Shown here: in pieces, positions 1 to 64,000 of the stretch
How positions within the stretch are numbered: the first letter of the stretch is position 1
How the letters are laid out: the number at the start of each line of letters is the position of its first letter
Assembly: GCA_905250115.1 (NCBI GenBank)
Contig: CAJNOI010000034.1
Location: 573,390 to 637,389 of the forward strand
Source of the DNA: Adineta steineri
Lineage: Eukaryota; Rotifera; Eurotatoria; Adinetida; Adinetidae
DNA: 64,000 bases
Direction: 5' to 3'
Translations under genes and position numbers: made by a program
Notes under the pieces: generated by a model
What the model was told of the DNA's origin: nothing
What the model saw: only the letters and a program-made list of their open reading frames with translations
Databases searched by the model: none

Positions 1-398
1 TTAAAATTATTCTATTTTTAATTAAATCATCCTTTTAAAGTATTTTTCAAATATCAGGAAAGACAGAAAAAAAAGTCGTGATATCAACAAATGACGTCTT
101 CTATATGCTCAGTAAACACATTTGTCCGATGAGAAACAATTGTTTCTGCTCATTTTACATATAGTCAACGTAGGCGTTGACAACAACAAGAAGAATAAAC
201 ACATATATTCTATTGTTTTTCATTGATTTTATCAATGACGTCGAATATTATCTTATTTATGATATTTTTCAAATAAAAACTACTGTGATTAAATATTTCT
301 TGTTACACATTTGTTTGATCTTTTATTTTAATGCAATCAATTCTAAGATTCTTCACATATTCATCATCAAAATTTTACTAGAAACAAAAAAAAAGATA
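1..398. other. intergenic, no gene seen
   Basis: AT-rich sequence beyond the stop of the TAF4-like gene. The only open stretch (177-422, plus) has low-complexity composition and overlaps the 3' end of the antisense gene, so it looks like chance. Confidence 0.5.
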
Positions 399-1544
399 TT
401 ATCGATTAGCATAAGCATATAATAGTGTTCTTGATCGTTTCAACGTTTGTTCATTTTCCATAACAACAATAAGATCTTGTAAATTAGCACGAATTATTCT
501 AGTTGAAATACTTTTTTGATAATTATCTGATAGTTTTTGTCGTTTCAAACGACTTTCACGTAAAACAAGACATGCAGTTTCATCAGCTTCTTTTTTTCTT
601 AATTCTTCAATTACTGATAATCGATATTCATGTCCTTGCATTCGTTTTTCATCATCACCCATTATATTCATCATTTCAGATTTTTTTTGTTGAAATTTAT
701 TCATATTAATATTATTATTAAAATTTCCATTTTGTAATTTATCTAATTCAATAAGAAAACGAATTTGTTCACGTACATTACTTGTTATTTCATATGTATT
801 TGAATTTAATAAATAGGTATCAATTCGATGTTGAGCAAAGAAATGAAGACGTCGAATGATATATTTTAGAAATGTATATAATGTTTGAAGAAATAAATGT
901 TCACCAGATTCATCTAGATAAAAATTGTTTTGAGCAAAACGTATAATTAATTGTTGTTGATATTGATCGGCATCTGATCGTATAATAGGTGTTAGAAATG
1001 TTTGTTCTTGTGAAGGCTGAGTTGATATGGATGATGTAAGATCCATGAGTTGAGGACATGATGGTGGTAAACGAAAATGAGCTTGTTGTAATGATGGAAG
1101 TCGAGTTAAATCTGATGTATTAGAAATTAGATTCTGAATTAAGAAAAATTTGTATTTATCAAAATTATTTGATTTAAAATAAAACTAACATACAGATGAT
1201 GTTTGTAATGTAATCATTTTGAAAGTTTCCCATGAGTATGGATTGAATTGATGTTGTTGTAAATATTGATGTGCTAATGGAATTGTTTGAGTAAAAAAAA
1301 GAGTTAGATTAGTTTTAATAGTAACATTTAATATTTGTTGGACATTTTGAATAAATGTTTCAACCGTATATGAAGTATTAAATAAACGACGAACACATTC
1401 TTCAACATGTGTTGATAGATCATTATTAGAATATTCATTTGTTTGTATTGTTGAAGATAATTGTTTCGGTTGACCTAATTTAACAAGACGTAAAAGACGT
1501 TGTCGTAATTTCCATATTAATTCAAGATGATTTGTTGATTGCAT
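399..1544 (-). CDS. TAF4: TAF4-like TFIID subunit (TAFH plus histone-fold C-terminus)
   Basis: Two exons, 1544-1194 and 1133-399, joined by a 60-nt intron (donor GTATGT, acceptor TTCAG) in phase 0, giving 361 aa. Residues about 10-90 resemble the TAFH/NHR1 domain (RLLRLVKLGQ ... IQNVQQILNV ... IPLAHQYLQQ). The C-terminal half carries the TAF4 histone-fold region, a basic charged helix and the closing block ISTRIIRANLQDLIVVMENE, which closely parallels the human TAF4 ending ITRVNLRDLIFCLENE. TAF4 is a core TFIID component that pairs with TAF12 in the nucleus. The protein is much shorter than animal TAF4 (about 1,000 aa) and lacks the long Gln/Pro-rich N-terminus. The reading frame stays open for 11 codons upstream of the chosen ATG to a possible acceptor, so an upstream exon is possible. 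Confidence 0.85.
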
Positions 1545-2099
1545 CGAATGAAAATGAATGTAATCGATTATCGTATGCTGAATGGCATACGTTAATTAAT
1601 ATCGTTGGTATGGAAACCATGTATTTCGATATTAACTTGAATCGCAAATATACAAAGTTCTTAGATGAAGAAACTGACATTTTTGATAATATATACATCA
1701 TTTACAAGACAAAACTTTTGTTGGTAAATCTGATGATTCGTATGAATCTTTTGTGGATAGTATAAATCTTGTAATGGGTTACATTTTATTAATCAAGATT
1801 TGTTTTTACTTGAAATTATTTTGTCCAATATTTTTATTTAATAAAAAAAAGCAAATTATTCTTCATTCTTTTTTATGATTAATTGAAAATACATTATTTA
1901 AACAAAGTGGCTGGTTGTGCTAATGAACTATTAAGATCAGTTTAAATTCTTTTTTTAAATATCTAAAATATTACGAAAATTAATATTTATAAATTAAACT
2001 ATGAATGAAAAAAAAAATAATTTAAGGCACCATTAATAGAAATAATACACAAGTCACAGCGAGATTATCACATGAATATAAAAAAAAAGGTCTTATCAT
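1545..2099. other. intergenic; one unexplained open stretch
   Basis: Lies between the start of the TAF4-like gene and the stop of the BLTP3-like gene. A plus-strand open frame (1532-1765, no ATG at its head) has a coding-like mix of charged residues but no recognisable domain, and it overlaps the TAF4 start. It may be chance or the tail of a small gene. The rest is A/T-rich. Confidence 0.4.
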
Positions 2100-5000
2100 T
2101 TATTTTCGTGGTTGAACTTGAGAAATTCGTTGATATTCAGCTTTAGTTAATTCACTATCAAGTTTCGAAACTGTCTTTACTAAACTATCACGTTCACGAA
2201 GTATAATATTTTTTTCTTTTTTTTGAGTTTCTAATTCTGAACGAAGTTGTTCATTTTCTAAACGAAAGATTTCTAATTGTCGTAGTTTTTCTTGTAAATC
2301 ATCATTATTAGAATTTGATTCTAATAAAGATTGATTTTTTTGATCTAAATTAAATAATCCAATAAAATAATTTTTTTTTATTGTACAAATTTACCATTAC
2401 TATTCGATTTATGAATTATCAATTGTCCATCAATTTGTCGAAGAATATGTAACCCTTCGATATTTATTTTTACCGGTGGTTTAGTTTCTACAATAGCATG
2501 TGTAGTTGAATTTTCTTGCAAAGGCTATATAAAACAAAGTATAATAATCAAAAAAAGAAAAAATAATTATTTCATACTTCAAGTGTTAGATGTATATTGC
2601 TTAAATATATATCGATGGGAACAATTTTAAGTGGTTGATTTTGTCTAATGAATTTTTCTTCAGATGTTAGAATTTCTTCGAGATTTAGTGTAATTACATC
2701 AATAGCATGACTAGCAAGTGATAATGTACGATCTTGAATCTTTACACAAACAAGTGGTGTTGGTGATGATATTTTATCTTTTGGAAAATCAATACGAATA
2801 TTTATTGGTGGAACTTTTTCATTATTAAATTCATCTATAAATCAATCAAATATATTTTTTTTCAAAATAAAAGATCATTAATTTATACCAGGATTTTCGT
2901 TATCAAATAATTTCGGTTTAATTGTATCGAATTTTAATGCAAAAAATTCATCAATACGTAAATATTTTGCATTACATGCAATATACATTGGTTTATCAGT
3001 TTTTGTATCATCTTCTGTTATACAAACATTGAGTTGATTCAGTTTAATAAATACACCATTAACCTAAATGAAAGAAAAAGAAATCATATATCGTTTACTT
3101 TTTTTAATATTGAACATACAGATTCTAATGCTGTTGTTCTAATACAATTTTTATCCGTTAAACTAATACAATCATCATCAAGTTCAATACGTGCTGCTTT
3201 TTGTTGTTCAAAATCGTTCGTAAATAAACTTGCATCGAGATCACCATCTAAATATTCGGTCATATCTAATTGAGATAAAGTATCATCACTATCACTCATA
3301 TTCATAGATGATGCGATCGATGGACTACGTGTTCCTTTGGAAAAAATATCTAATCCACGATGAAAATTTTCTTCAAATTTAGATTTTTTGTATCCTGATA
3401 CTGATGGGTTTTTCGTTGGAATTGTTGGTTCGATTTTAGTTGTATTAAAAAAAGTTGGTGTTGCTGGTTTAGGTACTGGATCAACAGGAATGTTAAGATC
3501 GGATATATGACGTGTGATAGATTCAATTTCGATTGAGGGTGGACTTGATGAAGTCGGTGTTGCAGGATCAATCATCGTATTATCAAGACCATCAATAACA
3601 GTAAGTGTAAATGTACTTGGAGCAGTTAAACAAATTGTTATTTTCATATCATCGGAAGTATTAATTGGCATAGTTTTTTGTTTAATTAAATTCATTTGAT
3701 CTGTAATATTATCAATTTTGTCGAGAAACAAACCTAGTTCATCGACTAGATGCATAATAAATGTATATTGTATCTGGGAAATTTTCAATATAGATGAAGT
3801 TTCCAAAATACCAAGAATATTTAACACGGGATCTGATCAATAGTACAGAATAGAATTTTTTTAGAAATAGAAAATATTAATAAAATTACTTTTTTCATTT
3901 GTATCCACTACAGTCCAACCATTTAATGTTACAGAACTAATTATATTCTGTTTTATTATTCGACCTGAATCTGATGATGAAGGTGTGTAATCCAAATAAA
4001 TATTTTCAGCATCAAAATGCCAGATATCATATTTTGCAGACTATGAAAACAAAGAAGAATAAATTCTACAGAAAACTATTTTGATTGCAAGTCTATCTAT
4101 AAAAACAAAGGCACTGCTCTTCAATCAAAGTTTCTGAAAATCAATCAGTGTAGTGCGGACACACAATCTATATTTCATACTTTTTTTAATGAATCTGTTG
4201 TCATTGTATAATAGGTATGTAGTGCTTTACTAGCCGATGGCGATTCTGGTAAAGTATTAGGTTTTGTACATAATGGATTATTATATAAGAATGTTTCATA
4301 TGGATGTTTTTCAAATAATGGACTAATACGTGTTGTTGTTGTATTTGAAAAAGGCCATTGATTTTGTTGAAAAAAATTTGTTTTTTTAAATAATTCTAAA
4401 TGTTGTTCAAGTTTCGTTCGATTACTTGTTGATTCTATTCGAGTATTTGTAACTAAAACTTTGGATATACTAAATTCAAGTGTTTCAAAATCTTGTTGAT
4501 TGGATATATCTGATTCGGAAGTTTTATCATTTTTGGTTGGTTGAACATTGGAAAACATATCCGAACTTATAAGTATCTATAAAGGAAAAAATATTTGCAA
4601 AAAAACAATAAGCTTAAAATTTTAATATACTCGTGGTAACATAGCTTCGACAGTAATCTCTATACGTTCAGAATCACTACTTGGTTCATTAGTTTCTAAT
4701 ACACCGGAATTATCCTAAGAAAAATAGAAGATAAATATCGTTGTTTCATAATCATTTTACTATTGTTATTGATAATGTCGAAATAAATGCATGTAACCAA
4801 CTTGATGTAGTAAAATCAAGACGAAAAAGAAATGGCATTATTTGAATATATAAATCACTATTTGGTACTAAAATAAAAAGACAATGTATTTAGTTTTTTT
4901 TGTTCATTAATTTTACCAGGAAATGAATAAGGTATTGGATAATAATATTCAGTATGTTGAATATTAATTAAACCGAACGAATCTGGTACTTGATAATATG

Positions 5001-6949
5001 CTTTATCAGATGAAATTAATGGTCGACGACGTTTTTGATGTTTATCATTATTTAATGAAACAGGATAGAAAACAAGATCATCAATATTTATAACACTACA
5101 TGATTCAAATAAACGAATACGATTAGTACGAAGAGCTTTTTCAAATCTCATAGCTAAATAAAATATAAAATAGTATCACGATTTGAAAATTTTCAGCTTA
5201 CACATTTCATCATTTGGTACAGATGCTTTAGCAATATTCAATTGTTCGTACCATTGTTCATGTAATTTACTTGCCCATTCATTACGTTTGAATGATTGAA
5301 TTTCATTATATTTTATCCAATGTTTTTTTGATGTACCAAATTCATGATATGGATAATGATCAAGAGAAAAATTTGCTAGAGTTAATTGTAATGCACCATT
5401 TTCAACTAAACGATCAGCTAAAAAAGAATTTTTCATTTCAATAATCTTATTCATATTTATTATCTACACATACGAAGAATACCTGTATCAGCAATAATAT
5501 GTAAATCTAATCGTTTAATAGTAAAATGTAATGATGTTTCAATAATATCAAAGCGTGCAAAAAGATCAGTAGATTGTTGTCCGTTATTTAATGGATTAAA
5601 TGGATTTGTTAATTCATTAGTACCTATCGACGATTGTTTAGGTGGATATGTCGATGCTTGTACTTGTTTTTCTGATTTCTAAATTTAATCTTATGATCAA
5701 AATATTACGATATTTGTATACGTACATTCAATTTATTTCCCACATTACGTTTGTTTTCGTCCGATGCTTTCTTCATTAGTTGTGTTATTTCTTTGTATGT
5801 ATTTAATGCTGATTTTAATTGCGTATCATTTAAAACTGATAGAAAATCATCAAATTCTATCATAACACGAGATGCTACCATAGAGCTATCTATAAAAAGT
5901 AAATAGATGATGTCAATTTTGCATTGGAAAAGATAAAAAAAACCTTGAATATTTTTTTTCATTGCAATTCTTACACGACATGAATTAGCAATAAAACGTA
6001 GTGCTGTTCCTGGTAGATTATTATCATTTGATGAAGCTTGAATACGTGCATTTGGCCAAGATATTTCCTTTTTATATTAAAAAGATATATTTATTCATTT
6101 GAAATAAAATAAATTTTTTCTTTACTTTAAAAAGTATAATATGATCTTTAGCAGTATTTCGAAGACGAGTTGCAGTTAATGTCTCAACTCGTTTTCCATT
6201 GGGAGCTGTACTATAAATATCTAAACTAGGTAGCTAAAAAAGCCACATATTTCAATAAGATTTCTATTAAACATTAACATACACAAATCGATGCTTTGAA
6301 ACCTTGAGCTTTTATTTCAAATATTAAATTTGTAATTGTTAATGAAATTCCATCAATAACACGATTAGTAAAACCATATTTACCCATTGAACTATAGATA
6401 ATACAAATTGAATTTAAAAAAAAATATATATAAAATTCTTACGGATCATTGGCATTTGATAAATTATGTATATCACGAAGTTGTTCACATGTTTCAATTT
6501 CAATAGTAACATCATCTAATTGCTATAGCAAATGATAAAAATCATATGAAAGATATATATATACGTTTTTTTTCTTACTATTTGAATTGGTAATGTTTTT
6601 AAACTTGTCCAAGGAATCTAAATAATAGAAAAACAAGATTTATTTTTCTTGACTTGTTTAAGTAATCATTATACTTTAATAAAAACTCGTCCACATGTTG
6701 CTTTTTTAATTTTAAGCCATATGGGTAATTCAATGACATCTTCTAATGCTTTTTCGTCTAAATTAATTGATGATAATTCACCTTCACCTTTTAATGTACT
6801 TAAATTAATTTGATTTGATGAGAGATTTTTGACAAATCTTTAGAGAAATTTAATAAAACAAAAAGATAGTTTAGATTAGCAAAAAAATGAGAATTTTTTT
6901 CACACTTTGATAATCGTTTGATAATTTGATTTTTTAGTATTGACGCCAT
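2100..6949 (-). CDS. BLTP3: BLTP3-type bridge-like lipid transfer protein (UHRF1BP1/UHRF1BP1L, SHIP164 family)
   Basis: About 19 short exons with introns of 50-70 nt run from ATG 6949-6947 to TAA 2102-2100. The N-terminus (MASILKNQIIKRLSK, then NLS..INLSTLKGEGEL and, across introns, IPWTSLKTLPIQI) is the chorein-like start shared with human UHRF1BP1 (MAGIIKKQILKHLSR ... INLSTLKGEGEL ... IPWTKLKTHPI). Further collinear blocks include the DYYPYH-like HYPYHEFGTSKKHW, TEYYYP, the FSNTTTTRISPLFEKHPYE segment and a C-terminal coiled coil (LENEQLRSELETQKKEK) where the human protein ends in a similar coil. The family forms a hydrophobic groove that moves lipids at endosome/Golgi contact sites and binds Rab5. 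Order and ends match, so the gene looks complete. I did not place every internal splice junction. Confidence 0.85.
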
Positions 6950-7128
6950 TGAATATATATATATTCTTTAATGAATCTAATCAATACAGAAATATTATCT
7001 ATAGTTATTTTAAATATATATTTATCGATCAAATCAAGGTCAAATTGCATAGATGTCACTCGGTTCTATAGGAAACAACACGCGTTTTTGTTTATTCTAA
7101 TTAAAAGGTAAGAAAGTAAGTTTTTAAT

Positions 7129-7971
7129 TCAATTTCCAGCTACTGTAGTGTTTGCCGTTGTAGTTGAAACATGTTTAACATATTCAATGGATTTGTCGAA
7201 GCGTTGTTGCATAAGTTCAAGTAATTGTTGTATAAGAATATTTGTCTGTGCAAAATTTTTATCAATAATAAAACCAAGATTTTTTTCTAAGGAACAATAT
7301 GGTGTTTCTAATTCATAAGATGAACCATAGATTAATTGAATTTGTGATGAAAGTGATTGTTCTAAATTTGATTTCGATTGATTGCAAGTTGAAAATGATT
7401 TACATCGAAGTATAATCGATTCTGATATTGTATATGGTGTACGAAGAATATTATATGCTTGATTAGTATCAAATGAACAATTTGGATTATTTTCTCGACC
7501 TTTTAAATTCCAACCAATATATATAAATGTTGTATTTAATAATGAAAGACTACAGTTAATATAATCACATTGAAATGCAATATTTCGTAGAATATATGGT
7601 TCAACATGACGTGAATCAAAATGTAATTGAAAATTATATTCATAATCATCTGTTGTTGTATTATGTAAACATTGATTTATAGTTTCATTATTATAATGTA
7701 TTTGAATTTCAGCAGTATAGAAATATTGACATGGATAACGTCGATATTGAAATATATGATGATCATAATCAAATAATCGAACTGTTGTAACATATGCAAG
7801 TACAGGATTATCAGACCATTCATGAATCTTCATTAGATCTCTTGATAAACTGTAACTTGGATAGAGATCACCAGTATTTGAACTGACCACATTATTAAGA
7901 ATGAGAAAGACAATAATAGAAATATGCATTGATAATGAAATCATCGTTTTGGGTTGGACTTTATTTTCCAT
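7129..7971 (-). CDS. secreted or membrane-anchored orphan glycoprotein
   Basis: Single open frame of 280 aa. A hydrophobic stretch at residues 12-30 (ISLSMHISIIVFLILNNVV) acts as signal peptide or signal anchor; a start at Met10 would give a more typical signal peptide. The remainder has about eight cysteines and many N-glycosylation sequons (NET, NTT, NCS, NTT, NCS, NQS), consistent with an extracellular domain. A short Thr-rich tail closes the protein and no GPI or second membrane segment is obvious. I recognise no family. It sits 180 nt upstream of the BLTP3-like gene on the same strand and is intronless, unlike its neighbours. Lineage-specific secreted proteins of this kind are common in rotifers, but that is inference. 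Confidence 0.6.
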   Translation of the reverse strand: MENKVQPKTMISLSMHISIIVFLILNNVVSSNTGDLYPSYSLSRDLMKIHEWSDNPVLAYVTTVRLFDYDHHIFQYRRYPCQYFYTAEIQIHYNNETINQCLHNTTTDDYEYNFQLHFDSRHVEPYILRNIAFQCDYINCSLSLLNTTFIYIGWNLKGRENNPNCSFDTNQAYNILRTPYTISESIILRCKSFSTCNQSKSNLEQSLSSQIQLIYGSSYELETPYCSLEKNLGFIIDKNFAQTNILIQQLLELMQQRFDKSIEYVKHVSTTTANTTVAGN

Positions 7972-8792
7972 AAGAAATAGAAATACATCGTACTTTTATA
8001 TATCACTAATTCATAGATTGTACTTAAAAATATTAATTATCTATTTTTGGAAATTATTAATATGTCAGCTATTGGACTGTGTAAAGAATTATTTACATAT
8101 GATGTTTCATTTCTATGAATACATCATCCTACTCAAAAGTCAAATTGATTGAACTTCTCTCCCAACTGAACAAATGAATTGCTCTCTGATATGCATCTTA
8201 CGACAGAACATAGCTAAATGAGTCATCGTATTCAAATCATTAAACACCTGGAGTATTCATTAATAATTATCTACAGCTGTTCATGCTCATTTCTTATACC
8301 TTGTAGATCAATCAAGAGTTTTTTTTCTCTTCCCACTGAAACGAATTGAATAATCGATCATTAGATATTCGAACGATATCTAATTATTTATCTTTCTAAT
8401 AATCACTATATACTCTAAGAACAAATGTTGTCTTACTTCGATATAGCGTAGATAATTAAGAAAGCAAAAATAAAAGTCAAACAATAATCATGTTTTTTTC
8501 TTTTTTTCATACACAAGCAAGAAACAAAGCAAAATCAATTTTTCTCTAGTCTAATATAAAAAACAGACAATTTTATAAAAAGTCTCATCATCTTCACTAC
8601 CGTCCAAAAGAGAGAATAACGCAAAAAACAAAGTCACAGACGTAATTGAGAGAGAAAGTTACATACTCCACAATGAGTATTCAACATACATGAGATCAAA
8701 AAGAAAGAAAAAAAAAAAGACAGGAAAATTTCATATTCATCCATCAATATGATGAGTAAAAGATATTTGTTTTGAACAAAAAAAACACATAT
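7972..8792. other. intergenic, no gene seen
   Basis: Region upstream of the secreted orphan gene and downstream of the CDC25 stop. AT-rich, with an A-rich/GA-rich stretch near 8690-8730. No coding exon, tRNA or clear repeat was recognised. Confidence 0.5.
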
Positions 8793-10997
8793 TTAATATT
8801 GTGGTGGAGATTCAGTATATCGAAGATCATATCGAATATTTGATGAACGACATTGATTTGTATTATGAGAAGAAAATGAAAGACAAGAACGAAATGTTAA
8901 TCCACGTGTTCGTCGTCCACCACCAGTTGTTTCATTTGCACCTGTAAATTTATCAAATTGTTTTGTTTCAAATCGATATTGTCGATATTGTTCTTGATAA
9001 TCAACATCAATCATTGTTCGATATTGATTTGGTAAACAGAATTCCTAGATAAAAAATAACAAAATGTATTTCTACTACAAACAAAAGACTAAATTCTTAC
9101 TTTTGAATATTCATAAAATGCTTTATAACCGCCTTCAAGTAAATAAATTTCTGGATAATGTAATTGTGGATAATTTTTTTCATGTATATTACGATCTTCT
9201 GAGCGAAAATAACGTAACCTAATAGAAATTCAAAATTATTCATCTTCGAAAACAAACAAAATGAAAAATAACTTACATGGATGGTGCTCGTTCAGATGAA
9301 AATTCACAATGAAAAATAAAAATATTTCTTTTCGATGAATTACTTAATTCTAACGGTTTACGAAAATATTCATCATAAACTTGTGAACGTGTATATATAT
9401 TTTTCGCTGATTGTATATGACCACCTTCATATTCATATGGATAACGACAATCAATAATATGTAAATTTTCAATTTCAGATGAATAGATATTTCCTAATAT
9501 ATCAACCATCTACAACAAGAAAAATATTAAATAATTATACATATTACAGTCTATTTATATTTTTTACCGTTTCAGGACTTATACAAGCAAGATCAGGATG
9601 TTTTCGACTTTTACATCTTGGTAATAGATATGAACGAGAACGATCACCAACTAATTCTCTATTACAACCAAGTTCAACAGATTGTTTTATTTGTTCTTCA
9701 TTCGGGTCAGTTAAACTACGCATTAACTAGAAAGAAATATTTTTTTAATAAAATTATCATTCGAAGAAATTTAAAACACATACACTAATACCACGCCGCG
9801 AACTTTTGATAGATAAATTATTTTCTTTATTAGTTTCATCAAAGATTTTACTGCGTTTTATTGAACGACAATTTTCACTGTTTTCATCTTCATCATAAGT
9901 TCGTTTATTTAAATTTTCTTCTGTAGTAACAACTGTTAAAATTGGCATATTTTTTTCATTATCAGATAAACAGAGAGGTAATGGTTTTAATCGTCGTTGT
10001 CGATTACGAACAGGATTTGGTGTCACTGTCGAAAGTGTTTTATCAAATAGGTTAACAAGATTATCTGAATGTGAATCCTATATGTAAATAAAAAAAAATA
10101 ATTAAGAGCAATTTTTGTTTTTATTGCAAAACAAACCGATGATGATTGAGAACGTGTTTGCATTGAATGACGCGATTCGTTTGAACGAATTTTTTTATTT
10201 TGATTCTGTATAGTTAATGGTTGACGTTTTGATGCAGGTCGAGCAAGCATATTAAAGCCATAATGTTCTAATTTTGAACGTGTTACGATACTTGTTGTTA
10301 TTTCTGATTTAGTCGACAACCTTAAAAAATTAATTTGAAAAAATATAAATAAGATTATCATTAGTTTGTTGTCGTTTTGCTAATGGTAGGGTGGTACTTA
10401 GCCATTTACCTCAAGGGAGAGCAAAATACGTGACATGAAAGTTGACACTTGTCTATAATTGCATGAGAGAGAGAGAGAGAGCGAGCGAAAAAAAATGAGG
10501 GTAAGATCGTTGAACTTGAATGATAGAAGAGAAGGAAAAAATTTTGAAAAAAAAAATGTCAACGGTCGAACGCACACTCTACACTTGAGTGCCATCGAAT
10601 TGTCAGTCATAAATCAAGTAGAACGAATTCTGTCGCCGTTCATGTGAAACTAAGCATGGGATTTAGTGAATAAAAACATATATAAATACATACTGTTCAT
10701 CTTGAATAATCGAATGATGATATTCTTGTCGGAGATTATGTACTATAAAGAAATAATTTTATTTATATCTTCACTAATAAAGATTTTCATACGTATAGAT
10801 ATCGATTGTGGACTATCATCTGTTTCATCATCACTTGAAGAGAAAACAAGTTTTCGTCTGGGTGTACGTCTAAATAGAAATATTTAATGAGATATTTTTT
10901 GAAAATATAACAATTAAAGTTTGTTAATGTCTCTTGCTCTTCTATTTTCTTACCTTAACATAAAACGACAACTTATAGGAGAAGTTGTCTTATTCAT
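8793..10997 (-). CDS. CDC25: CDC25-type dual-specificity phosphatase
   Basis: Nine exons: 10997-10954, 10869-10793, 10742-10694, 10320-10137, 10077-9784, 9726-9568, 9509-9277, 9218-9101, 9044-8793. Together they make 1,410 nt (469 aa) in one frame. The C-terminal rhodanese-like catalytic domain is unmistakable: LVGDRSRSYLLP, HIIDCRYPYEYEGGHIQSA and the active-site loop HCEFSSERA (CX5R with catalytic Cys and Arg present), then YPQLHYPEIYLLEGGYKAFY. CDC25 removes inhibitory phosphates from CDK1/CDK2 and drives mitotic entry. The N-terminus is disordered, with RTPRRKLVFSSSDDE and several basic Ser/Thr sites typical of regulation by kinases and 14-3-3. Exon 3 is only 49 nt and intron 3 (10321-10693, 373 nt) is much longer than the others and holds a GA-rich tract. 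Confidence 0.93.
10464..10482 (+). repeat. GA microsatellite in CDC25 intron 3
   Basis: A short run of GA dinucleotides on the plus strand followed by GCGAGCGA and an A-rich stretch. It lies inside the long third intron of the minus-strand CDC25 gene, where it reads as CT and could serve as a polypyrimidine tract. Confidence 0.6.
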
Positions 10998-13900
10998 ATT
11001 CAGCCAATGTTCGATATCAAATAAAGTATTCATTCATATATATATATAGATAGATAATTGATAACTCTCTGAAGATAATAGTCACCACAACATAGAGAAG
11101 AAAACGAGTGATGTTATGTGCATTTCATCATGATGAAACTGGGACGACCATTGAACTAACGCGAATAAATTTTTTTTTCTTCTCGTTCAGATTGATGAAA
11201 AAATATTTGTTTCTCTTCTCTTCTCTTCTCTTTCGCATACACTCCCAACGTTTGTCGAGCTTAACGAATTTTTTGAACGTTGGTGTGGTCAATAAACATA
11301 TAGAAACCAACGAACAGGACACAGCAAGAGAAAAGGAAGGAAAAGAGAATGGGTGGGAGACGAAATCGATGCAATGACGGATAACATCCTTTCAACACTC
11401 TTTCCCTCCCGGGAAACAGAGTTCGTTGGAAAAGAAGAAATAACAATACAAGGAAAGAGAACGTTAGATACGAAATTTCAACGTTGTTTTCATATGCACT
11501 TTAATGCAGATTTAATCACATCTAACGCTATCAAAGAGGGGGAATACGACTGATTGTTCGTATTCAATGAAATAAAAGAACAAAAAAGTTAGTTTATATT
11601 ATAGACTATACATTTATATGCATTCATTTTAAAAAAATTTTGTAATTATATCATGTCAAATTTCAACAAGCTGTTAAAGAAGATGGATGTGTGAGAAAAA
11701 AAAGAATACATATGATGAAATTTATAATGTATTGACAAATTCATCAAAACAGCTGGAGAGAAATCTGATGAACCATAGGTTTTTATATAGGTCAAAATCG
11801 AACATATGTCGTTATATTATTCCTTAGACTATTATTCTTGAATTTTTAGAAACAAAGTAGTCTGTCAGAATTCTTGATTTATTTTCAATAACGTGCATCT
11901 TATTATTGATCTACAATATGAATGAAAATTACCTGTCACTGAAAGTAGTTCTTGTTGTTTGCATTGTCTGTTGCTATGAATAGATCAGTTAAGTTGAATT
12001 GAGCAACTGTTAGTAATAATCATTTGAGATGCTTGATTATTTATTAGACTTTTTTTCGATATAGGGAGAAGAAGAGAAAGAGAAAGAGAGAGAGACGAAA
12101 AAAAAAAGAAGAAATTAAACAGATAGCTCTAACAACAAGAAAAGATTTCTTCTTCTTGTTCAAATAGACACGTCTGACTAACTGACTGACTATCTGACAG
12201 TCGTCCTATGTTTGTATATGCAGCTGTTGAAAACGAAATGACGTAAAGAAAAGATGTTTTTCTCTCTCTCTCTCTCTATCGTTCTATTTTTCTCTCTTTC
12301 GAACGCAAAAGAAAGCACGTCTTAGTTATGGTTAATATGTTTAATCAGCTGATCCTTGTTGTTCGAGAAAATAATAAGAATTTGTTAAAATATTTTTCAC
12401 AAGAAACAAAAAAATATTTCAAATAATCATTAGGTGTGAAATGTTCTTTGATCTTACTTTTTGTTTTCTCAAATTACATTAATGTCAACTGTAGCTGTGT
12501 GTGTGTGTTATCTCGATTTAAAAGTAAATCTATCATATCAGTTGTCAGCATCATGCTTGTTTTTTCTATCTTCTTTTAATGATCAACACAGAAAAAGAAG
12601 AACATAAAAAATTGTTAGTGTCACCGAAAATACATCGCTATCGAATTCATTCTAACACAATATGATTATTGACTACTGTGAAAATTAAATAATCCTTTAA
12701 AACCAGCTTGCTATCTTTCTTTGAAGATAATTTTCTTAAATGAAAAAACGGTTTTGTTCTTTTGTTAGAAAATTCAATGAATTGTTGTTTGTTTGAGAGT
12801 AACTCATTAGCCATGCATAACAATAAGACTCGAAATGATCGTCATGTGCAACTAATTGAATGTAGACTGTACGTTAATTGATAGACCAATTATGTAACTA
12901 ATTCACATACGAATAATTATGATTCTATTGCAAATTCACACTTCGATATTGTATTTACTTATTTCACGTGTTAAATTTAAATGTGCTTAATTTTTCTTCG
13001 AGAAAAAGAGAAACAATATTGAGATCAGTTGTTTGTCTTGTCAATTGCAATAGTAGTAACATAAGTGTTATTCTCAGAATAAAGCATGTTACGTAGCAAT
13101 TAGTTTTGTCATATAAGCGTGAATAAGCTCTATTTCACAAACAAATTATGATCGGCTATTTAATTGTATTCGATAAGTTTCTAATTAGTATTGGTATAGA
13201 GAATATATGTATGAGATGTTTTATTTACAGAAAAGGAAAATAAATATTGTAATTTTAAAGTAAAGCTTGTTTTGAAATCAAAGGGTTTCGTTATAGAGAC
13301 ATACATGATTGTTTTATGTTTAATCGGAAATGTCAAAATACTTTCAAATAAAAGTAAATATGGATGACGTTTCGAAACAATTAATCTCGATAATGAGAAT
13401 AAAGATAAATAAATGAACGTTTCTTAATTTTGTTATTAGATATAGTCGACGAAAATAGTCCGTGTATTATTATTCTAGAAGGAAAACTATTGTTTTTATA
13501 AATCGGTTAATTTGTATGGTATGAATAAGGTGTTCATTTTTCATTAGAAGAAACAAAATGACTATAACTGATGATCAGTCGAATATTGATAGGACCATTT
13601 TTTATGAACAAAAGATTTCATAATTTATAATGATGGATTTTATAGCTAGTATATGAAAACATAACTCTTGATGAATTACGAAAATATTCTTTTAAACTGA
13701 AATCGTTAATTAAAACAAAATATAAGTTTTTATCATCATTAATTGTTTTATCCACAACTATCAGAAGCGATCAGTTCGAATACAGTCGCAGAATGTAATT
13801 GAGTAAGAAATATGATTTGGTATTGGTATGTCGATTTTGTTATGTATATTTTTAAAAATAAGAAATGTTGAATAAATATCATACACATTTCCTTTTACTT

Positions 13901-14739
13901 GATCAATGAGATTTGATTAGTTATGTTATCGATAATCCTCGTTCAAAACTTATGGTAAATATGTGCAAGATAATAAAATGTTGTACTGCAACAATTATTT
14001 TCATGTACTAGAAGTCATTTCAAATCATTCAAAAGTTAGATGATTGATAATTATAACTCAACGAAGCAATTGTTTTTATAATGTTGTTGGAATTTTACTA
14101 GAGAAATCGAATTATATTATAATATTATATTTTACAGCTGTTTTCATTTATTAAATATTTAAATTATGTAGAAAAAATGAAATATCGTTGTTATTTGAAG
14201 ATATTTCAACTAGAGAGTGATAGTAGCCTTCTCGGCATTTTTTTTGTCGGTTACTTTTGAACATTTTAGTGCGAGGCATTAGCGTTTCTAGAAACGAGTG
14301 TGTAAATAATAGAAATAGTTCCTAGTATTGAACTATGAATAATTTTTAATATCCCTTTCAATACAAAAAAGGTTATCAGGATAGCTCCTTTGAAGCTAAA
14401 ATGTGAAACTCACATATGTATCACGATTATTAAAAAAGCGCAATCATTGAACTTCGATCACGATGTCTAATGAGTATTTCACCAGCTGCTGAGCTTTAAC
14501 CCCAATTCTTAATAAAAAAACTAATTTTTTTACTTCGCAAAAACTATTTATTTACTTGGAATTTTTCAATATTTTGTCGAGAAAACTAAATGTTTTCATT
14601 GAGAATTTATATAGACTACTTAGCAAAAGAATTTTTTTAGTTAGATTTGTGTTCAATAAATTACTTCGCAAAAATAGAATTTTTTACTTAGTTTTCACTT
14701 AAAACTACTTAGCGCTTAAATATGTGCCCTTATATTCTC
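10998..14739. other. gene-poor interval with purine/pyrimidine microsatellites
   Basis: About 3.7 kb without a convincing exon. Open frames around 11108-11553 exist on both strands, are rich in K, R and F and look like chance. GA-rich tracts occur at about 12061-12105 and a CT run near 12260-12278. The first part (10998-11600) is slightly less AT-rich and lies upstream of CDC25, so it is the likely promoter region. Near 14520-14700 a short motif (acttcgcaaaaa) recurs just before the ~120-bp tandem array. No tRNA or rRNA was recognised. Confidence 0.45.
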
Positions 14740-15780
14740 CTTGTTGAAAGAGCTTTTTATAGTCATTTACACATTTTCCATCGAGAAAAAAACATCTATT
14801 TATTCTCCTCCTTTGTTGCTTACGCGGTAATAGGTCGTCCATTAGGATACTTATCTTCTCCTTTTTCGAAGAACTTTTGTAGTCATTTACGCATTGCCCA
14901 TCCAAAAGAGACCTATTTATTCTCATTCTGAGACTCTCGCTCGGAAAAAGGTCATCCATTAGGGTACTTATCTTCTCCATTTTAGAAGAGCTTTTTGTAG
15001 TCACCTTCGCATTTTCCATCCAGAAAGAATACCTATTTGTTCTCATCTTCCGTTTCTTGTTTGAAAAAAGGTCATCCATCGGGTACTTGCCTTCTCCTTT
15101 TTGAAAGAGATTTTTGTAGTCGTTTCCGCACAAGATAAAGAAACTTATTTATTGTCATCCTCAGACTCTTTTCTAATAAAAAAAAACTTGCTCATCATGG
15201 TGCTTATATTCTCCTTTTTGGAAGAGCATTTGTTAAGCATTTCTACATTCTTTTTCCAGAAAAAAACTTACTTGTTCTCATCCTCAGAGTCATGCCTGAA
15301 AGAAACTTATCCATTTTGATACCTATCTTGTCTTTCTTGGAAGAGATTTGTTGTAGTCGTTTCCGCATTTTCAAACCAGATAATAAAACTTATTTATTCT
15401 CATCCTCAGATTCTTTTCGAAAAATGCTTGTCCATCATGGTATTGATGTTCTCCCTATTGGAAGAGTTTGTTGTAGTCGTCTGTGTATACTTTTTCTAGA
15501 GAAAAAACTTGTTTATTCTCATCTTCACGGTGTTGCCCGGAAAAAACTTGTCTATCATTATTCCTGCATTGTCATTAGTAGATGTACTTTTCTTGCTCTC
15601 ATCTCTATTGTCTCCTTCCTGAAAAAAACTTATATCTTTTTCTTCAGTCTTTTACACATAAAGAAGTTTTCTATTATCGCTCTTACATTCTCAATATCGA
15701 AAGGTATATTTGTTGTTCTCATTGTTACATTTTCTTTTCCAGAAAATATTATTGTGACTTTGATAGGAAGAGAAGGAAAT
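14740..15780. repeat. ~120-bp tandem array, copy A
   Basis: A degenerate unit repeats about eight times. The landmark gtagtcrtttccgcattttc appears in variant forms at about 14758, 14878, 14997, 15116, 15233, 15354 and 15474, spacings of 117-121 nt. Each unit also carries an acttatttattctcatcctc block and a tccatcatggtacttat block. The unit lengths vary by amounts not divisible by three, so the long open frames seen on both strands (for example 15133-14705 minus, with a 40-residue period) are probably by-products of a noncoding satellite. A shorter version of the same array precedes the second copy of the downstream gene. Confidence 0.8.
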
Positions 15781-16204
15781 TATTTCACAAGTCAGTGGTA
15801 AGTACGGTATAGGTTCTTTGCTTTTCGATTGATAAATGTAAAGATCGAAGATGAAGTCGAGTAGTTATCGACGCAGTAGAGTTTTCAACTAGTCGTAATA
15901 GTAAGGATGGACAAATCAGTCTCATCTTCATATACCTTAGCGTTAGTATAAAGGAAAGAATCTACTTTACCATACTAAGTAGCTTGCGGAGTTTAGGATT
16001 TAGTGCAAGAAATAATGTGAAGACAATAATCTCTTGACTATATCTGGTTACCTAACGGTGAAAGGAATAATTTCATAATTATAAGAAATAATCACAACTA
16101 AAACTTTTCAAATGTGATCAACAGAAAATTAGATAATCGAATACTTCGATGGCTAAAGTCTTTGTTGATTGGAATGGTAACAGAAAGATTGAACAGATGA
16201 ATAC

Positions 16205-16441
16205 TTGAATACTTTGTTAGATATGTGAAAAGTAAAATGCTCAAACAGTTGTGTGAGTGAATAAGTGCATCGTTTTATTTTTTTGGAGAAAAATTTGTTG
16301 CAAAACTTACATTGCTTTTTTCCAGGAATAAATAATTATTAAACTAGAGAGAAAGAGCGTTGTAGAAAATAAAAGAAAAAGAATAGTCATAAAATATACT
16401 CAAACACTTATAAAATATTTTAGAAACCAAAGAAGTACAAC
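16205..16441 (+). promoter_or_regulatory. conserved upstream block of propeller gene A
   Basis: About 235 nt before the ATG are almost identical to 22071-22307 before the paralogous gene, while the sequence further upstream has diverged more. The block includes a T-rich run, a tttttccag acceptor-like signal and an A-rich leader just before the start codon. Conservation is consistent with core promoter and 5' UTR, possibly with a trans-splice acceptor, but recent duplication or gene conversion explains it equally well. Confidence 0.4.
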
Positions 16442-17101
16442 ATGTTTCGGCTGATATTTATTTTATCATTATTTTCTGTTTGTAATTCTATTCTGATTAC
16501 TAAAATACAAAATATTATAATAGTTGGTGATATGTACAACAATTTATTTAATGTATCAGAAGATCAATGCATATGTGAAATGATAGAAGCAAATGATGCA
16601 ATATCTGCTTTGAATTATTTCTCAACAAATCAAACTTGTCAATTATATCGCTCAAATAGTAGTAAAATTTATGTTGAATTTTCTTTAAATTCTACTATTA
16701 TATTTCTTAATCAATCGTCAATATCAATATCAATATTGAACATTCAAGGATATCGTAAGTTCATTTTTGATATGACTTGTGAGTTTTTATTTCGCAATAC
16801 TACAAAAATATTCTAACTATTCCTAGACCCAAATTCTAATAGTTTGAATGAATTTGAAGTTTGTGTTTTATAAATTCTAAAAAATTTGTTAATATCTCAA
16901 TGATATTTTCCACTGACTGTAGTTTGTAGTGTTCACTAATCGTAAGTATTTGTCTTCAGCATGGGGTCATCCACAAAAAATGAACCAGATTAATGGACCG
17001 AGAAGTGCTGGATTGTTAATAAAACCTTATCCAATTTTCTTGTTTCATGTAAGCTCCATTTTTTGAAATAGAACCGAGTGCGTCATCATCAACACCAACA
17101 A

Positions 17102-17139
<38 letters not shown>

Positions 17140-20042
17140 ACCTCAGAAACAACTTCAGCAACATCACCATCATCATCAACATCAACTTCAACTTCAACAA
17201 CATTATCATCAACCTCAACAACAACAGCATCATCAACATCATCATCAACTTCAGAAACAACTTCAACATCATCATCATCATCAACATCAACAACAACATC
17301 AACTTCATCATCAACCTCAGAAACAACTTCAACTTCAACAACATCATCAACAACAACGTCAACAACAACAAGTGGTAAGTGTGGAGTTAAATATTTAATG
17401 CTTACGTTAGATGTTGAAAAGAGAAATAGCTTCACAAGATTTTAAAGTGTAGTGTTTGATACTTCAAGTCATCTCAAATCTGAATAAATAAGACGAGTTT
17501 ATTGTACAGAAAACTTCTCAAGATGAAAAAATGATCTTTCTATACAGACCAACTAGTATGTACATGCGAAGCTGATGACAATATAAATTAATATTTGCTC
17601 AATCGATTTTCTTGTAAATATCTGACCGTTGATTATGTTGTTGTCGTTTTTCAATATATAAAAATATTCATTGTAACGTACTATGTATGCTTCGAGCATG
17701 ATTGTTATTGTATCTAGAGCAACTGGAGGTACTAGATGACGTTTTATAACTTCTCTTGATTCTCTAGACTCGAGTGTTTTATCCTTCTCTATACATTGAT
17801 CAAACTAAGAAGTTAGCCTGTAAACTGAGAAGCAAAACTTTGTCAAACTATGAAAAACATTATTATGTTTTTATCGGTGCTACGCATTTGTTGTCACCGT
17901 TCTAAAATAAGAGAAAACAGCAAAGTCAAATAATTTAGAGTTTTCGTACATTCAGCATCTGCTGATACTCATCTAGGAAAAGTGAAGCTCATTTTTTATT
18001 CTTCCAAATGTAAGAATAGTACTTTTCATGCTAGTTAAAGACGAAAGGTGGTGTGTGTTGTTCTATAAAATAGTCGACAATGGTGTAATAAATGTCAGAC
18101 GATAAAGTAGAAGAAGCAGTATTAAAGAAGTCTTAACAGACCATTGTTCGATCCAGTCTCTTTTAGTGCCAACTTTTGTGAGTCTGAAAGGAGAATTTTA
18201 TCTAGATTTAGTAGCTTCTTAACATAAGTCAGGTCAATATTTTTTGAATGGATACACTACCAACAGACGGTTTCAAATAAATATCCTCTTTTTCGATCGC
18301 TTGCGATTGTGAAAGTCTTCTTTATTTCCAATAACTTCAGCGAATGGTCGTGAGTGAACATCCAATATGCTATCAATGTATACCTACAGTCATCCATCTA
18401 CACCGAGATACTTAATGTCTATTTCTTCCAGAATATAGTTTTCGGGTTAATCTGAAGAAATAGCTCAATTCAAATATATTTAAAGACTCTCATAAGCTCA
18501 GCTTGATTTAATCGATAGAGGATACTTTTAACTGTTCTATATCCATAATATATTGTGATCAACTCACAATTGGTGGACATCCGAAAGCCTAATACATCTG
18601 ACGGAAGATAATTTTCTTTCGTTTTGGTATTAGATTAAGTTTACAGTAGAACCAGGTTAGATTTCGGAGAATGAACGTTATGGAACGTATCATCATAGTA
18701 GACGAAGAATGTAGAATGAAACAAATGCATCGACTGCGCACAAATTTGAAGTGAAACAAACAGACTTTCAATTCTATATAGCCACTATTTATGTCGATTA
18801 GAATATTGTATTAGATATTACATAGAATGGAGCAGAAGATTATTTCAGTTAGACTTGAGAGTATCGCAAATTGTTCAAAATAAGATTACAGGATTCTGTT
18901 CAGCACCTTAGTGCTAACTGTCACCACATAATGCAACTCCTAAACAATTCAACAATGATTTTTTGTCTCTAAATCGTTCAAAATACTAAAAATAATTTTT
19001 GTTTCTGATAGCCTGCAACACTTTTCATGATCAAACTACTTATCCAGTTGGGACCTATCCTCAGGCACTAGCAGTTATCGATGTGAATAGTGATAACAAA
19101 CCCGATATTGTCCTTGTAAACTATGGTTCGAACACTACCAGTGTACTTCTCAACACAGGGAATGGCACTTTTAATGCTCCAACTACTTATTCAGTTGGCG
19201 CAGGTCCATCGTCAGTACTAGTCGTCGATGTGAATAGCGACAATAAATCCGATATTATCGTTTCAAACGTTGGTTCGAATACTGTCAGTGTTCTTCTGAA
19301 CAGAGGTAACGGTACCTTTAATGCTCAAAATACGTTTTCAGTTGGCAGTTACCCCTATTCAGTAGCTGTCGTTGATGTGAATAGCGATAATAAACCTGAT
19401 ATCGTTGTTGCAAACTATTATTCGAACAATGTCGGTGTTCTTCTTAACAGAGGCAACGGTAGCTTTATTGCTCAAACTACTTACGCAGTCGGCAGTAACC
19501 CGTATTCAGTAGCTGTCGTCGATGTGAATAGCGATAATAAACCTGATATTATTATTGCATACTATCTTTCGAACAATGTCAGTGTTCTACTTAATACACA
19601 CAACGGTACCTTTAATTCTGAAACTAGTTACTCAGTTGGCATTACTCCATTTTCAGTAGCTGTCGTCGACGTGAATAACGACACTAAACCTGATATTCTT
19701 GTTCCTAACTATGGTTCGAACACTACCAGTGTACTTCTCAACAGAGGCAACGGCAGCTTTAATGCTCAAATTACTTACGTAGTTGGTTATGGCCCTACAG
19801 GAGTAGCAGTCGGCGACTTGAATAGCGACAATAAACCTGATATTGTTGTTACAAACTATTATTCGAACAATGTCGGTATTCTTCTCAACACAGGCAATGG
19901 CACTTTTAATGCTCAAACTACTTATCCAGCTGGCACCAATCCATACTCAGTAGCAGTTGTCGATGTGAATAGTGATAACAAATCTGATGTTATTGTTACA
20001 AATCAAGGTTCGAACACTGTCAGTGTTCTCTTACATTGTTAA
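16442..20042 (+). CDS. secreted Ser/Thr-stalk protein with seven-repeat VCBS/FG-GAP propeller, copy A
   Basis: Three exons, 16442-16754, 17072-17374 and 19012-20042, both junctions phase 1, total 1,647 nt (548 aa). Exon 1 encodes a signal peptide (MFRLIFILSLFSVCNS) and a small Cys-containing head with N-glycosylation sites (DQCICEMIEAN ... NYFSTNQTCQLY), reminiscent of PAN/apple modules. Exon 2 is a Ser/Thr-rich mucin-like stalk of about 100 residues. Exon 3 holds seven 49-residue repeats of the type VAVVDVNSDNKPDIVVANY ... VLLNxGNGTFNAQTTY, each with an integrin-like DxNxDxxxD calcium loop; seven repeats would close a propeller. Role is probably extracellular adhesion or ligand binding. Its paralogue is at 22308-24737. 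No transmembrane segment is visible. Confidence 0.8.
16962..17050 (+). other. conserved open block inside intron 1 (possible cassette exon), copy A
   Basis: Bounded by a good acceptor (cttcag) and donor (gtaagc), this block reads WGHPQKMNQINGPRSAGLL and on to FLFH. It is conserved in copy B (about 22797-22888). Including it would shift the stalk exon into a His/Gln frame that cannot join the propeller frame, so the main transcript should skip it. It may be an alternative or relic exon. Confidence 0.4.
17078..17374 (+). repeat. CAT/TCA/CAA trinucleotide-rich tract in stalk exon
   Basis: Runs of tca and aca/caa triplets, open in several frames on both strands (Ser/Thr, His/Gln, Asp/Val on the complement). 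The Ser/Thr frame is the one that splices in phase with exon 1 and the propeller exon. Copy B has only 150 nt here against 303 nt in copy A, so the tract is length-variable. Confidence 0.8.
17885..18930. other. ~1-kb insertion in intron 2 of copy A
   Basis: Alignment of the two paralogous introns by eye breaks at about 17880 and resumes at about 18935. Copy B has about 80 nt here, copy A about 1,050 nt. The insert has no clear terminal repeats and no recognised coding region; its minus strand has stretches with coding-like texture (for example around 18590-18770) broken by stops, so it may be a decayed mobile element of unknown type. Confidence 0.45.
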
Positions 20043-21200
20043 GATTTATCAATGATCAGCCTCTATTTATTCATTAACATTTGACTACTCTACTAAGTAT
20101 ATTACTCTTAAAAAATATTATACGATGCGAACTGCTATTTAGGTTCGCTCGATATTATGAAATTCAACAAAACATTGCGATTATGGATAATAATGACATT
20201 TCTATTTATGAAACTTTTCAGGATGCATAGAACTATATGTATTGCAATTACTCAAAGTTTAGAACATTAGTTTTGGGCTTGTAAAACAATATAGAAAAGT
20301 TTCATAAGCTTAATTATTTTTCTCTGATCTGTTCAAAACAAAATCATTATTTATCGCCAATCAATAAAATTCTTCTTTTGAAAATAAATAAACTATTACT
20401 GATTCTTTTAGGGAAAGTATATTTGAAAATGTGAGTAGTATGGCGAGAATGATGGTAAGAAAGGAAGTTACTGATACATTCTTCTAAACATAGTCCAATG
20501 AAAATTCAAGTATCTGTTCGAAAGTAGCTAATATCTTTTACTCCACTGGATTTGTATGAATAAAAATATAAATTGCGATAAATCAAATAAATCAAATAAT
20601 TTTCTAATTTAATTAGGATTTTCATCTCTTTTTTAATTTTATGTTCGATATATGCGATAATATTTGAGATTTATTATTGATTTTTAAACAACAAAGTTGT
20701 GCAGATGGATAGACTTTCTTTGTTATTTCATCCAGTTCTGAAATATTCCAATCGGAGAAATAAATCAACAATAACTTCAATGTATTCTAATATATAATTT
20801 TACAAAAATCGAACTTTTTGATTCCATCAATCTTCGATATGTATTAGTTATATCGCAAGAAAATGATATAGATCGACATGTAAATTTGATGAATGGTGTG
20901 AGCTAGTGTAATTGAACCGTAGGTTAAGAGAAGATACAAAGTCTTATTGTCATCCCTTCTTTAAATCTATACAACCGCACACTCATCCTATATTTTTTAA
21001 TGATTTAACGAAGGCACAAAAATGAATTTTGACGGTAGATGTAGATTTGGCTGATGAGTGATATAAGCACCCACACTCTAATAGTCATATATTATTAGCA
21101 ATATGAGATGAAGACAAACAGTGTTGCTGTGGTTACTTTTACTATACATCCACACGCTCATCTACAGCGACACCCACACACATATCGACATTCACAAGAT
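20043..21200. other. 3' flank of copy A and inter-copy spacer
   Basis: From the stop to about 20795 the sequence aligns with the 3' flank of copy B (24738-25520). From 20800 to 21200 is spacer containing a few CACCC/CCACAC motifs (about 21069-21190). No exon was seen. Confidence 0.5.
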
Positions 21201-21204
21201 GGTT

Positions 21205-21780
21205 TTTTGTAGTGATTTCCGCATTTTCCATTCAGAAAACTAACTTATCTATTCTCATCCTCAGACTATTTTCGACAAAAATACTTATCCATCATGATAC
21301 TTATATTCTCGTTGCTGCAAGAACAATTTTGTAGTCATTGGCGCATTTTCCATCCAGATAAAAAACTTATTTGTTGTCATCTTCAGAATCTTTTTTCAGA
21401 ACAACTTGTCCATTATGGTACTTATATTCTCCTGGTTGAAAAAGCTTTTTGTAATCATTTGCGCATTCTCCTTCCAGAAAAAAATACTTATTCATTCTCA
21501 TCATCGGACTCTTTCCGGCAAAAAAAGTTGTCTATCATCATTTCTATATTCTCATTGGCAGACGCATTTTTCTTGCTCATATTTCTATACTCTCCTTTGT
21601 GAATAAAATGTACTTCTTTTTACTTGAGTCTTTTTTTGAAAAAAAACTTGTCTATCATTGCTCTTACATTCTCAATATCGGAAGGAATATTTTTTTCTCT
21701 CATTGTTACATTTTCTTTTTCAGAAAAAATCATTGTAACTCTCGTACGAAGAGAAGGAAATTATTTTATAACTCAGTAGT
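21205..21780. repeat. ~120-bp tandem array, copy B
   Basis: Same unit as at 14740-15780 but about half as long; landmarks fall at about 21209, 21332 and 21450. It ends with the same gaagaaggaaattatttyayaa block (about 21760) that closes the copy A array, which supports duplication of the whole segment. Confidence 0.75.
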
Positions 21781-22070
21781 AAGTGGTAAGTGTGGTTTGA
21801 TTTTTTTGTCTTTCAGTGGATAGATGTAAAGACCTGAGATATAATCGACTAGTTATTCATTCAGCAGAGTTTTTAACTAGTCGTGATAGTAAGGATCGGC
21901 AAAACAGTCTCATCTTCATACACCGTAGCATCAGTGTAAAGCAGATAATCTACTTTACCACACTAAGTAACGTGATCAATAGAAAATTTTAAAAATTAGT
22001 TAATCGAATACTTCGACGGTTAAAGTCTCCGTTGAGTGGAATGGTAACAGAAATGTTGAACAGATGATTA

Positions 22071-22307
22071 CTTGAATACTTTGTTAGATATGTGAAAAGT
22101 AAAATGCTCAAATAGTTGTGTGAGTGAATAAGTGCATCGTTTTATTTTTTTGGAGAAAAATTTGTTGCAAAACTTACATTGCTTTTTTCCAGGAATAAAT
22201 AATTATTAAACTAGAGAGAAAGAGTGTTGTAGAAAATAAAAGAAAAAGAATAGTCATAAAATATACTCAAACATTATAAAATATTTTAGAAACTAAAGAA
22301 ACACAAC
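22071..22307 (+). promoter_or_regulatory. conserved upstream block of propeller gene B
   Basis: Near-identical counterpart of 16205-16441, ending at the start codon of the second gene. Same caveat: either functional promoter/5' UTR or recent sequence homogenisation. Confidence 0.4.
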
Positions 22308-24737
22308 ATGTTTTGGCTGATATTTATTCTATCATTATTTTGTGTTTGTAATGCTATTCTTATTACTAAAATACAAAATACTATTATAGTTGGTAATATC
22401 TATAATAATTTACTCAATGTAACAGAAGATCAATGCATATGTGAAATGATAGAAGCAAATGATGCAATATCTGCTTTGAATTATTTTTCAACAAATCAAA
22501 CTTGTCAATTATATCGCTCAAATAGCAGTACAGTTTATGTTGAATTTTCTTTAAATTCTACTATTATATTTCTTAATCAATCATCAATATCAATATTAAA
22601 TATTCAAGAATATCGTAAGTTTTTATTTCGCAGTATTACAAAAACATTCTAACTATTTATACACGCAAATTTCGATAGTCTAAATGAATTTGACGTTTGT
22701 AATTTTTAAATTCTAAAAAACTTGTTAATATCTCAATGATACTTCTCAGTGACTGTAATTTGTAGTGTTCGCTAATCATTAGCATTTGTCCTTAGCATGG
22801 GATCATCCACAAAAAATGAACCAGATTAATGGATCAATAAGTGCTAGATTGTTAATAAAACCTTATCCAATTTTCTTGTTTCATGTAAACTCCATTTTTC
22901 TAAACAGAATCGAGTACGTCATTATCAACATCGACAACAATATCATCAACCTCACCATCGACAAGACCATCATCATCCACATCAACAACAACAACATCGA
23001 CAAGAACATCATCACCAACCTCAACAGCATCAATAACAACCTCAACAACAACAAGTGGTGAGTGTAGAGTTAAATATTTAATGCTTACGTCAGATGTCGC
23101 GAAGAGAAATAGTTTCACTAGATTTTAAAATGTAGTGTTTGATACTTCCAATCATCTCAAATCCGAATAAATAAGGCGAGTATATTGGACAGAAAACTTC
23201 TCAGAACGAAAAAATGATCTTTCTACATAAACAAGCTAGTATCTGTGTACAAAGTTGAAGACAGTATAAATTAATATTTGCCGAATCGATTTTCTTGTAA
23301 ATATCTGACAGTTGATTATGTTGTTGTCGTTTTTCAATACATAAGAATATTCATTGTAACGTGCAAAGTATACTTTGAGAATGATTGTTATTGTATTTAG
23401 AACAACTGAAGGTACTAATTGACGTTTTTTAACTTGTCGTAATTTTCTAGACTTGACTGTTTTATCCTTCTCTATACATCGACTGAACTAAGAAGTTGGC
23501 CCGTAAAGTGATAAGTAAAATTTTATCAAACTATGAAAGACCTTATTATGTTTTTATCAGTGGTGTATAGTTATTGTGAGTGTGAGTATTAGAGTAAGGG
23601 TAATGTAATACCCACATTTACACCCACACCCACCCTAAAGAATTCAACGATGGCTTCTCGTGTCTAAATCATTCGAAATACTAAAAATAATTTTTGTTTT
23701 TAATAGCCAGCAACTCTTTTCTTAATCAAAGTACTTACTCAACTGGCGTTAACCCATTCTCAGTAGCTGTTGTCGATGTGAATAGTGATAATCAACCTGA
23801 TATTATTGTTGCAAATGCAGATGATAGCACCGTCAGTGTTCTTCTCAATGCAGGCAGTGGCACTTTTAATGTTCAAACTACTTATCCAGTTGGTAGTTAT
23901 CCAGTATCAGTAACTGTCGTCGATGTGAATAGCGACAACAAATCCGATATTGTTGTTGCAAACGCTGCCGATAATACCGTCGGTGTTCTTCTTAACGCAG
24001 GCAGCGGCACTTTTAATGCCCAAACAACTTACCCAGTTGGCAATATCCCTCAAGCGGTAGCTGTTGTCGATGTGAATAACGACAACAAACCCGATATTAT
24101 TGTTGCAAACACTGGTAATAACACCGTCAGTGTTCTTCTCAATGCAGGCAGCGGCACCTTTAATGCTCAAACTACTTATGCAGTTGGCGGTGGCCCTCAA
24201 GCGGTAGCCGTTGTCGATATGAATAGCGACAACAAACTCGATATTATTGTTGCAAACACTGGTAATAACACCGTCAGTGTTCTTCTCAATGCAGGCAGCG
24301 GCACCTTTAATGCTCAAATTACTTATCCAGTTGGTAGTTATCCATTATCAGTAGCTATCGCCGATGTAAATAGCGACAACAAACCCGATATTGTTGTTGC
24401 AAACGCTGGTAATAACACCGTCGGTGTTCTTCTTAACGCAGGCAGCGGCACTTTTAATGGTCAAACTACTTATCCAGCTGGCACTAATCCATACTCAGTA
24501 GCTGTCGTCGATGTGAATAGCGACAACAAACCCGATATTGTTGTTGCAAACGCTGCCGATAGCACCGTCAGTGTTCTTCTCAATGCAGGCAATGGCACTT
24601 TTCATGCTCAAACTATTTATTCAGTTGGCACTAATCCATCTTCAGTGGCTGTCGTCGATGTGAATAGTGATAATAAACCTGATATTATTGCTGCAAACTA
24701 TAGTTCGAACAACGTCAGTGTTCTCTTGCATTGTTAA
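22308..24737 (+). CDS. secreted Ser/Thr-stalk protein with seven-repeat VCBS/FG-GAP propeller, copy B
   Basis: Exons 22308-22614, 22908-23057 and 23707-24737, both junctions phase 1, total 1,488 nt (495 aa). Signal peptide MFWLIFILSLFCVCNA, then a head nearly identical to copy A. The Ser/Thr stalk is half as long as in copy A (50 versus 101 residues). The propeller exon has exactly the same length as in copy A (1,031 nt) and again seven 49-residue repeats with DVNSDNKPD calcium loops. Here the repeats are much more alike at the DNA level (many share cagtgttcttctcaatgcag), and read ANAGNNTVSVLLNAGSGTFN, which points to repeat homogenisation. The propeller exon is visibly less AT-rich than its surroundings. 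VCBS/FG-GAP repeats are common in bacteria and a bacterial origin of this module is possible but unproven. Confidence 0.8.
23573..23634. repeat. foldback with TGTGGG-type arms in intron 2 of copy B
   Basis: gtgagtgtgagtattagagt faces cccacatttacacccacacc around a short aatgtaat centre. It occupies the site where copy A has its 1-kb insert. Confidence 0.5.
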
Positions 24738-26596
24738 GACTTATTAATAATTAACCTTTATTTATTCAATAACATTTTACTACTCTACTCAAAATATTAC
24801 GCTTATAAAACATTATACAATGCGAACTGCTATTTACGCTTGCTCGATATTATGAATGTCAACAAAACATTGCGATCATGGATAATATTGGCAAATACAC
24901 TAGTATCCATATATTAGACATTAATTCATTATTTAATAATAACATTTCTACTTATGGAACTATTCTGGATGCATAGAACTATATGTATTACAATTACTCA
25001 AAGTGCAAAACACTAGAAAAGTTTCATAAGCATCATTATTTTTCTGTGATCTGTTCAAAACAAGATCATTCATTTTGAGCATTCATTAAAATTCTTCTTT
25101 TGAAAATAAATAAACTATTATACTGATTCTTTGTGTGAAAGTATATTTGAAGATGTGAGTGGTATCATGAGTATGGTGGTAAAAAAGGAAGTCATTCTCA
25201 CATCCTTCTAAGCCTAGTTCAATGAAAATTCAAGTATCTAGTGGAAAGTGGCTAATATCTTTTAGTCCACTAGATTTCGATCAATATAAATAGAAATTGT
25301 GACAAACCAGATCAATAAAATAGTTTCTCTAATTTAATTAAGATTTTTACTTTTTTTTAATTATATGTTCGGTATATGCGATAATACTTAAGATTTCTTA
25401 TTGATTTTTAAGCAACGAAATCGTGTAGATGAATAGACTTTCTTTGTTATTTCATCTAGTTTTAAAATACTCTAATCGGATAAATAAATCAACAATGATT
25501 TCAATGTATTCTAATGAATAAAATCTTTCATTCGTATAGAATCATATTTCTTTTCAGCTTCTATGTTGTATATTTCATATCCATCGTCGTACGAATATAA
25601 AACTAACATGCCGATTGTGCGATGCTGATAATAGAAAAAAAATTGAATAAAGCATTTAGGACTTTCAAATGATTCAAATTTGAGGTCCTTTCATACTTTT
25701 TTCGTTAAATTCATTTATCCTTCCTTGGGCGAGACTTATTAAATGTGTCTGTTGTTAGAAATAATGATGGACCGAATGAATGAATGAATCCAAGTTTGAC
25801 AAAATATTCTTGCTTTTAGCTTTTTTTCTCTTTCCTCAAATTTTATATTTTATCTTAAACCTTTAATTTTTTTTAACTACGTATTTTCTATATTGACGAC
25901 GTATAATAAATGACATTTGCTCTCGCTTTCTTCAATACAAGTGTTGAAAAGAATATAAGACCCACTCTTTTCTGTATTTATCGACGATTTTTATGCTGGG
26001 TTAGTCAGAAAGATTTTAACGTCAATATCACAACTTAATACACTCATACAAATTCTTTCTTTTTTCTCATTATTTCCCGATGAATTTTTCATCTTCGAAG
26101 GACTGATCAAATCATTAACAATTATGAATAACGATACAAATGATCAGGATGTAATCCATTCAATAGAGTAGCAATGTAAAAATAATACTTATTTATTCTG
26201 ATTTCTTTTAGCTTCAATCAACTGATATTGATTCATCTCAAACAACAACGTATATCCCTTCTAAATGATTCATATACTTAGAAAAATTATGTTTCATTTC
26301 AGTTCCGTACAGATTCGATAATAGATTATTTTGATCTATTGATTGACTAATAAAAATATTACACAATAAAATATATTGCAGTTCATTGAAACACTTTCAT
26401 GTTAGTAAGATAGATACAATACAAAAGATCATCATGATGCATAATAAGAAATGTGATGAATACGTCAAAAAAGTACAGAAGAGCAACATGAATACTATGC
26501 TTCGCATTACACTAACAAAGATACTTTTCATCAAAATCTTTTCGATCCTAATATTTATCTTTCAGTTATAATTAATAGTGTAAAATGAGAAAAAAA

Positions 26597-26636
26597 GTAG
26601 TAGATCCTAAGATCTACCAAAAGTTAAAAGCATTTT
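26597..26636. repeat. dispersed short repeat with internal palindrome
   Basis: About 38 nt (gtagtagatcctaagatcta and onward to aaaagcat) recur with a few differences at 45278-45314. The core gtagatc-ctaa-gatctac is a 7-bp inverted repeat. This may be the end of a mobile element, but no matching partner end was found. Confidence 0.45.
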
Positions 26637-29600
26637 ATTTTATTAAAGAAAGTAACAAGTATTTATGTAATTTCAAATCATGTGAATATTGATTGTAAGC
26701 CATATTTAATGACTATTTTGACATTTGTTTTATTTTACTTCAAGTCAATTTTATTTTTCAAAACTTTTGTATTCATATAAGATTGAGGTTATGAAAAGAA
26801 ATATAAACAATAGAGTATTAGTAACTTATATAATTAATCTGATCGACTGATGAAACTGATATGTTTACGCACACATCTAGAAACTAGGAAAAAAAGAAAA
26901 AAAAACTCGCGAAAGACTGTATAGATGCTTTGTTCTGCATCGTATTAATAACGTACATGAATGATTACATCTGTTGATTTTTTTTTAATCAGCTTGTCGA
27001 ATGATCTTGTCGAGATAATTTTGTTTTGTGAACATTAAAGATGATCCAATATCGTCTTAAAAAGGTGAATTAAAAAAATAGCTTCAACACTTTTCTATTG
27101 ACAAGTTTGTTGATGAAAGCGATAACCGATTTAGTGTACATATTTTGAATATCATCAAGTTCATCTTTGTTATTCTTGACCAAATAATAAAGATAAAACT
27201 TCATCTATCAAGCAATTCTTAACTTATCAAAAACATCGTCATATACTTCATTAATCATATCAATCTCATTAATATTCTTTCGTTTTTCTACAAATTTTTT
27301 TATCTTATGTAGATATTCATATAATGATCGATCTATCATAGATTTCATTAGCAAAATATAAACAGAATTTAATCTTCGAATATTGTCTTGTTTCAATTAA
27401 TTTTTTTAATTTATACATATATACATATGTGTTCATGTATTTTGACACATAAAGTTGTTCCTCATGGATTAAGTAAAACTTGTCACTTGATTGTCTCTCG
27501 TATCTCACTGAATATGATTGACAGTGAATACGTAATGACGATGCGACATGCAAGTTCTGACACTGATTTCCTAATCATATATATTTTTCCACGATAGCAC
27601 GAAACGCAGTGATTCTTCCAGCTAATCTCTTCCGTTTCACATACATGCATGATTTTAAATATAACTTATAGCACAGGAGGGATGATGAATTCACTAAAAT
27701 TTTAACCTCTTAGAAAAAAATCAATCAATAAACAGCAGGGTGTGATGATTTCTGTATTCACCATTGAATTATTATAGATTATTTTATCGCTCATACCGCT
27801 ATCTCTTTCATGCTCACCGGTCATCATATAATATGATGACTATGAACATTTAAATATTTGTAATCTTCTTGAAAAAATTCTTTTGTTCTTTTAAATGAAA
27901 AATATACATATATATTAAATAAGAATATTAAATTAAATATCATTTCTTTTTTGCGTTTTATTGTTGTCTTAATTTTTAGGACAATCAAATAACATAAGAG
28001 AATTGATCAACAGACGGTATCAATTACAGAGAGTGTCTCAATGCATGATCGGTGGCACTGTTTATATACATCTGTCGGCATCCAGTCAATCAGTTAGAAG
28101 ATCTTAAAATGAAACATTTTACGCTTTTCCTATTCCTTTTGAACGTTTTGTTTGATCAAATAAAAATCAGGCAACCTGATGGACGAAAGAGAGCGAGAGA
28201 AGCAAAAAAATGTGTGGGAGAAAAAAAGAATGTTTGTTTTAAAGAGAACAGCAGCTGAATGAAATAAAGTTGAACTAATAGAAAGAAGAGAGTGAACACA
28301 AAACATATATACTGCAACGCGTATCTATTCAAAGAAATAACCAAGTAAGTTTTTAAAATCAGTCAGAAAAAACGATTACGTATATTGAATTTCTTCGAAA
28401 TTTACACCTTGAATTCTATGTAATTATTCATCTAAGCATGTCGAGAGATTCATGATTCATGGATTCTCGTCATACTTGACATATAGTGTCAATCGTTTAC
28501 CTTCTCTCTCTCTTCATAGTCATTCATTCATTGTTGATGATCGATCAATGATCACCCCGTGACGAATATCTGCAGGATATCCACTTGATATTTTTTTATT
28601 TTATTTTATTTTCAAGTACACTATTAATACCTTTTGTGTAAAAATAAAATCTATTGAATTTAAAATCTTTGTCATTTTTCTATTGGCACGTGTCATTTTA
28701 TCAGAATTTTGATATAACGAATTTTTTTTTTCTTTATTGCTATATCATATCAGTTGACAGAGGGATATTGGAGACAAGCAATTATCACCTATATCAGAAG
28801 AGATTGTCATTGAAATAGAAGGTGTGAAGGTAAAGAGACTGATAAGGAAAATATTAAAGATTTCAATCGAAGTTCAGATGCCTGCAGCTAATGAGATACT
28901 ATTTTGTTCTTAATTAATATTGAAAAGGTTAAGAACACCATCTGTCTAAATAACAACAGATAGAGGTTTAGTAGAAAAGTTCATCATTTTTTTCGTATGA
29001 ATGTTATTAATGAGAATAAAATCTTGTTGTTATTCTATTCTTTCTTGTTTTTATTTTTTTTGTATATTAAGAAATAACAAATATAGTCACAAACACTTGA
29101 CTTTCATATAAAAGACATGAGTTTAGTCTTCGATTCTTATTTTGTTTTATACAAGAGTTATTTAATTGTATACCTATATCGATTATGTAAAACGCACAGT
29201 AGGCGGGCATTGCGCGCTTCATCGGCCTTAGGCCATTCATTTGCTTTTTTTTTTCAAATACACGTGTGTTTACTCATTAGGAATGAATGAATAGGGCTTC
29301 GTAGTAGAAATAAAAAAGAAATTATATGTGATAAAGCTTCTCCACCCTTTATCTCTCTTGAGAATGTGCGTCTAGGTGATCAAGTGTCTGATTTAAGACG
29401 CCTGATCAGACGTGGATTTCATTAAATGAAATGAACAGCCGTTGGGCATTAACAATGAAAATATATATATATTTCTAGTTCTATTACACTCAATAATCGA
29501 AATTGTCTGATTATTTCATAATTATTAACCGTTAATTTTTTAGCTAGATAACATAAGTGTGACATACGCCTACTCTTTAAATTTTAAGAGTCTGTAAACT

Positions 29601-29908
29601 TCAAACGAAATACCAATTCACTCAATAGGAGGTGACATCATCGTTTCGAAATAGAGTATATAATTGAAAGGTAGAAATCTTTACTTGAAAAATCATCAGA
29701 GAATCGTCTATCTCATGAGTACTGCATAATTAACGGATTGGTGTTTATTGATGGCATCAGGCTAAATAAAATGATAAAGTGTGAAAATTATCGATTCGTT
29801 CGAATCAATATATTCTAATTCATTGTTATTCTATAAGCTCGTTCGATCTGTTTCACTTAATCATTAAGTCTATTTTGATATAAGCTTCGATTAAAAACGT
29901 GTGGAAGA

Positions 29909-29929
29909 ATATATATATATATATATATA
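29909..29929. repeat. AT microsatellite
   Basis: Uninterrupted alternating AT run of about 20 nt; similar runs occur at 30452-30473 and 30509-30523. Confidence 0.85.
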
Positions 29930-30582
29930 CAGTATGTATCTAAGTAGGGTTTTGATGTTGTAATATATACATATTGATAATTTATGTAACATTTCTTTTT
30001 TGAATTATTATCCTTCATCAAATGTTATTTATCTAGGGAGAATGAAGAAACATCTTACTTTTTTTAAAAAATTGATCATATTTAGAATGTAAAAATGGCC
30101 ACCTACTGCTTTTTTTCTAGCCGCGCATCTAATTGCGTAATCATATTAGGATCAGAAACATTTTTTTTTGTCTACGTGTATATAGATTGATCTCATCAAT
30201 TTATAGTCTTATATCTATATAAGTTATTCCATGTCTGTTAAATAAAATTCCATTCTTCAAAATTCTAATAAAAAAAAGTAAGACAAGCAAATGATTATGT
30301 ATTTAACATAGATGTGTGAATTTTTCCGGTGTATCTATATTCTACTAGAAAATAACAACATTTGCTTGTTAATGCTTAACTCAAGTGGATGTTGTTCGAT
30401 ACACACACTTACGATATATGTCTCATCCCGTCTGTTATTATGGAATGAGAAATATATATATATATATATATATCGATTTTATTTTTTCCGCTTTTTAAGC
30501 AATAAAAATATATATATATATATTCATATTAGTCATTTTCTTAAATGAAAATGTCTATGTGAACTGCTCATATACATTTGAA

Positions 30583-33500
30583 ATGTTCGAGTATGTAAAA
30601 ACAATGTTTCCAGAAAGAGAATATCGTAAGTTGATGATTTAATTCATTAAAAACTTGAGTTTTGAATATAATATATTGGAATGTTATTTTCTTGTCACGC
30701 ATAATGATGAGATATCATGACTTGTAGTATCCGTTAAATATGATTACATGAACATCAAAGATCTATTCAATGCTGAGAAAAGTTCATCTGTCTTTTATTG
30801 TATTGAAGTTTCGCTTGAACAGTCTTTTCTATTGTTTTTATTAATTAAAATTGACATTGACTCGCTAACTGTAGAAGCATGAAATGTAGTCGTTTGTTCT
30901 ATGTGTCGCTTTGAAACTATTGATGAACATCTATGTTGTTCATAATCGATAAGATGGATAGGTATTTTTTTTCTTCTTCATCAAATATTCATGTTGAATT
31001 TGTCTCATGCCATGTTTTATAAAAAATGATTTTTCTACGTGCTTATTTCATGTTTTCTACTTCTATCATTGATACGAAACATGACAGCAGTATGTTTGTA
31101 TGACAATTAAAATCTCACCTCTTTTCCTTTCTCTACACCGAATGATGAACGAGCATGAGAATGAAAATTTGATTGTTCAAGCTGGATGAGTTAATCTCGT
31201 CACTTGATTTTTTTCATCTTTCATAGTTTATTGACAAAAAAACAACAGCTTAAAATAACACATCATTTTTCTAAAAAATATTTCGATATTTTAGAACAAC
31301 AATACTGGTCACGACAACGTTATAAGTTAAATATTATTGACTCTCACCAAGATCATCATCATCATCATCATCGAATAAGTGGTAAGCGAGAACATTCCTA
31401 TTTTTCTTTGAAATCAGATCATTCTAATATTTACAAATTTTCGATTTCCAGTAGAGACTAATTCCTATTTAAAACAGATATGACATTATCATTATGTTAA
31501 ATGTCAGTCAATGACAGATGATATTTTTCCAAATCGTTTGATTTCTCCTTTTTTTCGTGATCCGGACATTTGTCATTTCCTTTAAATAATGAGATGTAAC
31601 GGATAAATCGTATACTTACTTCTACTATATTGAGGTAAGTGTTCGATTGAACTGACCGTTGCAAGTATTATCACTTATTAAAAATTTTTGATTTTCGTTA
31701 TATGGGTGAATGCACGCGCTCGTGCGTCTCACTTGATTATATTGAAGAATACTCAACGTCATCTGTTCTCTCTCATCGGTTTATATCAAAAAATAAAAAA
31801 GAAGGATTTGTTTATTCAATTTTATTTGATGTAAATTTCATGATTATGAATTTATTTATTTCATCATAATATTGATCAGTTGGAGAGAGAGAAAAAAAAG
31901 CAACGAAATGTCTTCGATTTAATGACAGAAAAGTGTCATTTTCAATTTTTCTTTTCGAACTGATCATTAACTCAATTATATAATTCGTTTTCCGATTATT
32001 GTGCAATTCTAATCCTTCTAGCCCACCTCTTTTTCCTCTTCTTCTTATTTGAACATTACTGATGGTGGTGTCCGTTGACTAAATGGGTAAATATATAATC
32101 ACAATCGTCATGCTTGTATATATGTCAATCAGACTGTCTGTTCTAGTGATTAATAAGAGAGTAGGAGGTAACATATCTTTGCTACATCAACGAGAAATAT
32201 AGGGGGCTAAAATAATCGAATAAGAATAGATAACTTTGTTCATTCTGTTTTTCGAGACACTTCGGTGAGCAATATACAGCTGCCTATGGTTGATCGAAAA
32301 GAGAAAAGAAAAACATTAGATATATATATATATACATTTCTTTTGCTCTTTTCTAATCATTCATAGTCAATTATATATTGTCTCATTTCAGATTCAGATA
32401 TTAGTGCCATCCCACTAGAGGTAAATTTTTCTTGAAAAATATTATTTAAATATATATATATTTATCTTTTTTTTCAGAATAATTCTTATCCTTCAATCAT
32501 CATGAGTAATGAAGGACTCGCAATAACACCAGCATCATCAACAAATAAACGTTCATTAACTGAACATTTTGTTGATTATGTTAAAAAAAGTAAACGTCTT
32601 GTTCCATCTGGAATTTTATCACCAAACAAAAAACCTAAAGAATCGATTTCTTCATCGAAACGAGGTTCATTATGTATTGCATATGAAATAACTAAAAATT
32701 CAATTTTAACACTACACGGTAAGAATAAATATTCTTTTCTTTTCTTTTTTTGTTTATAAATTTGTTCGATTGATTAATTAGTTTTAAGAGAAAACCATAT
32801 GGCTATTTTTTTGTTTATTTTTTAGTGATACGAGCCAGACAATTGTCATTTATACATCCGGATAATCATTCATTAAATACATTTGTTAAAGTCAAATTTT
32901 TTGACTATGAACAATCTTCAACAATAATCTATAATACAAATTCACCTGTTTACGATGAAAAATTTTTAATGTAAGATTTTAAATCTATGAACAAAACAAA
33001 AAAAGACAAATCTTATCTATATGAATATTTAGACCTATGAATACAAATAATTTATCAACACTATCAAAACGCTTAACAATCTCTGTTTACAATCAATCGG
33101 TAACAGATAATAAGTAAGTCTTCAAACGAACATTATTTTAACAAGTTTTGTATTTGTGTGAAAACACTAATCGAATCTGGTGTTTTTTTTGTTCTTCTTC
33201 TTCTTTTGCCTTTTCGTATTGTTATTCTTCCTTAGAAAATGTGTAAGAAGAAGATTCCCTATCTTTTCTCCCGTTCACAAGTGATATATCTTCTCTCGTC
33301 TGACGACGAATAAATATCCAGGGAAGAAGGAGAAAGAAAAAGCCTATCTATTCTATTCGATCTATTCTCATTCGTATATATAAACATATTCGTCATTTTT
33401 TTTTAGAAGTGACTTAATCGGATGTATGTCATTTAATATGAAAACTCTTCTCAAAACAACCAGCTGTACAAAAGTAAGAAAATTGATTCGAGTGTGAACT

Positions 33501-35961
33501 AATGATTTAAATATGTAATAAAAACAAATTGATGATTATGATTATTGTTTTTCTTTAGACTTCATCAAAATATAAATGGTATTGTCTATTGCCGGAATCA
33601 ATTGGACGACATAAACGAATGACACTAAATGTCGAAGTTTCATCCTCACATAGTCGAAAAACAACAGCAACACGACGACCACATTCTTCCAAAGGAAATC
33701 ATCATACCAATGGACTTTTATTAAATGTATGTTTAATAATCTCAAAACAAAGAGAATAGATTCAAAGAAGTCATAGTTAGAGAATATATTCGAATAGAAT
33801 TAATCATCTCGAAAGCAGATCAAAGTTCAATCTAATTTAAGAATAAAAAATTCTATTACACTAAATAAATTTTGAACTTTTAATCCTTTTAGAAAGGTAC
33901 AAAGATGTGAGTAGAATATAATCCTCTCATAGATCGATATTCTAGCATATACTATGTGTTAACCACCGTTAGATTCTATTACTTTAAGAAAAGAAAAATA
34001 TAGCTTTTACAGAATACATTATAAATGAATTTAATTTTAGGTGGATGTATTTGATCATGATGATATTCATTTTGCTTCCGGATATCCTTGTACAGTTAGT
34101 GAAGTTAAATCTGGTATTGGTTCAAGTTGTACTCGACCAATGCCTGGTGATATTCTTCTTCAAGTGAATGATACAAATGTATCACGAACACAAGCTAAAG
34201 CTGTTCATAAATTAATAAAGTAAGTTATTTCTTGTTTTTAAAAGAAAAATTCATTGTGTTTTTTTTTAATAGAAATTTACCATTACCCATAACTCTTCAA
34301 TTATATCGTCGTTCTATACCATCGATATCATCAGTAAAAATTGATAAAATTGTTTTAAATTCAGTTGATCAACATCAACCATTAAATAATAATATATTCT
34401 CAAAAAAATCCGATCATAATTATTCATTTAGTGAAACATATGCTGATCAAGCATTTTGTTCATCCGATAAACCATATAATAATTATGATGAAATAACTAA
34501 TTGTCTTTTACCTGAAACAATTATTCTTAATAATCATAAACAAGATCAATCTTTACTTATGTCACCAATTCATCGAAAAATATCTGAAACACAAAGTGAT
34601 GAAAGTGAATCAGGTGTTGGTTCGGAAAGTAATGCTTATTCTGATGGTGAACATCGTCTGGTATGTTAAAATTCTTTTCATTTTAAAAAAACAAAAATTA
34701 TTATCTTTGTTTTTCGTATTTAAAGGAAATTATCTCTGAAACATATGAACGTGAAGCATTACATTTAATTGAAATTGAAAAAGAATTTATTTGTCAACTT
34801 GAACTTGGTGTACAATTATATTCACGTCCATTAAAACATTATTTAATATCATCAAATGAACATGCAAAATTATTTCAAAATATTGAAAAAATCTTAGCTA
34901 TATCACGTTATCAATTAAATCGTTTACAATCATTATCTGAACGAATAATTATTAGTCATATTGGTCGAATATTTCATGAAAAAGTTCAATTGATATGTGA
35001 AGCATTTACACGTTATATATCTGGTTATTCAGATGCTTGTTTACAATTAAAACAATTAAATAAATGTGCAAGTTTTCAACGATTTATCAATCAAGGAAAT
35101 AATTCAAATCTTTCAATTGAACAGTTTTTACAAATACCATTAAATCATATGGATAATCTTGCAAATCAATTAGATACATTATGTTGTACATGTGAAAATG
35201 CCAATGATGCAAATTATCTTTTACATGTTTTGAAAGAATTACGTCAGTGTTCATTATATCATGAATCATCAACATCAATAAGTCAACATCATTGTACAAC
35301 AACAATGACATTGAACAGTGCTAGTAGAATAACATCATCATTAAATAATTATTCTGAAGATCAAGAAATTCTTGATTTACAAAATCATCTTCAATTTGCA
35401 AAAAATATTCAAGTAAGAAAAAAAGAAAAAACATTCTCTTTAATTTAATTCTATTTTATTTTATTTAGAATGTAACATTAATTGGTAGAAATCGACATGT
35501 TATCTTTTCGGATGTACTTCTATTACAAGATGAAAATAGAAGTTATATTGAGGTGAAAAATTATTAATTTTTCTTTTTTCTTAAAATTAAAATATTATTA
35601 TATTTTAGACATGGGCGATTCTTTTAAATGACATGCTTTTATTTACACAACGAAATGCGATTGATAAACGTTTGACACTTGTTCGTGATGCAATTTTATT
35701 AAATGATATTGTTGATTTTCGATCTAGTAATGAACGTATGTAATCAAAATATTATTTTAGACAACAAATAAATTTATTTATTATAATATAGGTGAAGATG
35801 CATTGATATTCCTATCGAATAAACCGAATATTCCATATAAAATCCGTTATCCAAGTAAATGTTTACAATGTACATGGCAAACAATACTTGAACAACGTCT
35901 TAAAACTTGGCAACGATCAATACATGATGAATCTTCATCGGCCGATTCCGATCTTGAATGA
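30583..35961 (+). CDS. C2-PDZ-DH-PH Rho guanine nucleotide exchange factor
   Basis: Fourteen exons: 30583-30625, 31295-31381, 32392-32420, 32478-32718, 32826-32970, 33033-33113, 33407-33473, 33559-33726, 34041-34219, 34273-34660, 34726-35412, 35469-35552, 35609-35735, 35792-35961. They total 2,496 nt (831 aa) in one frame. A C2-like domain (VIRARQLSFIHPDNHSLNTF ... NSPVYDEKFL) is followed by a PDZ domain (CTVSEVKSGIGSSCTRPMPG then DILLQVNDTNVS). A Ser-rich linker leads to a DH domain (YEREALHLIEIEKEFICQLE) and a PH domain (NVTLIGRNRHVIFSDVLLLQ and ILLNDMLLFTQR). The protein should activate a Rho-family GTPase at membranes or junctions. The first two exons are tentative because they lie behind introns of 669 nt and 1,010 nt; the model from 32392 on is firm. 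Confidence 0.82.
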
Positions 35962-37191
35962 AAAATTATTATTCTTATCATTATTCTGTTTCTTTCTTTT
36001 TCTCTTTTTTTTTTGAATCTAATTATTGAAAAAAAAAACAAAGCCATGCTTTTTTTTTGAAAAGAATTATTATTATTATTTTTTGTCGATGTGTGTTTCG
36101 TTCTCTATTGAAATTTTTCTTTTTTTTCTCTGTTTATCTAAATCTGAACGATGTTTTATTTGTATTATTCCATTGTTAATGTCAATCTTTTTGTTTTGTC
36201 TTCCTGTCTTTTTTTTTCCTTTACTCTGCTAATTATTGTATTTAAGATGAAAATGTGAGAAAGAGCAGAAGATGAATATGGAGACTTAAATAAGTTAATT
36301 TATTTTTTTTTGTGATGAAAAATTGTTCGATGGTAGAAAAATAAATAAAATGAAAATTTGTTTTTTTATGAAAAATATTATTTTATTAATCAGTTGCAAA
36401 ATTAGTGATTTTTTTCACCGCTATCAATGATCTAATACATAATGATGATGATGATAGCATCATTTCAGAGAATGAACATATCTTACATAAGAGTATATAA
36501 TTTCGATTTCATTCATTATTAAAAGTGTGATATATTTGTTCACAGAATAATATATCTGTTTGAATGCAAAGTTTTCAGATAATAAAAAAATAATATTTGC
36601 ACATAAGTAGAATGAATAAGAAACTAATAGAAACTACAAGTAAATATGATTTAAGAAAAGTTGGCAATCGGTTTTTAAGCATGTTATGTATCTGTCATTA
36701 GTAGGGTGCGGCGGTTCCAAAAAAAATGGAACCGCGATTCTTGGTCCGGTTTCAGGTAATTTTTGAAACTGTCGTACTCTAGTTATAAGATGTCTACAGA
36801 AAATACGGTTATATCGTTACTAAATGTTTCTTTCAAAATAAACATATATGGAAATTATTGTTTTTAATGGAGATTGATTTTGTTTCTAAAATAATTTTAA
36901 ATATTAAAAATAGAAAGAAAAATAATTGCAAATATATATATGTATATATGTATTAAAGATCAGACGTGTTGTGTATATATCGTAAAAAACACGCACGTCG
37001 TCGTTACATAAACGAAACGAAAGACGAAGGAACAAATGAAACATGAAATAAATCTATGATGAGAAATAAGTATGGTAAACAGGGGTAATAACAAGAAAAA
37101 AAAAGAATGTCGTGATATGTAGTATTTGTTTTGATGAGTATAGATGAGAAAAGAAAAAGGTTGATATAAAGAACAATAAATAGATCAACGT
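35962..37191. other. convergent intergenic region
   Basis: Lies between the 3' ends of the RhoGEF (plus) and the ZCCHC-like gene (minus). T-rich then A-rich, with no coding exon. Contains the hairpin pair at 36711-36769. Confidence 0.5.
36711..36769. repeat. two adjacent hairpins in a GC-richer island
   Basis: gcggttcca and tggaaccgc form a perfect 9-bp stem around a 7-A loop (36711-36735). Just downstream gtttca and tgaaac (36749-36754 and 36764-36769) form a second, weaker stem. The island stands out in an otherwise AT-rich spacer and may be a small mobile-element end or a transcript terminus. Confidence 0.6.
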
Positions 37192-40100
37192 TTAACTGTT
37201 ATCGCGAATTTTAGCTTTTGAATTAGAATTTGAACGCATTTGCCTTTGTTGTTGATGAAAATTGGTCGGTGTACTTTGTCGTGGTCGATAATCAAGTTTA
37301 TAACCTTCTAAAATATTCACTATTTAAAAAAAGTCTTTTTTTTATAATAGTTTGTTTTTCTACCTCTTGTATTATGAGCATAGTTTGAATCGGATAAATA
37401 CTGTTCTGGACAGGCAAATGCTAAATGACCAAGATCTCCACAAGTATAACATGCTTTTGGCCGATTATGTTGTTGTTGCTGTTGTTGTTGTTGTTGTTGT
37501 TGTTGCTGCTGTTGCTGTTGTTGTAGATAAGATGTTTGTGATTGTCGTTGTTGAGGATGACATGAATTTTGTTGAAACTGATGTGACTCTGATTGGTAAT
37601 GTTGTCTATGACGATAATGGGATTGGTGATGACGAGAAACATTTGATGATGTTGATGGATGATGAAGATTTTGTCCATTTTGTTCGGGTGGTGTATTAGT
37701 ACCATTTGATTGTGATGTTGTACGTGAATTAGACATAAGTCCTTGTGTACCATTAGAATTTGTAATAAAACTAGCACCAGATGGATTATTTGTATTAGCT
37801 GCAGCAGCTGCTACTGCTGCCATATTTGGAGCAAATAATCTCATAAAATCAGGTGATGTTGATGGAAAACCAGGCGGAATTGCGATTGGAAATATACAGG
37901 GATCACCTGGATTATATAGAAATGAATGTGTAGCTAATAGTGGAACATGATGTTGATTTTGAGGAGGACAGTTGGATGATGACGATGATGATGATGGTGG
38001 TGGTGGTGGCAGTGAAGGGGGTGGTGGAGGTGGTGGTTGTAGTGGAGGAGGAGGAGGAGGGGCACTATTATTAGTTGCATTTGTCACTGTTCCTGTTTTA
38101 GGTAATTTTGGACTTGGACTTGATGATACAGATGATCGAACACCGGCAAAATTAATAAGAATATGTTCAAATTGATTTCGATCAAAGCCAGGTGGTGGTG
38201 TACGAGATCGTTGTTGTTGTTGTTGCTGTTGTTGTTGTACAACAGTCATCAATGCTGCATCAAGTAAAGGTGGTAGCGGTGGTGGTGATGCAGATGAAGA
38301 TGATGATGGCATTTGAACAAAAGTACATGGTGAACGAATAGTTTTATTACTGTTACTTAAATGAACACTCATAGGTCTAAATAGAACAAAAATGAATTTA
38401 GAATAAACAAAAAAGAAAAGTGAATCTATTTATTTATTTATTTACTTTAAATCATCTAAAGCACCACATAATAATTGAGCCGTATTTGGATCAAGTCCAT
38501 CAACAATAAGATCATTTGCAGTTAGTTTTGCTAACTAAAATTTTCTAATCAATTCTTAATAGATATATATTAATATAATATTTTACTTCATCCATTGAAT
38601 ATCTTCGTAAATAATCCTGATGTTCTGCAAGAATAGAACCTGGTCCAGGCATTCGATCCGTTTGAGTTTCTTCACATCGTACTTCTAATCCAGTTTGTGT
38701 ACCATTATGTGTTGGAACTATTGAACGAGCTTGTTTTGCTACATCTAATTGTTGTTTAGGTTTATTAATACTTAATGATAATTTTGGTGAACATAAAGTT
38801 TTATTATCTGAATCTGATTGTTGTTGAATAGGTAATTCACATTCTGTAAAAAATATATATATATAAATCTTTTCTATATCTAAGATAATATAATAACATA
38901 CGAAGTGGTGTCATTCCATTCGAATATGATGGTGATGATGATAATGATTCATCGAAAGTATTATTAGAATTAAATAAACGTTGTTTTGAATCGACAAGTT
39001 TTAATGATGAATTAAAAAATTTAGCTAATGTTGATATTGTTGATATGTAAGAGGAAAAATAGACAAGATGTCTATGAAGAATTTAATTATTTATTGAATA
39101 AATGAAATAGAAGAAGAAAATAACTTACGCCATATATATGCCAATATTCTTTTTCATTAATTCAATATCTGATTCAGTTGAGGAACCAATATCACGTAAA
39201 TAACCTGAAATATTCATTAAACGTTCTAGTCGTACATCATCATGATAAACAATATTCGATAACTAAAAGAGTAAAAAAATAAATATTTGAATAATTATGT
39301 AATTTATAAAATCTTTCATATAAGAGTTTACATAAACGTTAAAAGGATATAAATATCATGATAGATCTAAGGATAACTATAGAAGGATAGAATTTCAAAT
39401 ATACTTGTAAATGAAATGATCGAATATCATTTGGAGTTTTCCATGCAAGAGTTGAATTATTATCGGACCAATCTGCTTTAATTAATACTCTCATTGGCGT
39501 TGATTCTGTATCAAAATTCACAACACCTAATCGTGTTAACAGAGCTAGAAATATACAAATATATTTCTATTATTAAACAAAACAAAAATAATGTTATCAT
39601 ACGTGATGCATGTACACTTAATGTATTTGAATTATGCATTGATGATGATGATGATGATAATACATGATGACCTAAACATGTTGATTCATCAAGTGTATCA
39701 TCATCTTCATTATTATTATTGTTATTATTATTATGTACGGTTTGTAATAATTTCATTTTTCTTTGTCTTTTTTCTAAATCTTTAAATATTTGTGCCATTT
39801 GTGTACGCATATCAAAACTAAATGCTGGATGATTAGAAGCTAAACAAAATATAATTAAGATTTCATCCATTGTTCGATCATCCAAATCATCACGTTCAAG
39901 AAGTATATCAACTAATTTAACACTTTCACTTGCTTTTAAACGACGAAATAATCGTATAGCACATGGACGATTTTTTGCCCAGAGAAGAGCTTAATTAAGA
40001 AAACAAAAACATTTATATAAATTAAATTTAAATATAAATATCATTACCAATATCAACAATCGCATGTGCACGTGTAAATTGATCAGTTAAATCTAATTTT

Positions 40101-40447
40101 TCATCAGATAAACTATCTGTTTGTTGATTATTTTGTTCATTATTACTTAATACAGATGAAGTAGATGATGATGATGGAACATTTTGTGTTAATAAATGAT
40201 TTGTTTTTTGTTCGGCATGATATAAATATTCATAATCTTTACGTGCTATTTCTTCTAAACATGTGCCTAAATAACGTAATTCTAATGGTTGACATAAATG
40301 TAGCAGACCATATAAGAATTCGATACGTTTTGCTCCACTTAAATGATTAAAATAACGATGAATTTCTTCTTGAGTTAACATTGATTTCGGATTTATAACT
40401 GATGATGATGATACTGATGAATACGAGCGATATAATGATGGAGCCAC
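37192..40447 (-). CDS. ZCCHC2/ZCCHC14-like zinc-knuckle protein
   Basis: Nine exons: 40447-40048, 39989-39603, 39544-39405, 39262-39129, 39071-38902, 38843-38587, 38534-38446, 38376-37364, 37307-37192. They total 2,706 nt (901 aa) in one frame. The N-terminus (EFLYGLLHLCQPLELRYLGT, CLEEIARKDY ... DLTDQ) and the block LASNHPAFSF match the conserved head of vertebrate ZCCHC14/ZCCHC2. Next comes a small helical SAM-like segment (HQDYLRRYSMDELAKLTAND). The C-terminal third is low-complexity with polyPro and polyGln, ends in a CCHC knuckle (CYTCGDLGHLAFACPEQY), then a short basic tail (EGYKLDYRP) that resembles the ZCCHC14 C-terminus. ZCCHC14 recruits TENT4 poly(A) polymerases to RNA stem loops; an RNA-binding role here is inferred. 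Confidence 0.85.
37466..37525 (-). repeat. CAG-type polyglutamine tract
   Basis: About 20 mostly glutamine codons (tgttgttgctg on the plus strand) just before the CCHC knuckle of the ZCCHC-like protein; a second, shorter tract encodes Gln at 38208-38240 and a Pro-rich run lies at about 37995-38065. Confidence 0.8.
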
Positions 40448-41124
40448 TTTTGTATTTTTAATAATATTAATCTATCTATGATGTGTTGATAATTAATTAC
40501 TAAGACATGATTTTACTATTTAGATGAACATATTCTGAATATAAAGAAAAAATAAAATATAAGAATAAAATATCGATTGATATCAACCGATTAGAGAAAG
40601 ACGAAGAAGAAGAAAAAAAGAGAGAGAATGATTATACCTCGATATCAACCAGGATTCTCTTTTATCTTATTGATCTATCCTCTATCTATTCACTATCATA
40701 TGTACACCATCCCAAAAATGCATATCCAAGAACTAGGTTATATATATATCGATGTTATCGACTACAAAATAGATAGAAAATTCATATATCCAATAAACTA
40801 ATACATTTCATAGATGTCATTCAAAGACAAACTTATACAGTTATCGTTATATCTATTACGATTCAGGAAACAATTTATCATCGAGAAATATATCACGTAT
40901 AAGTAACTGTATTACGATAAAATCAATGAATTTTTTTATAATGATCTATTAGGTAACAACAATGTAGTTTAGATACTACTAATGGTTGAATGATATTCAT
41001 TTATGACCTTTTTTCAATGTATCACATTAATCTCATCTGACAAAATATATCTTTTTGCTTTTTTGTTTTGTTGTCTATTAATACATATGACAGAACGTAA
41101 ATGCTGTGATTTAAATTCTCAATA
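40448..41124. promoter_or_regulatory. divergent intergenic region
   Basis: 677 nt between the starts of the minus-strand ZCCHC-like gene and the plus-strand type II membrane protein. It must hold both promoters. AT-rich with TATATATA near 40739; no specific element could be assigned. Confidence 0.4.
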
Positions 41125-43098
41125 ATGTATCGATTCAAAAGATTTATCAATGTAAGATTATTTTCATCGATATTTTTTTCTAAAGAAAAAAAAACAATTT
41201 TTTTATAGAGTAAACCATCATATTGTTTTATCTATACTATCATTATATTCGTTATTTTATTGTTGATTATAGCAATTGTACTCTGTATTTGGTATCTGCT
41301 AACGTTTGTATATTTGAGAATAAATTTTACTTGTCCATTTAATCCATGTCTACCAACTACGCGGACAAGTATAAGTCCATTATCAAGTGCATTGACAAAT
41401 ACGATAGAAACATCTATATCAGTAAAATAAAAAAAAGAATTTGTTACAAAAAAACTTATTCTTAACATCTATTCTATAGATTACATCAAGTATGACATCT
41501 ACACTGATTATCGATAGAAAACGTACATATAAAGAAACATGTAATGATTTATATGATTGTTACACTGAATATGGTTTATTATGTGAATATGGATGGAATG
41601 AAAATAGAAGTTGTTTATGTGAAGGATCTCATTATTGGTCTACTCAACAGAATAAATGTCGTAAGATACAATTAATATTCTTCATTTCAATTAATTTTTT
41701 GTATATAGTTCGAAAAGGAGAAATGAATGATTCATGTGATGTTGATTATCAATGTCATCAAGAGATTGGTTTTGTATGTGATAAACCACCTGGTGCATCA
41801 ACAAAAATATGTGTAAAATCTATTTTCTTTTTATTTCAATCTAAATGTACATGTGTTATCTTCTTAGATATGTGCAGCAAATATTTATTGGGCAAAAATT
41901 TCTAATTGTGGTAGAATATTTATAAATATTTATTTCTATTGCATCTATTTGTATTTATATGAAGGTCAAAGAATGATTCAACATATTGTCGATTGTATTA
42001 ATGAAAATTATGCAACAACATGTCTTATTCTTAGTACTGATTATATGTATCATATGGTTACAATTAGATCATTTTCTGAAAAAGAACTTTCATTTGATTG
42101 GTTTCTTATCGATAATCGAGCTTTATTAGAATTACCACAACTTAGTTGTACTTTTAAGTAAATTTTTAATTTTTTTCTCTACAAAAGTTCACGTTTCCTA
42201 TTCTAAATATAGTAATGATACAAAATATTGTTTTGGTTTAAGTATTCAAGATTCTCAACATTCTCTTAAACTTGCACAATTTACACGAAAAGGATTTCAT
42301 AGTATTGAAAATATTGGTGGTAATAATCGAGGTATTGCATTTGGTTTAACTAATATCAATAATGTGACTGTTTTTGTACGTAATTCTCAAAATACACTCT
42401 ATCATCGAACTATTGCAGATGATGAAATATTATCGCCGTATGATATTGCTTTATCATCATCAGGTAATCCAACGTGTTATATTCAAGAATTATTAACTAC
42501 TCGTCAGACTTATTGTTTTGCTCGGAATTCAGCATTTGGTCTAACAGAATATGCTGAATTATCAGAATATGAATGGCGAATTACCCAATTAGGTTATGCA
42601 ACAGATCGAATTCGTGATGAAATTGCACCTGTTTGTAGTTATGTTGGACAATTACATCGTTATTGCTTTGCTATTTTTGAAAATGGACAAATTTATCGAA
42701 TTATTTCTAATTCCAATATATGGAGTACATGGGAATTAATTGGCAAAGGACAACAACAATTTATTACTCAACCGGTATTTTTAACATCAAAACCATTAAA
42801 TCAATCAGATCCTGGTCAAACATGTTATTTATTTGCAATTGACACAAATAATAATTTACAATTATCAACAAATATTAATTGTGCTGTATCAGATAATTTT
42901 AGTGAATGGATACCTATATCAACAAATTTAAAATTCAAACAAGTTGATAAAACATTTCGATTGCGTGATGGTAATATTGGTGTATTAGGTATTGATAATC
43001 AAAATCAACCTTATTATATGTATCTTGATCCACAAACAAATCGTTTTACATCACCACGTCCAGCATTTACAGTGAAGCCAGAACAATTTCGTTCTTAA
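41125..43098 (+). CDS. type II membrane protein with Cys-rich stem and PLL/DUF346-like propeller
   Basis: Seven exons: 41125-41151, 41209-41421, 41480-41660, 41709-41812, 41868-41910, 41965-42157, 42213-43098. They total 1,647 nt (548 aa) in one frame. A short basic N-terminus (MYRFKRFIN) is followed by a single membrane span (FIYTIIIFVILLLIIAIVLC) that should place the rest outside the cell. Two small Cys-rich units follow (CNDLYDCYTEYGLLCEYGW and SCDVDYQCHQEIGFVC), each ending near an intron. The C-terminal 300 residues have repeating blades with ..WSTWELIG.. and ..FSEWIPIS.., recalling PLL-type fucose-binding lectins and DUF346 propellers. The propeller assignment rests on texture. An extracellular recognition role is inferred. 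Confidence 0.7.
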
Positions 43099-43907
43099 TA
43101 TTTATTATATTTAAAAAATTTAAGTTTTTTGTTTTATTTTTACTGTAATATTCATAGAGTAGTCAGAAAATATCTATTAATAAAATATACATTTTGCTAA
43201 TCTCTTTACAATAAGTATTCATTTTAAAGTTCCATCCTTTTAGCTTATTCCTGAAACAATATTGACTTGTAATCGTTTATCATTAATTTAGTTTTGATTG
43301 AACTATAATTTCTGCTTATTATGTGGAGCATTAGTTAATTAAATGCTTACAACATTAATATTCTGTTAATCTATGGTGGTTATTAGGTGAACATGTTGGG
43401 AATCATCTAAAGAACGGAACATCAGAAGTTCTCAGTTTAAACGCGACAATATAATTTCCAGTCTGAACCCAAAAATAAGATTTGGTTTTGAGATAGGCAA
43501 TTTCGAAGAAATATGTTTCTAGACGATTCTTATCTTTGAGATAGTTCAAATGACTAGATCGCATACGAATTGAGTTTATAGGCAAAAGTGTGGTGCAAAA
43601 CTTTTTCCATTGTCACAAAGAACCGTCTATCATTTATACTTGAAACCAAACTGGCCGGTCTTCTTCCCATTTTTAAAATTTTGTTTTTGTCATATTAACA
43701 GTTGCTATTTTGCTCGTTTTTACAGGTTTTCATGATTTTAATTATAGTTGCTTATGAGAAGTTTCTCTTAATTTTATTCAATTATTATTTATTTCTAACA
43801 GAAAGAAAATAGTTTCAACGTTTGAAAATACTTTAGTGTGAAATTATATGATAATTATATTCGCTGTCACTTATTAATTAACAGAAAGATATGTATTTAG
43901 ATATAAA
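43099..43907. other. intergenic, no gene seen
   Basis: AT-rich 3' flank of the membrane-propeller gene leading into transposon debris. Short open frames here (for example 43585-43403 minus) have no recognisable features. Confidence 0.45.
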
Positions 43908-44201
43908 ATGTTGGATAAAAAGCAATTCAATAAATTAATAACCAATGGAAAAATAAATTTAGGAAGACAATTGTTTCGAGTCGATGAATATCATTCATCG
44001 CCACGCATTTTAATTTGTAATCATCGCAATCTACTAGGTCATACAAAAAAATCATACCGTAACTCAAATCTTGATGTATATCGTCGATGTGGTAAACCAA
44101 GAACAAACATGCAAGAACATACGAACTGTGAAATTAAATGTCATCATTGTCATAAAAACCATGTAGCTACAGACTATAAGTGTAAAATTATGGAAAAATA
44201 G
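43908..44201 (+). mobile_element. zinc-knuckle fragment of a retroelement gag-like ORF (fossil)
   Basis: A 97-residue open piece ends in repeated zinc-knuckle-like spacing (CGKPRTNMQEHTNC, then CHHCHKNHVATDYKC), the pattern typical of ORF1 of non-LTR retrotransposons (Jockey/I-like). An LTR gag cannot be excluded. It is a short, isolated fragment with no reverse transcriptase nearby, so it is a broken remnant. Confidence 0.55.
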
Positions 44202-44233
44202 GTTGTGGGTTTGGGTATTATCACACCCACACT
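44202..44233. repeat. foldback with TGTGGG-type arms
   Basis: tgtgggtttgggtattat faces cacacccaca. It sits exactly at the join between the zinc-knuckle fragment and the DDE transposase fragment. Confidence 0.45.
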
Positions 44234-44830
44234 TTGCTACTACACATTCGTACGCAGTACAACCAATGATATCTGCTGCTGGAAAAGTAGTCGGTCCCGT
44301 ATTTCTTTGTTTAGAGGAGTTAAATGACAAGATGAATGTAAGTGAATCAATCTACTATTTAACCCATATGTTATTTACTAATTCACGTTTCGTTAGATAT
44401 AAAAAAACAAATTATTTCCTGCTTCAAATATCGTTGTTACATGTGGCTCTTCGCGAAAGCTAATCACTTCATTGGTAGAATATTGGAGAGATAATGTGCT
44501 TCGTACTTCGGTTCCATGGCAATTTCGGTTACTTACGGACTACTAGCCTGATCAAAGAAATACTGATATATATTCTGCTATCAGAGGATCCACAAGGCTA
44601 GAAATTCTGCCTAACACTACATCGTATATTCAACCACTCGACGTATTTTCCACCATGTTCAGCTCAATGATATTACGATTAACTTGCCTGAGCGAAATAA
44701 TATTATTCGTTTAAACGCTCTCATTTACAACCAGTTATCATCATATCTATTCATGCCGATGATAAAGTACGCATGGCTTGCATCAAGTTACATTGAACAA
44801 TATTCATGACCTTTTCACACTGTTAGCGAT
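44202..44830 (+). mobile_element. decayed DDE transposase fragment (pogo/Tigger-like)
   Basis: Pieces in different frames resemble a DDE_1 transposase core: THSYAVQPMISAAGKVVGPV followed by FLCLEELN, then about 300 nt later a YIQPLDV block and a segment reading as NNIIRLNALIYNQL. Order and spacing fit one transposase gene broken several times. It directly abuts the zinc-knuckle fragment, so two unrelated elements have inserted here. No terminal repeats were found. Confidence 0.5.
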
Positions 44831-46235
44831 ATTTACTTCGATATCGGTAACAACTTCTGTCAACGAGCAGACCGTCACTTATTGTCATTTAATCCATGTA
44901 GTTACTGTCATACTTTCCTTTGTTTTCAACATTTTTTTGAAGCATACCGTTTTCATAACTAAGTATCTAATTTTTATCTACTAGTTTCAATTAATTTAAG
45001 CATAATTGGTTGCATATAATAAAATTAATACCACACCAATATGATACATGAGAAGACTAATAAAGTTGTCATAAGAGATGCATTGTAGTAATATGCAGTT
45101 AAAATCTCTATAACATCAGGAATTTGAAATATAGTTGACATAGAATGTTGTCACGGCTATTACTAGCTTTTCTTAAGAACTTATAAACGTCATAGGAAAT
45201 GAAGAGAAGGTATATTTTTCCACAATTCATTAAAAAACAAGACATATTTTGCAATGCATATAAATTATTAAATAAAGGTAGTAGATCCTAAGATTTACTA
45301 AAAATCAAAAGCATATCGTTTTTTCTCGAATTCTGGTAAGTTATTTTATTTGTAAAGTAAAATTATTGTTTATTAATTGATTTTAGAGAGGCATGGAGTC
45401 GACTTGATTATAACTTTTATTGAATGTTTGCAGAACGAGTTTTAATTCATAGGTATTTCGGTGTAGAAATAGAGGAAGGTGAAACTATTGAAACACAAGA
45501 AGATTTAGCAGCACTTGAATAATATTTAAAATCAATACAGATCTATTACAGTGATGAGTGTAAGATTATTTATATATAAGAAATTCTAATTCAAATGTAG
45601 TTCTATTGAAAAAAAGATTACTAATAAATAATTCAATGATTATTTTGAAGTATTGATATATTATATTACTCAAGCAAAAATTCAGAGTGTAACTTCATTT
45701 AAAAATCATCGATTGAAATATCTATTGTTACCTGCAATACTCAAAGTAATAGTTGAAATAAAACATCATAAACTGATATTTTATTTGTGATACCTGATAA
45801 AATCAATATAAAAACGTATTATATAAATTATGATTTGTTCTTGTACAATTTATATATAAGTTTTTGAATGATTATAATATATGAAAACAACATTGAAATA
45901 CTAGATTTCAAGCAGTATAATCTATCTCTATATTAAACTACAACATAAATAAAAGTCCCTACGTTTCTATTTTGATTTATTATTGAGGATTAAAATTTCG
46001 AAATATTTCAATATACTATGACAAATATTTTTTTGTAATATTGATTTTTTGATAAGAATACAAGTACTTACGAAAGGCACTATTCTTTCGTATAGGCTGA
46101 CGCAATTACTATGTCATCGGACCTATACTTATAAATACTACTTGGATATGTTACGACGAGGTAAGAGAGTGATATATTGTTTTCATTCAATACTACATAG
46201 AATACAAAAATATATGTTATTTTTTTTTAATATAG
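44831..46235. other. intergenic, one coding-like fragment
   Basis: Mostly AT-rich. A stretch at 45434-45520 preceded by an acceptor-like tttgcag reads RVLIHRYFGVEIEEGETIET and has charged, coding-like composition, but it ends quickly and I do not recognise it. A copy of the dispersed 38-nt repeat lies at 45278-45314. The last part is upstream of the ABC transporter. Confidence 0.4.
45278..45314. repeat. dispersed short repeat, second copy
   Basis: Counterpart of 26597-26636 with several substitutions; the internal palindrome is weakened here. Confidence 0.45.
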
Positions 46236-51604
<5,369 letters not shown>

Positions 51605-51942
51605 ATTACTAAAAAAGTGAAATTTTTTGTTTAGATTTTATTGATCATTCGGATAACTATTTCAGGAACAATATAAATGAAACAATTTTTTGAAATAAAC
51701 ATTGATAAAAATATGAATAATGTTCTTTGAACCATCGTCACAATCCGCACCCATACATAAACATTTTATATGTACGAATCTAGCGTAGAAGTATTTCCTG
51801 AGGTGGGTGTGAGTGATTCTCTTTTATCTCATTCACATCCTCGTCACTACCTATTCATTCTCTATTGAAGCACATTTGATATTAGCATTTACAATTTTCT
51901 TTCTCTTTTATTTTGTTCAATAAATTCATAAATTTCATTGTC
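51605..51942. other. convergent intergenic region with TGTGGG-like motifs
   Basis: Short spacer between the ABC transporter stop and the LRR gene stop. It carries a loose inverted pair of TGGGTGTG-type motifs (51738-51756 and 51800-51816). No gene. Confidence 0.5.
51738..51816. repeat. loose foldback with TGGGTGTG-type arms
   Basis: tcacaatccgcacccatac (51738-51756) faces gaggtgggtgtgagtga (51800-51816). Weaker than the others. Confidence 0.35.
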
Positions 51943-54817
51943 CTAACGAAAACGTGTAGGTGAAGACGTTGTAGGTGAAGGGAGAGTGACAATTAGTCTG
52001 TTGTGTTGGAATGCATCACTCAAATATAGTGCTCCAGTATCTCTGATTTGATTTGCAACGAGATTTAGTATGGTGACTGTCTAAATGAAAAAGTGGGCGT
52101 AAAAACAGGATACAGATGAAGACAAAATAATAGTTACTCTGTTGTGTCTTAACCCTTCACTCAAATATTGTGCACCAATATCTCCGATTTTATTTGCTTG
52201 AAGATTCAGTGTGATGACTGTCTAAATAAAAAAGTAGACGTATAGACACGATATAGATGAAGACAGAATGATAATTACTGTGTTGTGTCGTAGTCCATCA
52301 GCTAAATGTTGTGCTCCAACATCGCCGATTTGATTCGTAGCGAGATTCAGTGTGGTGAGTGCCTAAAGAAAAAGATGCAGGTAAACACACGATATAAGTG
52401 AAGAAAGAGTGACAATTACTTTGTTGTATTGTAATCCTTCACTCAAATATTGTGCACCAATATCTCCGATTTCATTTGCTTGGAGATTCAGTGTCATGCA
52501 TGTCTAGAGGAAAAGTGAAGGTAGGAACACAATATAGTTGTAGACAGAATGACAATTACTGTATTGTGTCGTAGTGCATCAGCTAAGTGTTGTGCTCCGG
52601 TATCTCCAATTTTGTTTGCAACGAGATTTAGAGTGGTGAGTGTCTAGATGGAAAGGTGTAAGTAAATATACGATATAGTTGCGGAAAGAAAGACAATTAC
52701 TGTATTGTGTCGTAGTGCATCACTCAAATATTGTGCTCCAACATCCCCAATTTTATTTGCAACCAGATTCAGTGTAGTGACGGTCTAGGCGAAAAATTTT
52801 AAATAAAGATACGACATAGACGAAGGAAGAACTCAGATTACTGTATTGAGTCGTAATCCATCAGCTAAATGTTGTGTTCCAATATCTCCGATTTGATTAT
52901 ATGCAAGAGTTATTGTGATGAGTGTCTAGATGGAAAAGTGCAAGTAAAGACGGGATACCGACGAAGAGAGAACAAGAATTACGGTGTTGAGTTTTAATGC
53001 ATCAGCCAGATGCTGTGCACCAGCATGTTCGATATCGTTTCTACTGAGATCTACTGACATAAGTCTCTACATAAGAAAGTAAAGGTACAGACACAGTATA
53101 GTTGAGAAAAGAATAACAATTACAGTGTTGTGTTGTAATGCATCACCCAAATATTCTGCTCCAGCATCTCCGATTTGATTATATGCGAGAGTTATTATCA
53201 TGAGTGTCTAGATGAAAAAGTCCATGTATAGACAAGATATAGATGAAGAGAGAATAATAATTACTTTGTTTTGTCGTAATGCATCAGCCAAATGTTGTGT
53301 TCCAATATCTCCAATTTGATTCCCATAGAGGTTCAATGCGGTGAGTGTCTAAACGGAAAAATGTACATAGAGATACGATATATTTCAAGAAAGAACGATC
53401 ATTACTTTATTGTATTGTAATCCATTAGCCAGATGTTGTGCTCCAATCTCTCCGATCTTGTTTCCAAGAAGATTCAGTGTGGTCAGAGCCTAGACGAAAA
53501 ACTGCAGCTAAAGACAAGATATAGACGAAAAAACAATGATACTTACTGTGTTATGTCGTAGTGCATCAGCTAAATGTTGTGCTCCTATATGTCCGATTTG
53601 ATTTTTTGAGAGATTCAGTGTGGCGAGTGTCTAGATGAATGAGTGAAGGTAACGACACAATATAGATGAAGAGAGAATGACAATTACTGTGTTGTGTTGT
53701 ATTGCATCACTCAAATGTTTCACTCGAATATCTCCCATTTGATTTCGCGAGAGATCTAGTGTGATGAGTGTCTATATAAAGGAAGTAAAAACAGAATAAC
53801 TGATGACTGTTATTTCCGGTTAGTTCAGTGAATGATATTCAATAATACCTTACAAAAATCTAGACTGAATAGAAGTTATCAAGGGTGGTACATAAATAAA
53901 AATTTTTTGTGTCTAGCATTAGAACTCCATGTGATTTATCTAACTTAACTTTGTTCAGCGATATGATTTATATAGGTTAGAATATTTATGAATTTCTGTA
54001 GTTGCTTTCGATGTTTTTATAGGGTTGTGTGCATGAGATAATATTGATTTGCATGATGTTAGATTCATTATGAGTAGAAAAAGAATACATGCTGAAACGT
54101 TGTATAAAATATCCCTTACGACGTGGTCTCGACTCTTCATTCTGACAAAGTATCTTCAAATTTCTCAGAGATATATCTGCAGGAAATATCTAAGACGTTA
54201 TTCATAATAAGATCAACTAGTTTATACACCGTTCATTTTTATCAAAATCGTAGTTAAAGAAGAGTTGTTAGACACATGTAAACGACAAATAATAAAGTTT
54301 TGTTCCTTTTTTGTCGTTCTTATCTAAACATTGTATGTGTATGACATCATACATGATTTGAAAAGAAAGAAAAAAAAAGAATTTATTTCTTCTTGATTAT
54401 TAGGACATTATTTTCATATTGTCATAAAATAAGAAATTAATTTTTTGAGCACAGAGATATAGCTAATGAATTATTTTTAGCGAACTTTTTCTGCTTCAAT
54501 AGATTGTAAGAATGAAAACTAATTCGAGAGTCAATGCGTAAAAAGTTTACCTGATATCGATAATAACTGTCTACGATCTTGTTGAATCGTTGACATATGT
54601 TTCTCATTGAGCAGAGAATTGTGAAGTTTGATTGATGATCCAGGATTCGGTAGACAAGTTCTACCGGTAACGTGAGAAAATTTGCAAGAATTGTATTTGC
54701 CATCGTACACTGTTGTTGAAATGTGTGCTGTGCAGCCTTATATGAAGTATTGTTATTCTTTCTTTCGATTAAATGAGTAAATGTTTGTTCTGTTGTTGTT
54801 TTCACATGATGTGGCAA
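51943..54817 (-). CDS. F-box protein with thirteen RI-type leucine-rich repeats
   Basis: The first exon (54817-54551) carries an F-box (LPVELVYRILDHQSNFTILC then SMRNICQRFNKIVDSYYRYQ). Twelve 84-nt phase-0 exons follow (low-high): 53688-53771, 53547-53630, 53406-53489, 53265-53348, 53124-53207, 52983-53066, 52842-52925, 52701-52784, 52560-52643, 52420-52503, 52279-52362, 52138-52221. The terminal exon is 52080-51943. Each 84-nt exon encodes one 28-residue ribonuclease-inhibitor-type LRR (TLTTLNLVANKIGDTGAQHL then ADALRHNT). Total 1,413 nt (470 aa). Such F-box/LRR proteins are likely SCF ubiquitin ligase adaptors with the LRR as the substrate-binding surface, or intracellular recognition proteins. 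The first intron (53772-54550, 779 nt) could hide additional exons, for example near 54140-53955. The C-terminus after the last repeat is short. Confidence 0.85.
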
Positions 54818-56254
54818 TTACGTGTTGAAAGAAAAAAACGAAAAAGAATGATATGAAATATAAAATAGTATTATATGTTTATTTGGATTATTCATAATAG
54901 AACGTTGTCTTCTGTGTCATGTCATGGACGTCATCGAGCCAGGTGAATACAAAGAACAAGAATAAATTATTCACTTTTTCTAACTCTCTTCAAAGATAAG
55001 AAATAATATTCCCACTAACAAAAAAACACATATTTGCATTGTAAATAATATACATTAAAAGTCTTGCAGTATTTTCTTTTGTTTTTAAATCCTATATTGA
55101 GATTACGCAAGGAGAGAAATCAAATGATCGAGTCTTTTTTTATTAACGACCAGTTTCGTCTTTTGATAAATTATCAATCTATTCAATATTAAAATTTTGA
55201 TATTAAATAGTAAAAGTCTTGTATCAGTTCACTTTTTTGACGTTTTCCTTTTCGACATTTTTATATTCGACCAGAGTTGAGTTTACCCTGAACTTTGTAT
55301 TTGTTTAATTATCTGAGAGCACATTTCGAAAAGAGTATCAATTATCGACATGCAAATCGATTGCTGAAAAGCAAGTTAAGACTAGCAGATTGAATTTGTC
55401 TTTTCTCTCAACGGTAGTTAAGCCTGTTTTGCAATCGATCAACACTCACCCTCAGCAGTGAATGATAATAATAAATGAATAGAAGATCTTGGAATATATG
55501 TGTGGCTGAGTGTAGATGTGGACGTGGGTGCCGATTTAAGAAGAATATAACATCCACACCCACACTCGAATTTTTATACATATTTGATATTGGTCTATTT
55601 AAACTAACATTTACTTCTTCTTTCCTTTGCTCATATGTTAGTTGATTCAGCTTTTTATTCTAATTGCAATCAATTATTTTTATTATTTTGGAATAGAAAA
55701 AATTAGATTACTTTGTAAAAACATCTACAAACGTCTTAATTTCTTACTTTTTCCTAATGTCATACTCTCTTACAAAAAAAAACAACATTATTTCGAATTT
55801 CACATTTTTTGCATTTTAATGATATCAGATTGTCTTTTATTCCATCTGCAATTCATATCATTCAATATTATAAAATAAAATTATACGATTTATTCTTCGA
55901 TTTATATTATAAAAATCTTGAAAACAAAATCTAAACAACATGATTATATTCTCCGTCAATTTAAATTCTTCCCATTAGTCACAAACAATATTCTTCCATA
56001 TAATTATTTTAAGTTAAATGTTTTCTTATGATTCATAGAAAAAAAGCGTTGTGCAACAAATAAAAGTAGGGCAAACCCGTTTTGTCTTATTGGCATAGAA
56101 ACTAAACATTTCTTTTTGCGTTCTTTTTTCCTCAACGTTCATTTTCCTATATGAGAATTTAAAAAAATGTAAAAAAACACTCCAAACTATAAAGACAAAT
56201 TATTTCTACACAATTTCTCCAACAGTCATACACACATATATAAACAAATAAATC
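54818..56254. other. divergent intergenic region
   Basis: 1.4 kb between the F-box/LRR gene (minus) and the thioredoxin-like gene (plus). Very AT-rich and without a convincing exon. Contains the inverted TGTGGG-like motif pair at 55507-55568. Confidence 0.45.
55507..55568. repeat. foldback with TGTGGG/CCCACA-type arms
   Basis: The left arm (gctgagtgtagatgtggacg) and the right arm (catccacacccacactcg) are imperfect inverted repeats. Their core matches the TGTGGG motif known as the telomeric repeat of bdelloid rotifers. Related foldbacks occur at 23573-23634, 44202-44233 and 51738-51816. Confidence 0.5.
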
Positions 56255-56757
56255 ATGGCTGGTGTCGCAAAATTATTTGATGGACATGTTCTTGATAAAT
56301 CGAACAAAGAGATTAATCTTAATGATGATCAATATAAAGGAAAAGTAGTTGGTCTTTATTTTAGTGCTCATTGGTACGTTTAGTTTGTCTTGAAAAAGAA
56401 AAAAAAAGATTAGAAATTTTTTCTTTTTTTATCAGGTGTCCACCATGTCGTAATTTTACTCCAAAATTAGTTGAATTTTATAACAAACATGCACAAGAGA
56501 AAAATTTTGACATTATTTTTGTAAGTTCTGATCGTGATGAAGCAGCTTTTAATGATTATTATAAAGATATGCCTTGGCTAGCATTATCTTTTAAAGATCG
56601 TAAAAATAAAGAGGAATTATCAAAAAAATTCAATATATCTGGAATTCCAACATTAATTTTAATTGATGGTGATTCAGGGGATATTATTTGTACTGATGCA
56701 AGAAACTATATTCAACATGAAGATGAAAATGGTGACAATTTTCCATGGAAATCATAA
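56255..56757 (+). CDS. tryparedoxin/nucleoredoxin-like thioredoxin-fold protein
   Basis: Two exons, 56255-56373 and 56436-56757, total 441 nt (146 aa); the intron interrupts the Trp codon of the active site. The protein reads KGKVVGLYFSAHW then CPPCRNFTPKLVEFY, giving the redox motif WCPPC. It continues with FDIIFVSSDRDEAAFNDYYK, MPWLAL and NISGIPTLILID, which carries the cis-Pro loop. These are the hallmarks of the tryparedoxin/nucleoredoxin family. It should reduce or isomerise disulfides in cytosol or nucleus. Length fits a single-domain tryparedoxin-like protein; vertebrate nucleoredoxin is about three times longer. No signal peptide. The gene looks complete. Confidence 0.92.
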
Positions 56758-57150
56758 TAAACTATTTCCGTTGTTTTTTTCTTCACTGCCATTCATTTTA
56801 ATATCACACAAAACTGCTTTAATTTCATTAAATAAAATTTATATCATATAAAATATTGTCATTATGAAAGAGTTTTCTTAAGCATGAATGCCACTCAATA
56901 TAAACAAAACTTTTGATCAAGATTCGGTCATAAGAGCGAAATTAAAATAGATTCAAAATAATTACAAAATTTCTTCTTCTCATGCGACCTCAATGGAAAT
57001 TTCTATGACTAATGATGAAAAAATGACTTTGTATAATATAGAGGTTTGAACAGTCATTCAATATAGCCATCTTTGTTATTAATTTTTGAATACATTATTT
57101 TACTTTTTTTCTACACTGAAGATATGCTTTCTTACAAAACTGATGACAGT
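56758..57150. other. 3' flank, no gene seen
   Basis: AT-rich sequence between the thioredoxin-like gene and the pogo-like element. Confidence 0.5.
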
Positions 57151-57787
57151 TACAGTCGAATCCACTTATTAGAGCTTTGTTTAGGTGCTTTTTTTGCGAT
57201 TTTAGCCCGTATAAATGAGCTTGTTTATTTATACGACTATAAATATGCATTTATGTTCTTCTTCTTTTCTTTTTTGTTAGTCAACCTCCAAGAATTTTTC
57301 CTTCTTCCTTTGTTCTATATATTGTTCCTCATTTTTCGTTGAATCTTTATTTTTCAAAGTCGATTGTGATAAGGAAGCCGAATGTTTTGGAAATCTCGCG
57401 AATGCCGAAATTTGCATTTCAGTGAAACTAAATCGGCAAGAAAAGGTCGATTTAGAGGAAGTAGAAGCCGGAATTGTTGATAAATCGATGCCTGATGTTT
57501 TTCATAAAGATGTGCTGCTGCATTTTTCGATAGTTCTCAAATATTTGGAAGAGAATTTTACAGATTATAATTCATATTATGATATCGAAGACATGATCGA
57601 AAAGAACGTTTTAATTAATTAGACTTAAAATAAACTTATGTATGTGATATATACTAAATACTTAATAAATGTTGACAAGAATCAAGTTTTACACTGTTTC
57701 ACATATAGTTCGCATAAAGGAGCGGTCTGGATATAAGAGCTACTTTTTGAGACGCTGACCGCGCTCTTATTAGCGGATTAGACTGTA
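57151..57787 (+). mobile_element. short pogo/Tigger-like DNA transposon with TIRs and TA target duplication
   Basis: Left end cagtcgaatccacttattag then agc (57153 on) and right end gctcttattagcggattaga then ctg (to 57785) are inverted repeats matching at about 20 of 23 positions, and both are flanked by TA. The element is about 633 bp. Inside, 57355-57622 on the plus strand encodes a piece like the C-terminal tail of pogo/Tigger transposases (ECFGNLANAEICISVKL, then an acidic EEVEAG stretch and VLKYLEENFTDYNSYYDI). The DDE catalytic core is absent, so this is an internally deleted, non-autonomous copy. It inserted between two host genes. Confidence 0.75.
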
Positions 57788-58144
57788 TTGCTTTTCTCCT
57801 ATGCTCAAGTCTTTCTTTCTTATATAGAAGTGTGTGCTATATGTAGTATAAACCTATTCTGGAGATATAAAGTAGTATAGAAAACGGTGATAGAATTAGT
57901 TTCCAGTTCATTATCACAGCAACAAACACAAGATCTTTGTGTGTAAACAAAAAAAGAAAAGGTTATAATGCATGATGATCGAAGTACTTTTTTATTTGAA
58001 TAAAATATAGATTCTCGAGTACATAACACACAGTATTATAGGATGATATGCAATAAAATACTGTTCAGATAAATAAGCGATTAATGTCAAAAAAAAGTTT
58101 GTGTATTGATTTATTATTCAATTGTCTTTCTCTTCGCAGTATTA
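57788..58144. other. 3' flank of TRPA-like gene, no gene seen
   Basis: AT-rich spacer between the pogo-like element and the channel gene stop. A short open frame (58029-57820 minus) lacks coding features. Confidence 0.5.
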
Positions 58145-61100
58145 TCAGTCATCGTCGTTTGATGTTATTTTGAGTTTGATATCGTCCTGAATTTTTTCGT
58201 CGAAGAAATGGTTCTTCGTGTAGTGCCATGCTTTTTGACAGCAACCATGTGCTCTTTGATCAAATGTTAACAAGGCAACAGGTTGAGAAGACATACGTGA
58301 TTTTCTATTCCAATATTTGCAACAACATACAAATTTTATGAATCGATGAAACTGTAAACGTAGGATTTCACCATCTGACACAAAATTGTAGAGCATCTGA
58401 TTGCGCCAACGAGTACCTTCATCCATTAAAGTTGGAATTTCACCAACGGCGAGACCTAACAGAGAAAAATATGTCATCATTGTGAAGATTTTATGGAACT
58501 CGAATTGTTTAACTTATAGTCTTTCACCTAAAAGATATGTCAATAAAGACTATTTTATCGTGTTACTGACGCTACAATAATGTCTGACTCTTCTTTACTG
58601 CTTTTGCCCCGTCATAAAAGAAAAATGATTAGTTTAATTCTCTTGGACTGGAACTTTTGGACAATTTATACTCAGAATTTTTCTCAACTACTTGGTGAAT
58701 AGATTGCTAAATATGAGAATCTAAAATAATGATTTGGAAGAGTTCTCTTACCAATCATGAGATTAACAATAAAAATGCAGAAAACAATGGCTGTCAAAAT
58801 AATAATGACATAGACAAGCTTGTAATATGCTACTTGGTCAGGTGTGCTGTAAAGTCGACTCTCATAACCAAGATCGAACATCATTAAACTTGTACGTAAA
58901 AGTGCTTCAATAGGCGTAGCGAACACAGGCTGATTTTGCAATAACATCCAGTATGTAAAACCGAATCCACAGATAATAATTAACAATACAGGTAGAAAGC
59001 GGAGAAACTTGACACAGATGACTTGAAGCATAGCTACATAGATACCAACACCTAGCCAAGGAATACAACGAACATAAGTGAGAAGATTCATCCAACAGAG
59101 AAAAAGACCCATAGCTCCAATCTGATACTGGATAGGACACCGAAAGATCACTGGATTTTGCCAGTCGTACCAGTCTAGTATATATACGAAGGAAAGCACG
59201 AGAGCAGCACCTTCTAAATAGTAAGCCCCAATGCGGAAGACCTTTGGAAAGAGAGCAATAATTTGAATACCATTCTTGACAATGAACACCGAAAAAAAAA
59301 ATACAAAGCTCGTTTAAGCCTTATATATGCATCGGTCTTTAACGCTTCGGTAACGTTCCGCAAGATGAGATTGTTTGCAACCTGTTCACATGTATCAATA
59401 TCCAACGTCATATTGAAACCAGCTAAGTCATAGAAATACTGAGGATGCTTCCCGCTGAGGATCGTCGCAGTCCACAAACCGAGCAAAACAAGGTAAAAGA
59501 GGAATGAGAACGACAACCAGTATGTGCTAAATCGTCGAAACATCTTTTTACGTAACAAGATATGAAACTGATGTGCCATTAATTTCGAATAGGCCGATTG
59601 TTGAGAAACTATGATTAGAGGATGATTTCGAACAAGTGTGTAAGCATCACGTGTATACGGCTCGCAAGCACTAACATTTTCGACACCAACAGTTGTGTTA
59701 CAACAATCAATACTGCAGCAACAATCATAAATGGCATTGAAGCCGAGTTTATGGCATCGAACTTTGCATGATCTATCTTCAAGAGGTAACTCTGCACCTA
59801 TTCAAAGAAATATTTTTCATGCGAACACAAAAAAATGATTACTATCGTCGCTGAAACGGTTGTAGACTCATCTGACTTAGAACACTGCAAGATCTTACTG
59901 AAATCGGTGTTTTCTATACGAATATTTCAGTGGGTTCTTTAGTTACATCAGATACTCCATCAATTTTTTAATTCAGCCTTTAAAATTTTTGTCTCAAACT
60001 TCACTATTGTATAGGCATATAAAAAAACAAGTTTGATTTTTTCGAACCGTAATGTATATAAAAGACTTTGTGTAACTGTATTTCTCATTTGTGATGACTA
60101 ACTATTTTTATGCGAGTTCATCATCTCAACGATAATGAGTTACTTTTTGTTGAAATTGTCAGAATATTCCTTCATTTACCAGATCTGTTATAAGCAAAGT
60201 TTCAGGTCACAATAGATTGATTCATTTTTTGAATACTTTTGTATAGGTCAAAAGTGGACAAAGCAATGGATACTCTACAATAAAGCACTATTGAACTAAG
60301 TTCATGTCTAAGTGTTTTGCTTTTCAACTTTTATATTGTGGTATATAAGTGAGCTGCATTTTTGATTATCTGAAACGTCTCTATCATTAGATGATTAGAT
60401 CGATTACTATGCAATAGGTTAGTGTAAAACTGGCCAACACTTTAGTAAAATTCAAATCGTTTTTTCTAAGAATAATGTCATTTTGTGTAAGCCTTATGAG
60501 ATCGAATGATTAATGCAATGCATACAAACTTGAATTTTGTTTATCAACATACCTTGTTTATACCACTCTTTGACTGTATACATATCTTCATAGAATTCAT
60601 AATCGTAGATCTCCTGGGATACTTTTTGACCTGCACCACCAACTTTTCGTGTTAGTTTTTCTTCTATTGTCCAAAGAGCTACATCAGGCATGTAACGAAT
60701 AAGTTTTCGCATTGGTGTATCATAAGCATCGGTGCCTTCGATGGGTTGTGCATTGCGCATCATTTCTTGCCAGTTGGAACGCTGTAAAAGATATTTGACT
60801 ATTTCCACGTGCTGCTTTTGAATACAAATTTCGAGACAATTCAAAAGTTGTGCGTTACGTATTGTTGTTGAGGCCCCCTTCTCGATCAGATACTCGACTA
60901 CATCAAGATGTCCAAATTCACAAGCAATATGGAGCGGAGTGAGTCGCCGGTCACCAATGGCATCAACTTCTATACGCACAGTTTCAATCAAATATTTGAG
61001 CACTTCAAGTTCTGAACAAAAAAATAAAAAGATATTTTTCATCAAACAGTTTCGATTCTATGCAAACCAAATCGATGCATGTAGTATTACTTACCTTTAA

Positions 61101-63661
61101 TGCCTCCATTCTTAGCCGCTATATGTAAACAAGTAAATCTGTTATTGTTGGTTGTTACATACAATCCTTTCATACGATCGTATCGATCGTCTGGCGGGAT
61201 CAGTTCCCACATTAATTCAAGGATATGAACATTTCCCTGTTCACTCGCTTCGTGAGCCACTGTTGTGCCTCGACGATTTTTAATAGATAAGAAGTCGAGT
61301 ATTAGTGAAATATTTTCATTGATTAGTTTTTTCCAAATTTCTAGTTCTTTTTTAGTATATATCTGAGCCACTAAATGCAATGGAAGGTTACCATTGCTAT
61401 CTTGTGTTTCCATTAACTTTTTGATGTTTTTATCAGAGAGTTTGCCGATGATTATATTGAGAATATCAGATGACACTTGACGCTTAGCACAAATATGCAA
61501 GATATTATCCTGTTCTACAGCTCCAACTGTCAGTAGAGGTAATTGATGCTCACCGTCTATGTTCTAAATAATAAAATGTAGTCTATGGTTTAACTATTTT
61601 GGAAAGCAATGGGCATCTTAATATATCACTATAATGTGTTTTTGAGATACATATGTTTCTAACTAGATGAGAACCAGTGCATAATACACAGTTTTGATAA
61701 AAATACTAACTAAGTGATACTATTGAATTTATTGTATTTCGAGAAAATTAAATCAAAATTGGTAGATCTACGATTGAAATTATAAATGAAAATTATAACG
61801 GATTTATGATTCTTACGGAGCTACATGAAGACAAAAACACTAGCTATATCATTGTGGAAATATTCTTTTCGTTAGACAGACCTTATAAATGATACTAATT
61901 GCTTACAGTTACGAATCATGTATATTATTTCGGTTTATCAATGTTTTTGCTTATTATGATTAAAAGAAAATGAAAGTATACTTTGATCAATTCTTGAACA
62001 CAGGCGATTGAGTTGTAAAATATCGCTGTCAGTAATGGTGTATACTCAGCGCAGTTAATCTTGCTGGTGTATCCTTTTGGTGCTGGTCTATTTATAAGCC
62101 ATCGAAGAAGAGCTACATTGTCGTAACGACACGCAAGATGAATTATTTGTTCTTTAATTTCAGGCGAAGATATTTCGAAAAGGTGTTCTAAATGATCAAA
62201 CGGCTGACATTGTCTACGTCGAGCAACCATGTCAAATACGATCAGAATTTGTGTTTTATCTTTTGTTGTGTCAATAAATATTTTCATGAGAGCATACTTG
62301 AATATTTGTTGTCCTTCCTTCTGATCGATTGATGATGGACGTGTAATCGCTGGATGAGCTGCTAAAAAGACAAGAGGTGTTCTGTTGTCTAGCGTGCAAA
62401 GATTGAAAAAATCTTTCTCTTTCGCTAATGGTTCATTCGTTATATATTCCACTAGAGAATAAAGTTGTTCTGCATTTATCGGATTAACAGGAAACACAGC
62501 AAAATGCAGTACACTTGCGTTGAATTTGCTTAATACCTATACAGAAAGATAAAATCCTTATAATATAGAATTTATATTTACATCAACTTTGGCTCCATGA
62601 TGAATCAAATACTTGATATAGCGAAGTCGACCTCGCATTGCAGCCATATGCAATGGGGTGCGACCTTCATCATCTGCATGATTGACATCGGCACCACGTT
62701 CTTCAACAAGGAATCTGATCAGATCAGGAAACTTTGTAATGCTTCCCTGTTAACATATAGAAAACACATATGTGTACGTATACTTAATACGTTCGACAAC
62801 GTCTATATATAATAGGACCTTTGAACGTAAGTTCTTTCTACATGTACGCTCACAATAGCTTTTAAAACTCTCCAGTCATCTTATACTACACGTAAGGAGG
62901 TAACTAGGACATAAGCGAAATAATTCACTTTCAAACTCTTGACAAATTCGACGAAAGCATCTGGTTCTGGACTAGAATCGGACTATTCAATGACTGTAAA
63001 TTAGAATTCTTCCCTTATGTAATTCATACGTAAATACTTACATCTCCTATACCTTGCCATATACAATTCGATTGAGATACTACATGTAAAACATTTTCAC
63101 CATTACCACCGAGAATGTTAATATCTATATTATTATTAGTTGAAATCACAAATATTGTTCATTTCGATATAAAATAATAACATACCGCATTTAGAATATT
63201 TCTTTTTTTTGGATGTTAATTTACGACATAACTCCTCATTATTACAGTCAACAGCATAATGAAGAGCTGCCCATTGTTTTTCGTCATCGAGAGTACTGAT
63301 CATTTTCTTCAACTTACTGTCTGAAATCTTTTCGTCTACGACTACACCCATAAATAGATTCCATTTTTTTGGATATTCTTTCAGATCTTCCTCCGAGGCA
63401 GCCTATACAAAGTTTATTAAATAAATAAGGACAGGATTCTTTTTGAGTTAGATAAATGTCTATTACCTCGAAGAGAAGCTCTTGAGCTGATTTTGCTTCT
63501 GATCGATCATAGTTGATCAACAGCCACTTTTCGCATTCTCGTCGAGATCCGAGTTGTTCATCGTTGGCGAGTTGAGGCGGTAAGTGAACAGGTGTAACTA
63601 CGATTGTGTCTGGCACTGACTGCACCGATAAGTCATCCCAATTAGACGTATTCCGAGACAT
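58145..63661 (-). CDS. TRPA1: TRPA1-like ankyrin-repeat cation channel, with one frame slip
   Basis: Ten exons: 63661-63467, 63402-63186, 63124-63042, 62982-62929, 62746-62582, 62536-61982, 61563-61095, 61011-60553, 59797-58752, 58455-58145. They sum to 3,554 nt, one short of a multiple of three, so about 1,184 aa are expected (human TRPA1 is 1,119). The N-terminal two thirds are ankyrin repeats (DDEGRTPLHMAAMRGRLRYI, RRLTPLHIACEFGHLDVVEY). Then come six membrane segments, a pore region (ATPIEALLRTSLMMFDLGYE) and the S6 motif VNLMIGLAVGEIP, as in TRPA channels. The tail is Cys-rich and acidic (ITSNDDD). TRPA channels sense irritants, heat or touch in sensory cells. The frame changes at a run of ten A on the plus strand (59292-59301) before the S2 region: sequencing error, allelic null or recent pseudogene. 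Confidence 0.85.
59292..59301. other. A10 homopolymer at the frame change of the TRPA-like gene
   Basis: Upstream codons read RLKRALYFFF and downstream codons SVFIVKNGIQII in a different frame. No intron fits between them. All other junctions of the gene agree in phase, so the single-base discrepancy is localised to this run. Confidence 0.75.
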
Positions 63662-63767
63662 GTGTTAGTCTATAGGGAAGATTAACCTTGAAAATTTTTC
63701 ATCGTATTTAGGAGATCTAAAGGTAAAGTCTATGTGAAAAAAGGCTCGTATAGCGTCGGAGACAAAA
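63662..63767. promoter_or_regulatory. 5' flank of TRPA-like gene
   Basis: Short sequence between the start codon and the palindromic repeat; must contain the proximal promoter or 5' UTR. No specific motif assigned. Confidence 0.3.
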
Positions 63768-64000
63768 GATTTTTTGCGATTTTTTATCTTAACTTAGAGG
63801 TCTGATCGAACCATACTCAAAACCAAAATATCAAATTATTTGGTCTAATCAGTAAAAAATATGAGTAAAATCAACATTAAAGGCTCTTTAACCTTATTTT
63901 CACTCACATTTTTCACTGATTAAGTCAAATTGGTTGATATTTTAAATTTGACTATGACTCAAACAGACCTCTCAGTTGAGATTAAAAAGTTCGAAAAAGA
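63768..64000. repeat. large imperfect palindrome (MITE or foldback element)
   Basis: Left arm about 63770-63881 and right arm about 63885-64000 are inverted copies at roughly 75-80% by eye, meeting at ttaaag-gct-ctttaa. Shared blocks include gaggtctg, aaaatatcaa and taatcagt.aaaaat.tgagt. The right arm reaches the window edge, so the element may continue. It has no coding capacity and lies about 110 nt upstream of the channel gene start. Confidence 0.7.

Follow-up and report, generated by a model that had tools for sequence, protein, structure and literature searches.

The window examined here, a 64,000-nucleotide stretch of the genome of the rotifer Adineta steineri with a GC content of 29.4%, contains on its minus strand, from position 53771 to 51997, a series of 13 consecutive LRR exons. 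An exon walk has shown that each of them is open, in phase 0 and exactly 84 nt long, with one exon corresponding to one 28-residue RI-type LRR (repeat consensus TLTTLNLAANQIGDIGAQHLADALRHNT). LRR exon 1, which encodes TLITLDLSRNQMGDIRVKHLSDAIQHNT, is located at 53688-53771, followed by exon 2 (53547-53630), exon 3 (53406-53489), exon 4 (53265-53348), exon 5 (53124-53207), exon 6 (52983-53066), which is the furthest diverged, exon 7 (52842-52925), exon 8 (52701-52784), exon 9 (52560-52643), exon 10 (52420-52503), exon 11 (52279-52362), exon 12 (52138-52221) and exon 13 (51997-52080), after which there is no GT donor. The original prediction had described twelve such exons, with the correct length, phase and coordinates, but the count is 13, with an intron after 12 of them, and the strand of the gene, which is minus, is a further point to be corrected. 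A tandem repeat call made with TRF (51972-53774, score 1134) gives a period of 141 bp, in agreement with the separate exon walk. The proposal that the duplicated unit is a 141-bp exon plus intron is supported by the introns, which are all homologous and in register with the exons. A two-unit higher-order repeat (period 282 bp), to which TRF assigned a higher score, was rejected, with units of the same and of different parity being equally alike (0.719 and 0.718, respectively). The exon-intron array is a real and regular gene feature.

FG-GAP, ankyrin and LRR genes lie close together in the window, whose introns are tiny; in the bdelloid Adineta vaga, LRR and FG-GAP proteins are among the expanded families (PMC3846280). 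An ABC transporter gene on the plus strand (46289-51604; ABC_tran, 4.4e-16) converges on the LRR gene, their ends being approximately 340 bp apart. A thioredoxin-like gene of the nucleoredoxin type (Thioredoxin_8, E 1.2e-25) is found at 56258-57622 on the plus strand, and an ankyrin-repeat gene, its ankyrin repeats confirmed by Pfam, at 58145-63664 on the minus strand, with hydrophobic open reading frames downstream that resemble a TRP-type channel by eye only. Two tandem paralogous genes on the plus strand (18996-20042 and 23691-24737) carry FG-GAP-like repeats of 49 residues (147 nt); they are about 77% identical over 1.9 kb, the repeat units inside each gene are roughly 74-84% identical, and the second gene matches FG-GAP_3 with an E value of 3e-69. 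Upstream of each FG-GAP gene lies one of two related arrays of approximately 117-122 bp repeats (14729-15576 and 21204-21606), which have a non-coding appearance and many indels and served as an indel yardstick.

All 12 introns between the LRR exons begin with GTAA and end with TAG. The exon walk has borne out the lengths first reported for them, 57 nt in 11 cases and 56 nt in the intron after LRR exon 9 (52504-52559), and their likeness, also part of the original prediction, is reflected in a mean aligned identity of 0.71 and an alignment that is gap-free apart from one base. The open exons, the GT/AG ends and the stops inside the introns together suggest that the 84-nt exons are joined to each other by splicing. 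If a 57-nt phase-0 intron were retained, translation would meet an in-frame TAG at the intron's own end. Earlier in-frame stops occur in three of the 12 introns, with 3.6 expected by random substitution: two of them have a TAG or TGA, at codon 13 or codon 7, and the third has its stop at codon 3. Translation of the introns as part of a 47-residue repeat was rejected on account of the terminal TAG in each intron, these three earlier interruptions and the single intron of 56 nt. Divergence within the array introns (52081-53687) shows a weak period-3 pattern (0.374/0.205/0.393, permutation P 0.017), which is not read as coding constraint because stops are not avoided. Independent, introner-like insertion of the introns is not favoured, given that each intron stays in register with its exon, the two together forming a single tandem unit.

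Relative to their consensus, the 12 introns carry 124 substitutions against one single-base indel. Taking as a yardstick the mismatch-to-gap ratio of other repeats in the window, which is about 7.5 to 27 mismatches per gap, between 4.6 and 16.5 indels would be expected where one was observed (P between 0.06 and 1e-6). It is likely that intron length is under some constraint, the strength of which varies with the yardstick chosen, and the uniform length of 57 nt is partly a matter of descent from a single unit and probably partly one of constraint. The periodic micro-intron array had been regarded as striking; the size of its introns is ordinary for this genome, where seven manually delimited introns of the ABC transporter gene next to it measure 49-59 nt, and for bdelloid rotifers, where median intron lengths of 55-67 bp have been reported across four genomes (PMC5916493).

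The encoded repeats have been assigned to the RI type of LRR, which is defined by repeats of 28-29 residues with the pattern LxxLxLxxNxI...G...L...L..N: residues 7, 10, 20 and 27 are invariant over the thirteen 28-residue repeats, and the Pfam profile LRR_6 matches in 12 stretches (E 2.4e-53). Relatives of solved structure in the PDB are ribonuclease inhibitor and the LRR domains of NLRs and of further proteins of the RI type. No NACHT domain, by which an NLR would be recognised, was detected by Pfam in the gene model. Divergence at codon position 2 is 0.017 for framework residues and 0.425 for strand-exposed residues, and the mean pairwise dN/dS among units is about 0.51. At positions 1 and 2 of codons 8 and 9, divergence reaches 0.71, compared to 0.32 at intron sites, and the former value was matched by none of 20,000 random draws of intron columns. 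That the exposed residues 8 and 9 diverge far beyond the introns fits target recognition, with the concave face of the horseshoe tuned for binding. No relatives were found in viral contigs or in bacterial or archaeal genomes by the patterns used, which need short exact peptides and leave distant LRR proteins uncovered.

Upstream of the array, a probable first coding exon of 51 codons from an ATG (MANTILANFLTLPVELVYRILDHQSNFTILCSMRNICQRFNKIVDSYYRYQ) is located at 54551-54703 on the minus strand, ending in ...YYRYQ followed by GTAAAC; it had been overlooked in the original prediction. This exon is F-box-like, scoring 22.5 bits against Pfam F-box PF00646 when scanned alone and 17.4 bits within the full 432-residue protein, with a curated cut-off of 20.5. 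Its matching phase and splice sites make it likely that it is joined to LRR exon 1 through a predicted 779-nt, phase-0 intron (53772-54550, minus strand; GTAAAC...TATATAG), in which no relic LRR unit was found (best local score 26, shuffle mean 25). The probable product would then be a 432-residue F-box/LRR protein. The original prediction spoke of a receptor, a term not upheld here, as the N-terminal exon resembles an F-box and the product is not a demonstrated receptor. The main reading of the locus, to which a probability of about 0.72 is assigned, is that of an F-box followed by 13 RI-type LRRs, in which an old exon-intron array encodes the arm by which an F-box adaptor would bind its substrate. 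Judging by this domain architecture, the F-box would bind the Skp1 of an SCF ubiquitin ligase, while the LRR horseshoe, through its variable concave residues, would pick the target protein; the likeliest role of the predicted protein is that of an adaptor that selects targets for such a ligase.

The LRR array could instead constitute a separate gene, either LRR-only or NLR-like, with the F-box exon belonging to another gene or being a relic. The 779-nt distance between the F-box exon and the array, much larger than the introns of the neighbouring gene, and the low score of the F-box within the full protein point in this direction. Nonetheless, no other obvious start or coding exon was seen between the two in three frames, phase 0 is kept on both sides of the gap, and a tblastn search with the 432-residue protein returned no further F-box or LRR match elsewhere in the window, all of which makes a separate gene rather unlikely.

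As had been proposed, whole repeats may be gained, lost or skipped without breaking the frame, since the exons are 84 nt long and in phase 0. Whole-repeat exon skipping, generating many binding surfaces from one gene, would be compatible with the F-box adaptor reading and has precedents in human NLRP3, where skipping of LRR exons has been shown (PMC6642158), and in the ROCO genes of brown algae, for which it has been reported (PMC11378527). However, the frame-neutrality of all the LRR exons, which is what speaks for it at this locus, already follows from phase-0 duplication, and such skipping is considered unlikely here.

At the 3' end of the array, the donor of unit 13 has been lost, with CT in place of GT: the other units read CACAACACA up to the exon border and GTAATTGTC beyond it, while unit 13 reads CACAACAGA and then CTAATTGTC. 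The former 13th intron (51943-51996, minus strand) comprises 54 nt, CTAATTGTC...GTTAG, into which exon 13 reads for 17 codons, giving the tail LIVTLPSPTTSSPTRFR and a TAG stop at 51945-51943, the putative old splice acceptor of that intron. Past it, a frame of 17 codons (DNEIYEFIEQNKRERKL and a stop) is open at 51889-51942 on the minus strand; it is possibly the ancestral last exon, or an open frame by chance at such a length. The lost donor could mark the onset of decay and, together with the weak F-box score, is what would be expected of a decaying gene or pseudogene. Against this, all 13 exons are open and free of frameshifts, the 12 splice-site pairs are intact, framework residues are conserved and dN/dS among units remains near 0.5, and decay of the gene as a whole is thus held to be quite improbable.

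The original prediction also saw in the array a sign of rapid ongoing unit amplification. Comparison of whole 141-nt units does not sustain this claim: pairwise identities range from 62 to 82%, with a mean of 0.72 and a best pair of 0.82, near-identical units are absent, and neighbouring units do not resemble each other more than distant ones do (0.716 v 0.719, permutation P 0.61). Homologous introns in register, the 141-bp period and a similar process in Tetrahymena and brown algae (PMC6564038, PMC11378527) would suit a recent, still expanding array that diversifies a receptor by changes in copy number, but this degree of divergence and the missing neighbour effect make it very unlikely. The array is old and has not been freshly multiplied. 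The comparison of intron with exon divergence between units, which had been proposed along with the claim, gave no significant correlation (Mantel r 0.16, P 0.20); for example, a difference of 12% between exons 10 and 12 stands beside one of 35% between their introns. Most likely, the units began as exon plus intron, because the introns all align gap-free apart from one base, and their later histories were probably scrambled or saturated. Finally, a highly improbable reading is that the gene belongs to a family of F-box/LRR genes whose exons each hold a single repeat and are frame-neutral, with splicing altering the target-binding arm: skipping would drop repeats, and retention of a 57-nt intron would truncate the protein at the repeat concerned, adding a hydrophobic tail and using the acceptor TAG as its stop. 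The weak period-3 signal of the introns leaves this some room, but in-frame intron stops are not avoided.

Under the F-box adaptor reading, the LRR arm would have arisen long ago as a single exon-intron unit of 141 bp was duplicated time after time, possibly through unequal exchange or a comparable mechanism. The units would have diverged afterwards, with exon length kept by the LRR fold and the reading frame and intron length staying close to the genome's usual small size. Layouts of this type are already known. Human NOD and NLRC genes mostly encode a single 28-residue LRR in each exon, the exon border being fixed and the frame kept (PMC6642158). The rotifer gene shares this layout with them, not membership of the group: NLR proteins have a NACHT domain, whereas the rotifer gene lacks one and carries an F-box-like exon, and its introns are still recognisably homologous and of near-equal length. 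In Tetrahymena, nearly 50,000 LRR exons, each exactly 90 bp long and mostly with phase-2 introns between them, have been described in arrays from thousands of genes and put down to exon shuffling; in the youngest arrays of T. thermophila, the introns measure approximately 257 bp (PMC6564038). The likeness lies in tandem units made up of an LRR exon of fixed length and an intron of characteristic length, and the rotifer gene differs in its 84-bp exons, phase 0 and 57-nt introns. As in exon-shuffled arrays, its LRR exons are tandem, fixed in length and separated by introns all in phase 0; the near-identical or locally similar units that mark recent turnover are missing. The LRR-ROCO genes of brown algae also give each LRR its own equal-length exon and are under diversifying selection, but their exons are of 72 bp and phase 2, they encode a ROC-COR domain and alternative splicing has been reported for them (PMC11378527).

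FBXL proteins resemble the predicted product in having an N-terminal F-box followed by an LRR arm, with the F-box being marginal in the rotifer gene. The LRRs of FBXL proteins are usually of the CC type, whereas those of the rotifer arm are of the RI type. In ribonuclease inhibitor (RNH1), repeats of 28 and 29 residues alternate. Likeness to this protein (PDB 1z7x, E 4e-34) lies in the RI-type LRR fold; RNH1 has no F-box, in contrast to the F-box-like exon of the rotifer gene. What sets the latter apart from the systems already known is the F-box, the phase and the equal, very short introns; it does not differ from them in kind.

On present evidence, the probable F-box/LRR locus is itself ordinary. 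It is also a clean natural case of a repeat protein built from exon-sized modules, in which the fold sets exon length, the intron stays near the genome norm and variation sits on the binding face. Should its relatives within this genome prove to differ in unit number or to skip units in splicing, the locus would offer a handy system for the study of repeat turnover in bdelloids, which are regarded as ancient asexuals.
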